Source of the DNA: an uncultured Clostridia bacterium
Lineage (GTDB): Bacteria > Bacillota > Clostridia > Oscillospirales > CAG-272
Direction of reading: 5' to 3'
Assembly (NCBI GenBank): GCA_944392615.1
Contig: CALXXF010000008.1
Coordinates: 1-64,000, forward strand
DNA: 64,000 nt
Numbering within the stretch: position 1 is the stretch's first letter; each line of letters begins with the position of its first letter. Shown here one piece after another: positions 1 through 64,000 of the stretch. The position numbers and the translations under genes are program-made. The notes under the pieces were generated by a model. That model worked only from the letters and a program-made list of their open reading frames with translations. It did not search any database and had not been told where the DNA came from.

Positions 1-107
1 TCTGCAAAATATGCGGATACGTTTACGAGGGCGACACGCTTCCCGACGACTTCACATGCCCTTTGTGCGGGGTCGGTGCGGATATGTTTGAACAGCAACC
101 AGACTGA
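1..107 (+). CDS. Rubredoxin-type iron-binding domain, C-terminal fragment
   Basis: The reading frame is open from the left edge to TGA at 105-107, giving the last 34 residues of a protein. Two CxxC-type knuckles are visible (CKIC followed by GYVYEG, and CPLC followed by GVGADMFE), the mononuclear Fe(SCys)4 site of rubredoxins. Rubredoxins pass electrons to superoxide reductase, rubrerythrin and similar oxygen-defence enzymes in the cytoplasm of anaerobes. The superoxide reductase gene begins 87 bases downstream on the same strand, so co-transcription and partnership are likely. Because the start lies outside the window, this could be a free rubredoxin or the C-terminal domain of a rubrerythrin or flavoprotein. 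Confidence 0.85.
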
Positions 108-194
108 TAATGCTGACCGTCCGTATGAGACAACTGTGATAATACTGTCGATACGGTGTCATATAATAACAATTTGAAAGGATGGTATGATATT

Positions 195-572
195 GTGAAA
201 TTTTACAAATGCGCCACATGCGGAAACATCATAGCGTATGCGGAAAATCCCAAGGGAGTCCCGGTATTTTGCTGCGGAAAGAAAATGGAAGAGATTGTTC
301 CGAACACAGTTGAGGCGTCTTCTGAGAAGCATCTTCCTGTACTTGTTTCAAACGAAGGAGGCATAGTTACTGTTAGCGTCGGCTCCGCTCCTCATCCTAT
401 GACACAGGAGCACAGCATCAGATGGGTAGCTCTTGAGACGAAGCAGGGCAACCAGAGAAAGGAACTCACCGGAACAGAACCTACTGTTTCCTTTGCTATG
501 ACGCCGGGGGACGAACCTGTTGCGGCATACGCATATTGCAACCTTCACGGACTCTGGAAGACAGAATTCTGA
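195..572 (+). CDS. dfx: Desulfoferrodoxin (two-iron superoxide reductase)
   Basis: Reduces superoxide to hydrogen peroxide without releasing oxygen, using electrons from rubredoxin; cytoplasmic. The 125-residue product has the usual two-domain layout. The N-terminal desulforedoxin domain has Cys6, Cys9 and the Cys26-Cys27 pair for center I. The C-terminal domain has the EKH motif (44-46), PHP with His67, His73 and the CNLH motif with Cys115 and His118, which form the catalytic center II. I chose GTG 195 because an AAAGGAT ribosome-binding site lies about 10 bases upstream and it gives the normal length; an upstream ATG at 156 would add a tail unlike the family. All expected iron ligands are present. 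It follows the rubredoxin-type gene. Confidence 0.95.
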   Translation: MKFYKCATCGNIIAYAENPKGVPVFCCGKKMEEIVPNTVEASSEKHLPVLVSNEGGIVTVSVGSAPHPMTQEHSIRWVALETKQGNQRKELTGTEPTVSFAMTPGDEPVAAYAYCNLHGLWKTEF

Positions 573-619
573 TTTTTTTGTTAAATTCACGATTAAATAA
601 AGACAGACACATAGCCACG

Positions 620-664
620 AAGCGGCGTCTCAGTGATAAATTTCAGGTCACCGAGGCGCCGTTT
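620..664 (+). terminator. Probable terminator after superoxide reductase
   Basis: A GC-rich hairpin with arms around 623-636 and 648-661 (two mismatches), followed by a T-rich run, 50 bases after the stop. The rest of the 423-base gap from 573 to 995 is AT-rich and shows no gene apart from the promoter and stem-loop listed next. Confidence 0.5.
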
Positions 665-943
665 CGGTTGTATTTTATTAAACTGTTCCTCCGATTCTGC
701 TGACATAAAGACATTGACATAAACTTGGTGTATTGAATTCTTGTCTGAATATTTTAACGTTTGAAAATGTTATCGGACGTTTAACCATAAAAGAGTTTAT
801 ATCAATAGCTCTCAGGTTTAAAATCAGTGCTGAAAAACCATTTTTAACTAAATTTTCCTCATTATTTTTTGTGTTCCAAAAAAATTAATGTATTATGGCG
901 ATTTTTGTGAAATAATACTCTTTTAATTGATTTTAAAATATGG

Positions 944-977
944 TATAATCAAAGAATCCATACTGCATGGATTCTTT
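944..977 (+). promoter_or_regulatory. TATAAT box and perfect stem-loop before the ATPase gene
   Basis: A TATAAT at 944-949 (no convincing -35 at 17 bp) is followed by a perfect 11-bp inverted repeat, 951-961 and 967-977, with a five-base loop. The ribosome-binding site AAGGAGGTG begins at 982, five bases after the stem. The repeat could be a 5'-end mRNA structure or an operator overlapping the transcription start. Confidence 0.5.
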
Positions 978-995
978 TGATAAGGAGGTGTCTGG

Positions 996-1664
996 TTGAT
1001 ATCTGATAAGATAGGCGGACTCAATAAGATAATAATAGTTTGCGGACACTATGGCTCAGGAAAGACAAATATTGCCGTCAACCTTGCGTATGCTATCAGA
1101 AAATCCGGAAAAAAGACGGTGCTTGCAGATCTTGATATTGTAAATCCATATTTCAGAGCGGCGGATAACAGAGAATTTCTTGAAGAAGCTGGCGTGCGCT
1201 GTCTTATTCCCATGTATGCCAATTCAAATGTCGATATTCCCTGCCTGCCTCCGGAAATATATTCGGTTTTCTCAGGAGATGAATATGCAATACTCGACGT
1301 CGGTGGAGATAAAGAAGGCGCAACTGCTCTTGGAATATACCGTGAAGAAATACTGAGATGCGGATACAGCATGCTCGGAGTTTGCAATATGTACCGTCCG
1401 CTTACGTCAATTCCTGAAGATGCGATAGATAATCTTGCCCAAATAGAGGCACACTGCTCAATACCGTTTACGCATATCGTCAACAACAGCAACCTTGCGG
1501 ATCTGACAACCGAAAAGACTGTTTATGATTCTTTTGAATATGCGGAAACTATATGCAAAAAATCCGGGCTTCCGTTGCTGTTTACATCAGTATGTGATGA
1601 CGTGCCTCTTATGTCGGAAGAGGGTATTTTCAGGATAAAAAACATAACAAAGCGACTTTACTGA
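996..1664 (+). CDS. MinD/ParA-like P-loop ATPase beside the KOR operon
   Basis: A 222-residue P-loop ATPase of the SIMIBI (MinD/ParA/CobB) type. A Walker A motif, GHYGSGKTN, is at residues 17-25; a deviant Asp-rich loop (LADLDIVNPYF) follows a classic ParA-like switch region, and YAILDVGG is the likely Walker B/switch. The TTG start at 996 is supported by a strong AAGGAGGTG six bases upstream. It lies 115 bases ahead of the ferredoxin subunit of a 2-oxoacid:ferredoxin oxidoreductase on the same strand. Such neighbours sometimes act in cofactor or FeS assembly, but its substrate is not shown by the sequence. It has no DNA-partitioning partner here, so a chromosome-segregation role is unlikely. 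Confidence 0.75.
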   Translation: MISDKIGGLNKIIIVCGHYGSGKTNIAVNLAYAIRKSGKKTVLADLDIVNPYFRAADNREFLEEAGVRCLIPMYANSNVDIPCLPPEIYSVFSGDEYAILDVGGDKEGATALGIYREEILRCGYSMLGVCNMYRPLTSIPEDAIDNLAQIEAHCSIPFTHIVNNSNLADLTTEKTVYDSFEYAETICKKSGLPLLFTSVCDDVPLMSEEGIFRIKNITKRLY

Positions 1665-1779
1665 GGACAGCTTTTTTCGTTAGAAAATGCAACGCGGTAG
1701 CTTTTTTCCGCATTTCTTTCAATGTGAATATACCGTAACATACCATCAATAAAGTCAATACATAAAGAAAGGAACGACT

Positions 1780-1992
1780 ATGAACAGAGTTACTGTAAGT
1801 GTCGATACCTGCAAGGGCTGCGGACTCTGCACTACGGCGTGCCCGCAGAAAATACTTGTTCTGGCACACAACAAGCTGAATGCCAAGGGATATCATCCCG
1901 TAGAGGTTACAGACATGACAAAATGCAAGGGATGCGCACTCTGCGCACTCATGTGCCCCGATGTCGCCCTGAAAGTCGAAAAGGAGGTATGA
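1780..1992 (+). CDS. korD: 2-oxoacid:ferredoxin oxidoreductase, ferredoxin (delta) subunit
   Basis: A 70-residue 2[4Fe-4S] ferredoxin with two complete CxxCxxCxxxCP clusters, CKGCGLCTTACP near residue 11 and CKGCALCALMCP near residue 48. It carries electrons from the thiamine-diphosphate site to free ferredoxin in the 2-oxoglutarate/2-oxoisovalerate oxidoreductase complex. It is the first gene of a four-gene operon, four bases ahead of the alpha subunit gene, with AAAGGAA before the ATG. Homologous operons are named kor or vor; the symbol is by operon type, and substrate choice is not settled by sequence. Confidence 0.92.
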   Translation: MNRVTVSVDTCKGCGLCTTACPQKILVLAHNKLNAKGYHPVEVTDMTKCKGCALCALMCPDVALKVEKEV

Positions 1993-1996
1993 GGAT

Positions 1997-3058
1997 ATGG
2001 CAAAGGTACTCATGAAAGGCAATGAAGCCATAGCTGAGGCGGCAATACGCTCAGGATGCCGTCACTATTTCGGATATCCGATAACCCCACAGACTGAGAT
2101 CGCAGAATATATGGCAAAGAGAATGCCTAAAATAGGCGGTCTTTGTCTTCAGGCAGAGAGCGAGATCGCAGCCATAAATATGGTGCTCGGCGCCTCCAGC
2201 GCCGGCGTTCGTGTCATGACGTCCTCTTCCTCTCCCGGCATATCACTCAAGAGCGAGGGCATATCCTACATGGTCGGAAGCGACCTTCCCTGCCTCATAC
2301 TCAACGTACAGAGAGGCGGTCCCGGTCTTGGAGGAATCCAGCCGGCTCAAAGCGATTATTATCAGGCAACCAAAGCCAACGGCCATGGAGACCTTCATCT
2401 GATCGTGCTTGCTCCGAACAGCATACAGGAGGCGGCAGACTGCACATCGCTCGCCTTTGATCTCGGAGATAAGTATCGCGTTCCTGTAATGATACTTGCC
2501 GACGGTGCTCTCGGACAGATGATGGAGCCTGTCGAGTTTTCCGGGAACGAAAAAACGGAACTTCCGGAAAAGCCCTGGGCTACGACCGGAACGGGAATGA
2601 AGAGAAAGAAAAACATAATCAATTCCTTGTATATGCAGCCTGACGAGCTTGAGTCATCTATAAATGAGAGATTCAAGAGATATGATGTTATAGAGAAGAA
2701 TGAAGTCAGGTACGAGTCATATCTGGCTGAGGATGCTGATATTATACTTGTCTGCTACGGAATAACAAGCAGAATATGCAAGACGGCAGTGGGAATGGCG
2801 CGTAAGGAAGGCATTAAAGCGGGTATAATAAGACCCATAACGCTGTGGCCGTATCCAAAGGAAGCTCTTGCAAAGGCTGCCGAAACAGCCTCTGAATTTC
2901 TCGTTGTAGAGTTGAATAAAGGTCAGATGACATCTGATGTCAAGCTTGCTATCGAATGCTCAAGACCGGTGTCATTTTACGGAAGGACCGGCGGAGTGAT
3001 GCCGACTCCTGAGGAAATTCTTGAACAGATTCGTATGATAGGAGGCAGAATAAAATGA
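1997..3058 (+). CDS. korA: 2-oxoacid:ferredoxin oxidoreductase, alpha subunit
   Basis: The 353-residue alpha subunit (pyrimidine-binding and transketolase C-like domains) of a 2-oxoacid:ferredoxin oxidoreductase. Diagnostic stretches are the N-terminal GNEAIAEAAIRSGCRHYFGYPITPQTE, shown here only as its core GYPITPQTE near residue 26, the loop SSSSPGISLKSEG and the RGGPGLGG segment. The complex oxidatively decarboxylates a 2-oxoacid to acyl-CoA and reduces ferredoxin, or runs in reverse for amino-acid carbon skeletons in anaerobes. It overlaps the beta-subunit gene by four bases (ATGA), so translation is coupled. Many clostridial relatives are annotated VorB (2-oxoisovalerate), so the substrate remains open. 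Confidence 0.93.
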   Translation: MAKVLMKGNEAIAEAAIRSGCRHYFGYPITPQTEIAEYMAKRMPKIGGLCLQAESEIAAINMVLGASSAGVRVMTSSSSPGISLKSEGISYMVGSDLPCLILNVQRGGPGLGGIQPAQSDYYQATKANGHGDLHLIVLAPNSIQEAADCTSLAFDLGDKYRVPVMILADGALGQMMEPVEFSGNEKTELPEKPWATTGTGMKRKKNIINSLYMQPDELESSINERFKRYDVIEKNEVRYESYLAEDADIILVCYGITSRICKTAVGMARKEGIKAGIIRPITLWPYPKEALAKAAETASEFLVVELNKGQMTSDVKLAIECSRPVSFYGRTGGVMPTPEEILEQIRMIGGRIK

Positions 3059-3816
3059 GTAAAACTGTTTTTGACAGGCCGCACTCTTTATCTCCCGTAC
3101 CGTTCCACTATTGTCCCGGATGTACACACGGAATAGTTCACCGTCTTGTTGCTGAAGTGATAGATGAACTCGGTATCGAAGGCAGGACAGTAGGAATAGC
3201 TCCTGTCGGGTGCTCGGTTTTCGCATATAACTATTTTGAATGTGACATGATAGAGGCTCCGCACGGCAGAGCTCCTGCCGTTGCAACAGGAGTTAAGCGT
3301 TCTCGTCCGGAAAATGTCGTGTTTACATATCAGGGAGACGGGGACCTCGCTGCTATAGGTACCGCCGAAACGGTTCACTCTGCAACACGCGGGGAAAATA
3401 TAACCATAATATTCATAAATAACGCCATATACGGTATGACCGGAGGACAGATGGCGCCTACCACAATACTTGGTCAGGTTACAACAACGACTCCGTATGG
3501 GAGACAGGCCGCTGTGCAGGGATGTCCGGTACATGTCTGCGAGATGCTCTCAACGCTTGACGGAACCGCATATGCAGAGAGAGTCTCGGTAGATACTCCC
3601 AAGAATATAATTGCCGCTAAGAAGGCTATAAAAAAAGCGTTTACAAATCAGATAGAGAAAAAGGGATTTTCCATTGTAGAGGTGCTTTCGACATGTCCTA
3701 CGAACTGGGGACTTTCCCCTGCCGATGCTCTCGAATGGCTGAGAAAGAACATGATGCCGGTGTATCCTCTCGGAGTTTACAAGGATGTAGACAACGTACA
3801 TAAGGAGGAAAACTGA
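3055..3816 (+). CDS. korB: 2-oxoacid:ferredoxin oxidoreductase, beta (TPP) subunit
   Basis: The 253-residue thiamine-diphosphate-binding beta subunit. It has the N-terminal FHYCPGCTHG motif (about residues 17-26), then the TPP/Mg signature GDGDLAAIG followed by the NN in FINNAIYGMTGGQ. The CPGC motif and YGMTGGQ are typical of the Kor/Vor family. It starts inside the alpha gene stop (ATGA overlap) and ends one base before the gamma-subunit ATG, so the order delta-alpha-beta-gamma is fully compact. Cytoplasmic. Confidence 0.93.
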   Translation: MSKTVFDRPHSLSPVPFHYCPGCTHGIVHRLVAEVIDELGIEGRTVGIAPVGCSVFAYNYFECDMIEAPHGRAPAVATGVKRSRPENVVFTYQGDGDLAAIGTAETVHSATRGENITIIFINNAIYGMTGGQMAPTTILGQVTTTTPYGRQAAVQGCPVHVCEMLSTLDGTAYAERVSVDTPKNIIAAKKAIKKAFTNQIEKKGFSIVEVLSTCPTNWGLSPADALEWLRKNMMPVYPLGVYKDVDNVHKEEN

Positions 3817-3817
3817 T

Positions 3818-4357
3818 ATGACGACAAAAATACTCATCGCCGGATTCGGAGGACAGGGTGTGCTTTTTGCAGGCAAACAGATCGCCAAAATGGGAATGGA
3901 TGCCGGGATGAAGGTGTCGTGGCTTCCTTCATATGGCCCTGAAATGCGTGGCGGAACGGCAAACTGCAGTGTAATAGTATCTGATGAGGAGATAGGATCT
4001 CCGATAGTAAACACACCTGATATCCTGTTTTCCTTCAATATTCAGTCTTTTGATAAATTTGAAAAGAGCATAAAAGCAGGCGGAATTCTCTTTGCCGACA
4101 GCTCTCTTATATCAAAAAAGAGTACAAGAGCAGACATAAAATGTGTTTATGTACCCGCAACAGAGCTTGCTTCTGAGAACGAGCTTACGGGAGGCGCCAA
4201 TGTCATAATGCTCGGAAAATTCATTAAGGAAACAGGATTGTTTGCCAAAGATGAGTTTATAGAGCATATGGTGTCTTCTATCCCTTCAAATAAAGCAAAG
4301 CTTATTGAAAATAACAAGAAAGCTTTCTCAATAGGCTACAACTACGAGGAGAACTGA
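3818..4357 (+). CDS. korC: 2-oxoacid:ferredoxin oxidoreductase, gamma subunit
   Basis: The 179-residue gamma subunit, recognisable by the N-terminal IAGFGGQGVLFAGK motif and by PSYGPEMRGGTANC, which are hallmarks of this family. It binds coenzyme A near the active site in structurally known relatives. It is the last gene of the operon, with ribosome-binding site AAGGAGG overlapping the end of korB, and is followed 63 bases later by a strong terminator. Length and motifs are intact. Confidence 0.93.
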   Translation: MTTKILIAGFGGQGVLFAGKQIAKMGMDAGMKVSWLPSYGPEMRGGTANCSVIVSDEEIGSPIVNTPDILFSFNIQSFDKFEKSIKAGGILFADSSLISKKSTRADIKCVYVPATELASENELTGGANVIMLGKFIKETGLFAKDEFIEHMVSSIPSNKAKLIENNKKAFSIGYNYEEN

Positions 4358-4420
4358 GATCTCAACTGAATTGGTGAGAAACAAAAAGCGGTAAAGAATG
4401 TATTGTCCATAAATTCAGCT

Positions 4421-4456
4421 GCGCCGGAAGATGGTAAACATCGTCCGGCGCTTTTT
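4421..4456 (+). terminator. Intrinsic terminator of the kor operon
   Basis: An eight-bp perfect GC-rich stem (4421-4428 with 4444-4451), extended inward by GATG/CATC, is followed by five T residues. Confidence 0.9.
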
Positions 4457-4555
4457 CTGCGGAACAAAGTAAAAAACGTGAGTCAGGCTCTGTGTTCTAT
4501 ATATCAAAATATCATATTGACAGTCGTAAAAGACAGAGCCGGGACTATTCAGAAA

Positions 4556-5365
4556 TTATTTTCCGTCGCACCCGCAGGAATATGTCGAAAATTCTTCAGT
4601 CGGAAAGCTCATTTTTGCAAAGAGGGCACACGGATCTTCTTCAGTAGTTTTAGGGCAGACCTTGTCAGGCACGCTGTACTCTGTAGCAGTTATTATAAAC
4701 TGCGCGGGACGCTCTATTCTTATTACAGAGAAATAGCCCAGTGAGACGTAAATGCTCTTGCATCCTCTGTCTGTATTCAGGCTTCCGCTCAATCTGTTAA
4801 TTACACAGGACGGTATCTCCTCCGATGCGCAGCAGCATGAGCAGCAGCAATTCGGTATCTCGTGCTCTGAAACTTTTACAGAAAGTGCTATTGGATCTAC
4901 TACCTCTACAACGACACTCGGCTTGTTGGTCGTCATTATCTCATCTTTTTTGCACATGCAGAAATCGTCATTCTTTTCAGAGCTTCTGAATATGTTGACA
5001 TTTCCTTCTCCTCCGAAGAGTACGACAGTTTTTTCGTTTACAGCAATAGCTTCTATTTCCTGTACTTTGCCCATGCATACGCATATTTCGAGGGTGACCT
5101 TTGTATAAAATCTTATGCTTACCTGATAGAATCCCTTGTTGAATTTTACGGGCTCCGTGCTGATGTCGGTCCAAAGGACCTCGGTTTTTGCCACTCTCAC
5201 AGAGCCGCCTTTATCGATAAGCTCCTGACCGTATTCAGTCAGAATGAGCTTGGTGTCCTCGAAGCAATCCTTATCCTTGCAGCTGTCAAGAATCCTGTAT
5301 GAATCTATGCACACATTTTCGCGTCGTCCGCCGCAATCATGTGTCGTTCCTCTGATGTCAGGCAT
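4556..5365 (-). CDS. Cys-rich conserved protein, probable spore-coat component
   Basis: A 269-residue protein with about 24 Cys residues. The N-terminal segment CIDSYRILDSCKDKDCFED (residues 20-38) resembles a clostridial family of uncharacterised proteins I recognise only by this motif. Near residues 175-183 is the dense cluster NCCCSCCC, and the C-terminus ends SCGCDGK. There is no signal peptide or membrane segment. The many cysteines and a mother-cell-like promoter box 55 bases upstream suggest a disulfide- or metal-linked spore-coat or exosporium protein, but this is inference. Translation begins at an ATG preceded by AAGGAGG. It is monocistronic: the kor terminator and the terminator of the next gene flank it. 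Confidence 0.7.
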   Translation of the reverse strand: MPDIRGTTHDCGGRRENVCIDSYRILDSCKDKDCFEDTKLILTEYGQELIDKGGSVRVAKTEVLWTDISTEPVKFNKGFYQVSIRFYTKVTLEICVCMGKVQEIEAIAVNEKTVVLFGGEGNVNIFRSSEKNDDFCMCKKDEIMTTNKPSVVVEVVDPIALSVKVSEHEIPNCCCSCCCASEEIPSCVINRLSGSLNTDRGCKSIYVSLGYFSVIRIERPAQFIITATEYSVPDKVCPKTTEEDPCALFAKMSFPTEEFSTYSCGCDGK

Positions 5366-5419
5366 TTAGGAATAGCCTCCTTGAAAATAAATCTGGACAG
5401 AAAAGTATCTGCCTGTTTA

Positions 5420-5428
5420 TATTGTATG
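5420..5428 (-). promoter_or_regulatory. Mother-cell-type -10 box (CATACAATA) before the Cys-rich gene
   Basis: On the minus strand the sequence CATACAATA fits both the sigma-E -10 consensus (CATACAnT) and the sigma-K -10 consensus (CATAnnnTA). A -35 region is not clear. No TTGACA/TATAAT promoter is seen in the gap. Confidence 0.45.
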
Positions 5429-5450
5429 CAAAAACAGTTTTATTGACATC

Positions 5451-5502
5451 TTGTAATAAAAAGACAGCACCGCAGATTTTCATTTAAGAAAACCCGCGGC
5501 GC
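5451..5502 (-). terminator. Terminator of the small P-loop gene
   Basis: A hairpin with arms 5467-5481 and 5488-5502 (one mismatch and a small bulge), followed on the minus strand by a T-rich tract (5451-5466). Confidence 0.75.
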
Positions 5503-5542
5503 CGTTTTGCGTTTTTTATGATAACATGTGCAATCCCATGAA

Positions 5543-5965
5543 TTACTGATGCTCGATCACATATTTTTTAAGTCCTTCGGGGAGATCCTCATACTTTATC
5601 GAAGCGGTGAGAACCACATCAACATTGTTCGGCGTTGCCAGAAATCTGTCTATCTCGTCTACAAACTGTGCAAAAAGAGGCACATCGCCGTTGCATATCT
5701 TGAGCGTACCATCTATGAATATATCGGTTATATCATGGTTGCTGGCATAAATTCCGCAAACAAAACCGTAAAGAGAATTACCGGTATTGATATTGTATTC
5801 ATCTACATCGAACAGTCTCACAAAATACTTTATTTCGTGCAGGAGTTTGCGTCCTTTCTCAATGCATACGACAGAGCCGTTGCTCGTTTCCCCGGCGGTG
5901 TTTGCCATATCGATAAGAGTTTTGGTTTTACCGGAGCCCTTGAGCCCGACAATCAATTTAACCAT
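5543..5965 (-). CDS. Small P-loop NTP-binding protein of unknown role
   Basis: A 140-residue protein with a Walker A motif GLKGSGKT at residues 7-14 and a possible Walker B ITDIFIDG near residue 82. It is a single nucleotide-binding domain with no helicase or transporter motifs. Proteins of this type in Clostridia are sometimes labelled PilT-like, but there is no pilus gene nearby and the length is far short of PilT, so I do not adopt that name. ATG start with GAAGGGAGA upstream, its own vegetative promoter and its own terminator, so it is monocistronic. The function is unknown. Confidence 0.7.
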   Translation of the reverse strand: MVKLIVGLKGSGKTKTLIDMANTAGETSNGSVVCIEKGRKLLHEIKYFVRLFDVDEYNINTGNSLYGFVCGIYASNHDITDIFIDGTLKICNGDVPLFAQFVDEIDRFLATPNNVDVVLTASIKYEDLPEGLKKYVIEHQ

Positions 5966-5996
5966 ATCGTTAATCTCCCTTCATGTCTTCGCGTTA

Positions 5997-6025
5997 ATTA
6001 TAATATAAATTGCACTTAAATTCAA
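5997..6025 (-). promoter_or_regulatory. Vegetative promoter of the small P-loop gene
   Basis: On the minus strand, TTGAAT (6020-6025), 17-bp spacer, TATAAT (5997-6002). Confidence 0.8.
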
Positions 6026-6047
6026 TAGTCAAAATAGCTAAATAAGC

Positions 6048-7388
6048 TCAAAGTTTTTTGGCGAGCTCAGCCCTGCGTTTTTCGTTATCTTCACCGGGTT
6101 TTCCAAGCAGTGCAAACATATTCTTCTTGTACTCTTCGACACCCGGCTGATTGAACGGATTGACGCCGAGGATATATCCGGATATTGCGCACGCAAGCTC
6201 GAAGAAATAAACAAGGTATCCGAACTCATATGCGCCGCGTTTTTCAAGTTCAAGTACGATATTGGGAACTCCTCCGTCTGTATGAGCCATTGCCGTTGCT
6301 GTAAATGCGGTCCTGTTGACATAATGAATGTCTTTTCCCGAAATAAAGTTGAGTCCGTCGAGATTGAGCGGGTCATCCGGAATTAATGTTTTATCAGATG
6401 CATTCACAAGGTCTATCACTGTCTCAAACATTATGCGGCTTCCCTGCTGTATGAACTGTCCCAAGGAATGAAGGTCTGTTGTGAAGGTAACTGACGACGG
6501 ATATATTCCCTTGTTATCCTTTCCTTCACTTTCTCCATACAGCTGTTTCCACCACTCCGCAGTCATTGCAAGTGAGCTCTCATATGTAGCGAGTATTTCG
6601 ACGCTCTTTCCCTTTGAAAGAAGTATATTTCTTATGCAGGCATACTTATATGCATCGTTTTCAGACATTTTTTCGCTTGAATACGCGGCTTTGGCGTCAC
6701 TTGCGCCCTTAAGCATATCCAGTATGTCAATACCTGCCACAGCTATTGGAAGCAGACCCACAGGGGTAAGGACGGAGAATCTTCCGCCGACGTCGTCAGG
6801 AACAACAAATGTCTCATATCCGTTTTTGTCGGAAAGCTCCTTCAGCTTGCCCTTTGCTCTGTCTGTTGTTACGAATATTCTGCGTGCAGACTCCTCCTTG
6901 CCGTATTTTTCCTCAAGGAGCTTTCTGAATATTCTGAATGCGATCGCAGGTTCAGTCGTGGTTCCCGATTTGGATATGACGTTTATGCATATGTCCTTTC
7001 CTTCACATATCTTAAGTAGCTCTGCAAGACTTGAGGCCGAAATGTCATTTCCTGAAAAATAGATATCAGGGGTATCTTTTGGAAGAGCGTTGTATCGTGC
7101 GCTCGTACAAAATTCAACTGCGGCGCGTGCTCCAAGGTATGAGCCTCCTATGCCAATCGTAATAAATACGTCGCACATTTTCTTGATTCGTTCAGCTGCC
7201 TTGATTATCCTTTCAACTTCTACGCGGTCATAGTTGTCAGGAAGCTCGGTCCAGCCGAGAAAGTCGCTTCCCTGTCCGCTTCTTGAGCTCAGAAGAGCAT
7301 GTGCCTCTGCAAGTTTTGGAGCAATGTCATTATAATCTGCCTCTGACACAAAACCTTTGAGATATTTGTCGTTGAGTTTAAGAGTCAT
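6048..7388 (-). CDS. pgi: Glucose-6-phosphate isomerase
   Basis: Interconverts glucose 6-phosphate and fructose 6-phosphate in glycolysis and gluconeogenesis; cytoplasmic. The 446-residue product is the shorter type usual in Gram-positives. Visible motifs are [13 protein letters not shown] (sugar-phosphate site), [12 protein letters not shown] (phosphate-binding SIS-like loop) and [14 protein letters not shown], followed by the C-terminal [12 protein letters not shown] segment carrying the active-site region. Start ATG with AAGGAAAG upstream, driven by a clear promoter at 7442-7470. No neighbour shares its pathway directly; ppdK, further along, serves the same carbon route. Confidence 0.97.
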
Positions 7389-7441
7389 TATTTGTTTTCT
7401 TCCTTTCCTTGAACGGTTTTACACGCCGGTACGTTGTCTAT

Positions 7442-7470
7442 ATTATACTACAAATGTAATTAAATGGCAA
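7442..7470 (-). promoter_or_regulatory. Vegetative promoter of pgi
   Basis: On the minus strand, TTGCCA (7465-7470), 17-bp spacer, TATAAT (7442-7447). Confidence 0.85.
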
Positions 7471-7488
7471 TAGTTTTTCACGCATTTG

Positions 7489-8634
7489 TCAAAACATAAA
7501 ATACTTTCTGAAAATCATTTTCAGTAGCGAAAAATAGGATATTTTTTCGACATCTTCAGAAGCTATTATATCAGAAAAACCTATTTCGTTTCCCGACAGA
7601 GTATAAGTAATCTTTCCTATTATGTCCCCTTTTCTGACAGGAGCCGGAACAGGCTGAGACACTTCGACGGTCTGTTTTACATCTGATGAGGTGCCCTTTT
7701 TCAGTACGCAGCAAAAGCCTGAGCCTTGTGCGACAGAGGAGCCCTTCACTCCGGAACTTATCGAAAATGGTATGTCGCATACTTCATCAAACTGAGCAAA
7801 TTCATAATTTGCAAAGCCGTAATCAAAAAGGCGTTTTGCGGTCACATTTCTCTTATCGGATGTCTGGGCACCCATTATGACGGCAATAAGCTGCATTCCG
7901 TCCCTTTTTGCACAGGCGGAAATGCAGTATCCCGATTTATCTGTGAAACCTGTTTTCAGTCCGTTGGCTCCGCTGTAAAATCTGATAAGTTTATTTGTGT
8001 TTGTAAGAGTAAACTCTCCGTTTCGTATGGTATCTTGCCATATCGTGGTATATTTAAGAATATCTGGGTATGAAACTATGAGTTCTCTTGACATTATGGC
8101 AATATCTTTTGCAGTAGTCAAATGAGTGTCGGTTGTGTCGTCAAGACCGTTGGTGTTGTCGAAATGAGTGTTTTTCATGCCGAGCTCACGGGCTTTTTCA
8201 TTCATCATATCGACGAAGTCACTTTCACTTCCCGCAACATGCTCAGCCAAAGCAACCGCGGCATCATTGGCAGAGCATATTACAACGGATTTTATCATAT
8301 CCTCTACCGTCATAAGCTCTCCAGGCTCAAGATATATCTGTGAGCCGCCCATTCCTGCGGCGTTTTCACTTACGTTCACCATTTCATCGAGCTTGATCTT
8401 TCCGGTTTCAAGAGCCTCGTACACAAGAAGCAGCGTCATTACCTTAGTAACCGAAGCCGGGTGACGTCTTATTTCCGAATCTTTTTCATAAAGAACCGTG
8501 CCGGTAACGGCCTCTATAAGTATAACGCTCGGAGCCTCTATTTCGATTTCGGCTGAAGCCGTAAAAGGAAGTGCTCCGAATAGAATACACACCGAGAGAA
8601 ACATAACCAGACACCGGACATTCAAATTTTTCAT
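7489..8634 (-). CDS. D-alanyl-D-alanine carboxypeptidase (PBP5/DacF type)
   Basis: A 381-residue serine carboxypeptidase that trims the terminal D-Ala from peptidoglycan stem peptides outside the membrane. A signal peptide (residues 1-28, hydrophobic VMFLSVCILFGALPF) ends at TASA. All three active-site motifs of class C low-molecular-mass PBPs are present: SVTK (SxxK), SAN (SxN) and KTG in GLKTGFTDKSG. A C-terminal PBP5-like beta domain follows, and the tail YFSLLKMIFRKYFMF looks like the usual amphipathic membrane anchor. The ATG at 8634 is preferred over an upstream in-frame start because GGAGG lies six bases before it and it begins the signal peptide. Confidence 0.92.
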   Translation of the reverse strand: MKNLNVRCLVMFLSVCILFGALPFTASAEIEIEAPSVILIEAVTGTVLYEKDSEIRRHPASVTKVMTLLLVYEALETGKIKLDEMVNVSENAAGMGGSQIYLEPGELMTVEDMIKSVVICSANDAAVALAEHVAGSESDFVDMMNEKARELGMKNTHFDNTNGLDDTTDTHLTTAKDIAIMSRELIVSYPDILKYTTIWQDTIRNGEFTLTNTNKLIRFYSGANGLKTGFTDKSGYCISACAKRDGMQLIAVIMGAQTSDKRNVTAKRLFDYGFANYEFAQFDEVCDIPFSISSGVKGSSVAQGSGFCCVLKKGTSSDVKQTVEVSQPVPAPVRKGDIIGKITYTLSGNEIGFSDIIASEDVEKISYFSLLKMIFRKYFMF

Positions 8635-8855
8635 ATATACCTCCGAGAGAGCATATGTCACGCGGGAAAAGCAAATTATCTGTGACAAATCACAGATAAA
8701 ATACTTTTCCGGGCGTCATTCTACATGGTAAATTTTTATGCCGTGGTGTGTTTTTATATGACTTTTACGATTGCCTTGTAATACAGACACAGCTTCGGAG
8801 TATTCAGATTTTGCCGGCAGAATCAAGAATAATTTGACTACGAAGCAGAATGAAG

Positions 8856-8891
8856 TAAGGACGGCATGTTATATTTTCCATGCCGTCCTTA
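8856..8891 (-). terminator. Hairpin after the ABC-F gene
   Basis: A perfect 13-bp inverted repeat (8856-8868, 8879-8891) directly after the ABC-F stop. The T tract on the minus strand is weak, so it may only mark the transcript end. Confidence 0.5.
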
Positions 8892-8906
8892 AAATTTCTG
8901 TAAATT

Positions 8907-10823
8907 TTACTTTTCATCAGATTTTGCCATTTCGGTTTTCAGCTTTTCAAGCTCTTCCCACATTTCGAGCAGACTTTCCTCAAGCGCAGTATTTTGTTCA
9001 TATATTTCGGAGAGCCTTACATAGTCCGTACCGTCTGTCGTTTTCCATGCGATGTTGTTTTTTTCAAGAGCGTCTTCTGCATTTTTTATATCCTCAACTA
9101 ATTTTTCGTAGCGCTTTTCTTTTTTTCTTTTCAGAGCAGCCGCCTGTTTTGATGCCATAAAGCGCGCTTTGGAATCGCTCAGCTGTTCATCTCTGCACTC
9201 TTCGGCTGAAGTTGATGTAAAAAGTTTCTTTTCCCTGTATTCGGTATATTCACTGTAGGTGCCGTTAAACGGCACAAATGTCCTGTTCTCATAAACTATC
9301 ATCCGTGTTGCCATTTTGTTGATAAAATATCTGTCGTGACTGACAGCAAGGACAGTTCCCTCATATGACATCAGAGCGTCTTCAAGTATCTCCCGTGATG
9401 CTATGTCCAGATGGTTTGTAGGCTCGTCCAAAAGCAGAAAATTCACATCCGAAAGCATAAGCTTTGCAAGCGCAAGACGTGCCTTTTCCCCGCCGCTTAA
9501 AACAGACACCTTTTTAAACACATCGTCGCCTTTAAAAAGAAACAGCGAAAGAATGGTTCGTATCTTTGTCTGACTCAAATCGTCATAATCTGACCACAGC
9601 TCGTCGATTACAGTGTTATCATCGTTTAGGCCATGGTGTTCCTGGTCGTAATATCCTTCCTTGACATTGAATCCAGGCTCCACACGTCCCTGTGTAGGGG
9701 GGACGGTGCCGTATATTATTTTCAGAAGCGTGGATTTACCGCAGCCGTTCGGACCGGTGATTATAACCCTGTCATTCTTTTTTATTTCAAGGTCAACATC
9801 GGTAAACAGGTACTTATCAGAGTACTTTTTTGACAGCATTTTTGTTTTCAGAACATCGTTTCCGCTTTCGGTAGACACGTCAAACTTAAGGCGTATATTC
9901 TGAGGTGGCGCCTTTACCGGAGAAATACGCTCTATTCTGTCCAGTCTCTTTTGCGTGCTCTCAGCTTTTGCGATGTTTTTCTCACGTCCCCAACGTCTCT
10001 GCTGCTCTATTATTGATTCCAGCCTTGCTATTTCTTTCTGCTGATTTTTATACTGGTGTTCAAGTATCTCATTCTCTCTTTTCTTGGCTGCAATATAAGC
10101 ATCGTAATTTCCGTTATACAGCTTTGCAGAGCCAAGTTCAAGCTCAAGTGTCTTATTAGTTGTCCGGCACAGGAAGAATCTGTCATGAGATATCAGAAGA
10201 ACTGTTTTTTTTGTCGATAATATGAATTTTTCAAGCCATTCAATGTTTTCAATATCGAGATGATTGGTTGGTTCATCCAGCATAATGATGTCCGGTTCGG
10301 TCAATAATATCTTGGCAAGGGCAACTTTTGTTTTTTGTCCGCCGGAAAGTTTTTGTATAGACAGGTTCATGTCGGCTTCGGAAAAGCCCAGATTGAGAAG
10401 TACCGAGCGGCTTCTTCCCTTATACTGAAGACCGCCGTTTTCAATAAATTTTTCATATCTTGAGGCATACTTGACAGCGGAATCCTCATCACCGCTCTCT
10501 GCTTTTTCTCTCAGGCTTTCAAGTTCGTTCTCCTCCAGAACAAGATGTTGAAAAGCCAGCAACATTTCGTCGTAAAGTGTATTCTCAGACTCAATTTCCG
10601 GATTTTGTGATAGATATCCCACTGTCTTGTCCTTAGATATATAGACATTTCCTGAATCAGGTTCTGTTATTCCCACAATAATTTTGAAAAGAGTGGATTT
10701 ACCCGCTCCGTTAGGACCAACGATGCCCAGCTTATCCCCATCTTCTATGGAAAATGAAACTTTATCAAACAGGACCTCGTCGCCGAAAGCCACAGACAAA
10801 TCATCACATCCGACAGAAATCAT
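8907..10823 (-). CDS. ABC-F family ATPase
   Basis: A 638-residue soluble protein with two tandem ABC ATPase domains and no membrane segments, as in ABC-F translation factors that act on the ribosome (Uup/EttA/resistance-type). The first domain has Walker A GPNGAGKST (residues 36-44), signature LSGGQKTK and Walker B DEPTNHLD. An interdomain linker rich in charged residues follows, then the second domain with GPNGCGKST, LSGGEKARLALAKL and DEPTNHLD. The C-terminal 90 residues are a charged coiled coil as in Uup/YdiF. Start ATG follows GGGGGGT, with a TTGACA-18-TATAAT promoter. Which subfamily (housekeeping or antibiotic protection) cannot be decided here. Confidence 0.93.
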   Translation of the reverse strand: MISVGCDDLSVAFGDEVLFDKVSFSIEDGDKLGIVGPNGAGKSTLFKIIVGITEPDSGNVYISKDKTVGYLSQNPEIESENTLYDEMLLAFQHLVLEENELESLREKAESGDEDSAVKYASRYEKFIENGGLQYKGRSRSVLLNLGFSEADMNLSIQKLSGGQKTKVALAKILLTEPDIIMLDEPTNHLDIENIEWLEKFILSTKKTVLLISHDRFFLCRTTNKTLELELGSAKLYNGNYDAYIAAKKRENEILEHQYKNQQKEIARLESIIEQQRRWGREKNIAKAESTQKRLDRIERISPVKAPPQNIRLKFDVSTESGNDVLKTKMLSKKYSDKYLFTDVDLEIKKNDRVIITGPNGCGKSTLLKIIYGTVPPTQGRVEPGFNVKEGYYDQEHHGLNDDNTVIDELWSDYDDLSQTKIRTILSLFLFKGDDVFKKVSVLSGGEKARLALAKLMLSDVNFLLLDEPTNHLDIASREILEDALMSYEGTVLAVSHDRYFINKMATRMIVYENRTFVPFNGTYSEYTEYREKKLFTSTSAEECRDEQLSDSKARFMASKQAAALKRKKEKRYEKLVEDIKNAEDALEKNNIAWKTTDGTDYVRLSEIYEQNTALEESLLEMWEELEKLKTEMAKSDEK

Positions 10824-10854
10824 ATAAGTACCCCCCGCGATTCACTCACATGTA

Positions 10855-10884
10855 ATTATACATTATTTTAAGGGCATTTGTCAA
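10855..10884 (-). promoter_or_regulatory. Vegetative promoter of the ABC-F gene
   Basis: On the minus strand, consensus TTGACA (10879-10884), 18-bp spacer, TATAAT (10855-10860). It lies between the two divergent genes. Confidence 0.85.
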
Positions 10885-10904
10885 ATAGCCCGTGAAGGAA
10901 AGAA

Positions 10905-11765
10905 ATGAATACCAATATAACAGAAAAAGGCATACTGTTACGCGCGTCCGGACTGCTTCTGATTTTTGCAGTACTGGTCCTTGATATAGTAATGATGCCC
11001 GGATTATTTTCGTGTATGATGTATGCAGACGGACGAACAGGAACAAATAGTCCTGAGACATCGGAGAAAAATAAACAGAATGAAATGATTGGAGGGATTT
11101 CATCGGAGAATGAACTTCATTGCGGAGCAATGCAGCCCGAATCTTTTCTTGATAAGCTATATTTTTTCGGTGACTCAACGACATACGGTCTTATGAATTA
11201 CAATGTGCTCAATGACGGAAGACATGGGCAAAATTATCACACGCTTAAGGCTTCGCAGATATGGGTACCGGAGGGAGGCACATTTTATCTTGGTAATATT
11301 CTTACTGCCAGAATCGCATTATGCGACGGACGACATCTTTCGCTTGCCGAGGCGACTGCAAATATAAGGCCCGAATATCTCGTTATAACAGTAGGGGTAA
11401 ACGGCCTTGTTTCATGGCAGGAGGAAAGTTTTAAAAAATATTACTGCAAGATGATATCACTTGTTTGCGAAAACTCAGAGAATACAGTTATAATGCTTCA
11501 ATCTGTATATCCCGTTGCATCAAATGTCACAAATAATCTCAAAAATTTTACTAATGACAAGATAGATATAATTAATGTGTGGATAAAAGAAATCGCAGAG
11601 GAGCGCGGGCTGACATTTATAAATTCAAATCCGTCGCTCAAGGACGAAAACGGATATCTGAAGCAGGAATATCAAAACGGAGACGGGCTCCATCTGAATA
11701 CCGAGGGATTCAACGCAATACTTGAATTTATTGAGAAAACAGTTACAGGCGGTGAAGTAAAATGA
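10905..11765 (+). CDS. Membrane-anchored SGNH/GDSL hydrolase
   Basis: A 286-residue protein with one N-terminal transmembrane helix (about residues 11-32) and an extracytoplasmic SGNH hydrolase domain. The block I nucleophile is in FFGDSTTYG, block III is VGVNG, and the catalytic DxxH is DGLHLN near the C-terminus. Such enzymes act as esterases or acetyltransfer partners on surface glycans. The next gene overlaps by four bases (ATGA) and encodes a DUF4358 lipoprotein; in many Clostridia this pair accompanies an MBOAT O-acyltransferase, which is absent here. The start ATG follows AAGGAAAG. Confidence 0.85.
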   Translation: MNTNITEKGILLRASGLLLIFAVLVLDIVMMPGLFSCMMYADGRTGTNSPETSEKNKQNEMIGGISSENELHCGAMQPESFLDKLYFFGDSTTYGLMNYNVLNDGRHGQNYHTLKASQIWVPEGGTFYLGNILTARIALCDGRHLSLAEATANIRPEYLVITVGVNGLVSWQEESFKKYYCKMISLVCENSENTVIMLQSVYPVASNVTNNLKNFTNDKIDIINVWIKEIAEERGLTFINSNPSLKDENGYLKQEYQNGDGLHLNTEGFNAILEFIEKTVTGGEVK

Positions 11766-12283
11766 ACGAAAAAAAATCAGGTAAAAAAAATATAAAAAGA
11801 ATTTTTTGTACAGTAATGATTGTACTTCAGATACTGCTCTTTGTGTCATGTGAAAACGACACGGCAAAGAGGACAAACGAAATATCTGCAGACACAGTTG
11901 CAGAAATTATGCTTGAGGCAATCGGACGCGAGGATATGGAAAAGCTTGATAATAATGACATAGAGTTTACACTCGGAGTATCCCCCGCTTATTACACCGA
12001 AGCGGCTGTATACGTATGTTCATCGGGAGCATCTATCGACGAGTTCGGGGTGTTCAAAGCCGCAGAAGGTGAAAAAACAAGGCTTACAAATTCATTGAGC
12101 TCGTATATAAGTTCATCACAGGCGGGAAAATTTGAGTGGCTCAACAGCTACAACCCGCCTGAAGCGGAAAAGCTGGAAGATGCCTATATTGATCAATACG
12201 GTGATATAGTTGTCTACAGCTTTTGCGGCGATGACTGTGCAAAAGAGTTTGGCAAACGCCTTAAAAGCGCCGGTATATATTGA
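11762..12283 (+). CDS. DUF4358-type lipoprotein
   Basis: A 173-residue lipoprotein. The N-terminus has a basic segment, a hydrophobic stretch and the lipobox FVSC at about residues 27-30, so the mature protein is anchored to the outer face of the membrane. The remainder (SADTVAEIMLEAIG near the start, EDAYIDQYGDIVVYSFCGDD near the end) matches what I know as DUF4358. It is translationally coupled to the SGNH hydrolase gene. A vegetative promoter for the next gene overlaps its stop codon. The biochemical role is unknown. Confidence 0.8.
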   Translation: MNEKKSGKKNIKRIFCTVMIVLQILLFVSCENDTAKRTNEISADTVAEIMLEAIGREDMEKLDNNDIEFTLGVSPAYYTEAAVYVCSSGASIDEFGVFKAAEGEKTRLTNSLSSYISSSQAGKFEWLNSYNPPEAEKLEDAYIDQYGDIVVYSFCGDDCAKEFGKRLKSAGIY

Positions 12284-12308
12284 CAAAAAGCTGCGTTTGT
12301 GCTAATAT
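12280..12308 (+). promoter_or_regulatory. Promoter of the L-serine dehydratase gene
   Basis: A consensus TTGACA (12280-12285), 17-bp spacer and TAATAT (12303-12308), overlapping the stop codon of the preceding lipoprotein gene. Expected start near 12315. Confidence 0.8.
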
Positions 12309-12354
12309 CTCTTTGCATAGAGAAGAACGTGAAAACAACAAATGAATTATCTGG

Positions 12355-12401
12355 TACAAAAAGAGGCTCCTGTCACAAAGGCAAATCTGCCTCTTTTTGT
12401 A
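12355..12401 (+). terminator. Terminator-like hairpin in the serine dehydratase leader
   Basis: A perfect 13-bp inverted repeat (12355-12367 and 12389-12401) whose right arm holds a run of five T. It lies between the promoter at 12280-12308 and the sdaA start at 12424, with no room for another promoter after it. It is therefore either the terminator of the upstream operon that sdaA transcription must pass, or an attenuator. A smaller stem TCTCT/AGAGA precedes it. Confidence 0.65.
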
Positions 12402-12423
12402 ATGTAAGAAAAGGCGGCAAAAT

Positions 12424-13656
12424 ATGCAATCATTAAGAGAGCTGTATAAAATAGGAAGAGGACCTTCCTCCTCACACACAATGGGACCTGAACGCGCGTG
12501 CATAGAGGTCAAAAAGCGCTTTCCGGATGCCGATTCTTTTGAAGTAACTCTTTACGGGTCTCTCGCAATGACCGGAAAAGGACATCTGACCGACGTGGTG
12601 ATAGTCAATACGCTCGCTCCTTTGGAGACAAAGGTAGAGTTTGTAAAATCGTACCTTCCCGGAAAACATCCGAATACCATGCTTATAAAGCCGATGAAAA
12701 ACGGCAAAGTGCTTGATTTTATTTATGTATACAGCGTGGGGGGCGGAACAATAGAGTTTGAAGGAGAAGAACCATACATATCAGAAGATGTGTACCCACA
12801 CAGCAGCTATGAGAGTATTTCAGAGTACTGTCTCAAAAACGGCATGAGACTTCCCGATTACGTCGAAAAATACGAAGGACCTGAGATATGGGATTATCTT
12901 GAGACTATTTGGAAGCAAATGAAACGAACCATAGCAGACGGTCTCACCGTCACCGGGACTCTCGCCGGCGGACTTGGTACAAAGCGCAAGGCAAATTATC
13001 TGTACAATCAGCGTCATATAGACGAATCTGCACAAACCAAAGAAAACAGGATAGTTTGCGCTTATGCGTTTTCCTGCGGGGAACAGAACGCATCAGGAGG
13101 TCTTATAGTCACTGCTCCGACTTGCGGAGCCTGCGGCGTAGTCCCGTCTGTAATGAAATACATGCAGGACACAAAGGGATTCACCGATGACAAAATAATA
13201 AGGGCGCTGGCGACCGGAGGTATAATAGGGGATCTCATTAAAACAAACGCCTCGATAAGCGGAGCCGAATGCGGGTGCCAGGCAGAGATAGGCTCGGCAT
13301 GTTCTATGGCTTCAGCCTCTCTTGCCGAACTTTTTGAAATGGGTCTTGACCAGATAGAATATGCCGCTGAGGTCGCAATGGAGCACCATCTCGGACTTAC
13401 CTGCGATCCCATAGACGGCCTGGTTCAGATACCATGTATAGAGCGCAACGCCGTTGCCGCAATGCGTGCGATAAATGCGCTGTCTCTTGCTAACTTTCTC
13501 ACCGATACACGCAAGGTCTCTTTTGATACTGTGGTACGCACTATGTACGAAACAGGTACAGATATAAACAGCAAATACAGAGAGACGTCCGAGGGTGGTC
13601 TTGCAACAAACTATGCCGCCGGGAAGAAAACATCTTCGCTCAAAACACGTTCTTGA
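12424..13656 (+). CDS. sdaA: L-serine dehydratase (L-serine ammonia-lyase), single-chain, [4Fe-4S]
   Basis: Deaminates L-serine to pyruvate and ammonia using an oxygen-labile [4Fe-4S] cluster; cytoplasmic. The 410-residue product carries the beta domain first (PSSSHTMGPERA at residues 17-28) and the alpha domain after it, as in fused SdaA enzymes. Many Clostridia instead split these into two subunits. Cys-rich alpha-domain motifs are TAPTCGACGVVPSVM, SGAECGCQAEIGSACSMA and LTCDPIDGLVQIPC, which supply the cluster ligands. The start ATG follows AAAAGGCGG. It has its own promoter and a terminator-like leader hairpin, and a large palindrome follows the stop. Confidence 0.93.
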   Translation: MQSLRELYKIGRGPSSSHTMGPERACIEVKKRFPDADSFEVTLYGSLAMTGKGHLTDVVIVNTLAPLETKVEFVKSYLPGKHPNTMLIKPMKNGKVLDFIYVYSVGGGTIEFEGEEPYISEDVYPHSSYESISEYCLKNGMRLPDYVEKYEGPEIWDYLETIWKQMKRTIADGLTVTGTLAGGLGTKRKANYLYNQRHIDESAQTKENRIVCAYAFSCGEQNASGGLIVTAPTCGACGVVPSVMKYMQDTKGFTDDKIIRALATGGIIGDLIKTNASISGAECGCQAEIGSACSMASASLAELFEMGLDQIEYAAEVAMEHHLGLTCDPIDGLVQIPCIERNAVAAMRAINALSLANFLTDTRKVSFDTVVRTMYETGTDINSKYRETSEGGLATNYAAGKKTSSLKTRS

Positions 13657-13696
13657 AGTTTTCCGGAACTTTTTGATCCTGGCAAGCCATGATTTT

Positions 13697-13724
13697 TTAT
13701 TCCGGTGTTTAAACACCGGAATAA
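13697..13724. repeat. 28-bp perfect palindrome between convergent genes
   Basis: Two 14-base arms without a loop, centred at 13710/13711, preceded by six T. It may form part of a bidirectional terminator between sdaA and the metal transporter operon. Confidence 0.6.
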
Positions 13725-13830
13725 TGCTTCTTACAAAAAAGAAATTAGTAAAAGCATAGTTGCAAATCCGATATCAGTCACAGAATCTGATTTAAAATCA
13801 TGTACATGTCAAATACATGTCAAAATCACA

Positions 13831-13875
13831 AAAAAACAGGCCCACTGCCCTTTTATGAGCATGAGCCTGTTTTTT
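13831..13875 (-). terminator. Terminator of the metal ABC transporter operon
   Basis: An 11-bp stem (13831-13841 with 13865-13875) closed by A6/T6 on either side, starting right at the permease stop codon. It could work in both directions, so it may also serve sdaA. Confidence 0.8.
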
Positions 13876-14702
13876 CAATCGGTTGAACGAGAAGCCGCCG
13901 CGCTGATAAAACAAAGAAGCAGATAGACGGCAAGATTGCAAAGAACCATGCATGCACTGACGGATATGTCTGAAAATATACTTATTGTCATAGATATAAT
14001 AAAACAGAAAAGCGAAATCACCACCGATGATATGACGACTCTGAAAAAGCTTTTGAATATCCGCATCGATGAGAGCGCAGGAAAAATAAGAAGAGCGGAT
14101 ATCAGAAGAGCACCCACAAGCCGCATGCCTACCACAATAACAAGAGCGGTAAGAGCGGCAATAAGGGCATTATAAAGTCCCGGCTTCCCGTCTGAGGCTT
14201 TTTCATATGTTTCATCAAATGTAACCGCAAAGATCCTGTTATAGCATATTATGTAAACAATTACAGTAGCAGATGCAACAGCTGCTGTCAGTATAACATC
14301 CGAAAGCGTGAGTGCGGTTATGCTTCCGAAAAGATAACTTTCTATGTCCACATTAGTGCCTCTGGAAGCAATCGCTCCGACAGCAAGTGCGGCTGTTGAA
14401 AATATGGCTGTTGCCGCATCTCCCCGAATACGGCTGCTTTCACTCATCCTTAGTATAAAAAAAGCAGATATCATTACGACCGGTATTGAAAAAAGCATCG
14501 GGGAATTTCCCGTTGCAACTGCGACTGCCACAGCCGCAAACGACACATGTGACAAACCGTCGCCTATCATCGAATATTTTTTCAGTACGAGCACGACTCC
14601 GAGAGCCGCCGCCGAAGCGGATATGAGCACCCCCACTATAAATGAATATATCACTATATCCGTGGAAAACAGCAGTTTCAAATATTCAATAAGCTCAGAC
14701 AC
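13875..14702 (-). CDS. Metal ABC transporter permease (ZnuB/MntB family)
   Basis: A 275-residue integral membrane protein of the ABC-3 family with about eight hydrophobic helices. The segment VLVLKKYSMIGDGLSHVSFA (residues 37-56) is the family's conserved region, with DGLSHVSFA diagnostic for Zn/Mn/Fe importers. I chose GTG 14702, which overlaps the stop of the ATPase gene and has GGAGG seven bases upstream; an earlier start would lie inside the ATPase coding region and add a non-membrane tail. No substrate-binding lipoprotein gene is adjacent, so the periplasmic-type partner must be encoded elsewhere. The metal is not determined. Confidence 0.88.
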   Translation of the reverse strand: MSELIEYLKLLFSTDIVIYSFIVGVLISASAAALGVVLVLKKYSMIGDGLSHVSFAAVAVAVATGNSPMLFSIPVVMISAFFILRMSESSRIRGDAATAIFSTAALAVGAIASRGTNVDIESYLFGSITALTLSDVILTAAVASATVIVYIICYNRIFAVTFDETYEKASDGKPGLYNALIAALTALVIVVGMRLVGALLISALLIFPALSSMRIFKSFFRVVISSVVISLFCFIISMTISIFSDISVSACMVLCNLAVYLLLCFISAAASRSTD

Positions 14703-15390
14703 CGGAGTACCTCCTTCCAGTCTCTGTTTTAAGGTAATCCGACGTGCTTCCGAAAAACAGCGGGCGATTATGCAAATGAAGTATGCATGAGGCATATCTG
14801 ATAGCGGCTGGAATATCATGCGTTATCATTACCACAGCTACTCCTTCGCTGTTTATTGATTTAATTATCTCGTAAAACTCGGATGTGACTATAGGGTCAA
14901 GACCTGCGGTAGGCTCGTCAATCAGAAGAAGTGACATATCCTTTGTGAGCGCTCTTGCAAGAAGTACGCGTTGTTGCTGACCGCCGGAGAGTTCACAAAA
15001 AGAGCGCGATGCCTCGGAATATATTCCGAGTTTCTTCATGATGTCCTCTGCTTTGCGCCTTTCTTCAGATGTATAGAAAGAAAAGAATTTTTTCTCCGAT
15101 AAAAAGCCGGACATAACTACTTCTCTTACACTTGCCGGGAAATTTTTCATACCTGAATTCTGCTGAGGAAGATACGCAATTTTTTTTCTGACAAGACCGT
15201 CTGAAAATTCAATTTTTCCTTCAGTAACAGGGATAAGTCCGAGAATTGCCTTGACAAGTGTGCTCTTACCGGAGCCGTTTTCACCCACTATACACAGATA
15301 TTCCCCCTTTTCAAGTGAAAAGGAAAGGTCCTGCATTACTATATTTTTTTCATATGATAGTGTAACGTTTTCACATTTTATAAGAGACAT
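14695..15390 (-). CDS. Metal ABC transporter ATPase (ZnuC/MntA family)
   Basis: A 231-residue cytoplasmic ATPase. Motifs: Walker A GENGSGKST (about residue 36), Q-loop in YLPQQNSG, signature LSGGQQQRVLLARAL, Walker B LLLIDEPTAGLD and H-loop MITHD. It pairs with the downstream permease, whose GTG start overlaps this gene's stop. The ATG at 15390 is preferred because GGAAGGG lies before it, and because the upstream in-frame ATG falls beyond the operator and near the promoter. A Fur-family-like operator sits at the transcription start, so expression should respond to metal. Confidence 0.92.
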   Translation of the reverse strand: MSLIKCENVTLSYEKNIVMQDLSFSLEKGEYLCIVGENGSGKSTLVKAILGLIPVTEGKIEFSDGLVRKKIAYLPQQNSGMKNFPASVREVVMSGFLSEKKFFSFYTSEERRKAEDIMKKLGIYSEASRSFCELSGGQQQRVLLARALTKDMSLLLIDEPTAGLDPIVTSEFYEIIKSINSEGVAVVMITHDIPAAIRYASCILHLHNRPLFFGSTSDYLKTETGRRYSGV

Positions 15391-15407
15391 AAGCACCCTT
15401 CCACATT

Positions 15408-15452
15408 TGATAGTGACTATCATATTATAGCACGCGTCTGTATTTAAATCAA
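15408..15452 (-). promoter_or_regulatory. Metal transporter promoter with Fur-family-like operator
   Basis: On the minus strand, TTGATT (15447-15452), 17-bp spacer and TATAAT (15424-15429). The perfect 7-1-7 inverted repeat TGATAGTGACTATCA (15408-15422) follows immediately, covering the transcription start. It differs from the Fur box TGATAATnATTATCA by one base per half-site, so a Fur, Zur or PerR-family repressor is the expected regulator. Confidence 0.8.
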
Positions 15453-15483
15453 GATTTTTTATAAACAAAAGTTTTTAAAAAAG

Positions 15484-15517
15484 ACAGGCGCTGCGTAAGA
15501 TTTTACGCAGCACCTGT
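15484..15517 (-). terminator. Terminator of radC
   Basis: A long hairpin (arms 15484-15498 and 15502-15517, one mismatch) with runs of A/T on both sides. On the minus strand it terminates radC ahead of the ABC promoter. Confidence 0.8.
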
Positions 15518-15689
15518 GTTTTTTTTTCATGGGGATTGACTTTCGAAGACGATATGGTAAAATTGAAAATATAACGGAAGTACGGTTCATTGAACAGAAA
15601 ACCGTTGTAAAGTAATTTATATATACGGCAAATATTACAGTCACAGGCACGAAGAATACCGAAAGCAGTGATTATTAAACTCAGTGTGA

Positions 15690-16472
15690 TTACCATCTGT
15701 CTTTATCACGAAGGTATTTTATCAAGGGAAGATATTCGTCGTTTGCCACTATTATGTGCTCAACAAGCTGGAGGTCTATGGGAAGCAGTGCCCTTCTCAT
15801 TGCCCGCGTGAAGGTTATATCCGAATCTGAGGGTTGAACTGTACCTCCGGGGTGGTTGTGTGCAAGGATGAGCACCGAGCTGTTTCTTGACAGAGCCGCC
15901 TCGGTTATTTTCCTTGCGCTCAGTTCAGCAGAATCAACAGAGCCCTGAGAGAGAAGCCTGCATTCTATCATTTTGTTTGAATTATCAAGCATCATGAGAT
16001 AAACAGACTCGCGCGTTGCGCCCTTAAACAGAGACACAAAATACCCGCCAATTTTTTCCATATTGTCAAAGATCACACCGCTTTTCTGCGAAAGCTCATA
16101 TCTTCTCCAGAGATATGGTATTTCCTTTATGAGAAATGCGCTTGAAAATCCGATTCCTTCTACCTTTACAAGCTCCTCTATATCCGCATCGAATACTGCA
16201 GCAAGAGAGCCGAAACGTCTTATCAGTGCGTGAGCAAGCGGATTGGTATTCACACGCTTTAGAGCAGAAAACAACAGTATTTCAAGAAGCTCGTGATCCG
16301 GCATTGAATCTCTTCCGCCGTTCATATATTTGTCGATCATTCGTTTTCTGTGATTTTGGTGAAGACTGGGCGAGGCGGATTCCCTTTTTTCATCAGAATT
16401 TGTCTCGCATTGTTCTGAAAAGGCCGGCGCGCACGATATCTTTTCAGTTGTTTCCTTTTCATGGTTGCTCAT
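15690..16472 (-). CDS. radC: RadC-family JAB/MPN domain protein
   Basis: A 260-residue protein with a charged, likely disordered N-terminus (residues 1-38), a helix-hairpin-helix region (HELLEILLFSALKRVNTNPLAHAL, core ELLEILLFS, then GSLAAVFDADIEELVKVEGIG) and a C-terminal JAB-type metalloprotease-like fold. The JAMM motif is intact: HNHPGG with the downstream SDSD. Its true role is unknown; deletion in other bacteria has little effect on DNA repair despite the name. Start ATG has GGGAGG upstream, with its own promoter at 16509-16537 divergent from the TerB operon. Confidence 0.92.
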   Translation of the reverse strand: MSNHEKETTEKISCAPAFSEQCETNSDEKRESASPSLHQNHRKRMIDKYMNGGRDSMPDHELLEILLFSALKRVNTNPLAHALIRRFGSLAAVFDADIEELVKVEGIGFSSAFLIKEIPYLWRRYELSQKSGVIFDNMEKIGGYFVSLFKGATRESVYLMMLDNSNKMIECRLLSQGSVDSAELSARKITEAALSRNSSVLILAHNHPGGTVQPSDSDITFTRAMRRALLPIDLQLVEHIIVANDEYLPLIKYLRDKDRW

Positions 16473-16508
16473 GTCGTCAACCTCCCGTTCATGCCATATT
16501 ATGACTGA

Positions 16509-16537
16509 ATTATATCATGAATTCAAATAAAAAACAA
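16509..16537 (-). promoter_or_regulatory. Vegetative promoter of radC
   Basis: On the minus strand, TTGTTT (16532-16537), 17-bp spacer, TATAAT (16509-16514). Confidence 0.75.
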
Positions 16538-16572
16538 TAGCCGACATATATTGATAATCCGGTTTTAACAGC

Positions 16573-16601
16573 TTTACAAAAACATAAAAAAGAATTATAA
16601 T
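16573..16601 (+). promoter_or_regulatory. Promoter of the TerB/BrxD/helicase operon
   Basis: TTTACA (16573-16578), 17-bp spacer, TATAAT (16596-16601). The start should lie near 16608, leaving a leader of about 14 bases that holds the ribosome-binding site GGGGTGA (16608-16614). This rules out the TTG at 16601 as a start codon. Confidence 0.85.
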
Positions 16602-16621
16602 TGAACCGGGGTGAGTGTGTC

Positions 16622-18427
16622 TTGAAGCCTGAGATAAACAAACTGCTTGACAATATAAATGGAAAATTTTTTGCAAGGAAAACTGCCGGTGCTTCTGAAT
16701 CCGGCGACGAAAAAGTTTATTCCGACGAACCTGTACTTAAAACCGCATCACAGCTCAACAAATACACTCCGGAAAAGATAATTGAAATGCGGAAACTCGG
16801 AAGGACACTTGAAAAAAGCCGACGCGAGATTTTTTATACGCAGGCAGTTTTTATGAAGGACTATACAGACGACTGTCCGTACCACAGCGTAATAGGACAA
16901 TTTTTGCCTTCGTATGAAACCCTTACGAACGCCCAGCTGCGCGGGTATTTTACATGGCGCACCAGGTTCCGCAGCGGAGATGTAGACACTAATGCCCCTT
17001 TTGTATTCATGTTCCTGTACGCCTCAGAGATAGTAAACGGAGTAGGGGTGGCTTCTGCGCAGGATGGATATGATATTCTCTCTTCACTCGTATCGGAAGC
17101 AGAAAAAAACGGCGGTGAGTTTTCCCGGGTTATGTCGTCAATGCTTCAGGATTATGTGGTTTATTACGGACTTTCTCCGCTTCTTCTCTCAGACAAAGGC
17201 GATTCAGGTCTGTATCGTCTTCTTGACAGAGTATTCCGGTGCCGTGAATATGCAGACGACGAGCTTTTTGAAGCTGTGAAGGAACTGTCTTTCTATAATG
17301 TCGGGCTTTCACGATTTTACAAAAAATATCCAGACGACCTGAAATATGTAGTGTGCAGTGTGATACGGCATCTTACAGAGCTGTGTGATGAAAAAAACAA
17401 ACAGAGTTTTTTCGAAACCATGTTTGGAACAATTGTCAAAGTACCGTACAGAATGTTTCCGCAAGCGCCCTTTTATGAAAAAACACCTCATGTGAACTGT
17501 GAGTATATTGCAGGACCCTTCAATACATATACGTGCAAAAACGGCATATGGAGTATAACAAAAATATATTCCCTTACGACAAAAAGCAGACCGTTGGGAG
17601 ATATCGTGAAGGCTTCAGAGGCGTCAATGCGTAAAAAATACGGCTTCAGATACCCTATGAAATCTCCGGCAATCGGTAAATATGAGAAGCAGTCAATAGA
17701 AAAAGCAATAGACGGACTGTTACGCAAGAAGGAAGAAGAAAAAATCAATTCAGTCAGAATAGATATATCCGCTTTGGATACTATACGCAGCTCCGCAGAA
17801 AGGACCTGTGAAATGCTTTTGACGGATGATGAGCGCTCCGCCGAAAATCCCCCGGAATCAAATTCTGGTGCTCGCTCAGTTACAGATTCCATGGCATATT
17901 GCTGCATCACAGATACCTTCCGTGACGAAGATACTTCGCCTTCAGGAAAAAGTGAAAAAAACACAGAAGCAGGATCTGGTAAATCAGATTGTTTTTCCGA
18001 AAACTGCAGTAATGACACATACGGCATTTCATGTTTTGATTTCAATAAGGCTACTGTAGTTTCAGATAACAAATGTTTGGATTTTTTATCCGGTCATTTA
18101 GAGCATGAAAAAAGTACGTGCGCCAATTCCGGATGCGTCCTTGACATTATATCTGACGGCAAAATGAGCAATCAGATAGAAAAAAACAGCATTGACTGTC
18201 CTTCATCCGCTCTGCTTGAATACGAGCAAGAATTTATAAAAGCACTTCTCAACGATTCTGAATATCGCTCCATAATAAAAAAAGCCGGAAGCACCCCGGA
18301 GCTTGTCGTGGATTCCATAAACGAAAAGCTGTACGACAGATTCATGGATACAGTAATTATATACGAGGGGGACAAGCCGCGTATTGTGGATGATTACACC
18401 GACGAGTTGAAAGGACTGATTGTATGA
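16622..18427 (+). CDS. TerB-N/TerB-C domain protein, first gene of a three-gene cassette
   Basis: A 601-residue soluble protein. Residues about 60-270 match the TerB-N domain as I know it: the diagnostic stretch includes FYTQAVFMKDYTDD, FLPSYETLTNAQLRGYFTWR and FVFMFLYASEIVNGVG. Residues about 395-515 are Ser/Asn/Cys-rich and probably disordered. The last ~90 residues (SINEKLYDRFMDTVIIYEG) match TerB-C. TerB-type domains are thought to bind metal or sense stress, and the N/C-flanked forms recur beside helicases and P-loop ATPases. TTG 16622 is chosen because the promoter -10 box covers the upstream TTG and GGGGTGA lies seven bases before it. Its stop overlaps the ATPase gene start (ATGA). The molecular activity is unknown. 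Confidence 0.82.
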   Translation: MKPEINKLLDNINGKFFARKTAGASESGDEKVYSDEPVLKTASQLNKYTPEKIIEMRKLGRTLEKSRREIFYTQAVFMKDYTDDCPYHSVIGQFLPSYETLTNAQLRGYFTWRTRFRSGDVDTNAPFVFMFLYASEIVNGVGVASAQDGYDILSSLVSEAEKNGGEFSRVMSSMLQDYVVYYGLSPLLLSDKGDSGLYRLLDRVFRCREYADDELFEAVKELSFYNVGLSRFYKKYPDDLKYVVCSVIRHLTELCDEKNKQSFFETMFGTIVKVPYRMFPQAPFYEKTPHVNCEYIAGPFNTYTCKNGIWSITKIYSLTTKSRPLGDIVKASEASMRKKYGFRYPMKSPAIGKYEKQSIEKAIDGLLRKKEEEKINSVRIDISALDTIRSSAERTCEMLLTDDERSAENPPESNSGARSVTDSMAYCCITDTFRDEDTSPSGKSEKNTEAGSGKSDCFSENCSNDTYGISCFDFNKATVVSDNKCLDFLSGHLEHEKSTCANSGCVLDIISDGKMSNQIEKNSIDCPSSALLEYEQEFIKALLNDSEYRSIIKKAGSTPELVVDSINEKLYDRFMDTVIIYEGDKPRIVDDYTDELKGLIV

Positions 18428-19743
18428 TGAAAATACCAAGACGTATTGCGTCTGTCATAATAAATTCACTGGGCGGCGGAGTGGTGCCGAGGATAGGCCT
18501 CCCATATATCACAGTAGGAAGAGAACGGGAGATATCCGCGCTTCTTTCCGACTTAGAAAACGTCGGTGAAGGAGGAGCGTCATTCCGCTTTATTGTGGGA
18601 AAATACGGAAGCGGAAAGAGCTTTCTCTTGCAATCGGTGAGAAACTATGCGATGGACAAAGGGTTTGTAGTGGCAGACGCTGATTTGTCACCCGAGAGAA
18701 GACTGTGCGGGACAAAGGGACAGGGTCTTGCGACATACCGCGAGCTTATGAGAAACCTCTCAACCAAAACGAGACCGGAATCCGGGGCATTGTCACTGTT
18801 GCTCGACAGGTGGCTGAGCGAGGTAAGAACTTCTGTTGCAGCGGAATACGGTATTGCCGATACAGACAGCCGGGAATTTCATACTCTCGTTGAGAATAAA
18901 ATATACGCTGCTGTATCTTCACTGCGTGAAATGGTCCATGGATTTGATTTTGCAGTTCTCATGAAAAGGTATTTCATTGCCGACTGTGAAGCAGACGATG
19001 AAGCAAAAGCTGCTGTTTTAAAATGGTTCCGGGGAGAATATCAATCGAAAAGCGACGTAAAACAGGCTCTCGGAATAAATATAATGATAACAGACGACAA
19101 CTGGTACGATTATATAAAATTGTTTGCAGGTTTTTTCAGAAGTGCCGGATATAAGGGATTGATTATACTTATAGACGAGCTTGTGAATCTGTATAAAATA
19201 CCTAATCTCATAACACGGCAGTATAATTATGAAAAGCTTCTTATGATGTATAATGATGTGCTTCAGGGCAGAGCCTCCGGTATAGGAATAATAATGTGCG
19301 GAACGCTTCAGTGTGTTGAGGACACACGCAGAGGACTTTACAGCTATGAGGCACTCAGATCGAGACTTGCTGCAGGAAAATTTTCTGATGAAAAGCATTA
19401 CGACATAATGTCACCAATAATACGCCTTGCCCCTCTTTCATACGAGGAAATGCTCGTACTTGCTGAAAAGCTCGCCGACATACATGCGGTATGCCGCGGA
19501 TATGAAAGAAGGATTTCAGAGCAAGAGCTGATTCTCTTCATCAAGACAGAATTTTCGCGTGTAGGCGCACAGACAAATATTACACCGCGTGAGGTAATAC
19601 GGGACCTTATAGAACTTTTGAATATCTTATCTTCGAATCCTGATACAACTGCAAAAGAGCTTCTCGGCTCCGGTGATTTTTCATTTTCAGGTCCATACTG
19701 CGGCGATAATGAATCGGAAAATTTTGCAGAGTTTGAAATATAA
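18424..19743 (+). CDS. BrxD-like (DUF2791) P-loop ATPase
   Basis: A 439-residue ATPase. The start IPRRIASVIINSLGGGVVPR followed by VGREREI is characteristic of the DUF2791 family, to which the BREX component BrxD belongs. Walker A is GKYGSGKS (residues 59-66) and Walker B is IILIDE with Asp251-Glu252. A C-terminal segment (VIRDLIELLNILSSNP) follows. No other BREX gene (PglX methyltransferase, PglZ phosphatase, BrxL) is in the window, so this is a free-standing BrxD-like protein paired with a TerB protein and a helicase. It overlaps the TerB gene by four bases, which indicates a fixed stoichiometry. I expect DNA or helicase loading, but that is inference. Confidence 0.85.
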   Translation: MMKIPRRIASVIINSLGGGVVPRIGLPYITVGREREISALLSDLENVGEGGASFRFIVGKYGSGKSFLLQSVRNYAMDKGFVVADADLSPERRLCGTKGQGLATYRELMRNLSTKTRPESGALSLLLDRWLSEVRTSVAAEYGIADTDSREFHTLVENKIYAAVSSLREMVHGFDFAVLMKRYFIADCEADDEAKAAVLKWFRGEYQSKSDVKQALGINIMITDDNWYDYIKLFAGFFRSAGYKGLIILIDELVNLYKIPNLITRQYNYEKLLMMYNDVLQGRASGIGIIMCGTLQCVEDTRRGLYSYEALRSRLAAGKFSDEKHYDIMSPIIRLAPLSYEEMLVLAEKLADIHAVCRGYERRISEQELILFIKTEFSRVGAQTNITPREVIRDLIELLNILSSNPDTTAKELLGSGDFSFSGPYCGDNESENFAEFEI

Positions 19744-19772
19744 GCCCGTCCCAGAAAGGTAAAGACAACCGT

Positions 19773-22010
19773 ATGAGTGTTTTTGACAGGTACTCACCCT
19801 TTATACGCGATTTTATATACCGCAACGGTTGGGAAAACATAAGAGCTGTTCAGGTAGCAGCCGCTGACGTCATTTTCAACAGCGAAGACAATCTTCTTCT
19901 CTGCTCTTCTACCGCTTCAGGAAAAACCGAGGCGGCTTTTTTCCCTATTCTCACATTGTATAGCGAGAGTCCTCCCTCTTCCGTAGGGATCATATATATA
20001 GCCCCGCTCAAATCGTTGATAAACGATCAGTTTTCAAGGCTGAATGACCTGTGTGCCGAGGCTGATATCCCCGTATGGCACTGGCATGGAGATGTGTCGT
20101 CCTCGCACAAGGAAAAGCTGATGAAAAAGCCGTCAGGTGTTCTTCAGATAACTCCTGAGTCTTTGGAGGCGCTTCTTATGCACAAGCACTCAGACATTCC
20201 GCGTTTGTTCGGCGATTTGCGATTCATTGTAATAGATGAGCTGCATTCTCTGATGAGAGCCGACCGCGGAGGACAGACTCTGTGCCTCATAGAGCGCCTT
20301 TCAAAAATGTCCGGAACCGATGCAAGGAGGATAGGTCTCTCAGCAACAATCGGAGACACGTCTGCCGCAGGTGCATTTTTGTCCTGCGGTACCACGAGGA
20401 AAACTGCGATACCGGCTGTAAAGGATACCGGCATAAGGTGGCGGCTTTCAATGGAACACTTTTACGTAAGCTCTTCTCAGGCATCTGCTCCAGAGCAGGA
20501 AAACGACACAGAAGCGTTGGATGTTCTTGACGAAGCAAGCGACACTGCTCCTATAAATGCCGATCCGGGATACGGATATATTTTTGAGCATACCAGGGGA
20601 AAAAAGTGTCTCATCTTTGCCAATTCGCGTGAAGAAAGCGAGACAGTCACAGCCACGCTCCGAAAATATTGCGAGCAAAACGGTGAGAAAAACAGGTTCC
20701 TGATCCATCACGGAAATCTTTCATCACCGATAAGGCAAAGTGCCGAAGCGCTGATGAAGGATGACGACGACTTTTCAAGCACGGTCACAACCTCAACATT
20801 GGAGCTCGGAATTGACATAGGAAGACTTGAAAGAGCGTTTCAGATAGATTGCCCGGCAACAGTTTCCTCATTTCTTCAAAGAATGGGACGTACAGGAAGA
20901 CGCGGACTTCCGCCTGAAATGTGGTTTGTAATACGCGAGGAGTTGCCCGAAGCGCGCGCCGTACTTCCGGAGCTCATACCTTGGAAACTCATATGCGGTA
21001 TAGCCATAATACAGCTGTACATTGAAGAGAGATTTGTAGAGCCTGCAAGACTTGACAGATATCCATACAGCCTTTTATATCACCAGACAATGAGCACTCT
21101 TGCCTCTTTTGGAGAAATGACTGCATCAGGGCTCGCGGCTGGCGTACTTTCCCTCGGGGCATTCAGAAACATAACTAAGGACGACTACCGCAAGCTGCTT
21201 CAGCATATGGTGAAGATCGACCACATAGAAAAAACTGATAACGGCGGATTGATATTGGGTCTTGCCGGAGAGAGACAGGTAAATTCGTTCAAATTTTACG
21301 CAGTGTTTCAGGAAAATGAGGAATACAGCGTAAGATGTGAATCTATGGAACTCGGAACAATAGTCAAACCGCCCCCGGTTGGAGACAAAGTGGCTATAGC
21401 AGGCGGAGTGTGGACGGTTGAAGAGGTAGATCACACGAGACATACCGTATATTGCCACAAGGCAAAAGGGATAATACCCGCGTATTTCGGTCTTTGTCCC
21501 GGAGATATACACACAAGGATTCTCAAACGCGCAAGGGAGGTACTGAAGGAGAAAAGGAGTTATCCATATCTTATGAAAAATGCCGTTTCAAGGCTTTCAA
21601 CTGCGCGCTGCTTGGCGGATAGTACAGCTTTTGCAGACTCACCGATCGTAAACATAGGCGGTGATTTCTATTGTCTTTTTCCATGGCTCGGAACATATCC
21701 GTTTATGGCGCTTGAAAGGCTTATAAAGATAAAATGTGCAGACAAGCTCGGAATATCTGCGTTTGAATCATCAAAGCCATACTTCATAACCTTCAGAATG
21801 AAGGCAGATAAGCGGGAATTTCTCAACGTTCTGTGTAATGAAGCAGTAAAAACAGAGCCGTCAGAACTTCTGTATCCGAAAGAAAACCCGGTATTTGAAA
21901 AATACGATGTTTTCGTACCTCAGGAGCTCGTGCGCAAGGGATTCGCCTACGGAGTCCTTGATATCAAAACAGCGGCAGAACAAATAAAGGAATGGTGCAA
22001 AAATATCTGA
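19773..22010 (+). CDS. Lhr-like SF2 DEAD/DEAH helicase (BrxHI-like)
   Basis: A 745-residue superfamily 2 helicase. Motif I is SSTASGKTEAA (Lys51), motif Ia IAPLKSLINDQF, motif II DELH (155-158), motif III LSATIGD, motif V TSTLELGIDIG and motif VI QRMGRTGRRG. The C-terminal half has the winged-helix/Lhr-type extension. At this length it matches BrxHI-like helicases rather than full-length Lhr (about 1500 residues). It lies 29 bases after the BrxD-like gene and is the last gene of the operon; a terminator for it is embedded in the 3' end of convergent ygiQ. All catalytic motifs are intact. Confidence 0.9.
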   Translation: MSVFDRYSPFIRDFIYRNGWENIRAVQVAAADVIFNSEDNLLLCSSTASGKTEAAFFPILTLYSESPPSSVGIIYIAPLKSLINDQFSRLNDLCAEADIPVWHWHGDVSSSHKEKLMKKPSGVLQITPESLEALLMHKHSDIPRLFGDLRFIVIDELHSLMRADRGGQTLCLIERLSKMSGTDARRIGLSATIGDTSAAGAFLSCGTTRKTAIPAVKDTGIRWRLSMEHFYVSSSQASAPEQENDTEALDVLDEASDTAPINADPGYGYIFEHTRGKKCLIFANSREESETVTATLRKYCEQNGEKNRFLIHHGNLSSPIRQSAEALMKDDDDFSSTVTTSTLELGIDIGRLERAFQIDCPATVSSFLQRMGRTGRRGLPPEMWFVIREELPEARAVLPELIPWKLICGIAIIQLYIEERFVEPARLDRYPYSLLYHQTMSTLASFGEMTASGLAAGVLSLGAFRNITKDDYRKLLQHMVKIDHIEKTDNGGLILGLAGERQVNSFKFYAVFQENEEYSVRCESMELGTIVKPPPVGDKVAIAGGVWTVEEVDHTRHTVYCHKAKGIIPAYFGLCPGDIHTRILKRAREVLKEKRSYPYLMKNAVSRLSTARCLADSTAFADSPIVNIGGDFYCLFPWLGTYPFMALERLIKIKCADKLGISAFESSKPYFITFRMKADKREFLNVLCNEAVKTEPSELLYPKENPVFEKYDVFVPQELVRKGFAYGVLDIKTAAEQIKEWCKNI

Positions 22011-22195
22011 GCCGTCAGGATTTTCGTAAGGAGATATCCTGCAAGTCGTCTGCTGAATGCATTTCAAATTACATTTGAAAAGTCTCAGTTAGTTTTATCT
22101 GTAAGGCAGAACAGCCGAATTGTGCCTGGAAGTCATTTGTCAGCCATTTAAAATGTATTTTCGCAAAATCTTGGTACGGTATGCCGGTTTCATCT

Positions 22196-24292
22196 TTATT
22201 TAATACTCCTCCGCCGCTTTTTACCGGAATGCGGCGGATTTTTTTCCGAAGCTGAGGAAGCGTATGCGCCTTCATTGACGCCATTATTCCATCCTGTTTT
22301 TCGGGTATGAACATGTTTTGAGAAAGACTCTTTCTGTATCTTATCTGACGTGCCGCAACGAACATGTGAAGAATCTGAAGTGACTGATTTTACATTTTTA
22401 GAGCTTGCTTTCTGACTGCCTGGTTTTGCGTTTCTTTTTTTTTCGATGTTTTTCGGACGGTCGTCTGCCTTTAGGTAATTGCCGGCGTCGCGACGTGTCA
22501 AAGGTCTTATAAGACAGTTGTCGCCGTATCCTATAAGCTCCGTCCTGCCGCATTTTTCAAGAGCCTCAGCTATTATCTTTCTGTTCTCAGGACGGCGGAA
22601 CTGAAGAAGGGCTCTCTGCATCTGCTTTTCCCTGTAATCTCTTGCGACGTATACCTCTTTCATTGTGAAAGGATCAAGCCCGGTGTAATACATCACCGTT
22701 GACGCAGTACCCGGCGTAGGGTAGAAGTCCTGGACCTGCTCCGGATTCATATTGTTTTTTTTGAGATACAAAGCGAGCTCCACAGCATCATTAAGGCTAC
22801 TTCCGGGGTGAGAGGACATAAGATATGGTACGAGATACTGCTCCTTTTCTATCTCTTTTGTATATGAATAAAATTTATCCTTAAAGCGGTCGTAAACCTC
22901 TATGCCGGGTTTTCCCATATGCGTCAGAACATTATTGCAGCAATGTTCGGGAGCGACTTTCAGCTGACCGCTGACATGGTCTTTCACAAGCTTCTTGAAA
23001 AAATCATCCTTGCTGTCGTAAAGAAGATAATCAAACCTTATACCGGAGCGAATGAATACTTTTTTTACACCTTCTACGGCTTCAACGCGTCTGAGAAGTT
23101 CCACATACTCGTCATGATTTGCTTTCAGCTGCGGACAAGGCTTCGGGGCAAGACACTTTCTTTCAGCGCATACGCCTGTTTTTTCCTGTAACTTGCAGGA
23201 CGGATACCTGAAATTTGCAGTCGGACCGCCTACATCGTGTATGTATCCTTTGAAATCCGGGAGTTTGCTTACAAGCTCTGCCTCACGGACAACACTTTCT
23301 ATACTGCGCGATCTTACGCTTCTTCCCTGATGAAATGCAATCGCACAGAAATTACATGCGCCGAAACATCCTCTGTTATGCGTTATCGAAAACCTTACTT
23401 CAGATATAGCAGGTACCCCACCCTGCTCTTCGTAATCTGGATGGTATGTTCGCATGTAACCGAGAGAATATACTTCATCCAGTTCTTCTCTTTCAAGGGG
23501 CGGCATGGGCGGATTTTGTACGAGTACGCGGTCGTCATAATATTCAAGGACCACCCGGCCCCTTACATGATCGTTTTCTTTATACTGGAGGGAAAATGCC
23601 TCCGCATACGCTTTTTTGTCATTTTTAACCACATTGTAATCGGAATATCCGGCTATGTCTGAGGACGGCGCTTCATCGCGTTTGCAAATATATGCAGTCC
23701 CGCGTACATCCCGTATTTTTTTCACAGGTACGCCCCGTTCAAGTAGCTTGGCGATGCGAAGAATGGATTTTTCTCCCATTCCGTACGAAAGTATATCTGC
23801 TCTTGAGTCAACAAGGATGCTTCTTCTTACCTTATCGCTCCAGTAATCATAATGCGCAAATCTCCTCAGGGAGGCTTCAAGTCCGCCGATTATGATTGGA
23901 ATATCTCCGTATGCCTCGCGTATACGGTTACAATATACAATAACAGCGCGATCCGGTCTTTTGCCGGGTATGCCTCCGGGAGAATAATAGTCGTTGCTTC
24001 TTTTTTTTAGTGAAACGGTATAATGCGCCACCATGGAGTCTATATTCCCGCCTGTCACAAGGAAGCCGAGACGCGGTTTTCCGAACTTTTTAAAGCTGTC
24101 GCAGCTGCGGTAATCAGGTTGTGCAAGTATCGCGACCTTAAATCCGGCGTTGTCGAGTACTCTTGAAATTATTGCTGTGCCGAATGAAGGGTGATCAACA
24201 TATGCATCGCCCGTAACATATACAAAATCAGGAACACCCCAACCGAGAGCATCGGCTTGTTGACGGGTCAAAGGCAAAAATCCATCTGTCAT
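22196..24292 (-). CDS. YgiQ-family radical SAM protein
   Basis: A 698-residue radical SAM enzyme of the YgiQ (UPF0313) family; its reaction is not known. The cluster motif is CFGACNFC near residue 330, preceded by FSITHNRG. The N-terminal B12-binding-like region (GDAYVDHPSFG) and the long conserved core (KVAPEHCCNNVLTHMGKPG, QDFYPTPGTAST) are intact. The last ~90 residues are Lys/Ser-rich and disordered, as often seen in this family. The 3' end also serves as an opposite-strand terminator. No operon partner is visible; the gene after it on this strand is infB, which has its own terminator. Confidence 0.93.
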   Translation of the reverse strand: MTDGFLPLTRQQADALGWGVPDFVYVTGDAYVDHPSFGTAIISRVLDNAGFKVAILAQPDYRSCDSFKKFGKPRLGFLVTGGNIDSMVAHYTVSLKKRSNDYYSPGGIPGKRPDRAVIVYCNRIREAYGDIPIIIGGLEASLRRFAHYDYWSDKVRRSILVDSRADILSYGMGEKSILRIAKLLERGVPVKKIRDVRGTAYICKRDEAPSSDIAGYSDYNVVKNDKKAYAEAFSLQYKENDHVRGRVVLEYYDDRVLVQNPPMPPLEREELDEVYSLGYMRTYHPDYEEQGGVPAISEVRFSITHNRGCFGACNFCAIAFHQGRSVRSRSIESVVREAELVSKLPDFKGYIHDVGGPTANFRYPSCKLQEKTGVCAERKCLAPKPCPQLKANHDEYVELLRRVEAVEGVKKVFIRSGIRFDYLLYDSKDDFFKKLVKDHVSGQLKVAPEHCCNNVLTHMGKPGIEVYDRFKDKFYSYTKEIEKEQYLVPYLMSSHPGSSLNDAVELALYLKKNNMNPEQVQDFYPTPGTASTVMYYTGLDPFTMKEVYVARDYREKQMQRALLQFRRPENRKIIAEALEKCGRTELIGYGDNCLIRPLTRRDAGNYLKADDRPKNIEKKRNAKPGSQKASSKNVKSVTSDSSHVRCGTSDKIQKESFSKHVHTRKTGWNNGVNEGAYASSASEKNPPHSGKKRRRSIK
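22210..22245 (+). terminator. Terminator of the TerB/BrxD/helicase operon, inside ygiQ
   Basis: An eight-bp perfect stem TCCGCCGC (22210-22217) with GCGGCGGA (22231-22238), followed by seven T on the plus strand. These bases also encode the Lys/Arg-rich end of YgiQ on the other strand. Confidence 0.85.
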
Positions 24293-24347
24293 GGCAAAAT
24301 TCCTTTCAGATTCAATGTGAGAATATCAGAAAAACTACTTGTAAAAA

Positions 24348-24385
24348 CTGTCGCGGACAGATCTTTTCAGATTCGTCCGCGACAG
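24348..24385 (-). terminator. Terminator of the rimP-infB operon
   Basis: A perfect 11-bp stem (24348-24358 and 24375-24385) followed on the minus strand by TTTTT. Confidence 0.88.
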
Positions 24386-24520
24386 ACGTGCCGTTTTTCA
24401 GTTGTTTTATTCTATGCGCATTCCTTTATCACCAACGCCGAAAAATTATTTTACAGCGTCATTACGAACAGCAATCCGAGAACATCGGTCTTCTCTGTTA
24501 TGTCGTACAGAAACCTCAAA

Positions 24521-27250
24521 TTACTGTTCGACCTGTACCATCTCATATGCTTCAAGTATGTCGTTTTCCTTGATATCGTTAAATTTATCAAGTCCTATAC
24601 CGCATTCATACCCGGCAGTTACCTCTCTTACATCATCCTTGAAGCGGCGGAGTGACGAAATTTTATCTTCAAACACCACAACACCGTCTCTCAAAACCCT
24701 GATAAGAGAGTTCCTTGTGACTTTTCCATCCTGAATATACGATCCTGCTATAGTTCCGACATTAGGTACTCTTATAGTCTGCCGCACCTGGGCGTGACCG
24801 AGAAGCTGTTCCTTGTAAACCGGGGCAAGCATACCCTTCATTGCGGCGGTTATCTCGTCTATACAATCGTATATGACTCTGTAGGTCCTTATATCGACCT
24901 TCAGAAGCTCAGCCCTGTCTATGGCATTCTTGTCTGGACGGACATTGAAGCCAACTATTATGGCATTTGACGCTGAAGCGAAAGTGACATCTCCTTCGGT
25001 AATTCCTCCGGCAGCACAGTGGATGACATTCACCTTTACCTCATCGTTGGATATCTTGACAAGAGAGCTCTTTACAGCCTCTGCCGAACCGACGACATCG
25101 GCCTTGACTATTATGTTGAGTTCTTTTACTCCGTCGCGTATCTGGGCAAACAAATCATCAAGACTTACCTTTGAGCCGGCGCTAAGCATTTCCTGACGCG
25201 ATTTTGCCCTGCGCTTTTCAGCAAGCTCTCTTGCCATTCTCTCATCTTCAACGGCGTTGAACTCATCTCCCGATGTTGGAACCTCTGAAAGACCTATTAT
25301 TTCTACAGGTACCGACGGACCTGCAGATTTCATTGTCTTTCCGTTTTCATCGTTCATGGCTCTTACATGCCCGACAGCAGTACCAGCTATAACAGTGTCT
25401 CCTGTATGGAGAGTACCGTTTTGAACAAGAACGGTTGCGACCGGTCCCTTGCCCTTGTCAAGGCGGGCTTCTATCACTATTCCTTTTGCCTTACGGTTAG
25501 GGTTTGCTTTAAGCTGTTTCATTTCCGCAATAATGAGCACATTTTCGAGAAGGTCCTCTATTCCGCGCCCGGTAAGTGCGGAAACCGGGACGCATACCGT
25601 ATCTCCTCCCCATTCTTCAGGAACAAGCTCGTATTTTGTAAGCTCCTGCTTTATTGCTTCAGGGTTGGCGCCCGGCTTATCCATCTTATTGATAGCCACA
25701 ACAACGTCCACACCCGCCGCCTTTGCATGGTTTATGGCTTCTACTGTCTGTGGCATTATTCCGTCATCAGCGGCAACCACAAGTATCGCTATGTCGGTAG
25801 CCATAGCGCCCCTTGCTCGCATTGCTGTAAACGCCTCATGACCAGGAGTATCAAGGAATGTTATATCCTTGTTGTTTATCTTCACCCTGTATGCGCCTAT
25901 ATGCTGGGTTATTCCCCCAGCCTCTCCGGCGGTTACGCTGGTGTGCCTTATCTTGTCGAGGAGTGAGGTCTTTCCATGGTCAACGTGTCCCATTACAACG
26001 ACAACAGGAGCTCTTTCAACAAGCTGTTCTTCTTTGTCTTCCTCGTTGTCGAACAGCTTATCCTCTATAGTCACCACAACCTCTTTTGTCACTATTGCGC
26101 CAAGCTCTGTTCCTATATACTCAGCTGTATCGAAATCTATTGTCTGATTGACATTAGCCATAACACCAAGCATCATAAGACGCTTGATCACTTCAGCCGC
26201 AGTGACTTTAAGCTTCGTAGCCAAAGCAGAAACCGTGATCTCATCTGGCACAGATATAGAAAGCTGCTGTTTTACAGGAGGCTGCTTACCGTGAGCGTTC
26301 TTCTTTGAAAGACTCTTGTAACCGCCCTTGTATCCCTGAACATCATTTTTTGAGCCCTTTGAACCAGCCTGACCCTGCTGTTTTCCCGCCTGCTTTTTGA
26401 GTTTTTGCTTCTGATTGTCATAGTTTATGTCAGAAACATATTTGTCAAGCTTTTCATCATATTTGTCAAGATTTACCGACGAAGTCCTTGTATCTACAAC
26501 CCTGACTCCGCTCTTGTATCCGAATACGTTCTGGGCAGCTTCAGATACTACAACCGGCTCATGATCGCGCGAATCGTTCTTTTTCTGGAACTGCTGGGTA
26601 GCTGGTAAAGTCTGCCTGTTATCCGGCTTTCTTTTTTCTGTTTCTTTCTTTTGTGGGCCCTTATTGAAGTTTATCGGGTTAGCAAATCGATCCTTGTGTT
26701 CTGAAGCTTGCTTTTGTGCTTTTGCCTTTGCAGCCTTTTCGGCGGCCTTTTCAGCGGCGGCCTTTTCAGCGGCGGCCTTTTCGGCGGCGGCCTTTTCAGC
26801 GGCGGCCTTTTCGGCGGCGGCCTTTTCGGCGGCGGCCTTTTCGGCGGCGGCCTTTTCAGCGGCAGCCTTTTCGGCGGCAGCCTTTTCGGCGGCGGCCTTT
26901 TCAGCGGCAGCCTTTTCAGCGGCGGCCTTTTCGGCGGCAGCCTTTTCAGCGGCAGCCTTTTCAGCGGCAGCCTTTTCAGCGGCAGCCTTTTCGGCTTCTT
27001 CTCTGCGCTTTATTTTTTCTTCGGTTTCTACATGGATAAACGTTTCAAAACGAAGATATGAGTTGATGTCGGTAAGCTGGTTGTTCTTTGTAAGCGTGTC
27101 GAGTATATAGCTGAATTCATCTTCAGTGAGCTGAGCCATATGGTTAGCCTTGGCAGGAAAACCACCGTTTGCAAGAAGTTCAATGATTTCCTTGCTCTTC
27201 ATATTAAGTTCTTTGGCAAGTGAGTTGATTCTGTAATTAAAATCTGCCAT
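24521..27250 (-). CDS. infB: Translation initiation factor IF-2
   Basis: A 909-residue GTPase that places fMet-tRNA on the ribosome. The N-terminal IF2-N domain ([17 protein letters not shown]) is followed by a long Ala/Glu/Lys repeat (about residues 86-170), a linker, a second IF2-N domain and the G domain. G motifs are GHVDHGKTS (G1), DTPGHEA (G3) and NKMD (G4); the C-terminal domains C1 and C2 are complete. It starts inside the last codons of ylxQ (14-base overlap) with GGAGG upstream. Downstream, where rbfA or truB would be expected in many relatives, there is a terminator and then ygiQ. Confidence 0.98.
26746..26990 (-). repeat. 15-bp tandem repeat array inside infB (AEKAA repeats)
   Basis: About sixteen to seventeen nearly identical 15-bp units encode AEKAA in frame. 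Units differ mainly at two synonymous positions (GCC/GCT). The array keeps the reading frame, because each unit is a multiple of three. Confidence 0.9.
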
Positions 27251-27605
27251 CCGCCGTCATACCTCCCTGCGAAACGTTCGCGAGTAATTTTTCTCTTAAC
27301 ATATTTGCAAGTCCCGTGTCAGTAATAGCCACGCACGAGACAGGATGTAAAGCTCCGATCGCATTTGCCAGAGCATCCATGGAATATTCTGTATCTTCAA
27401 GTGTCACATTTCTGTATCTGCAAACATCGTGAACGAGCTTTCGCGTGTTTCCCGACGCATCACATGAAAGGATGACCAGGGCCGGTATGTTATCATTCCT
27501 TATATAGGAGGCTACCATATTGGACCCGGCAATTATTTTACCAGCTTTTTTGGCTATACCGAGGGAGGACAGAAATCTGTCCCTGGGCATATGGTTCTCA
27601 TTCAT
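27237..27605 (-). CDS. ylxQ: L7Ae/L30e-family RNA-binding protein (YlxQ type)
   Basis: A 122-residue protein of the L7Ae fold. Conserved stretches are [34 protein letters not shown] and [13 protein letters not shown]; these fit kink-turn-binding YlxQ-like proteins. It sits between ylxR and infB, as in most Bacillota. I chose ATG 27605, which overlaps the ylxR stop (ATGAATGA region), rather than an upstream in-frame start that would run deep into ylxR. The C-terminus overlaps infB by 14 bases. A ribosomal or RNase P-related role is likely but unproven here. Confidence 0.87.
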
Positions 27606-27879
27606 TATCCGACAGTTCACCTTCAAGTCTGTTATAAACTTCCTCAGGAATAGCACATTCCAGATTTTTTTCAAGTCTTTTTGATTTGATTGCCTTTTTC
27701 AGGCAACTTGTACTTTTGCATATATATGCTCCGCGTCCCGATTTTTTTCCGCTGAAATCAAGTGAAACGGTTCCGTCTGGAGCTCGCACAACACGGATGA
27801 GAAGTTTTTTTTCAAACTGACCCATGCAACCGACACATCTGCGCATCGGAACACTTTTTGTTTTACCGTTCACGGGCAT
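27598..27879 (-). CDS. ylxR: YlxR-family protein (RnpM)
   Basis: A 93-residue basic protein. The motif PMRRCVGCMGQFEKKLLIRVVR and GRGAYIC are diagnostic for YlxR, which binds RNA and modulates RNase P in related Bacillota. Two CxxC-like elements (CVGC, CKSTSC) are present. It has a GAGGT ribosome-binding site and lies 47 bases after nusA. Intact length. Confidence 0.93.
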   Translation of the reverse strand: MPVNGKTKSVPMRRCVGCMGQFEKKLLIRVVRAPDGTVSLDFSGKKSGRGAYICKSTSCLKKAIKSKRLEKNLECAIPEEVYNRLEGELSDNE

Positions 27880-27926
27880 ATCACAACCTCACGAAAGCGC
27901 CTTATAAATACCGGCGTTACTGAATA

Positions 27927-28961
27927 TTATTCCTGCTTTTCGGTCTTAATATCGATTTTAAATCCCGTAAGTCTTGCGGCAAGTCGGGCGTTCTGACCTT
28001 CCTTTCCTATAGCAAGTGAAAGCTGGTCAGGGTCAACGAACACCTGACACGAATGCTCGCCGTCTATGAGAACACTTTTTATTCTTGCGGGCGAAAGAGC
28101 TGCTTCAATAAATTCTTCCGGAATCTCGCTGTATTTTATAATGTCTATTTTTTCTCCGCATATTTCAGAGAGAATACTGTCTATACGTACTCTTTTGTTT
28201 CCGATACATGCACCCACCGGGTCAACTCCCTGTACTCTTGACGCCACAGCTATCTTTGTACGCGAACCGGCTTCTCTTGTTATCGCTTTTATAACCACCG
28301 TTCCGTCCTGAATTTCAGGGACCTCAAGCTCAAATAATCTCTTGACCATATGAGGATGTGTTCTCGACAGCGTGACAATCGGACCGCGCAGCTCCTTTTT
28401 GACCTCCATCACAAAGACCTTTATATGATCTCCTACGGCGAACACCTCTCCTGGTATCTGTTCGTTTTTCAGAAGCGTTGCCATGCTCGTTCCGGTATCG
28501 ACAACAACATTGCCGCTGACATCATCTATCTTCTGTACTACCGCGGTTATGACCTCTTCTTTCTTTTCTTCATATTCTTTTATCATCATACCGCGCTCAG
28601 CTTCTCTTATTCCCTGAATTATAACCTGCTTTGCCGTCTGTGCCGAAAGTCTTCTGAAGTTTTTCGGTTTGACTTCGATTTCTGCTACGGATCCGAGAGT
28701 GTATCTGCGACTTATTTTTTTTGCATCCTCAAGTGATATCTGAGTTGTCTCGTTCTCCACATTTTCGACCACATCCTTGAGCTGATACACCTTTATATCC
28801 TTTTTGTCGGAATCTATTGCAACTCTCACATTGCTCGTTCCGCCGTTTTCTCTTTTAAAAGCGCTTATAAGGGCCGCTTCAACCTTTTCAAGCATGTATT
28901 CCTTCGGTATGCCCTTTTCCTTTTCAAGCATTTCAAGGGCGGCAAACAGTTCGCTGTTCAT
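27927..28961 (-). CDS. nusA: Transcription termination/antitermination factor NusA
   Basis: A 344-residue NusA of the short Gram-positive type. The N-terminal RNAP-binding domain is followed by the S1 domain (SGNVVVDTGTSMATLLKNEQ region), KH1 and KH2 (REAGSRTKIAVAS and SLAIGKEGQNARLAARLTG). The acidic C-terminal repeats of enterobacterial NusA are absent, as expected. It influences pausing and intrinsic termination, so it could act on its own operon's leader hairpin. ATG 28961 starts the conserved NSELFAALEMLEKEKG; an upstream TTG is possible but would add a non-conserved tail. Confidence 0.96.
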   Translation of the reverse strand: MNSELFAALEMLEKEKGIPKEYMLEKVEAALISAFKRENGGTSNVRVAIDSDKKDIKVYQLKDVVENVENETTQISLEDAKKISRRYTLGSVAEIEVKPKNFRRLSAQTAKQVIIQGIREAERGMMIKEYEEKKEEVITAVVQKIDDVSGNVVVDTGTSMATLLKNEQIPGEVFAVGDHIKVFVMEVKKELRGPIVTLSRTHPHMVKRLFELEVPEIQDGTVVIKAITREAGSRTKIAVASRVQGVDPVGACIGNKRVRIDSILSEICGEKIDIIKYSEIPEEFIEAALSPARIKSVLIDGEHSCQVFVDPDQLSLAIGKEGQNARLAARLTGFKIDIKTEKQE

Positions 28962-29090
28962 TTCATGTTCCAAGCCTTTCAAACATTATATCGCATTGTA
29001 TAAAAATCAAGCATATCAAACAGTCGGATACTGGCTGTAAGCCATACAACTGATTTACTATTGAGGCACAATCCCGTGTGTGCTTTTATG

Positions 29091-29570
29091 TCAGATATCG
29101 AAGCATACATTCGCCTTTGCAATATCATCGAAGGCAAATGTGTTTTTTTCGCCGTCGTCACCGACAATCGTGACAGACGACATTTCAGTATCATATTCCA
29201 GTACGCCGGAAAACTCTTTTTTACCGTTCTGGGGTGAAAAGAGCTTTATTAAAATTTTCTCCCCGTTGCAGGCGGAAAAATGTTCCTTGGTTCGCAGTGT
29301 TCTTTCTATTCCCGGAGAGCTTACATCAAGATAATAGGAATCCTCTATAGGGTCGGTCTCATCAAGAACAGGATCTATAGCTCTGTGAACCAGCTCACAG
29401 TCATCAATATCAACACCCTCTTCTTTCGCACTGTCAATAGTGACTATAAGGTGATAGTCTGCACCTATTTTTTTATATTCAATATCCCAGATATCAAAAC
29501 CCAGCCCTTTTACCACCGGAGCTATTGCGTCGTACACTATCTGAGTGACCTTTGACCTGCTCTTTGACAA
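29091..29570 (-). CDS. rimP: Ribosome maturation factor RimP
   Basis: A 159-residue RimP. Conserved regions are LGFDIWDIEY, LIVTIDSAKEEGVDIDDCELVHRAI (core VDIDDCELVHR) and DSYYLDVSSPGIERTL. It helps mature the 30S subunit. The TTG start at 29570 is preceded by a GGGG stretch, which is a weak site but the only one that gives the family N-terminus. It is the first gene of the rimP-nusA-ylxR-ylxQ-infB operon with a strong promoter and a hairpin in the leader. Confidence 0.95.
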   Translation of the reverse strand: MSKSRSKVTQIVYDAIAPVVKGLGFDIWDIEYKKIGADYHLIVTIDSAKEEGVDIDDCELVHRAIDPVLDETDPIEDSYYLDVSSPGIERTLRTKEHFSACNGEKILIKLFSPQNGKKEFSGVLEYDTEMSSVTIVGDDGEKNTFAFDDIAKANVCFDI

Positions 29571-29594
29571 TTTATTTTACCCCGCTTCATAAAA

Positions 29595-29624
29595 GATGGA
29601 AGAGTGTTTGCACGCTCTTCCATC
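29595..29624 (-). terminator. Terminator-like hairpin in the rimP-nusA operon leader
   Basis: A perfect 10-bp stem (29595-29604 with 29615-29624) followed on the minus strand by TTTTAT. It lies between the operon promoter and the rimP start, so it should be in the 5' leader. The remainder of the gap 29676-29933 shows no gene. Confidence 0.7.
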
Positions 29625-29646
29625 ATCTTCTATACTTCTGTCCCAC

Positions 29647-29675
29647 ATTATAACACGACAAAATGTGTTTTGCAA
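29647..29675 (-). promoter_or_regulatory. Promoter of the rimP-nusA-infB operon
   Basis: On the minus strand, TTGCAA (29670-29675), 17-bp spacer, TATAAT (29647-29652). Start near 29640, leader about 70 bases. Confidence 0.85.
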
Positions 29676-29933
29676 TAGCTTTTTTATAAATTTATGCCAT
29701 ATATCGTAGTTTTTTTTTATTCAAAACGGTAAAACACGTCATGAATCATAGTACGGATTCATTCTGCGTGTGCGGCCATACATGCATCATATTAATCCGG
29801 CGGATAAGTAACTGTACGCAGTATTTTAACATGCAGTAGCAGTATCTTAAATAGTCCCCGCAATCAGCGGCGCCATTTCAAGCGACAATGAAGCTCAGTG
29901 AAAAGCGCACAATGCATTATGGGGTTTGATTCG

Positions 29934-30404
29934 TTATTCCGTCTTGTCATCCCCACATCTGTATGTCCCGTCACCCTGTGAATTTCCGTTTTCGGAAGAA
30001 GCGCCCTGTTCCTGCCCTTCCGACTTCGTTTCACATGCAACCTTCATGCCGCATTTTGAGCAGTATTCGTCATCCTTTGATATGACCGCCGAGCACCCCG
30101 GACATATTTTATCTCCTCTTTTTTCAGCTTTGACAGCGTTGAGTGCTTCTATTTCTTCTTTTATTCTGCATATTTCGGAATAGGTCTTTTCTATAGATGC
30201 GATATCTGCTTCACCTGTTTCAGCATATACAGCGAGCATTTTTTTACCGAGCTCTGTCTGAAGATAGGTTATTTCATCCTGTTTTTTTGATATTTTGTAT
30301 TTGATTTTCTGCACATCGACGGCATCGTCTATTTTGTCGGCTGTTTTTCCGACTGTCTTGCCTATACTTGTACCAACGTTCTTAAAAAAATCAGCTACTC
30401 CCAT
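29934..30404 (-). CDS. Coiled-coil protein with C-terminal zinc ribbon
   Basis: A 156-residue soluble protein. The N-terminus is a glycine-containing amphipathic region (GVADFFKNVGTSIGKTVG), the middle a charged coiled coil, and near residue 108 there is a zinc ribbon CPGCSAVISKDDEYCSKCG. The Ser/Gly/Glu tail is low complexity. Zinc ribbons of this kind are common in small Gram-positive proteins without known function. ATG 30404 was chosen for its GGAAGGA site; a longer upstream reading frame overlaps the neighbouring gene. Confidence 0.7.
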   Translation of the reverse strand: MGVADFFKNVGTSIGKTVGKTADKIDDAVDVQKIKYKISKKQDEITYLQTELGKKMLAVYAETGEADIASIEKTYSEICRIKEEIEALNAVKAEKRGDKICPGCSAVISKDDEYCSKCGMKVACETKSEGQEQGASSENGNSQGDGTYRCGDDKTE

Positions 30405-30526
30405 GACAATCCTTCCTTTCGCTTCGTTTGACTTATTTTGTTTGATATTTCTGATAAAATTATGTCGTCGGTCTTGGGCGGGCAGTTTGATTTTGGATGG
30501 ATTTCCGATACGTATCATACGTCGTA

Positions 30527-31348
30527 TTATTTTTTCTCTTGAGAACATCCGTCGGTGTCGATAAGTACAGAAACAGGAAAATGGTCTGAAAGAAAGACAC
30601 CATCCTCACAACAGTCCCATAGTTCAGGACATGATGACTCACAAGCCTCATCGGTGAATATGTAATCAATTTTCTGGACAAAATCATTCGCATGTTCGGA
30701 GAAATATCCCTTGTACCCGTGATAACTCATGGTAACTGCACTGCTGACGTCTTTTAAATACCCGCCGTTTATTCCGCATGCGTAGCTCGTGGCTACAGCT
30801 ATAGAGCTTTCATCCGGAGATGCATTCATATCCCCTGTAAGTACGACGTGACAAGGAAATTCGGAATTGTCGCGCTCAATCCTTTCAAGTACCTGCTTTA
30901 TACCGAGAAGCCGAGCCGTCTCTCCGATATGGTCAAGATGGGTGTTGTAGAAAGCGATTATATCCGACGTGCCCTTCTTGCGAATCCTGCATACGGTACA
31001 TATCCGCGGACACACGCTCTGGTCTTCATAACGCGAGCCGGGAATACCCGGTGTGGGTGAAAGCCAAAACTGGTCGAGCGAATAAAGCTCAAAACGGTCT
31101 TTGAGAAATGCAACCGGACATGCTTCGCCTGTAAAATCCATGTTCCGCCCGGTTCCGACAATGGTATACTCATAAAGGTTTGCGCGCAGCCACTCATATA
31201 TCCTGTCTGTCGCCTCCTGAAAACCTATTATGTCAGGTTTCTCTGACCTAATTTTTTTCAGTACAAGTGGCGCGCGGTTGAAAAAATAATTTCTTTTGTC
31301 AGAGATGTTTTCCATTCTGAGGTTAAACGTAACTGCTTTTATTTTCAT
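30527..31348 (-). CDS. Endonuclease/exonuclease/phosphatase-family enzyme
   Basis: A 273-residue cytoplasmic enzyme of the EEP fold (DNase I/APE1-like). Motifs in order: TFNLRM (Asn), DIIGFQEA (metal-binding Glu), FYNTHLDH (catalytic His region), LTGDMNASPD (Asp/Asn) and FLSDHFPV (catalytic His near the C-terminus). The full catalytic set is present. No signal peptide, so it acts inside the cell. ATG 31348 has GGAGG before it. It follows the PrsA-like gene by 26 bases, in the same operon. The substrate (DNA, RNA or a small phosphate ester) is not shown. Confidence 0.88.
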   Translation of the reverse strand: MKIKAVTFNLRMENISDKRNYFFNRAPLVLKKIRSEKPDIIGFQEATDRIYEWLRANLYEYTIVGTGRNMDFTGEACPVAFLKDRFELYSLDQFWLSPTPGIPGSRYEDQSVCPRICTVCRIRKKGTSDIIAFYNTHLDHIGETARLLGIKQVLERIERDNSEFPCHVVLTGDMNASPDESSIAVATSYACGINGGYLKDVSSAVTMSYHGYKGYFSEHANDFVQKIDYIFTDEACESSCPELWDCCEDGVFLSDHFPVSVLIDTDGCSQEKK

Positions 31349-31374
31349 GATTCCTCCGTATGACGCGCCGCATA

Positions 31375-32565
31375 TCAATCGACGGTAAGAACAGAATATT
31401 CTCCGGTTATGTTCTCATTTTCATACGCGGCGTCTATTATTTCACCAAACTTAGCTGTGAATTTTTCCCCTACTGCATATTCCGACAGATTTGAAAACTG
31501 GCTCTTGTCAGCACCTTCGTACGCCTTTTCTTCAAGCTCAAGACGCTCAATTATGAAGTAAGCGTCTTCATTTTCCGTCATGGTGACCTCGCCTGGCTCA
31601 ATATCAAACGCCGCAGTTATTATTGTAGTAGTAAAAAGGGTGCTGTAATATATATTTTGCACTACATAGTAGCCGTTCGGAAAAGTCTTTGCTATATCTG
31701 AATATTTCTCTTCGAGATACTCATCCATAGTTTTGCTCCCGTCTTTGATATTGTTGTAGTAAAGTGTAGCAAGGTCTTTCCTGGCAGCAGCTTCTTCATC
31801 GGAAATCGATTCGAGCACGTAGTTTCCTGTACTGTCAGTGACACGGTCTCCGTCCTCATCATATTTGTAATCGTATTTCTTGAGGACCATGAGGTATTTT
31901 ATGCGGGCGTAGTTATTGAGAAAATATTCGTCTTTTTCCTCATCTGTAGCCATCTCAGTCCCTGTGTCCTCGTCGTAAAGATATTCGTACAGGCGGTAAA
32001 ATTTCTGTTCAAATACTTTTATGCTGTACATATCGTTTGAATCTATTCCGTAATTGCGTTCAAGATACGAATTGTACTGTGAGCGGGAGCCAAACGAATT
32101 TATGGCGTCGTCTATTTCAAGCTGGATATTTTCTTTTACCGAATCCTCAAGCTTTAATCCGTATTCCTTGAACAGCACATTTCCGGCAAGGTAATAACAT
32201 ATCTGGTCCTTAATTTTGGCGTCTACAAATTGTGCGTATGTCTGTCCTGTATCACCGAGCTCTGTGTTCCAGCTTTCCTGAGAATCGGTTATATCGGAAT
32301 ACTGGTCGACATAATACTTTTTGAGGGTTATAAACCAGTAATTGTACATTTTTTCTGTAATATTTACTCCGTCGTATTCAAGAACGACAGGGTCTTTTTC
32401 CGAACATGAGGAAAGGAGGAGGATAGTCATGCACAATATCACTGTAATTGCAGCCGCAAGGGCAAGTCTCTTCCGCAATATGAGACAGCCTGTATTCTCC
32501 CTTGATTTGCGGTCTGATGGTGTTACTTTCTGTCCTTTTGGACACTTTTTCAGCTTTTCTTTCAT
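31375..32565 (-). CDS. PrsA/SurA-like lipoprotein foldase
   Basis: A 396-residue lipoprotein: basic N-terminus, hydrophobic segment (ALAAAITVILCMTILLLS) and lipobox LLSSC (Cys about residue 54), so the mature form is anchored outside the membrane. The remainder resembles the helical SurA-N/PrsA chaperone part with EYDGVNITEKMYNYWFI near the mature N-terminus. A clear parvulin PPIase domain is not visible, so a chaperone without isomerase activity is possible. It lies 45 bases after mfd, as prsA-like genes often do near pth-mfd. Start ATG has GGAGC. Confidence 0.75.
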   Translation of the reverse strand: MKEKLKKCPKGQKVTPSDRKSRENTGCLILRKRLALAAAITVILCMTILLLSSCSEKDPVVLEYDGVNITEKMYNYWFITLKKYYVDQYSDITDSQESWNTELGDTGQTYAQFVDAKIKDQICYYLAGNVLFKEYGLKLEDSVKENIQLEIDDAINSFGSRSQYNSYLERNYGIDSNDMYSIKVFEQKFYRLYEYLYDEDTGTEMATDEEKDEYFLNNYARIKYLMVLKKYDYKYDEDGDRVTDSTGNYVLESISDEEAAARKDLATLYYNNIKDGSKTMDEYLEEKYSDIAKTFPNGYYVVQNIYYSTLFTTTIITAAFDIEPGEVTMTENEDAYFIIERLELEEKAYEGADKSQFSNLSEYAVGEKFTAKFGEIIDAAYENENITGEYSVLTVD

Positions 32566-32610
32566 TTTAGCTCCATAGGTTGAAGGTGATTTGGATTGTT
32601 TTGATGCGTA

Positions 32611-35600
32611 TTAAGAGGAAGCATCATTATTTTGCGATGCGATCCTGAGATAACTCTTCAAAAGCTTTATAGACACGTCGAGCGCCCAATCAGAATTTTT
32701 TACCCGGCAGGATATATACGGACGCTGTGTGAATGACATCAGGAGTTTTCCGTTATTTTCAGCTGCCAGAGCAGACCATGCCTGTACGTTAATTTTCTCA
32801 GGATAGTAGATTATCGTTTTGTCCTTGTATTCAACGCGGGACAATCCCGCCTGTGAGGCTATGCTTCTGAGAAGCGAAATATTTACCAGAGAAGCAACGG
32901 AATCAGGCATAGGTCCGAATCGGTCAAGAAGCTCGTCGCTTACATCAAGCATATCCTCATTTGTCCTGATAAGAGAAATTTTTTTGTATGCCTCAAGACG
33001 CTGATTGGAATTTGAAATATAGTTTTCGGGTATATATGCATCTATATTGAAATCTATCGTACATTCCGGTATCTTCGGGGCAGATTTTCCGCCTTTTTCC
33101 TCAAGAATCGCTTCCTCAAGAAGACGCATGTACATCTCGTACCCTACACAAGCCATGTTTCCATGCTGCTCAGCACCAAGTATGTTTCCCGCGCCTCTTA
33201 TTTCGAGGTCTCTCATAGCGACCTTGAATCCGGCGCCGAACTCTGTAAAATCTCGTATAGCAGACAGTCTTTTAGCGGCTATTTCGGTAAGCACCTTGTT
33301 TTTCGGGTATGTGAAATATGCATACGCGCGGCGCGAGGAACGCCCTACCCTTCCGCGGAGCTGATGAAGCTGAGAAAGTCCCATCTTGTCGGCGTCCTCA
33401 ATAATCAGTGTATTTGCATTGGGAACGTCTACGCCGGTCTCTATTATAGTAGTACAGACAAGAATATCCGTATCTCCCGTTATAAGAGAATGCCATATAT
33501 CGGAAAGATCCTCTTTTTCCATCTGTCCGTTTGCAACGGCGATCCGCGCTTCCGGTATTTCTTTTGAAATCATAGCCGCTGTTTTTTCCATGCGTTCTAT
33601 CCGGTTGCAGAGATAAAAAACCTGTCCTCCGCGTCTCAACTCGCGTTTTATTGCGTCAAATATTATCACCTCATCATACTCGGTGACGTAGCTTTGTACA
33701 GGGAATCTGTCTCCGGGCGCTTCCTCAAGAACAGACATGTCGCGTATACCCGTCATTGCCATGTTAAGTGTACGCGGAATAGGAGTAGCGGTAAGAGTCA
33801 GTGTATCGACATTTTCTGCAATCTGGCGCAGCTTTTCTTTTTGTGCCACCCCAAAGCGCTGTTCTTCGTCTATAATTATAAGACCTAAATCGTGAAATTC
33901 TATGTCTTTTGAGAGTATGCGGTGTGTTCCGACTATTATATCAGTCTCTCCGCGCGCTATCTTGCGAAGCGATAATGCCTGCTGCTTTGCAGTTCTGAAA
34001 CGCGAAAGCATGTCAATACTTACAGGAAATCCGCGCATTCTTGACAAGAGAGTCTCATAGTGCTGCAGAGCGAGAATTGTAGTAGGCACGAGAATTGCCA
34101 CCTGCTTGCCGTCGCATACTGCCTTGAACGCAGCGCGCATTGCAACCTCTGTTTTACCATATCCGACGTCACCGCAAAGCAGACGGTCCATCGGATGAGA
34201 TGCCTCCATGTCTCTTGTAATATCTCTGATGGCATTTATCTGCCCCTGCGTTTCGTCATACTCAAAGTTATCGGCAAATTCCTTCTCAATTGCCGAATCC
34301 GGAGGGAACGCGTGCCCTTCAAGACGGAGTCGTTTAGCATAAAGATTTATAAGCTGCTTTGCCATATCCTTGGCGGCAGCCTTTACCTTTGTCTTTGCTT
34401 TGACCCACTCCGGTCCGCCCATCTTGGAAAGCTTTATTTCAACATCCTCTCCGGATGCACCGATGTATTTGGATATTGCATCGAGCTGGTTGCAAGGCAA
34501 ATAGAGTACGTCTGTACCGGCGTACTGTATCTGTACGAAATCCTTTCTCGCGCCTTCGACAAGAAGGCTTCTTGTTCCTATATAACGACCTATTCCGTAT
34601 TTTTCATGTACAACATAATCGCCTTCGTCAAGGTCAGTATATGAGAAAACCTTTTCTGTATTTGAATCCTTCGCGGATTTCTTTCTGCCCTTTGAAACTG
34701 GAGCCGGCATAGAGTTTATTCCGCGCGAAGTCGAAAGCACGGCTGTCTTTATACTTGAAAATTCAAATCCCTGTATCCTTGGACTCGGAAGTATCACTAT
34801 ACTGCTTCCATCGTCATCATAACCCAGCGAACTCGTGTAACCGCTCTGTGACAGCATTGAGGAAAGATTCTCAGCTGCCTGTCTGTTCTCGGTAAGTACG
34901 AAAACCCTGTAACCGAGATTCCTGTAGTCATAAAGCTCTTCGTAAAGTACAGCAAGGTTGTCAAAGCAGTTTGCAGTTTGCTTAGTCGTGAATCCGAAAA
35001 CGCCGTCAAAGCGAAACGAAGCCATTGATGACACGAAACTGTTTATTATCAAAACCGGTGTACTCTTTATTCGCTCTTCAAGTACTTCCTTTGATAGAGA
35101 ATATTCACTATATTGCGGAATAAGTAAGCCTTCGGCAAGTAAAGATTTTATGCTTTCGGTCTCCTGCCACTCATAAGCTCTCGCCCTGTTCATTATCTGC
35201 GTGTATTCATACACCATCAACAGTGAATTGTTGTCAAAATAGTCAAGCAGACACTTTTTTTCAGGATATACAAACGAAATATACTTGTCGATACAGTTGA
35301 GCTCTTTTCCGGAGCTTAGGGTTTCAAGCTCCTCATACAGGGAATCTTTCACCCTTTCAACCGACGCTTTCCTCGCATTGTTTCTGACAAGGACAGAAAG
35401 CTCTTTTCTTTTTTCCTCTGACGATATCACTTCTCTTACAGGAGTTATTCTGAAGCTGTCTATACTCTCAGTACATCTCTGTGATATGACGTCAAACTGA
35501 GCCATTCTGTCGATTTCTGTGTCAAAAAATTCTATCCTAACCGGATTTCTAAGGTTTGGCGGGAAAATATCCATTATTCCGCCTCTTCTTGAAAACTGTC

Positions 35601-36123
35601 CCACTGAATCAACGGTATCGGCGGACGAGTATCCGCAGGCTGTCAGAAAGGCGCAAAGCTCAGGTATATCGTATTCCTGACCGCTGTTTACAGTCATAGA
35701 GAGAGAACGCAGCGTTTCAGGCGGTATAGTATACTGCAGAAGGGCGTCAGGCACGGTTATAACTATATCGCAATTCCGGTCGAGTATGTCATTCAGAACA
35801 GCTAACCGCTCATGCTCAAATTCATGGGATGCGACGATATTTTGCATCACCATATCACGCAGGGTATATATGTCAGCCTTCACACCGTAATCATAAAAAG
35901 ATGCTGCAAGAGCGGCGCAGTCGCGCTCGTTTGGCATTATTAGAAGAGCGGGAGTTTTTTCGGGAAAATCGGAAACAAGTGAGGCGCACATAGCGCACAC
36001 TGCTCCCGTGCACAGTCCGCCTGCAAGCAGGGGAAATTTTTTTCCGGACTGTTCTTTAATACATTTTACCAGGCCGGAATATGTCTTGTCTTTTTTGAAA
36101 GCATCGATAATAAAATTGTTCAT
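32611..36123 (-). CDS. mfd: Transcription-repair coupling factor Mfd
   Basis: A 1170-residue ATP-dependent translocase that removes stalled RNA polymerase and recruits UvrA. Domain order: UvrB-like N-terminus, RNAP-interaction domain (YVVHEKYGIGRYIG near residue 505), SF2 translocase with motif I LLCGDVGYGKTE, DEEQRFG (motif II), TATPIPRT (motif III) and QLRGRVGRS (motif VI), and the C-terminal TRCF domain. Length and motifs are normal. The pth gene upstream and the PrsA-like gene downstream follow the usual order in Bacillota. The 300-base gap before it contains only a short 18-bp direct repeat. Confidence 0.98.
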   Translation of the reverse strand: MNNFIIDAFKKDKTYSGLVKCIKEQSGKKFPLLAGGLCTGAVCAMCASLVSDFPEKTPALLIMPNERDCAALAASFYDYGVKADIYTLRDMVMQNIVASHEFEHERLAVLNDILDRNCDIVITVPDALLQYTIPPETLRSLSMTVNSGQEYDIPELCAFLTACGYSSADTVDSVGQFSRRGGIMDIFPPNLRNPVRIEFFDTEIDRMAQFDVISQRCTESIDSFRITPVREVISSEEKRKELSVLVRNNARKASVERVKDSLYEELETLSSGKELNCIDKYISFVYPEKKCLLDYFDNNSLLMVYEYTQIMNRARAYEWQETESIKSLLAEGLLIPQYSEYSLSKEVLEERIKSTPVLIINSFVSSMASFRFDGVFGFTTKQTANCFDNLAVLYEELYDYRNLGYRVFVLTENRQAAENLSSMLSQSGYTSSLGYDDDGSSIVILPSPRIQGFEFSSIKTAVLSTSRGINSMPAPVSKGRKKSAKDSNTEKVFSYTDLDEGDYVVHEKYGIGRYIGTRSLLVEGARKDFVQIQYAGTDVLYLPCNQLDAISKYIGASGEDVEIKLSKMGGPEWVKAKTKVKAAAKDMAKQLINLYAKRLRLEGHAFPPDSAIEKEFADNFEYDETQGQINAIRDITRDMEASHPMDRLLCGDVGYGKTEVAMRAAFKAVCDGKQVAILVPTTILALQHYETLLSRMRGFPVSIDMLSRFRTAKQQALSLRKIARGETDIIVGTHRILSKDIEFHDLGLIIIDEEQRFGVAQKEKLRQIAENVDTLTLTATPIPRTLNMAMTGIRDMSVLEEAPGDRFPVQSYVTEYDEVIIFDAIKRELRRGGQVFYLCNRIERMEKTAAMISKEIPEARIAVANGQMEKEDLSDIWHSLITGDTDILVCTTIIETGVDVPNANTLIIEDADKMGLSQLHQLRGRVGRSSRRAYAYFTYPKNKVLTEIAAKRLSAIRDFTEFGAGFKVAMRDLEIRGAGNILGAEQHGNMACVGYEMYMRLLEEAILEEKGGKSAPKIPECTIDFNIDAYIPENYISNSNQRLEAYKKISLIRTNEDMLDVSDELLDRFGPMPDSVASLVNISLLRSIASQAGLSRVEYKDKTIIYYPEKINVQAWSALAAENNGKLLMSFTQRPYISCRVKNSDWALDVSIKLLKSYLRIASQNNDASS

Positions 36124-36423
36124 TATATAAGGTCCGTTCCGTAAATCCGAATTGTCATGAGATGTAAAGATCTTTCACACGACACATCTGCAAAACGACA
36201 GCAAAAACGTACAGAAGGCAGGAAGTGTGCAGACATGTAATGAAAGACAAAGGACTGGCTGCGTTCTGAATGCCGCGCCATAAAAACTCATATTTAGTCA
36301 TACCGAAACTCATTTAAAGTCATTTATATCTGAAAGAGTAATGCACGTCTTCGGAATATTCTGACATATTTCAGTCTATTGGTACATGGCAAAGTAAAAT
36401 ATCTATGACATGCCGCAAAAGAC
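36124..36423. other. Gap between pth and mfd with an 18-bp direct repeat
   Basis: No gene is seen. Two near-identical 18-base units (36284-36301, 36306-36323) repeat with a 22-bp period. No clear promoter with both boxes was found. Confidence 0.6.
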
Positions 36424-37065
36424 TCACCCGTTGTAAATGTTCATTGCCTCCTGGCTCTTCCCTTCAAGGAGCATGAATACGGCGTCGGCAGCACGCGACA
36501 GAGCGTCTTTGAACAGCGCCCTGTCACCGGCGGGTATGTCCGCCAGAACCCAGGCGGCGGTATCATAATCGGCAGACGGTTTTTTTCCAACGCCTATTCT
36601 GACACGTGGAAATTCATCGCTCTGCAACTGATAGATTATGCTCTTGAGTCCCTTTTGACCTCCGTCGCTGCCCTTTGACCGTATTCTTATCCTGCCTACG
36701 TCAAGCATTATATCATCTGATACAACAATTATTTTCTGAGCGGGGATCTTATAAAATGCAGCCGCCTCTCTAACTGCCTGACCTGAGTTGTTCATAAAGG
36801 TCTGAGGCTTCATAAGAAGAAAGCGAATGTCTTTATAGGTTATGTCGGAGCAGAGCGAACTGAATTTTGAACGCGTCAGCCTTTCCGAAAGCTTTTCGCA
36901 GATCATGTCGGCGCACATAAATCCGGCATTGTGACGCGTAAAAAGATATTCTCTGCCTGGGTTTCCGAGGCACGCCACAATGGCGGATACAGGAGCTGAG
37001 CCTGAATCCTCAGCAATGTTTTTTTCTTTTACCTGAATACCAAGAATTTCAAAAATGCTTTTCAT
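36424..37065 (-). CDS. pth: Peptidyl-tRNA hydrolase
   Basis: A 213-residue Pth that frees tRNA from stalled peptidyl-tRNA; cytoplasmic. The catalytic His is in TRHNAGF (residues about 43-49), preceded by ACLGNPGREY; LMKPQTFMNNSG and the SDDIMLDVGRIRIRSKGSDGGQKGLKSI region (core SDDIMLDVGRIR) follow. It carries about 25 extra N-terminal residues compared with the usual 190, so a later start is possible, although no better ribosome-binding site was seen. Position between the glmU-like gene and mfd is the standard one. Confidence 0.96.
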   Translation of the reverse strand: MKSIFEILGIQVKEKNIAEDSGSAPVSAIVACLGNPGREYLFTRHNAGFMCADMICEKLSERLTRSKFSSLCSDITYKDIRFLLMKPQTFMNNSGQAVREAAAFYKIPAQKIIVVSDDIMLDVGRIRIRSKGSDGGQKGLKSIIYQLQSDEFPRVRIGVGKKPSADYDTAAWVLADIPAGDRALFKDALSRAADAVFMLLEGKSQEAMNIYNG

Positions 37066-37184
37066 AATGTTATATTCCGCCGCGATCGTATGCGCGGCAG
37101 TTCAGTATTTATATTTTGCTGTATGTTGTTGTGCACAGGAACATCTTTAAGTTGTTGAAAGGCGTTTAGCTTGCGTGTATGGTA

Positions 37185-38063
37185 CTACTTCCCGTTTTTA
37201 CCGTGCTTTTTTCTGAAACTATCAGCCCATCCGTCCTTGTTCACCTGCCTTGCGCGGGCTATTGCAAGCGAACCGTCCGGAACATCGTTGGTTATTGTGG
37301 AGCCGGCAGCTGTATATCCGCCGTTTCCTATGACTACAGGCGCCACAAGATTTGTATTACACCCTATGAAAGCATCGTCTCCGATAACACAACGGTTTTT
37401 TTCATATCCGTTGTAATTCACACACACCGTGCCACACCCGAAATTAACTCTCTTTCCGACATCGCTGTCCCCGATATAGGTAAGATGCGAGGCATGGGTG
37501 TCTTCCCCTACAACCGAATTTTTAACTTCCACAAAGTCGCCAATCTTGACGCCGTTTTCAATGACGCTTCCGGGACGTATATGACAGAAAGGCCCTATTT
37601 TGACAGAATCCTTTATAACTGAATCGTATGCCTGAACAGCATTCAGAACCGTTTTTTGACCTACAGTGCAGTTTTCTATCACAGATGACGGACCCAGAAC
37701 ACAATTTTCACCGATTATGACATTTTTCCTGATTTGTGTGAATGGATGGATTATCGTACCTTTTCCTATACGGGCAAAAGGAGATATTATGACACCGTCA
37801 AAGGACAGAAAAACAACTCCGCTTCGAACAAAATCAAGCAATACGTTTCTTGTGAATTTTTGAGTGAACTCAAATCCGGCAACGCGATCCTTAAAACACG
37901 AAGCCTCGTCAAAATCTATAAGTCCCACAGCACAGAGCGAGCAGAGCTTTTCAAAGCAGAGCTCTGTATCTGGATTTATTTCAGCTCTTGAAAGTATTTC
38001 TGCAGCCCTTTCAAGCTGAGCATCAGACGGAAAAGATATCTGTGATGTCGTATCGGATTCCAT
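37185..38063 (-). CDS. GlmU-like acetyltransferase half, no uridylyltransferase domain
   Basis: A 292-residue left-handed beta-helix protein. From about residue 95 on it matches the C-terminal acetyltransferase part of GlmU: SHLTYIGD (catalytic-His region), NFGCGTVCVNYNGYEKNR, GCNTNLVAPVVIG, AAGSTITNDVP and the end LAIARARQVNKDGW. The nucleotidyltransferase domain (LNAAGxGTRM-type) is missing; instead residues 1-95 are a short helical region of unknown use. The gene sits exactly where full glmU is in the glmU-pth-mfd order. The product could acetylate glucosamine 1-phosphate while the uridylylation is done by another protein. ATG 38063 is preferred because GGAGGT lies seven bases before it. 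It ends with TAG. Confidence 0.85.
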   Translation of the reverse strand: MESDTTSQISFPSDAQLERAAEILSRAEINPDTELCFEKLCSLCAVGLIDFDEASCFKDRVAGFEFTQKFTRNVLLDFVRSGVVFLSFDGVIISPFARIGKGTIIHPFTQIRKNVIIGENCVLGPSSVIENCTVGQKTVLNAVQAYDSVIKDSVKIGPFCHIRPGSVIENGVKIGDFVEVKNSVVGEDTHASHLTYIGDSDVGKRVNFGCGTVCVNYNGYEKNRCVIGDDAFIGCNTNLVAPVVIGNGGYTAAGSTITNDVPDGSLAIARARQVNKDGWADSFRKKHGKNGK

Positions 38064-38138
38064 TATCACACCTCCGGAAAATCATTAAACAAGTGGCAGG
38101 CCAGATTGGCATAACAGTGTACGCGGTTCAAAATCATT

Positions 38139-38172
38139 CTGAGCCATTTATTTTTCTGAGCCATTTATTTTT
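38139..38172. repeat. Two tandem 17-bp copies before ppdK
   Basis: An exact tandem duplication of a 17-base unit (38139-38155 and 38156-38172). The remaining 306-base gap holds a TATAAT at 38318-38323 with a weak -35, the likely ppdK promoter. Confidence 0.75.
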
Positions 38173-38369
38173 TTACAAACACGATTACATCATATTCTAT
38201 AACAAAATTATAATCATTTCAAGAGCGAAAGATGTGTTTTGTGTGACGTACTCTTCAAAAAAAGTTAATTAATTGTAAATAATTTGGTTTTCTATTTCAT
38301 TTTTCCCTACGTGTTGATATAATATATCTTGGCTTATGGAAAAATAATACAACCTTTGGAGGTCAAAAA

Positions 38370-41003
38370 ATGGCAAAGAAGTATGTTTATCTGTTTACCG
38401 AAGGAAACGCCGGTATGCGTGAACTTCTCGGGGGAAAAGGAGCCAACCTTGCCGAGATGACTAACCTTGGACTTCCCGTTCCTCAGGGATTTACGATCAC
38501 CACTGAGGCATGCACCAAGTACTATGAGGACGGAAAGCAGATCAATCCCGAGATCATGGCACAGATCATGGAATACATCGACAAAATGGAGACAATAACG
38601 GGAAAGAAGTTCGGAGACCTTGAGAATCCTCTTCTCGTTTCCGTTCGTTCCGGAGCAAGGGCTTCCATGCCTGGCATGATGGACACGATCCTCAACCTCG
38701 GTCTCAATGAGGATGTTGTCAATGTAATGGCAAAGAAGTCAGGCAACCCCAGATGGGCATGGGACTGCTACAGAAGATTTATTCAGATGTACTCCGACGT
38801 CGTAATGGAAGTCGGAAAGAAATATTTTGAGCAGCTTATAGACAAGATGAAAGAAGAAAGAGGCGTCACACTTGACGTTGAGCTCACTGCCGATGATCTC
38901 AAGGAGCTTGCTTCGCAGTTCAAAGCCGAGTACAAGGCAAAGATAGGAAGCGATTTTCCCACCGATCCCAAAGAGCAGCTCATGGGCGCTGTAAAAGCTG
39001 TCTTCCGTTCATGGGATAACCCCCGTGCGAACGTATATCGCCGTGACAACGATATACCTTATTCATGGGGAACGGCTGTCAACGTTCAGATGATGGCATT
39101 CGGAAACATGGGCGAGACATCTGGAACCGGAGTTGCGTTCACACGTGACCCTGCTACAGGTGAAAAGAAGCTGATGGGCGAATTCCTCATGAACGCTCAG
39201 GGCGAGGACGTTGTGGCAGGTATCCGCACGCCTATGCCCATAGCCAAGATGGCAGAAGTGATGCCCGAAGTGTTTGAGCAGTTCACACAGATATGCAATA
39301 CTCTTGAGAATCACTATCATGACATGCAGGATATGGAATTCACCATTGAGGACAAGCATCTTTACATGCTCCAGACAAGAAACGGCAAGAGAACGGCGAA
39401 AGCAGCTCTCAAAATCGCCTGCGACCTTGTTGATGAGGGAATGATAACCGAACAGCAGGCAGTTCTCATGATAGATCCCCGTAACCTCGATTCACTTCTC
39501 CACCCGCAGTTTGACGCCAAGGCTCTCAAGGCAGCGAAGCCTATTGCAAGAGGTCTTGCCGCATCTCCCGGAGCTGCATGCGGACAGGTAGTGTTCTCTG
39601 CAGAGGATGCCAAGGCATGGAAGGCTGCCGGCAAAAAGGTTGTTCTTGTACGTCTTGAAACATCTCCCGAAGATATTGAAGGCATGAAGGCTTCGCAGGG
39701 TATTCTTACCGTGCGCGGCGGTATGACCAGCCACGCTGCAGTTGTTGCGCGCGGAATGGGAGCCTGCTGTGTTTCCGGATGCTCAGAAATAGCTATGGAC
39801 GAGGAGAACAAGAAGTTTACTGTCGGTGGTAAGACATATACCGAGGGTGACATAATTTCTATAGACGGTTCAACCGGAAATGTTTACGGTGAGGCTATAC
39901 CTACAGTTGACGCTTCGATAACCGGCGAATTCGGCAGAATCATGGCATGGGCGGACAAGTACCGCAAGCTGAAGGTGCGCACAAATGCAGATACTCCGAA
40001 GGATGCTGCAAAGGCAAGAGAACTCGGAGCCGAGGGAATCGGTCTTTGCCGTACCGAGCACATGTTCTTCGAAAGCGACAGAATTGCCGCTATACGTGAA
40101 ATGATCTGCTCTGATACAGTTGCAGAGAGAGAAGCAGCGCTCGAAAAGATACTTCCCCTTCAGCAGGGAGATTTTGAGAAGCTGTACGAGGCGCTTGAAG
40201 GCTACCCTGTCGTCATACGTTTCCTCGATCCCCCGCTTCATGAGTTTGTACCCACAGACGAAAAGGATATAGAGCTTCTTGCCAATACCCAGGGAAAGAG
40301 CGTAGAAACAATAAAGAACATAATCGCTTCCCTGCATGAATTCAACCCGATGATGGGACACCGCGGATGCCGTCTTGCTGTGACATATCCTGAGATAGCC
40401 AAGATGCAGACCAGAGCGGTTATACGCGCCGCAATCAATGTGCAGAAGAGACATCCCGATTGGAAGATAGTTCCCGAAATCGAGATTCCTCTCACCGGCG
40501 AGGTCAAAGAATTTAAGTTTGTCAAGGATGTAGTCGTTGCTGTTGCCGATGAAGAGATCGCAGCCGCTGGCGTAGAGCTCAAGTATCTTGTCGGAACAAT
40601 GATCGAGATACCGCGTGCTGCCCTCACAGCTGACGAGATAGCTAAAGAAGCGGAGTTCTTCTGCTTCGGAACCAACGACCTTACACAGATGACCTTTGGG
40701 TTCAGCCGTGACGATGCCGGCAAGTTCCTCGGTGCTTACTACGATCACAAGATATATGAGTCCGATCCGTTTGCCCGTATTGATACAGTAGGCGTTGGAA
40801 AACTCATGAAAATGACTGTTGACCTCGGACGTTCTGTACGTCCGGAAATGTCTATTGGTATATGCGGCGAGCACGGAGGAGATCCGTCATCTGTTGAGTT
40901 CTGCCACACAATTGGGCTCGACTATGTATCATGCTCTCCCTTCCGTGTTCCGATAGCAAGACTTGCGGCAGCTCAGGCAAACATAAAGAGTCCGAGATCA
41001 TAA
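38370..41003 (+). CDS. ppdK: Pyruvate, phosphate dikinase
   Basis: An 877-residue enzyme interconverting pyruvate, ATP and phosphate with PEP, AMP and pyrophosphate; it permits gluconeogenesis or PPi-linked glycolysis in anaerobes. The N-terminal ATP-grasp domain starts GGKGANLAEM; the swivelling phosphohistidine domain has GGMTSHAAVVARGMG (catalytic His about residue 456), and the C-terminal PEP/pyruvate TIM barrel ends with GICGEHGGDPSSV (catalytic Cys about residue 832). Full length. Start ATG with TTTGGAGG upstream. A strong terminator follows 50 bases after the stop, so it is a single-gene unit. Confidence 0.98.
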   Translation: MAKKYVYLFTEGNAGMRELLGGKGANLAEMTNLGLPVPQGFTITTEACTKYYEDGKQINPEIMAQIMEYIDKMETITGKKFGDLENPLLVSVRSGARASMPGMMDTILNLGLNEDVVNVMAKKSGNPRWAWDCYRRFIQMYSDVVMEVGKKYFEQLIDKMKEERGVTLDVELTADDLKELASQFKAEYKAKIGSDFPTDPKEQLMGAVKAVFRSWDNPRANVYRRDNDIPYSWGTAVNVQMMAFGNMGETSGTGVAFTRDPATGEKKLMGEFLMNAQGEDVVAGIRTPMPIAKMAEVMPEVFEQFTQICNTLENHYHDMQDMEFTIEDKHLYMLQTRNGKRTAKAALKIACDLVDEGMITEQQAVLMIDPRNLDSLLHPQFDAKALKAAKPIARGLAASPGAACGQVVFSAEDAKAWKAAGKKVVLVRLETSPEDIEGMKASQGILTVRGGMTSHAAVVARGMGACCVSGCSEIAMDEENKKFTVGGKTYTEGDIISIDGSTGNVYGEAIPTVDASITGEFGRIMAWADKYRKLKVRTNADTPKDAAKARELGAEGIGLCRTEHMFFESDRIAAIREMICSDTVAEREAALEKILPLQQGDFEKLYEALEGYPVVIRFLDPPLHEFVPTDEKDIELLANTQGKSVETIKNIIASLHEFNPMMGHRGCRLAVTYPEIAKMQTRAVIRAAINVQKRHPDWKIVPEIEIPLTGEVKEFKFVKDVVVAVADEEIAAAGVELKYLVGTMIEIPRAALTADEIAKEAEFFCFGTNDLTQMTFGFSRDDAGKFLGAYYDHKIYESDPFARIDTVGVGKLMKMTVDLGRSVRPEMSIGICGEHGGDPSSVEFCHTIGLDYVSCSPFRVPIARLAAAQANIKSPRS

Positions 41004-41054
41004 TGAAGTCTTTTCCCTGGCAAAAATATTGCAACGACTGATTTAAAAAGAAAA

Positions 41055-41102
41055 AATACTCCCGGTAGTGAGGTAAGTCTTAAATCTCATCCCGGGAGTA
41101 TT
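41055..41102 (+). terminator. Terminator of ppdK
   Basis: A perfect 11-bp stem (41055-41065 with 41092-41102), extended inward by TGAG/CTCA, followed by a T-rich run. Confidence 0.85.
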
Positions 41103-41163
41103 CATTTTATTACATAAAATCACGGAGACAGACATGCATTCATTAAAATTTCAATATTAATGC

Positions 41164-41192
41164 TTGATTGTTTTGCTTTTTGATGATATAAT
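41164..41192 (+). promoter_or_regulatory. Promoter of the sulfatase gene
   Basis: TTGATT (41164-41169), 17-bp spacer, TATAAT (41187-41192). Confidence 0.85.
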
Positions 41193-41232
41193 GGTACCGG
41201 ACATGCAGAAGTAGTTTCTAACGGAGGCGCTT

Positions 41233-42630
41233 ATGAAAAAACCAAATCTCATTTATGTGTTTGCAGATCAGCTCAGGTATTCATCAGTGGGATACAACGG
41301 CGACAAGAAAGCGGTAACGCCGAACATTGACGCATTTTCAAAAGAATCTGTAATAATGGACAATGCGGTATCAGGACATCCTGTCTGCGCGCCGTACCGT
41401 GCTTCGCTTTTTACAGGAAAATACACAACTTCTACAGGCATGGTTATAAATGAGATAAGAATAAATCAGAATCACAGGACCTTTGCGAATGTACTTTCGG
41501 AAAACGGATACGAGACATGTTATATAGGAAAATGGCACATGTGGGCAAACAAACTCGGAGACCACTTCAATCCCGATAATTCCTACATACCAGAATGCGG
41601 CAGACTCGGTTTTAACGATTTTTTTGCCGGATACAATTTTCATCATGAATACTATTCGCCCAAGGCGTATTATCATTTGGATTCGAAGGAAAAGATATAT
41701 TACGACGGTTATGAGCCTGATTGCCAGACTGACATGGCAATTGAGCGTCTCAAAGCTATGGCTTCCTCAGACAAACCGTTTGCGCTTTTTCTGTCAATAG
41801 GAACCCCGCACGACCCTTGGGTAAAAGAGAATGTTCCGGAAAAATATTATGAGATGTTCAGAAACGTTGATTTTCCGAATCCGGATAACTATCTTCCATT
41901 CAATGACCCGTATGCCGATGACTGGGCAAAGCTGTCATCGGAAGAACGTTCCTGCCTCGAAGAGTGGCGCAGGGTTTATTATGCCATGACAGCAAATCTC
42001 GACTATAACTTCGGAAGAATAGTGTCAGCCGTCAAGGAACTGGGTCTTGATGAAAACTCTATACTTGTATTTACTTCTGACCACGGAGAGCTTTTCGGTG
42101 CACACGGAAGACGCGCCAAAAACATATTCTATGATGAGGCAGTCAGAGTTCCCTTTCTTATCCGCGGAAAAGAGTTTACTCCCGGAATATGCAGCGCAGA
42201 TTTCAACACAGTGGATATAATGCCGACGCTGTTATCATACATGGGACTGCCTGTACCGGAAGGAGTTCAGGGAACGGATAAGCGCGATGAAATTGACGGA
42301 ACGGCCGAACGCGACGACGGCTCCCTGATGATGTGTACCGGTCCCACCGCCGTATTTGGAGACGGAAACGAATGGCGCGCCATCAGAACGAAAAAATACA
42401 CATACGCAGTATACAAAAAAGACGGAAAAGAACTTTTGTTTGACAATGAAAGGGACAAATTGCAGAAAAATGATCTTTCCTCTGATCCCGAATATGCAGA
42501 TATAAAATCTGAATTAAAGGAAAAAATGTTCAGAAAAATGAAAGAAATAGGAGACCAATTCAGATCAAACAGCTATTACAGAGATAACTGGATCACTGAC
42601 CGCTGCATAAATGAAACTCTCGTCCCGTGA
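41233..42630 (+). CDS. Cytoplasmic Cys-type sulfatase
   Basis: A 465-residue sulfatase of the alkaline-phosphatase superfamily (family S1). The formylglycine site CAPYR (CxPxR) starts at Cys52, followed by ASLFTGKY. Metal ligands include the N-terminal ADQ (11-13) and TSDHGE. There is no signal peptide or membrane segment, so it acts in the cytoplasm on a sulfated sugar brought in by transport. Activity needs an anaerobic sulfatase-maturing enzyme (radical SAM), which is not in this window. The start ATG has GGAGG upstream and its own promoter. The precise substrate is not determinable from the sequence. Confidence 0.9.
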   Translation: MKKPNLIYVFADQLRYSSVGYNGDKKAVTPNIDAFSKESVIMDNAVSGHPVCAPYRASLFTGKYTTSTGMVINEIRINQNHRTFANVLSENGYETCYIGKWHMWANKLGDHFNPDNSYIPECGRLGFNDFFAGYNFHHEYYSPKAYYHLDSKEKIYYDGYEPDCQTDMAIERLKAMASSDKPFALFLSIGTPHDPWVKENVPEKYYEMFRNVDFPNPDNYLPFNDPYADDWAKLSSEERSCLEEWRRVYYAMTANLDYNFGRIVSAVKELGLDENSILVFTSDHGELFGAHGRRAKNIFYDEAVRVPFLIRGKEFTPGICSADFNTVDIMPTLLSYMGLPVPEGVQGTDKRDEIDGTAERDDGSLMMCTGPTAVFGDGNEWRAIRTKKYTYAVYKKDGKELLFDNERDKLQKNDLSSDPEYADIKSELKEKMFRKMKEIGDQFRSNSYYRDNWITDRCINETLVP

Positions 42631-42809
42631 CATTCTTATTTCGTCCTGCGGCGGCATGACCCCTGAAAACTACACAATCTTCTCCTTCGTTTTACTTAAA
42701 TCAATACGATTTGAGACCATACATGCACGACATATTAAGCAATTATTGTGATGATTGTGTCTGCAGATATAAAAAAATTAAGAAAAAACATTTTTTAACA
42801 AAAAAACTA

Positions 42810-42838
42810 TTGATTTTCTTTAATAAATAGTCTATAAT
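42810..42838 (+). promoter_or_regulatory. Promoter of the interrupted lipoprotein gene
   Basis: TTGATT (42810-42815), 17-bp spacer, TATAAT (42833-42838). Confidence 0.85.
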
Positions 42839-42909
42839 CAACGTGTAGTATATCACATAGGGTGATATTTATCAAAAGATATTGCCAAATCACAAAATCG
42901 GAGGTAAAC

Positions 42910-44148
42910 ATGAAGAAGACATTACTGCTTTTGACCGTATTGCTTTTACTCGTTTCCGTTGTATTGCTCGTTTCGTGCGATAACGACTCAAACACTACTG
43001 AGGCAACAGAGAATACGGACGCTGTATCTTCAGTTCAGGAAACGACCCCGTTTTCCACAGCACCCACCACTACAACCGAAGCACAGACGACTACCACTAT
43101 GGAGCAGACTACTGCAGCCACAGAGCCCCCGGCTCCCGTTACGAGAGACCCAGGCAAGGAATATTACCTTGACGTTCAGTCCATCAAAGTCAACAAGAAC
43201 AATGAGGACGCCGATTATATAATAGTAAATACGGCCGGTGCAAACCTCAACGAGAGATTTGCCGATAACAACGGATATATTCTCTACTAGTTCAATCTTT
43301 CCGATCTCATTGAGGGATACGTTGTATTGCATATCAGACAAAACTATCTTGTCTACGCCACACAGGACATTGAAGCTGATTATGAAGACATGGACGTTAT
43401 AGGAAACTTCAATGACATAGCCGATCAGTTCCCTCCTGAAGGATTTAATGAAAATGGCACTTACGTCGCAGGATCCAACAAAACCGAACTCGTGATAGAT
43501 CCGGCGGAGCTCGGATATGTCGGAGAATTCTATGTATACATAATGGACTGCAACCCCGCTGACGGATGGGGAGGCACTATCAATCAGATCGACATCTGCT
43601 CCTATAAGGAAGGAACGGCGCCTGAGGCCACATCTCTTGATGACTCACAGGGCACCCCGAATTATCCGTCTGCAGACATGGTAGAAACCGCCGTTTCTGT
43701 TGCTGTAAACGGATATGGAGAGGACGAAGAGTATCTCTTTGAAAACACGGCAAGCGCAAATGAAACAAGAAGATACGCAGACGGAAATTCCTACTTCATT
43801 TACCGTATCGAGATAAGAGACCTCGTCAGCCCCAAGATTGCCCTTAAGATTGCTCAGAACTACCTCGTCGAGATTTCTTCAAACGGTCAGGATTGGATAG
43901 AGGTTGTTGACTTCTCAAAGACAAGCGAGTATCAGGATCTGTATAACCAGTATCTCGGTACCGCTGAGTTTGATAGTTACTTTGCTTCAAGCGGCGACTA
44001 TATCGGCGGAGAGAACATGACCGACATAGTGATAGATCCTTATGAGTATGAAATATACGGAGCTCTTTATATCAAGATATCCGACTGCATAACTTCTGCT
44101 GGATGGGGCGGCGCTCTTGAACTCCTCACCATATCCTATTACGAATAA
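42910..44148 (+). pseudogene. Two-repeat lipoprotein gene with one in-frame TAG
   Basis: From ATG 42910 (GGAGGT upstream) a lipoprotein begins: signal segment, lipobox LVSC (about residue 21), Thr-rich linker, then two tandem beta-rich repeats of about 130 residues. The frame stays open to TAA at 44146-44148 except for one TAG at 43288-43290, codon 127. The repeats align across it: GYILY-stop-FNLSDLIEGY against SYFIYRIEIRDLV, so the TAG replaces an Arg position. The rest shows no frameshift and its codons look like neighbouring genes. The likely reading is a recent nonsense mutation (or sequencing error) in a secreted carbohydrate- or surface-binding protein of unknown ligand. Its promoter and terminator remain intact. 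Confidence 0.75.
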
Positions 44149-44228
44149 TACCTCTCTTATCGCTTATCTGTGGCGGTAAGGTCTGTCTTACAGCACACAG
44201 ATGATATCCTTGAGTGGTATTTCAAGAT

Positions 44229-44284
44229 TTTACATTGAAAAAAGCTTCCCGGACAAATGTCCGGGAAGCTTTTTTCAATGTAAA
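44229..44284. terminator. Bidirectional terminator: perfect 27-bp inverted repeat
   Basis: Two 27-base arms (44229-44255, 44258-44284) separated by two bases, with A6 on the left and T6 on the right of the GC-rich core. It lies between two convergent genes and can serve both. Confidence 0.88.
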
Positions 44285-44389
44285 CGCAGAGTCTGAATAC
44301 CATGCCGAATTATGGAAAGGAAACGACAACTTCGTGTAATGAAACTGCCTATGTATAAAAATACATATCATTTTCAATATAGCAAATAC

Positions 44390-45241
44390 TCAAAAATCGA
44401 CTTTGTCAGGATCGAAACCTGAGCCTCCGAAATATTCCATAGAGTCAATCGTATACATGTCATCGTCTGTGATAGTAAAGTCAAATATATTCATGTTTTC
44501 CTCTATTCTCGACGGAGTGACAGATTTGGCAAGAGGAAGATAACCGTGCTGAATAACCCATCTTAGGCAGAGCTGAGCAGTTGATTTACCGTATTTAGCT
44601 GCAATGGAAATAAGCGTTTCATTTTTAAGCATTCTGCCGGTTCCCAGCGGACTCCATGCCTCAATAAGCATTCCCTTGTCTTCAGATGCCTTCACGGTCT
44701 CTGGCTGGAGCATACCCGGATGAATCTCTATCTGATTTACCATTGGGATGATCTCAGCTTCAGAAAGAAGCGGGTCAAGATGGTGTGGAAGAAAATTAGA
44801 TACGCCTATAGCTCTTATTCTTCCCTCTTTGTAAAGCTTTTCAAAAGCCTTCCATGTGCCGATGTTAAGCTCCTTCCAGTTCGAAAATCTGTGTGGAGCA
44901 GCCGGCCAATGAATAAGATAAAGGTCGAGATAATCCGTACCGAGATTTTTGAGAGACTGTTCAAATGCCCTCAGAGTCGTTTCATATCCTCTCTCATCGT
45001 TCCATAATTTACTTGTAAGAAATATCTCATTACGCGCAATCCCGCTTTCCCTGATACCGCGTCCTACATCCGGCTCATTGCCGTATTGTGCCGCAGTATC
45101 TATGTGACGGTATCCGCTTAAAATAGCATGCCTCACCGAGTTAGCTGCATCTTCAGGAGAGGACTGCCATGTTCCAAAACCGAGACACGGTATCTTCACT
45201 CCATTGGAAAGTGTAAATGTGTCGGTAACCGATGTTTTCAT
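44390..45241 (-). CDS. Aldo/keto reductase
   Basis: A 283-residue NADPH-dependent aldo/keto reductase (AKR5-like). The catalytic tetrad can be read: Asp and Tyr in HIDTAAQYGNE, Lys in TSKLWND and His in LIHWP. IGVSNF and the C-terminal AKSVTPSRIEEN cofactor-binding segment are complete. Soluble, acts on aldehydes or ketones; the substrate is unknown. The start at 45241 was chosen for its AAGGTGG site and because it precedes the conserved LSNGVKIPCLGFGTW; an upstream in-frame start would add a long non-conserved tail. It lies alone on its strand before the bidirectional terminator. Confidence 0.93.
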   Translation of the reverse strand: MKTSVTDTFTLSNGVKIPCLGFGTWQSSPEDAANSVRHAILSGYRHIDTAAQYGNEPDVGRGIRESGIARNEIFLTSKLWNDERGYETTLRAFEQSLKNLGTDYLDLYLIHWPAAPHRFSNWKELNIGTWKAFEKLYKEGRIRAIGVSNFLPHHLDPLLSEAEIIPMVNQIEIHPGMLQPETVKASEDKGMLIEAWSPLGTGRMLKNETLISIAAKYGKSTAQLCLRWVIQHGYLPLAKSVTPSRIEENMNIFDFTITDDDMYTIDSMEYFGGSGFDPDKVDF

Positions 45242-45360
45242 AAAATACCACCTTTCGCTGCGCACGACAAAACGCCATGTGTGTGCATTGTTTTTCGTGT
45301 GCATTCAATAATCAATTGATATCTTCAGTTGTTATCCATTAAAACAGCTTTTACACAATT

Positions 45361-46074
45361 TCATTTTTTTTTAGGGGATGTTCTGAGGACAATGAGCGCC
45401 GATGCGACTGTTACAGCAACGGTTATTGTCAGTGAAAGAAAGAAAACAGGTGAATCAGGGTCTGAAAGGCTCTTGCCGAGAAATGTTGCTGCAGTTATCT
45501 TGGGAATAACGCCGATAAGCGTACCTGCAATGTATATTCTGAAATCTGTACCCGACCTTCCGCACGCGGCTCCGAAAGATTTGAACGGGGCAATAGGTGA
45601 TAATCCGAAGATAACCATTGTTTTGAAATCACCGCCGCTTATTGCATTTTTAAATCTTCTAAAAAGCATATCGGCTTTTTCTACGAGTTTATACCTGTAA
45701 AGCGGCGCTATCACCTGTTTTTTTCTGCTCTTTTCAGGACGCTTTTCATCTGATACCGCACGTTTTTTTACCGCGCCTTTCATATACGTTATCGTATTTA
45801 CAAGAGCTGCGCCTGCAAGATTGACAAAAAATGCGGCAATTCTGTAAGGAAGTATTCTGCCGGTGAGGGTATAAAGCGCAAATGAAGGAAAAAAAGGAAT
45901 GAATGCTTTAAAGACAAAAAGTGAAAGTACAAATATACATGCTGTGGGAAGATGACGCGACGAAAACAGTATTATATCATCAAATATGGCGGCATTTCGT
46001 GAATACACAATAGCCAGCACGACTATAAGGCATGACAATATAGTGTTAATTATCGTGAGGCGCTTATCTTCCAT
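45361..46074 (-). CDS. VTT/TVP38-like membrane protein
   Basis: A 237-residue integral membrane protein with about five to six hydrophobic helices and a basic cytoplasmic loop (residues 100-125). The segment SPIAPFKSFGAACGRSG followed by FRIYIAGTLIGVIPKI resembles the conserved core of TVP38/DedA (VTT) proteins, here in a divergent form. VTT proteins are lipid scramblases or transport-related. It follows hemW on the same strand by 10 bases, so it is likely co-transcribed. The assignment rests on one motif. Confidence 0.65.
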   Translation of the reverse strand: MEDKRLTIINTILSCLIVVLAIVYSRNAAIFDDIILFSSRHLPTACIFVLSLFVFKAFIPFFPSFALYTLTGRILPYRIAAFFVNLAGAALVNTITYMKGAVKKRAVSDEKRPEKSRKKQVIAPLYRYKLVEKADMLFRRFKNAISGGDFKTMVIFGLSPIAPFKSFGAACGRSGTDFRIYIAGTLIGVIPKITAATFLGKSLSDPDSPVFFLSLTITVAVTVASALIVLRTSPKKK

Positions 46075-46084
46075 TTGTACCTCT

Positions 46085-47218
46085 TCAAAGCAAAAGCCCG
46101 GAAATGATGTAATTACTCACGGCAAATCCCCTGTCGGTCAGGCGAAAAACACCGTTATTCATAGAGGCTAATCCGGCGGAAATCCATTCTGTTATGTCCT
46201 GCCTGTTTTCCTCTAATATATCATATCCTGTTTTTTCTTTGAAATACGGCAGATCAAGTCCTTCAGAAAGTCTGAGTGACAGCATTATCTCCTCATTAAC
46301 CGCATCCTTTTCTGTAAGCACACTGTATTCGTCAAGCGGAGGCATCACGCCTGACAGCACCGCGTTGATATATTCGTAAATATTTTTTTTGTATGAATAT
46401 CTCGTTTTGCAAATAAAAGAATGTGCAGAAGGACCGAAACCAACATACGGTTTTCTCTTCCAATATGAGGTATTGTGAATAGCTTCATTGCCCGGCAAGG
46501 CAAAGTTGCTTATTTCATAGTGGACGTATCCGGATTTTTCCAGAGCTGAGGAAACAGAAAGGTACATATCAGCGCAGGTATCGTCATCAGGAAGCAAAAG
46601 CTCTGTACGCATGCGATAAAACGGAGTTTCCCTTTCTATCCTCAGAAGATATACGGAAATATGTTCCGGCTTTAATGAAAGAATATTTTTAACAGTCCTA
46701 TCAAGACTATCTGAGGTCTGACCGGGTATACCTGCCATTATGTCGACATTTATGTTGTCTATATACTTTCTGGACAGGCTGTATCCGTAGAGAAAATCGG
46801 AATAAGTGTGTATACGTGAGAGCGCGGACAACTCGCTGTCAGAAGACGACTGCATTCCGATACTCAGGCGATTGACATGGTTTGAAGCAAGCACTTCAAG
46901 TTTCTGAGCGTCAATCGTAGCAGGATTGGTCTCAACTGTGTATTCCATTACCCGGGAAATATCAAAGCAGGAGGATATATGCTTAAGCAGCCTGTTCAGA
47001 AGAAGCGCATCAACTGCGGTTGGCGTTCCTCCGCCTATATATACTGTCTGCGGGTACAAGGACGGTTTTTCCCTTGAAAAGGACTCCAGGTGCTTGCAGA
47101 GGGCTGAAATATACTTTTCCTGAAGAGAAAAATCGGTAACCGAATAAAAGTCGCAATATCCGCATTTTTTTAAGCAAAAAGGAATGTGTATATACATTCC
47201 GAACGGTATGTCCGTCAT
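46085..47218 (-). CDS. hemW: Heme chaperone HemW (radical SAM)
   Basis: A 377-residue radical SAM protein of the HemW/HemN-like type. The cluster motif [10 protein letters not shown] is near residue 16 and is followed by [18 protein letters not shown] and [12 protein letters not shown]. HemW relatives handle heme rather than oxidise coproporphyrinogen, and lack the HemN-specific features. The ATG at 47218 overlaps the lepA stop (ATGA), so the two are coupled; the lepA-hemW pair is standard in Bacillota. A longer upstream frame lies wholly inside lepA and is rejected. Confidence 0.93.
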
Positions 47219-49029
47219 TTGTCGTCGTCGAGCTTCAGCACCGCCATAAAGGCTTCCGGAGTTACAGAAACGCTTCCGAGACGGCGCATCTTCTTTTTTC
47301 CCTCCTTTTGTTTCTCCAATAGCTTCTTCTTTCTCGTTATGTCTCCCCCGTAGCATTTGGCAAGCACGTCTTTTCTGACCGCCTTTACAGTTTCCCTTGC
47401 GATTATCTTTCCGCCGATAGCCGCCTGTATTGGTATTTCAAACAGGGCACGCGGTATGTTCTCCTTGAGTTTTTCGCATATTTTTCTCGCCCTCGCGTAT
47501 GCCTTTGATTCATGTACAATAAAAGAAAGTGCGTCAATCACTTCCCCGTTGAGAAGTATATCCAGTTTTACAAGCTTGCTTTCCCTGTATTCTGCAAACT
47601 CATAATCCAAAGAAGCATAGCCTCTGCTGCGGCTCTTAAGAGCATCAAAAAAGTCGTATATCACTTCGTTGAGAGGCATCAAATAATGAAGCTCGCACCT
47701 TGTTTCATCAAGGTACTTCATATCGTCGAAAATTCCGCGCCTGTCCTGACACAATTCCATTATTGAACCGACATATTCCGTAGGGGTAATGATACTTGCA
47801 TTTATCATTGGCTCATATGAATTTATTATGTCGTCCGCCTGAGGATAAGCAGAGGGATTGTCCACCAGTATTTCACCGGAGCTCTTTGTCTCTGTTTTAT
47901 ATACAACACTTGGAGCAGTTGTTATTATGTCAAGTCCGAACTCACGCTCTATTCTCTCCTGTATTATATCCATATGGAGAAGGCCGAGGAACCCGCATCT
48001 GAACCCGAATCCGAGCGCAGCGGATGTCTCTGCTTCGAATGAAAGCGCGGCGTCATTCAGCTGCAATTTTTCAAGTGCGTCTCTTAAGTCGCCGTATTTT
48101 GCCCCGTCCTCTGGATATATTCCCGAGAAAACCATAGGCAGAGCCTTTTTGAAACCCGGGAGAGGCTCGTTGCAAGGACAGTCGGCAAGGGTCACCGTAT
48201 CTCCGACGCGAGTCTCAGATACATTTTTTATGCTGGCGGTAAAATACCCCACATCACCTGCGGAAAGACGCTCTGACTTGCGCAATCCGAACGGGGTCAT
48301 GGTGCCCACCTCTACCACGTCAAATGAAGCATCGGTGCTCATCATCTTCACTTTATCACCAGAGGTTAAAGTACCGTCAACAACTCTGATATACACTACG
48401 ACGCCGAGATACGAATCATAATATGAATCAAATATAAGGCACTTAAGTGGCGCTTCCTCGTCCCCGCCCGGCGCAGGTATGTCTGTTATTATCCTTTCCA
48501 GCACACTATCTATGTTAAGCCCGGTTTTAGCAGAAACTGCAGGACAGTCCTCCGCCGGAACTCCTATTATATCCTCAATTTCCTTTCGCACCCTTCCGAT
48601 ATCCGCAGAAGGAAGGTCGATTTTGTTTATTACCGGCAGTATCTCAAGATCAGCATCAATAGCAAGATAGGCATTGGCAAGAGTCTGAGCTTCTATTCCC
48701 TGCGTTGCGTCAACTACAAGAAGCGCCCCTTCGCAGGCGTTAAGCGAACGCGAGACCTCGTAGTTGAAGTCGACGTGACCGGGGGTGTCGATAAGGTTCA
48801 GCGTGTATGTATCGCCGTCCGAGGCTTTATAGTTAAGCCTGACGGCGCGCGCCTTTATGGTTATCCCTCGTTCCCTTTCAAGGTCCATGTTGTCGAGTAT
48901 CTGATTTTCCATTTCTCTTGATGAAACTGTATCTGTCTTTTCAAGCAATCTGTCGGCAAGGGTCGATTTTCCATGGTCTATGTGTGCAATTATCGAAAAA
49001 TTTCTTATTTTTGACTGTCTGTCTTTCAT
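47215..49029 (-). CDS. lepA: Elongation factor 4 (LepA)
   Basis: A 604-residue translational GTPase that back-translocates or remodels stalled ribosomes. G motifs: AHIDHGKST (G1), DTPGHVDF (G3) and NKIDLP (G4). The LepA-specific C-terminal domain is complete ([20 protein letters not shown]). It overlaps hemW by four bases and follows the PASTA kinase gene by 40 bases, so a prkC-lepA-hemW transcript is likely. Confidence 0.98.
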
Positions 49030-49069
49030 TTGTGAATGCCTTTCATGGACTGTTACTGTTTATTGCATA

Positions 49070-50815
49070 TCATTCGCTTCCCAGACTTACCGTGAGCTCA
49101 ACCTGCGAAAATTCAGATGATATTTTTTCCCCGTACGCCCTGTTCTGATATATAACAGTACCTGCCGGGTACTCGTCGGAATACTCATAGACAGCCGAGA
49201 GAACAGATATTCCCATTCGTGTCAGCCTGTCCGTTGCAACGGCGTAAGTCAATCCGACCACATTGGGAACGTACACATATCCGGCGTCTTTGCCAACACT
49301 TACGTAAAGTGTTATTGCCTCATTCTGGGATGCAACTTTTCCCGCCTCCGGCACTGTAGAAATTATTTGCCCTTCTGTATATTTGTCGCTCGACTGCTTC
49401 TCAACGATCACCTTGAAGCCGGCGTCTTCAAGCTCATATTTTACATCGATGAATTGTTTTCCGGTATAATCGCTCATAAGCATCATGCGCAAGCCTCCGC
49501 TCACTACAAGTGTGATGTGCGGATTTTCTCCGTCTGACAGAACCTGGGCGTAGCTTTCAGACGGCTTTTGCGCTATTATAACCCCCTGTGGGTATGTGTC
49601 TGAATATTCATATTCGACGTCTACCGAATATCCTTTTTCTTCTAACTGCTCTACGACACTTTCGCTGAATGTCTGATTGACAAGATCCCCGACAGTTATG
49701 ACGGTACGCTGCCCTCGTCCAGTAAAAACGATCTCCGCGAAAACAACAGAAAACACTACTATAAACAATGCAAAAGCAGCAAGTACCGACCAAGCCATGA
49801 ACCTTGACAGTTTACCGGTACTTTTTACCGCTTCATTCCCTGCCGTATCCGCATTCTTTGCAATCTTATGAACAGGCACCGGAACGTAGTGCTCAGGTGC
49901 GGTCTCCGGAAAAAGAGCGGCGTATTCATCATATACGTCATTTTGCAGTTCAAAATCAAATGTGACGTTGTTGTCCTCGGCATATAGCTTCATGTACCTG
50001 AGAATCTCATCACAGCTCTGAAAGCGATTTACCGGGAGCTTGCTCATTGCTTTGAGAACTATCTGTTCAAGTGCCGAAGGCAGATTCGGAGCGTAAGAAC
50101 TTGGTTTTACCGGCGCCTCGCGCAAATGCTTTTGTAATATTTCTTCATTTCTGTCGTCAGCCTTTTCCTTATTGGAAGTAAAAGGGAGAACGCCGGTGAG
50201 CATCTCGTACATCACTATTCCAAAGGAATAAATATCAGTCCTTGTATCGGTCTTATTGCCTTTTATCTGTTCGGGACTCATATACAGAGCAGTGCCTCGC
50301 ACCTCTTCCGTCTCGTCATCAATACCGGATATCGACGCTATTCCGAAATCTGTTATTTTAATAAATGAATTCTGAAGCACGATTATATTTTTGGTTTTTA
50401 TATCCCTGTGAACAACACCTTTGGAATGTATGTGCGAAAGAGCCTTCAATATCTGACAAGAAAAACCAACGGCCTGGTCGAGCGGAAGTCTTCCTCCGTG
50501 ATAATTTATATAGTGAGACAGCGTCTCTCCCTCAGCAAGCTCCATAACTATATAAATATGGTCTTCTTTGACAGCGATTTCATATACCGATATTATATTC
50601 GGATGATTTTCAAGAACTGCAAAGACCTGATTTTCATGCATAAACTGTCTTTTTGCCTTTTCATCATCCATAAGCTCTTTTATGAACATCTTTATTGCCA
50701 CATACCTTTTCTCCTGAAGGTCAAAGGCTTTGTATACATCCGAAGTTCCGCCAGAGCCGATATACTGCTCTATCCTGTATCTTCCGTCAAGTATTTCGTT
50801 TACATTCTGTTCCAT
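49070..50815 (-). CDS. prkC: PASTA-domain serine/threonine kinase
   Basis: A 581-residue membrane kinase that senses cell-wall fragments. Kinase domain: Gly-rich GSGGTSDVYKA (residue 20 on), VAIKMF (Lys), HRDIKTKN (catalytic), DFG and GTALYMSPEQ. One transmembrane helix (about residue 342-364) is followed by three extracellular PASTA repeats. It lies 25 bases after the PP2C phosphatase gene, which reverses its phosphorylation. The kinase-phosphatase pair is standard, but the usual neighbour rsgA is absent between it and lepA. Confidence 0.96.
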   Translation of the reverse strand: MEQNVNEILDGRYRIEQYIGSGGTSDVYKAFDLQEKRYVAIKMFIKELMDDEKAKRQFMHENQVFAVLENHPNIISVYEIAVKEDHIYIVMELAEGETLSHYINYHGGRLPLDQAVGFSCQILKALSHIHSKGVVHRDIKTKNIIVLQNSFIKITDFGIASISGIDDETEEVRGTALYMSPEQIKGNKTDTRTDIYSFGIVMYEMLTGVLPFTSNKEKADDRNEEILQKHLREAPVKPSSYAPNLPSALEQIVLKAMSKLPVNRFQSCDEILRYMKLYAEDNNVTFDFELQNDVYDEYAALFPETAPEHYVPVPVHKIAKNADTAGNEAVKSTGKLSRFMAWSVLAAFALFIVVFSVVFAEIVFTGRGQRTVITVGDLVNQTFSESVVEQLEEKGYSVDVEYEYSDTYPQGVIIAQKPSESYAQVLSDGENPHITLVVSGGLRMMLMSDYTGKQFIDVKYELEDAGFKVIVEKQSSDKYTEGQIISTVPEAGKVASQNEAITLYVSVGKDAGYVYVPNVVGLTYAVATDRLTRMGISVLSAVYEYSDEYPAGTVIYQNRAYGEKISSEFSQVELTVSLGSE

Positions 50816-50840
50816 ATTAATGCCCGACGTTTTCCTTTCG

Positions 50841-51614
50841 TTAATATGTAATCAGAAGTGCCGTTATGTTATCCCTTCCCCCGTTTTGATTTGCCGCCTC
50901 TATCAGAGCACTTGCCTTTTGAGTTATATCCTGTGTGAATATCTCATGATTTCCCCATATTATTGAATATATCTGCTCGTTTGTCAGTGAGTTGGTAAGT
51001 CCGTCTGTACATAAAAGAAGGACGTCGTCTTCCTTCAGCGATACATGATACAGATCGCTCGCAACCTTTGAATCAGTGCCTATTGCCCGGGTGATTACAT
51101 TCTTGTCCGGATGCACTGCGGCAAGCTCAGGGGTCAATAACCCATCGTCTATAAGATGCTGAACGTATGAATGATCCTTGGTTATCTGCTGCATGCGATT
51201 GACCGACAGAAGATATATCCTTGAATCACCGACATTGCATATATACGCCTCCGGACCTATGACAAGCGCAGCGACAAGCGTGGTTCCCATTCCAATGAGG
51301 TCTATGGAATCCTTTGAATGCGAATAAACGGCATGGTTTGCCCTGTCTGCACCATCGGTTATTATGTTATTTATTATTGACATACTGTCGGGAAAAATAT
51401 CATCGACGGAATTAATATATCTTTTAAGCTCCGAGCCGACATAGCTTGCAAAGACCTCGGCTGCCATTTTTGAAGCTATCCTTCCGCCTGCCGCCCCTCC
51501 CATTCCGTCGCAGACAACAGCGAGAAGACAGCCGTCAAACAGCTCTGAGGTTATAAATGTATCCTGATTTTCCGAGCGATATTTTCCTATGTCCGTAATT
51601 CCGAAATATTCCAT
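50841..51614 (-). CDS. prpC: PP2C-type protein phosphatase
   Basis: A 257-residue Mn/Mg-dependent serine/threonine phosphatase. Motifs: SENQD (residues 14-18), CDGMGGAAGG, GDSRIYLL, CTDGLTN and the C-terminal GRDNITALL, which supply the metal-binding Asp residues. It dephosphorylates the adjacent PrkC and its targets. It shares the transcript with prkC and probably with rlmN 95 bases upstream. Confidence 0.95.
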   Translation of the reverse strand: MEYFGITDIGKYRSENQDTFITSELFDGCLLAVVCDGMGGAAGGRIASKMAAEVFASYVGSELKRYINSVDDIFPDSMSIINNIITDGADRANHAVYSHSKDSIDLIGMGTTLVAALVIGPEAYICNVGDSRIYLLSVNRMQQITKDHSYVQHLIDDGLLTPELAAVHPDKNVITRAIGTDSKVASDLYHVSLKEDDVLLLCTDGLTNSLTNEQIYSIIWGNHEIFTQDITQKASALIEAANQNGGRDNITALLITY

Positions 51615-51709
51615 ATACCATTGTCCTTTTGAATAAACCTTGCTTCATGACCGCGCTGTCGGAGCACCTTTACCACATACTGAATAAATGACGATGTTCA
51701 GCCGCATCT

Positions 51710-52777
51710 TTATGTCACGATCTCCTTTACGGCGCCTTGTGAATGACGCAGCTGTCCGCAGGAGGCGTTTATATCGCTTCCGAGAGTCCGCCGCACGGTC
51801 GCATTTATATTCCGTGCTTCAAGCTCTCTTTTGAATCTTTCCGCAGCCCTTTTGTCAGATCCGGGAATACCCGCCCTTCCGGCGGCGTTTACCGGTATGA
51901 GATTAACGTGAAACGGTCTTTTTCCGAGATGTTTTTTCAAAATGTGCGAAAGCTCGTCTGCATCTGACACAGAATCGTTTTTTCCTGAAATGAGCGTATA
52001 CTCAAATGAAATGCGTCTTCCCGTCCTGTCAAAATAATCCCTGCATGCTCTCAGAAGGACATCAAGCGGAAATTTTCTGTTAACAGGCATGATATCGCTG
52101 CGCGCCGCGTCATTCGGCGCATGAAGAGAAACAGAAAGAGTTATAGGCATGTCCTCTTCTGCAAGTCTGTATATTTTGTCGACAATACCGCATGTAGAAA
52201 GAGAAATATGCCTGTATCCGATACAAAGACTTTTTTCGCTGTTCACAATACGCAAAAACTGCAAAACATTATCGTAATTGTCAAGCGGTTCACCTATTCC
52301 CATCAGAACCACGTTTGATACCCTTATTGAAAGGTCACGCTGAGCAACTATTATCTGCCCTATGATCTCACCTGGCAGAAGGTCGCGTACCTTGCCGCCT
52401 ATTGTGGAAGCGCAGAACCTGCATCCCATGTCGCACCCAGCCTGTGTGGACAGACAAACAGAATAACCGTGCTCATACTGCATGACAACGCTTTCTATAA
52501 ATTCTCCGTCTGACAATGAAAAAAGATACTTTACGGTCCCGTCTATCGAAGAGACAAATTTTTTTACAATAACCGGATATGACAAAACCGCTGTCTGTTT
52601 CAGCTTTTCAATCATCGAAGCAGGTAAATTGCTCATCTTTTCAAATGATTTCCCGGAAGAGATCCATCTGCAAAGCTGGTCGGCACGAAACGGACGCTCG
52701 TGCAGGACATCTTTTACATAAGCTGATATCTGATTATAGCTGCACGAAAGAAGATCATATTTTCCACCATTGATCAA
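51710..52777 (-). CDS. rlmN: 23S rRNA/tRNA adenine-C2 methyltransferase RlmN
   Basis: A 355-residue radical SAM methyltransferase. The cluster motif CDMGCRFCAS is near residue 115; the resolving Cys is in NASCGQLR near the C-terminus. GEPLDNYDNVL and SLSTCGIV are typical. It methylates A2503 of 23S rRNA and A37 of tRNAs. The TTG at 52777 has AGGGAG about nine bases before it; no better ATG exists upstream. A strong promoter lies 52 bases upstream. The order rlmN-prpC-prkC is common in Bacillota. Confidence 0.97.
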   Translation of the reverse strand: MINGGKYDLLSCSYNQISAYVKDVLHERPFRADQLCRWISSGKSFEKMSNLPASMIEKLKQTAVLSYPVIVKKFVSSIDGTVKYLFSLSDGEFIESVVMQYEHGYSVCLSTQAGCDMGCRFCASTIGGKVRDLLPGEIIGQIIVAQRDLSIRVSNVVLMGIGEPLDNYDNVLQFLRIVNSEKSLCIGYRHISLSTCGIVDKIYRLAEEDMPITLSVSLHAPNDAARSDIMPVNRKFPLDVLLRACRDYFDRTGRRISFEYTLISGKNDSVSDADELSHILKKHLGKRPFHVNLIPVNAAGRAGIPGSDKRAAERFKRELEARNINATVRRTLGSDINASCGQLRHSQGAVKEIVT

Positions 52778-52828
52778 AATATCACGCTCCCTGTAAGTTT
52801 AACTTCCCGTTCAGGCGTCACACGGTAA

Positions 52829-52857
52829 ATTATATCATAAATTGCAGACTTTTTCAA
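52829..52857 (-). promoter_or_regulatory. Promoter of rlmN-prpC-prkC
   Basis: On the minus strand, TTGAAA (52852-52857), 17-bp spacer, TATAAT (52829-52834). The rest of the 52778-53032 gap shows no gene. Confidence 0.85.
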
Positions 52858-53032
52858 GAGAAATATGAAGCTGGAGCACGTCATATCCTGAATTTGATGT
52901 CCAATCATAATAGGAAAGCATACGGCATGATTGTACATGATTGTAAAGGCAATATGACCTGCTCCGCAGGAAAATCTCTCTGCAAACAGGCTCAGCAATG
53001 TGCTATACATTTTTGAACAAAGCAAAGACGAA

Positions 53033-53073
53033 AAAAACCTGCCGCTCGTCTGTCTGATGAGCGGCAGGTTTTT
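53033..53073 (-). terminator. Terminator of the GH76 gene
   Basis: A perfect 15-bp stem (53033-53047 with 53059-53073) with an 11-base loop and T5 on the minus strand. Confidence 0.92.
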
Positions 53074-53114
53074 GCAATACTGTTTTAATAAACGTCAATG
53101 AACGTACGGAAAAA

Positions 53115-54596
53115 TCAGGAGACAGCCTCAAGCTTTGCGTTGTCGGCATCAAGTATCTGCTGTGCCCATATAGCGAGCATTGCATACATCTGTGACGCCG
53201 ATGCCTGGTCCATTACATTCTTGTTGTTGTCGTAATTGCTGTCTTCCCAGCCTGAAAGATAGTTGCGCGGAAGAAATCCGTCTCTGTTATAATTCTCATA
53301 AGCATAGTCGAGCGACTTCTGAAAGCTCTCTATGTAAAGGAGTGCATCCTCAGGTTCAAATTCATAGAGATCAAGGAATCCCTGAAGAAGTACTAAGTTG
53401 AACCATGTAGTCTGCGAGTTTATCGGATACATATACTCTCCGGGAACGGTCTTTCTGTCACAGAAATTCGAGTAGGCGGCGATGGACGAGCGCTTGGCAT
53501 CGGTGAGGTACTTGCTTTCTCCGGTCACTCTGTAAAGCGCCACTCCGCCCGATATCATTGCTCCTGTATTATAGGTATACGCCGTATGGTCTATATCGCT
53601 TGACATTGAGGTAGTCACATACGTATTGTCCACAAGAGACCTTTCAGTACCAACGAGATCGCCGTATGTGCCGTTTATGTTCATAAGATGCTCTCTGACA
53701 AAATCATATATCTTAATTGCCCAGTCGAGATAATACTGCGCGTCGTCGTCCCCTCTGTCCTTCTTTATTTCGTATATTTCAACAAGCGGCATGACTATCG
53801 GCGCGTTGGAGCAGGTATGCTTTGTTGAATAATGTGAGCCCCACGGTATGCCGCCGTATTCCTCGCCGTTTTCGTCAAGAGTATAGTCCCATCCGTCTAT
53901 ACATACCTTGGCAAGCCTTATCGCTTCGTTAAGATACTCTTCTTCCCCGGTTGCCTTGTATCTGTATACCGTCTCGCGTATTATCCACATCTGGTCATCG
54001 TAAACGGACATCTCATTTGCAACATTTGCAGTACCCTTGTTAAAGCTCCTGTTGACACCGTAAAGTGTCTGGGTCAGCGTTCCTTTATACGTGATCAGGT
54101 CAGCGGTGCCCTCGTAGTACTCAAAACCCTCATAGACATGCTGGCTGAGCTCCTCGTACGCTGCCCTGTCTTCCTCTGTCTGCGCTATTTCAGCAAGACG
54201 AGATATCATAGCGTAATACGCAGTATAATGCCACACGGATGACGTACCAGATGTGCTGCCGGTGTTTATGTTATAGCTTTCAGAAAGCATATATCCTCTT
54301 GCGCGTCTTCCGTATTTGTCAATAGTGGCATCACCTATTTCAAGAGCTCTGTCTATATTGTTTTTGACTATTTCCTGAAGCTCTTCCCTGCGCTCGCTGC
54401 TGAGAGTATCAAGAGCGGAGGTTGAAACGGGCTCGGTGTCAGATGCTGTAGAAGATGTCGCTTGATTACTTGAGTCATTGTCACTGCCGGCGGTGGTAGT
54501 GGTATCAGTATCACCAACGCAGGCGCACAGAGAGACAATGCACATACATAACGCAAACAGAAGCATAACAAGGCGTTTTTTCATTTCAATTACCAT
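53115..54596 (-). CDS. GH76-type lipoprotein glycosidase (alpha-mannanase-like)
   Basis: A 493-residue lipoprotein: signal segment, lipobox LCAC, then an Asp/Thr/Ser linker and an (alpha/alpha)6-barrel. The GH76 catalytic Asp-Asp is in SVYDDQMWIIRE near the barrel centre, with YNTGAMISGGVALYRVTG and MYPINSQTTW as further family-like stretches. GH76 enzymes hydrolyse alpha-1,6-mannan of fungal or plant origin outside the membrane. ATG 54596 was chosen for AGGAAAGG; an in-frame ATG at 54584 is the alternative. Its leader contains four 21-bp repeats, and promoter and terminator are both clear. Polysaccharide specificity is not proven. Confidence 0.8.
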   Translation of the reverse strand: MVIEMKKRLVMLLFALCMCIVSLCACVGDTDTTTTAGSDNDSSNQATSSTASDTEPVSTSALDTLSSERREELQEIVKNNIDRALEIGDATIDKYGRRARGYMLSESYNINTGSTSGTSSVWHYTAYYAMISRLAEIAQTEEDRAAYEELSQHVYEGFEYYEGTADLITYKGTLTQTLYGVNRSFNKGTANVANEMSVYDDQMWIIRETVYRYKATGEEEYLNEAIRLAKVCIDGWDYTLDENGEEYGGIPWGSHYSTKHTCSNAPIVMPLVEIYEIKKDRGDDDAQYYLDWAIKIYDFVREHLMNINGTYGDLVGTERSLVDNTYVTTSMSSDIDHTAYTYNTGAMISGGVALYRVTGESKYLTDAKRSSIAAYSNFCDRKTVPGEYMYPINSQTTWFNLVLLQGFLDLYEFEPEDALLYIESFQKSLDYAYENYNRDGFLPRNYLSGWEDSNYDNNKNVMDQASASQMYAMLAIWAQQILDADNAKLEAVS

Positions 54597-54630
54597 TTCC
54601 TTTCCTGCGAAAACCAGCAAATTGTCATTG

Positions 54631-54714
54631 ACCAGTTTTCAGTATGCCGGTACCAGTCTTCAGTGTGCCGATACAAACCTTCGGAATGTCGGCACAAATT
54701 TTCAGTATGCCGGT
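54631..54714. repeat. Four 21-bp tandem repeats in the GH76 leader
   Basis: Units at 54631, 54652, 54673 and 54694 repeat with an exact 21-bp period; the consensus core is TTCAGTATGCCGGT, the third being the most diverged. They lie between the promoter (54848-54876) and the GH76 start (54596), and so are transcribed. On the minus strand they also encode a heptad (RHTENxx-like) in one frame, but no convincing start site for such a peptide was found. Confidence 0.88.
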
Positions 54715-54847
54715 TCGTCGTTCCAGACGCGGACATCGATATGTGGGCAATCATGTAAATCCGATGATCCCGTTCAGAAAACAGCCCTTTACCTACAAGC
54801 CTGAAGCAGACGGCCGTCATCTGGTAAATATTCAACTGCTTTAGTGC

Positions 54848-54876
54848 ATTATACCATATTTATTTAACAAAATCAA
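54848..54876 (-). promoter_or_regulatory. Promoter of the GH76 gene
   Basis: On the minus strand, TTGATT (54871-54876), 17-bp spacer, TATAAT (54848-54853). It predicts a long leader of about 245 bases. Confidence 0.85.
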
Positions 54877-54921
54877 CATTTGATTCAACATTTTTTATAA
54901 TTGCACCTTAATAAAAAAACA

Positions 54922-54952
54922 AAAAGGAACGAGACTTTACCTCGTTCCTTTT
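54922..54952 (-). terminator. Terminator of the spoIIIA operon
   Basis: A perfect 12-bp stem (54922-54933 with 54941-54952) followed on the minus strand by a T-rich run. Confidence 0.88.
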
Positions 54953-54960
54953 ATGTATCG

Positions 54961-55572
54961 TCACGCCTTTTCTATAATGGTTATGTTGGTAGGAGCTATA
55001 TCGGCCTGTTTAAGTACTATTTCCTGAATCTGCGCGCGCTGGTTTGCAGCAAGCCCATCGCTTTTCACCACTATATCTATGTGTCCGTCGTTAATGACAG
55101 CCACACATTCCTCAAATCCCTTTGCCTTTATGAGAGTTTCTATATTTGCCTCTGCCTGTTTGTTCTGTGCAAGCACTGTTATCTCATTGAAAGCAGCTTC
55201 CTTTGCCTCTTCTGTTGCATTGGCGCTTGTTGTCACAGCAAGCAGAGTGTTATAAGCGCTGTCATATGCGTTTTCTCTGTTGAGCTGTGCCATGGCAAAA
55301 TAGCTTTCCTCATCATCGGGATTTCCAACGTCTGTGCCCGGTTCTTCTGTCACAACGCCTGCATTAGTACTTGGATTGTATACGTTATCTTTACCTGAAT
55401 TTGCGAAAAGCACCCAGTTGAGATAAATTGCACCGCCTATGAGTGCAACCGCACCAAGAATAATAAGGTTCCTCTTTGCCTTGGTTTTGAATGTGTCTGT
55501 CAATTTACCGAATCCTCCTTTGTATTTTTCTATACCGCCGGCTTTGCTTTCCGATTTTATTACTTTTACCAT
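54961..55572 (-). CDS. spoIIIAH: Stage III sporulation protein AH
   Basis: A 203-residue mother-cell protein with one transmembrane helix (about residues 36-57, LIILGAVALIGGAIYLNWV) and a C-terminal ring-building (YscJ/FliF-like) domain in the intermembrane space. With SpoIIQ of the forespore it forms the channel between the two cells. The C-terminal half (AKGFEECVAVINDGHIDIVVKSDGL region) is the family core. Last gene of the operon, with GGAGGT and a terminator after it. Confidence 0.92.
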   Translation of the reverse strand: MVKVIKSESKAGGIEKYKGGFGKLTDTFKTKAKRNLIILGAVALIGGAIYLNWVLFANSGKDNVYNPSTNAGVVTEEPGTDVGNPDDEESYFAMAQLNRENAYDSAYNTLLAVTTSANATEEAKEAAFNEITVLAQNKQAEANIETLIKAKGFEECVAVINDGHIDIVVKSDGLAANQRAQIQEIVLKQADIAPTNITIIEKA

Positions 55573-55634
55573 GAAAACTACCTCCTGTTCATCTTGGTAT
55601 ATGTTTATTTAAGCAAAGACCATAATATGCAAAA

Positions 55635-56027
55635 TTATTTGCAGGTGACATAAATTTTATCACTTGTTATTCCGAAGGCTGTACTGACAAGCATGGTTAT
55701 CTTTAGCTTTATATCTGATGTGTCGGAGCCCGAATATATTACCGATACTCCCCTGACCGATGGACGCGCTCCCTTCTCAGGCGCCTCGTTCACTGTAAGC
55801 AGGACCTGCGCTGACGACACCCCGTTGAGAGCAGTGAGCATTTCTTCAATCTTTTTTTCACTTCTGCTCTCGCATATTTCGTACTCCTCAAGCTCTGTAA
55901 CCTGAGAATATGGAGAATCGCTCTTATCTCCGTTCAGTCCGCCTGATATAAAGAGCAGTGCCAATCCTGCGGCAAGGGCAAAAACAAAGTAGCAGGCGCC
56001 CTTTGACGAAAAAAATTTTTTCAGCAT
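55635..56027 (-). CDS. spoIIIAG: Stage III sporulation protein AG (short form)
   Basis: A 130-residue protein with one N-terminal transmembrane helix (about residues 11-29) and a ring-building domain (YEICESRSEKKIEEMLTALNGV, then SVIYSG, then KLKITMLVSTAFGI). It is much shorter than the Bacillus form (about 230 residues), lacking most of the central beta insertion. It should still form a ring in the mother-cell side of the feeding channel. GGTGG precedes the ATG. Confidence 0.88.
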   Translation of the reverse strand: MLKKFFSSKGACYFVFALAAGLALLFISGGLNGDKSDSPYSQVTELEEYEICESRSEKKIEEMLTALNGVSSAQVLLTVNEAPEKGARPSVRGVSVIYSGSDTSDIKLKITMLVSTAFGITSDKIYVTCK

Positions 56028-56052
56028 AACGTACCACCGTCAGAACTAAAAA

Positions 56053-56571
56053 TTATATTTCCGTATATGTGCGTTTCTCCGCACTTACTACAGTATCCAC
56101 AAAAAATTTTTCTTCGATTTTCTTTTCCATAATCGAAAAACTCCCGGAATACTTCTCAGGAACAGTGACCTTTATCCCGGTCAGCGTGATATATTTCTCA
56201 TCGTCGTAAATAAGCTCAGGAAAAACGCTTATGTTTTCGGAAGACACCTGGAAATTTTCACTGAGTATGCTTTTGACTTCATTTGAAATTTCTATACGCA
56301 CAGTTTCTTTTACTGCAAAATAGGGGTCTTCGTTTTTTTCTGAATCTCCGTAATCAGGTGACTCGATTTCATTTTCTGTTGAACAGTATTCCTGGTATAT
56401 TTCTGATATAAGCTCCTTTGAAGGTGCGATAATTGACAATAGCAGGACGAGCGAGGCGACAAATTCGACATGATGTCTCATTTTGCCTGCGGCAGGCCCG
56501 ATATTTTCAACAACCCCTACAGCTATTGCCGCTATAATTATACAATATATGTATTCAGATAAGACCTTCAA
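56053..56571 (-). CDS. spoIIIAF: Stage III sporulation protein AF
   Basis: A 172-residue membrane protein with two hydrophobic N-terminal helices and a soluble C-terminal domain that ends with the ITLTGIKVTVPEKYS region. The TTG at 56571 has GGGG nine bases before it and begins the expected membrane segment. It lies 30 bases after spoIIIAE and belongs to the A-H operon; the product helps assemble the forespore channel. Confidence 0.85.
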   Translation of the reverse strand: MKVLSEYIYCIIIAAIAVGVVENIGPAAGKMRHHVEFVASLVLLLSIIAPSKELISEIYQEYCSTENEIESPDYGDSEKNEDPYFAVKETVRIEISNEVKSILSENFQVSSENISVFPELIYDDEKYITLTGIKVTVPEKYSGSFSIMEKKIEEKFFVDTVVSAEKRTYTEI

Positions 56572-56601
56572 AATGCATTACCCCTTTTTAATTAGAACGA
56601 A

Positions 56602-57774
56602 TCAGCCCGATATAGCTGCGCTTGATTTTATAAATATAGACATCATGAATATACAGAATACCGATAGTATGCAAACGCAGGCTATTAAAAGGTCGATGAT
56701 TTTTTTTACTTCAGTCAGGACCGACTCGCAAGACGATACGTTCAGTACAGAGGCAGAAAGCTCTGACAGAGCGAGCGCAATACGCGCTGAAAAAAGTGAA
56801 GTCAACGGGAACAGTGTTATCAAAAGTATCCCCGCTATTCCCACCGCACCGGTCGAAGCCTTGACGAGTGAAATACTTGAAGCAAGCGTACGCACGCCGT
56901 CACTGACAGCGCCTCCAACGACGGGAATGCTTCCTAACGCCATTTTCACCCCACGTGCGGCAAGACTGTCCTGAGCCTGAACCACACTGCTTTGAAAAGT
57001 AAGCGTTATGGCGAATATTGTGCCGATAAAACCGACAAGACCGGTAAATGTTCCTCTTATAAATGCAGAAATTCTTGTAAGCCGGTCATTCCGTGTTACC
57101 GATGACGCTATTGCACAAGCAAAGCAAATTCTTGCTATAGGCACTATGTATTTGGTCAGAACTGCCGATGAAAATGCGGAAACACCGGCTGACACAGAGA
57201 GTGAAAGCGCAGCTTCCCCTGCTCCTCCTCCCAGAAGTATTACTGAGGAGCTGACGCCTGCAAACGTCAGGATAAAAGAATTTATCCTGTCCGCGTAAAC
57301 AGTTACTTCGTCAATAAAAGTGTAAAGAAGTGCAAAAGCCTCCAGCGCTATCACTGCCGAGCAAACAAGAGAGGTGACAGAATTTCTTTTATCAAAGCTG
57401 AAGGAATCTTCCATCACCCCCGCGAATGCGCCCAAAAATATAACCGAAAGAAAACAAATAAAATGTCTTAATATTCCGGAGAGCGACATAGAAAGAAGCT
57501 TTCCGGATATGGTTATAAGATATGAGGGCTCAACAACGCTCTGCGCTACGTCTTCACCGTTTTCATCTTGCGGCATCAGCTCTCTTATTTCCTCCGGAAG
57601 AGCCTGCTCCAGCTCTTCGATATACGTATCAGGCGATATCTGGACGAGCTCTGTTTCATCAGTCTTTTTGTTTTCTGTGCCTGAAATTCCGGAGGCATAT
57701 GAGGCAAAACACGTCGATGCAGTGACAACGACGATAAGAACGATAAAAGCAAAGAGCTTTCTTTGAAGTCTCAA
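56602..57774 (-). CDS. spoIIIAE: Stage III sporulation protein AE
   Basis: A 390-residue protein with a signal peptide and several transmembrane helices. The family core can be read in ICFLSVIFLGAFAGVMEDSF and GGGAGEAALSLSVSAG, and the characteristic MALGSIPVVGGAVSDGVRTL. The TTG start overlaps the SpoIIIAD stop (TTGA), with AGGTGATG before it. A member of the secretion-like channel, resembling export-gate components. Confidence 0.92.
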   Translation of the reverse strand: MRLQRKLFAFIVLIVVVTASTCFASYASGISGTENKKTDETELVQISPDTYIEELEQALPEEIRELMPQDENGEDVAQSVVEPSYLITISGKLLSMSLSGILRHFICFLSVIFLGAFAGVMEDSFSFDKRNSVTSLVCSAVIALEAFALLYTFIDEVTVYADRINSFILTFAGVSSSVILLGGGAGEAALSLSVSAGVSAFSSAVLTKYIVPIARICFACAIASSVTRNDRLTRISAFIRGTFTGLVGFIGTIFAITLTFQSSVVQAQDSLAARGVKMALGSIPVVGGAVSDGVRTLASSISLVKASTGAVGIAGILLITLFPLTSLFSARIALALSELSASVLNVSSCESVLTEVKKIIDLLIACVCILSVFCIFMMSIFIKSSAAISG

Positions 57775-58154
57775 AGCGACATCACCTCCGTTATAAGCGA
57801 TGTTATTTCCTTAATAAGCGGAAGCGATACGGCAATTATTTCGCATTTCCCGAAAAACTCAAGCTTTGAAGCAATGGCGTTCTCTCCGCAGTCACGGCAT
57901 AGATCTGAGCAGGTTGAAGTTATGAATGATATTCCGAGCGCCTTGAAAAGTATCAGCATGTAGGAGTTTGTACTTCCGGACGACAGTTGGTTCACATATT
58001 CAATCACAGGATTGACCGCACTTATCGCCGCTCCTGCCAGACCCACGGTAATACAAAGCGAAAGGGGCATGGCGCTTTCTCCCTTCACGCCTCTTATAAT
58101 CAAGAGAAAAAGTGTGAATATAACCGTAAGTATTGATGAAGAAACTATATTCAT
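57771..58154 (-). CDS. spoIIIAD: Stage III sporulation protein AD
   Basis: A 127-residue membrane protein with about four hydrophobic helices; the segment ALGISFITSTCSDLCRDCGENAIASKLEFFGK (core DLCRDCGENAIASK) is diagnostic for the family. Twelve bases after spoIIIAC; stop overlaps the spoIIIAE start. Confidence 0.93.
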   Translation of the reverse strand: MNIVSSSILTVIFTLFLLIIRGVKGESAMPLSLCITVGLAGAAISAVNPVIEYVNQLSSGSTNSYMLILFKALGISFITSTCSDLCRDCGENAIASKLEFFGKCEIIAVSLPLIKEITSLITEVMSL

Positions 58155-58166
58155 TTCATATCCCGA

Positions 58167-58361
58167 TTATATACCGAAAAGATCTTTAATTGTGTTTAGC
58201 AGTTCCGCTATTTCGGATGTTATCATGACAAGAACCACTATTATTCCTGCAATGGTCACGAACATCGCCTGTTCGTCTCTTCCGCTTTTGGAAAGTATCT
58301 GATATGCCACACTTACTATGAGCCCTATTCCTATTATCCTGAGTATGAGATCTGCATCCAT
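58167..58361 (-). CDS. spoIIIAC: Stage III sporulation protein AC
   Basis: A 64-residue protein with two transmembrane helices; DLILRIIGIGLIVSVAYQIL and DEQAMFVTIAGIIVVLVM are conserved in the family. ATG 58361 was selected because GGAGC lies before it and it gives the normal length; an upstream in-frame start would overlap spoIIIAB. Confidence 0.93.
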   Translation of the reverse strand: MDADLILRIIGIGLIVSVAYQILSKSGRDEQAMFVTIAGIIVVLVMITSEIAELLNTIKDLFGI

Positions 58362-58378
58362 ATCTGCTCCGTTTTTCT

Positions 58379-58861
58379 CTATAACAGAATTATTACTATA
58401 CTTATCCCTATACATATTCCGAGGCTGCGGTACAGCTTTTGCTTTTTGGGAAACTCCGCCTTCATCCCAGATATATAAGCTTCCAGCAACGATATGACGT
58501 AATCACAGGATGCGAGCTGCTCTTCAAGAGGAAGCTTACCTATATCTGACGCGAAGCCTATCATTGCCGAATAAGTAAATTCATCAAATCCAAGGGCATC
58601 CTTGTAACAAATTATAGCTGATTTAAGCCCGCTTTTTTTCAGGTGATCAGCAAACCCGCTTTTTTCTGCAGCCGGATTTGAAAATGATGAATATATTTCT
58701 GACGGCGGTTGCCTGTAGTACTCTGCGCGTTGTCTTATGTAACGAACAAGAGAAACTACCGCGTCGCAAAGCGATATTTTTCTTCCCTCTGCCGAGGCAA
58801 AATAAAATCCTCCGTATGCAAAAGCAAAAAATATTATCAGCATAGCGGCGTATTTCAGCAT
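58379..58861 (-). CDS. spoIIIAB: Stage III sporulation protein AB
   Basis: A 160-residue membrane protein, helices at both ends, with a soluble middle resembling a GspF-like helical domain (IRQRAEYYRQPPSEIYSSF, LEEQLASCDYVISLLEAY). ATG 58861 has GGAGG and overlaps the end of spoIIIAA. Intact length. Confidence 0.9.
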   Translation of the reverse strand: MLKYAAMLIIFFAFAYGGFYFASAEGRKISLCDAVVSLVRYIRQRAEYYRQPPSEIYSSFSNPAAEKSGFADHLKKSGLKSAIICYKDALGFDEFTYSAMIGFASDIGKLPLEEQLASCDYVISLLEAYISGMKAEFPKKQKLYRSLGICIGISIVIILL

Positions 58862-60087
58862 ATGCGCCTCCTTGCGCCTGAACCATGTCCGCCTTTTCCG
58901 TATATGCATACGCTTGCCTGCCCTGTGGATATTTCTCTGCTTTTGACACCCTCTGCAGCGGGCTTGTTTTTATCTGAATATGCTTCAGAAAATTTTTTGC
59001 CGCTATTTAATACCGCGTTTGACTCGTTTTCATCTGATGATTTCATTTGTTTCTTATTTTCATTAGGATTTTCCGGGATACCGCTCTTGCCACAGCACCT
59101 GCTGTCTTTTAGCTGGCTATAATAAGGCGCGGCTCCTGATTTGTATTTGCACATGCACTCTTGCGGACATTCTTCACGCATCTGCGAGGCTTTCCCGTTC
59201 AGATCTGGAATATCCGTATTTCTCAGACCGTCATAGAACTCCAGCGTTGGCGGACTGCCGTAATTCATTCGTAAAATTCTGACATATGTTCTGAAAAAGC
59301 CTGAATCGTGCAAAATCCGTATATTTTTTCTTGTAAGAAGCTCTTCTATAGAAGACGCATGGGCAGTAGCCACTACAGGCACTCCGCAATTCTGAACCGA
59401 AAGAAGGGATTCTGCCTCGGCAAGCCCCCCTATTTCATCACAGAGAATGTATTCTGCCGACAGCGTCCTCGTAGCTATTTCGATCGCCTTGTCCTTAGGA
59501 TAGCCGCTCATTATATCTATATTGGAACAGCGTGACAGCCTGTCTGTCTCAATTTCACACCTTGAGTCGATTATCACTACTTTTTTTCCATATGTTCCTA
59601 CGGCAAGCTGCTGTGCAAGGTCACGTAGCAAGGTGGTTTTTCCGAGATTCGGCGGGGAAAATATCAGTAGACTTAAAAGAAATCCGCCCTTTTTTATCTG
59701 TGAATATATTTCCCGAGCAACTCCGGGCACCTCGATCGGAATACGGATATTCAAACCGGTTATTTCTGAAATATGCTTTATTCTGTCCCCATCGCAAACT
59801 GCTCTACCGCAGACTCCTACTCTGACTCCCGAACCGAGCTGTATGTAGCCCTCGGCAATCGTATGCATATGAGTATACAGTGAGTGAGAGCAAAGAGCGT
59901 CAACACATTCAGAAAGAGTTTTTTCATCCGTATATGCGCTGAGCTCTGTGTTTTTTCCGTAACAACACAAAGCGACATGCCGGTTTTTACGCAATCTTAT
60001 TTCTGTGTACCGTCCATTGTATTCTTTTATTGCAGAACCGATATCCGGCGGCAAAATCGATATGACTGAATCCAAAATACCGTTCAA
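58855..60087 (-). CDS. spoIIIAA: Stage III sporulation protein AA with C-terminal extension
   Basis: A 410-residue cytoplasmic secretion-type ATPase of the sporulation channel. Walker A is SPPNLGKTT near residue 144, Walker B region EYILCDEIGG, with the arginine-finger segment RLGSGVRVGVCG-like upstream (IQLGSGVRVGVCGRAV). It is about 100 residues longer than usual: after the conserved ATPase (to about residue 305) there is a hydrophilic, Cys-containing tail (CPQECMCKYK, SRCCGKS). The TTG at 60087 has GAGGGTG six bases before it. A sigma-E-like promoter lies about 80 bases upstream. It is the first gene of the A-H operon, which overlaps spoIIIAB. Confidence 0.94.
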   Translation of the reverse strand: MNGILDSVISILPPDIGSAIKEYNGRYTEIRLRKNRHVALCCYGKNTELSAYTDEKTLSECVDALCSHSLYTHMHTIAEGYIQLGSGVRVGVCGRAVCDGDRIKHISEITGLNIRIPIEVPGVAREIYSQIKKGGFLLSLLIFSPPNLGKTTLLRDLAQQLAVGTYGKKVVIIDSRCEIETDRLSRCSNIDIMSGYPKDKAIEIATRTLSAEYILCDEIGGLAEAESLLSVQNCGVPVVATAHASSIEELLTRKNIRILHDSGFFRTYVRILRMNYGSPPTLEFYDGLRNTDIPDLNGKASQMREECPQECMCKYKSGAAPYYSQLKDSRCCGKSGIPENPNENKKQMKSSDENESNAVLNSGKKFSEAYSDKNKPAAEGVKSREISTGQASVCIYGKGGHGSGARRRIC

Positions 60088-60166
60088 GCACTACACCCTC
60101 TTTTTTATATCTGAAGCATTTTTAAAAGCTTAATTTATGCACGACAAGTCTGACAAGCCTTTGTCA

Positions 60167-60198
60167 CATGTATACTCGTTACCACTCCGTTATATGAC
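60167..60198 (-). promoter_or_regulatory. Sigma-E-like promoter of the spoIIIA operon
   Basis: On the minus strand, GTCATATAA (60190-60198), 15-bp spacer, TATACATG (60167-60174), close to the sigma-E consensus (GTCATATT, then CATACAnT). It predicts a leader of about 75 bases before spoIIIAA. Confidence 0.6.
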
Positions 60199-60288
60199 GA
60201 AAAAATGTTTCTCACCTGATACTTCGGCAACGCAGTAAAAATACCGTAATCATACAGGCAGGCGTTTCAACTAAAAAATTGAGTATTA

Positions 60289-60307
60289 GCCGTACTGACA
60301 GTACGGC
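60289..60307. repeat. 19-bp palindrome between spoIIIAA and the GH78 gene
   Basis: A perfect 9-1-9 inverted repeat, GCCGTACTG A CAGTACGGC. It has no T tract on either strand, so it is more like an operator than a terminator. The gap also holds a weaker stem-loop near 60533-60566, just after the GH78 stop. Confidence 0.65.
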
Positions 60308-60357
60308 GTGTCAAATAAACGACATCTTTACATACAGTAAACCATTTTCACCTCTGC

Positions 60358-60399
60358 AAAAAAAGACAGGGCGTTCCTTTTCAGGACATCCCTGTCTTT
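60358..60399 (-). terminator. Terminator of the GH78 gene
   Basis: A perfect 10-bp stem (60362-60371 with 60390-60399), loop of 18, and seven T on the minus strand, 177 bases after the stop. Confidence 0.8.
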
Positions 60400-60575
60400 C
60401 TTTAGCTTATTACTATCGGCATACATTAATCCGACTCAGATTAAATAAACATTGTATTTGTATTGCAGCCAAACTCTTTTCAAATTCGGCAGCTCGGTAC
60501 CATAATGTATTCTGAAAAAGTATAAGATACATAGATACAACACTTATGTTGCAACACCTATGTATTTAAGATGAA

Positions 60576-63500
60576 TCAGCCTGCCATATTCACACTAAAG
60601 GTGAAGGAGTATGAAACAGCGTTAAAAACGGCAACGCCGCTTTCAATACCTGCAAATTCTATTCCGTCACAGGACAAAGAGAGTTCAGACGCAGCTTTTC
60701 CATTTACAACGACGTCGCCTGCATCCGAAACCGGAATCCTTATCTCTGCCGTTGTGTTTGCAGGCAGCGAGCACTTATACGTCCATATGTCCCCGTCATA
60801 ACTGCTTTCGGCTGTTATGACTCCGTATGCGGAGTCATACGAAGCTTTGACAGAAAGCCGGTCATCTGGCTGAGGTGCAAACAATATGTGCTTGAATCCG
60901 GGATTATCCGGATCGGCCCCTATTCCCGCAAGCGACTCAAACATCCAGCTTGCAACCGCGCCGTAAGCATAGTGGTTAAATGAATTCATACTGACATCTC
61001 CGAACCCGCTCTCGATCGTGTATGAATTCCAGCGCTCCCAGATAGTGGTAGCGCCCTGATCGACAGAGTAAAGCCATGACGGATTGCTGTGCTGCAAAAG
61101 AAGCGTGTATGCAATATCGCTCCTTCCTATCTTTGTCAACGTCGGAAGTATTATTGCAGTTCCGAGAAATCCGGTCTGAAGTCTGTTTCTGTTTCTCGAA
61201 ATATTGTTGACTAACTGCTCCTTTACTGCTTCCACTGATTGTTCGTCCGGAAGGAGATCAAGATAAAGCGCATACAGACAAGCTGTCTGCTCCTGCCTTT
61301 TGAGTCTTCCGTCAGACCTCACGTACATCGACTGGAAATACTCCTTTTCCGTCTCATACAGAGCTGTATAACGCTCTGCCTCATCGTAGTGTCCTATTGC
61401 CTCTGCCATTTCTGACATCATAAGCGCATCCCACGCATAGAAGCAGACGGCAAGCATAGCCTGTATTTCCGCGTCGTTGCTTTCATAGGCAAGCCAGTCA
61501 CCCCATATTGATGAGGGGCCCTTTTTGCCGGTGCGTGCCAGGAAACCGTCAACGTATTTTTGCATTGACTCCCAGTTTTCAAGTATAACCGATGTATCTC
61601 CGTACATGACATACAGATTATAAGGAACAATGATACCCGCATCTGCCCATCCGGTGCCACCCCAGCCGGCGCCGGCATATTCCCCTGTAGGAGCGGTTCC
61701 CGGATATGCGCCCTGAGCATTCTGACTGTCCCTCATATCTGCCATGAATTTTTCAAGAAAACTCTTGGAAAATGCCATGTAAGACCCTGCCTTCGAAAAG
61801 ACCTGTGTATCGGCGGTCCATCCCTGCCTCTCGTCTCTCTGAGGACAATCCGTAGGTACGCTCAGGTAGTTTGAATACTGTCCCCAACGGATATTGCTTA
61901 TAAGCTGATTGACATCATCGTCCGAAGTCTCCAAAAATCCCGTGTCTTTCTCAACTGAAGTCACGACCTGACCGTCAACGCTGTGTATGGTGACCTCGGC
62001 ATCCGCTGTTATTTCTATATACCGGAATCCGTAGAATGTAAATGACGGGTGATATTCTTCTATTCCGTCTCCGCTCAGAATGTAGGTAGTAGTAGCTGCG
62101 GCGGAACGGTAGTTGGCGTTGTATATGCTTCCTTCCGGTCCGTCGTTACCCCTTGAATGTGCTCCGTTCTCATCATTCAGCATCTCACCGTGTATGATAG
62201 TCAGACGCGTACCCGCTTTTCCCTCTACGCTGAACGACTCCCAGCCGGCAAAATTCTGTCCGAAATCTATCAGAGCCGTCTCTCCGGGAGACAGAGTGAA
62301 TTTTTCATCCCCGTATGTCCTAACAACATTAACCGTACCATACGCGGTGGAAGAGCTTCCGTTTACACCGTCGTATATGACTACGCTTTTTGCATCAAGT
62401 CCGAGCTCATCTCTGACGCTTATGTACGAGCCTATCCATGCGCATATTTCACCCTTGAATTCGTTATTTATCTTTGCATTTTCCCAGTCTGAATCATCAA
62501 ACTCAGGAAGCATCCAGCTCTCATCAACGCGCGCGTCATATGATTCTCCGGTAAAGATATCCGCATATATCACCGCACTGGCTCTTGCCGATTTCCATGT
62601 CCCGTCGGTAACTATCGTCTCTTTAGTGCCGTCATCATAGGTGAGAATGAGCTTTGCGAGATATGCATCGTCCTTTCCGTAGCCTGCCGCAGCAGCGTCG
62701 CTCCACCATCCTGACGAGACGACTGCGGAAAGAGTGTTGTCAGAGCCTTCCGAAAGAAACGACACTATTTCATAGGTGTTGTAGAATTTTCTGTCTGATG
62801 CTTCCGTAAAGCCCGGTTTTAGCTCATGGTATACGACTGTGCCGTCATCAAGCACACGGCCGACACGTTGTCCGTTGACAAAAGACTCGTATACTCCAAG
62901 CCCAGATGTATACAGTTTTGCACTCACAAGTCCTTCACGAACGGCAAATGTCTTTCTGAACGCCGGCAGTCCGCCGTCTTCATTTCTGACGAGAATGCTC
63001 TCGCCCATGGTACTTTCAGAGCCCACTTTTATCATTCCGTTTTCAAGCGATACTGAAGATGAGCCGCTGAAGCTGAGATCAGAACTGTCTGAAAAATCAT
63101 TTTCGTATATGAGATTTCCGTCCCCGTCCTTAATCACGATATTGTCATAGCTTGCCACCTCGCAGGCTGTATTTGCCTCGCTGCTGTGTCTGAATCCGAT
63201 ATTTATAAGCGGGATTACCTGAGAATGAGTGTATGTTGAGGCAAGCGTCAGCGAATCTTCATCCTTGCCGAAGTATGTCTTTACCACACGGCCGTCAACT
63301 TCTATGCGTTCATGTATAATTTTGCCTGTTATATTTCCGGAATAGCCGACGGCGTCCGTGATATCAACAGCCGAAACATTGCCCGGTCCTCCGGGATATG
63401 CGGTCCAGTTTCCGCCCGACTTAAAGTGAGGACGCAAAAAAACCTTTCCGGCAGAATCATAGGTATTAACCTGCCACATAATGAAAGTTCCGCTGTCCTG

Positions 63501-64000
63501 CATTGAGAAACAGAAGCCCTGATTATCTCTGTGTATTATAAAATCAAAATCAATCGTGTATTTTGTGCCGGAATATAGTTCTTTAGAAGCATAGCTTATC
63601 CACTTGGCGTCGTCAAATGCGCTGTCGCCGAGAAGGCCTGTTTCAAATGCTGAACTTGAGGAATATTCATTTTTTCCATCATTGTCCCAGACAGAAAGCT
63701 CCCATACGTATTCAGTTGATGATAAGAGGGGATCCCCGTCGTATTTTATTCCCACCGAATCTGCCGACAAGACTTTTCCGCTGTCCCAGGAGATAATATC
63801 CCCGTTTTTGACAATTATTCTGTAGGCTGACTGTGCCCACCCCATGACATCAGATTTTACCTTCCAGCTGAAGACCGGCTGTTCATTATCTATGCCAACA
63901 GGACGGACAAGAGCCTCAGTCAACATATCATATATCACTGCTTCCACCCCCTCAGGTAAGTCGACGTTGTCACCGTCTGTTGTAGTTGAAGTGCCCTCTT
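60576..64000 (-). CDS. GH78 alpha-L-rhamnosidase, start beyond the window
   Basis: At least 1140 residues are visible; the frame is open through the right edge, where a Thr-rich TSTTTDGDN linker (as in the other lipoproteins here) suggests a secreted, probably lipid-anchored protein. Order: Ig-like N-domain (RPVGIDNEQPVFSWKV), an inserted LamG/concanavalin-like domain (about residues 110-330 of the visible part), the rhamnosidase N-domain, the (alpha/alpha)6 catalytic barrel with DCPQRDERQGWTAD carrying the acid/base residues, and a C-terminal beta-sandwich. It removes alpha-L-rhamnose from plant glycans or rhamnogalacturonan. The catalytic motif is intact. A GTG at 63947 is not the true start. 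Confidence 0.92.
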   Translation of the reverse strand, partial: EGTSTTTDGDNVDLPEGVEAVIYDMLTEALVRPVGIDNEQPVFSWKVKSDVMGWAQSAYRIIVKNGDIISWDSGKVLSADSVGIKYDGDPLLSSTEYVWELSVWDNDGKNEYSSSSAFETGLLGDSAFDDAKWISYASKELYSGTKYTIDFDFIIHRDNQGFCFSMQDSGTFIMWQVNTYDSAGKVFLRPHFKSGGNWTAYPGGPGNVSAVDITDAVGYSGNITGKIIHERIEVDGRVVKTYFGKDEDSLTLASTYTHSQVIPLINIGFRHSSEANTACEVASYDNIVIKDGDGNLIYENDFSDSSDLSFSGSSSVSLENGMIKVGSESTMGESILVRNEDGGLPAFRKTFAVREGLVSAKLYTSGLGVYESFVNGQRVGRVLDDGTVVYHELKPGFTEASDRKFYNTYEIVSFLSEGSDNTLSAVVSSGWWSDAAAAGYGKDDAYLAKLILTYDDGTKETIVTDGTWKSARASAVIYADIFTGESYDARVDESWMLPEFDDSDWENAKINNEFKGEICAWIGSYISVRDELGLDAKSVVIYDGVNGSSSTAYGTVNVVRTYGDEKFTLSPGETALIDFGQNFAGWESFSVEGKAGTRLTIIHGEMLNDENGAHSRGNDGPEGSIYNANYRSAAATTTYILSGDGIEEYHPSFTFYGFRYIEITADAEVTIHSVDGQVVTSVEKDTGFLETSDDDVNQLISNIRWGQYSNYLSVPTDCPQRDERQGWTADTQVFSKAGSYMAFSKSFLEKFMADMRDSQNAQGAYPGTAPTGEYAGAGWGGTGWADAGIIVPYNLYVMYGDTSVILENWESMQKYVDGFLARTGKKGPSSIWGDWLAYESNDAEIQAMLAVCFYAWDALMMSEMAEAIGHYDEAERYTALYETEKEYFQSMYVRSDGRLKRQEQTACLYALYLDLLPDEQSVEAVKEQLVNNISRNRNRLQTGFLGTAIILPTLTKIGRSDIAYTLLLQHSNPSWLYSVDQGATTIWERWNSYTIESGFGDVSMNSFNHYAYGAVASWMFESLAGIGADPDNPGFKHILFAPQPDDRLSVKASYDSAYGVITAESSYDGDIWTYKCSLPANTTAEIRIPVSDAGDVVVNGKAASELSLSCDGIEFAGIESGVAVFNAVSYSFTFSVNMAG

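Follow-up and report, generated by a model that had tools for sequence, protein, structure and literature searches.

The window analysed here (the whole stretch of 64,000 nucleotides) carries a short tandem repeat array between two genes, and the order of features on the minus strand is spoIIIAH, a terminator-like hairpin, a promoter-like site, a leader containing the array, a GH76-like gene and rlmN. The features referred to below are:

54961 to 55572, minus strand: spoIIIAH, the upstream neighbour (PF12685), in an order shared with three congeners as judged by eye
54922 to 54952, minus strand: intrinsic-terminator-like hairpin directly after spoIIIAH
54848 to 54876, minus strand: sigma-A-type promoter-like site, TTGATT-N17-TATAAT with TG before the −10, called by consensus match; similar sites at three congener loci
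54585 to 54847, minus strand: inferred 263-nt leader of the GH76-like gene, bounded by the −10 and the ATG at 54584, with a predicted transcription start
54631 to 54714, minus strand: tandem array of four diverged 21-bp units, head to tail, defined by repeat finding, self-match and unit alignment
54699 to 54719, 54678 to 54698, 54657 to 54677 and 54636 to 54656, minus strand: the units of the array set in one phase
54590 to 54835, minus strand: 81-codon leader open reading frame that reads the units as heptapeptides; probably not a gene, no Pfam match
53115 to 54584, minus strand: GH76-like gene (Pfam PF03663), ATG at 54584, alternative in-frame ATG at 54596

The GH76-like protein matches PF03663 with an E value of 2.3e-24 (start 54596 used) and has PDB entries 4mu9 and 4c1s as its best solved-structure matches; from its N-terminus we take it to be a probable lipoprotein. 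The ATG at 54584 is the likelier start because the matching starts of the congeners, read by eye, also follow a GAAAGGA-type site. This affects the position of the array, which a preliminary description of this DNA had placed 35–118 bases before the start codon: that distance fits the ATG at 54596, but from the likelier ATG at 54584 the array lies 47–130 bases away. The same description had assigned the repeats to the leader of a GH76 gene downstream of a clear promoter, and both assignments hold up, with the array inside the 263-nt inferred leader, the PF03663 match downstream of it and, upstream, a promoter-like TTGATT-17-TATAAT with TG, retained in three congeners. Promoter-like sites number three in 501 bases, against a shuffle mean of 1.4. 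Judged from the sequence, the array is presumably transcribed along with the leader.

The array is real, with an exact period, worn copies and a self-match well above chance. Tandem Repeats Finder reports a period of 21, 3.7 copies, 69% matches and no indels at 54638–54714. At lag 21 the array matches itself in 45 of 63 columns (counted from 54630), whereas 20 first-order Markov shuffles of the full 64 kb, scored at all lags 8–60, peaked at 32–36 of 63. Nine of 21 columns are invariant across the four units, and the six pairs of units are identical at 11, 14, 17, 14, 13 and 16 of 21 positions. The four exact-period 21-bp repeats first described are therefore present where they were placed and free of indels, their copies diverged. 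CRISPR arrays are regular repetitions with unique spacers between the repeats; the array here has the regular repetition in common with them but runs head to tail and, because its units abut, contains no spacers, as had been stated. Minisatellites are head-to-tail units of roughly 10–100 bp that exceed chance, and head-to-tail 21-bp units that do so by both Tandem Repeats Finder and the shuffles fit that definition. The location, between spoIIIAH and the GH76-like gene, is noncoding, and the open reading frame that overlaps it has weak coding evidence. Two other repeats in the window were recorded. The gene for translation initiation factor IF-2 (24521–27250, minus strand) has a 15-bp array at 26740–26992 (16.9 copies, 94% matches), whose translation is a repeated AAAEK pentapeptide in the N-terminal region of the protein, and a perfect 17-bp unit is present in 2.1 copies at 38137–38172.

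An orthologue of the GH76-like gene was found in three of six congeners, G005, G004 and G006, with protein identities of 60, 55 and 53%, and since identity is only 53–60% these three are not very close relatives; G001, G002 and G003 (73, 56 and 64% complete) gave weaker GH76 matches only. At all three orthologous loci SpoIIIAH, recognised by eye, is encoded upstream and is followed by a hairpin, also read by eye, and then by a promoter-like site. By eye, rlmN adjoins the GH76 gene in G005 and G006 and a different gene takes that place in G004. The leaders, counted from just after the −10 up to the ATG, are 141 nt (G005), 52 nt (G004) and 52 nt (G006), compared with 263 nt here, and no repeats or periodicity were found in any of the three. 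The intergenic regions of these congeners are no more periodic than their shuffles (best scores 21, 23 and 20 of 42 columns; shuffle means 22.0, 23.2 and 21.4), whereas that of the window reaches 30 of 42 against a maximum of 26 of 42 in 200 shuffles. On this sequence comparison, the promoter has been retained while the length and sequence of the leader have changed freely. A GH76 search of genome contigs returned 14 loci, of which L003 and L004 were taken as the G005:C21 and G004:C8 loci; the remaining 12 have best-segment identities of 32–39%. Several species of the genus retain a GH76-like gene next to spoIIIAH (window 53115–55572; L022, L023, L024), a neighbourhood that may hint at a sporulation-tied role or may simply be stable gene order.

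Searches of the array's own genome for further copies of the unit gave little. BLAST with the unit returned the array locus only, and a 42-position profile, with E values up to 10 admitted, found the array alone. A 19-base pattern with up to three mismatches recovered two units of the array and two single places, each with three mismatches and both non-periodic; about 1.3 chance matches are expected for such a pattern, and the reversed-pattern control gave none. BLAST did not find the unit in any of the six congeners (56–88% complete), so that among the seven genomes of the genus it was found in its own only. Among 58 other relatives, searched with the profile under stricter filters than the own genome, 57 were negative and one (G298) gave a partial match at E 0.06 over 24 of 42 positions. 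A 31-base pattern was negative in 293 of 294 other genomes of the family, drawn from a larger group, and the one match (in G077) falls inside an open reading frame and lacks a 21-bp array, and was taken as chance. Within the sensitivity of these BLAST, pattern and profile searches, which can overlook arrays that share this origin but have diverged strongly, the unit is shared with no other locus. The outcome is largely the one that the preliminary description had named as counting against its reading, a unit found once and lost in close relatives, with no second array in the genome and none in the three orthologous leaders.

A mobile or phage origin of the leader was considered and set aside: the 376-bp intergenic region is unmatched in plasmids and phages at E 0.01, and the 28-residue repeat peptide has no phage match at E 1. 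For the leader open reading frame a viral-contig locus (L053) matched over 19 residues at 47%, without a 21-bp array, and was likewise taken as chance. Among the titles and abstract openings listed by a literature search, none concerned this array or an excess of such arrays in this group.

We then compared the density of tandem arrays, of whatever sequence, in this genome and in its relatives. Arrays were called where at least 42 of 63 columns self-matched at a lag of 10–60; genes were approximated as the longest non-overlapping open reading frames of at least 100 codons, a rough call, and arrays with under half their length inside one of these genes were scored as intergenic. The own-genome sample covers 41% of the genome (812,220 bases, 130,869 of them noncoding) and was taken in contig order, non-randomly; nine relatives (G004, G005, G006, G009, G010, G013, G027, G032 and G302) supplied 1,330,883 bases, 157,300 noncoding. 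We observed 25 intergenic arrays, the present one among them, and 21 coding arrays in the own sample, compared with one intergenic and 14 coding arrays in the nine relatives (p 3.9e-8 for the intergenic counts). The difference holds at other thresholds, with 32 versus 3 intergenic arrays at 40 of 63 columns, 22 versus 0 at 45, 16 versus 0 at 50 and 10 versus 0 at 55 (p from 1.2e-8 to 3.7e-4), and shuffled intergenic DNA of the own genome yields no array at threshold 42. The assemblies of some relatives are fragmented and may have lost repeats; G013, G027 and G302, which were sampled from long contigs, give none in 580,000 bases at 42; at 40, G302 gives one.

The 25 intergenic arrays are mutually unrelated, BLAST at E 0.01 giving self matches only (56 lines) within the sample. 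Their lags run from 12 to 59 bp, the long ones perhaps multiples of shorter units, and 12 of the 25 are multiples of three (p 0.14), so triplet periods were dismissed. Thirteen lie between co-directional genes, eight between convergent and four between divergent genes, and seven touch a roughly called gene or reach into it by up to 36 bases. We see no sign of a preference for leaders, because eight of 25 are convergent when convergent gaps hold 21% of the bases in gaps of at least 85 (p 0.22). Other arrays in the genome, all with unrelated units, include L054 2962–3048, L069 11356–11436 and L070 1479–1562; the 23-bp array at L054 stops some 20 bases short of a start codon, much like the array in the GH76 leader. 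Plain loss of mismatch repair is not an obvious cause of the excess, since MutS and MutL domains are present in seven of seven genomes of the genus.

The preliminary description had proposed three functions for the repeats, as an operator, as an RNA element or as a translated leader, and none of them gained support. A regulatory role is possible, and all that speaks for it is the position of the array and its period. An operator would consist of sites for a DNA-binding regulator aligned on one face of the helix, controlling the GH76-like gene as a roadblock, and the exact 21-bp spacing and the nine invariant columns per unit are in its favour. However, the units contain no consistent palindrome by eye, the array lies approximately 127–210 nt below the inferred transcription start, well inside the inferred transcript, and 21 bp is not a preferred period in this genome (2 of the 25 sampled intergenic arrays, this one included). 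With no second array found in the genome, the site appears neither before other genes of the genome nor before the three orthologues, so that such an operator would have to be private to the GH76-like gene; of the three proposals we consider it the least probable. Scarcely more probable is an RNA element, in which units would pair within the leader and thereby control stability, termination or ribosome access. The claimed partial pairing of GTGCCGA with TCGGCAC does occur in the predicted sense-strand fold, as GUGCCGA/UCGGCAC together with nested pairings, but that fold is unremarkable in stability: 16 of 200 shuffles are as stable for the 260-nt leader (z −1.58), 21 of 200 for the array (z −1.23) and 15 of 200 for the array with flanks, 131 nt (z −1.58). 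On the antisense strand the array folds more stably (z −2.71; 5 of 200). In Rfam no family reaches threshold, the two matches, both over the terminator, scoring far below their cut-offs. As a structured cis-regulatory RNA the array thus has neither a known-family match nor, by the shuffle z-scores, an unusually stable fold.

The third proposal, a translated leader peptide, was drawn from a minus-strand frame that had been said to encode a heptapeptide repeat, and that frame exists: it reads NRHTENL/CRHSEGL/YRHTEDW/YRHTENW within the 81-codon open reading frame, which is open through all four units and ends at 54590, six bases before the ATG at 54584. Because it ends beside the GH76 start, translational coupling to the GH76-like gene is possible. 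RH(T/S)E is kept between units, with synonymous changes at Arg and His, and the heptapeptide frame is the best of six by BLOSUM score, with an uncorrected P of 0.015 (2000 column shuffles per frame); correction for six frames brings this to about 0.09, and amino-acid identity alone gives 0.12. A 21-bp period by itself preserves every frame, however, and the in-frame starts lack a clear Shine-Dalgarno sequence by eye. The open reading frame has no Pfam match, its repeat peptide is unmatched in phages, and in the open reading frame lists of the three congener loci, inspected by eye, no RHTE-type frame of at least 60 codons is present. We regard translation of the leader as improbable too, if marginally less so than the other two proposals.

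We consider it quite probable that the array is a lineage-private intergenic minisatellite, one of many unrelated arrays in this genome, without a demonstrated or conserved role in regulation. It would have arisen when 21 bp of the GH76 leader were duplicated in tandem, perhaps by slipped-strand replication or unequal recombination; the copies would later have diverged by point mutation, leaving a decaying array, and the genome would have accumulated many such intergenic arrays of unrelated sequence. That the array is without function is what we infer. A young regulatory gain in this species is possible, being compatible with absence from orthologues of 53–60% identity, and selection on spacing or frame could explain why units diverged to 11–17 of 21 keep an exact period without indels.

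Parallels are found in three published systems. Bacterial intergenic minisatellites, or VNTR loci, are likewise short tandem units in intergenic DNA (PMC2884548), but that study set a cut-off of 90% identity, and the present copies are more diverged than this. In Beggiatoaceae, likewise in a genome rich in such repeats, one heptamer, TAACTGA, forms 169 sets of intergenic direct repeats placed, as here, before start codons (PMC4679880); by contrast, the arrays sampled here are unrelated to one another and many lie away from start codons. The variable promoter repeat of nadA resembles the present array as a tandem repeat 5′ of a gene for a probably exported protein, but its unit is TAAA and unit number alters promoter activity, whereas here diverged 21-bp units lie downstream of the promoter (PMC3899988).

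The array itself is ordinary. Its setting, with promoter and gene order conserved around a leader that varies freely, shows that regular periodicity in a leader is not necessarily a sign of regulation. More tentatively, as a reading less likely than not, an unusually active process in this genome may create intergenic tandem duplications of about 12–59 bp, giving rise to private and mutually unrelated minisatellites, some of them falling within leaders, where they could adjust the expression of genes such as this GH76. For the question of what governs how often bacteria duplicate short stretches in tandem, a genus in which one species shows this excess of unrelated intergenic arrays and has its mismatch-repair genes is a natural comparison.
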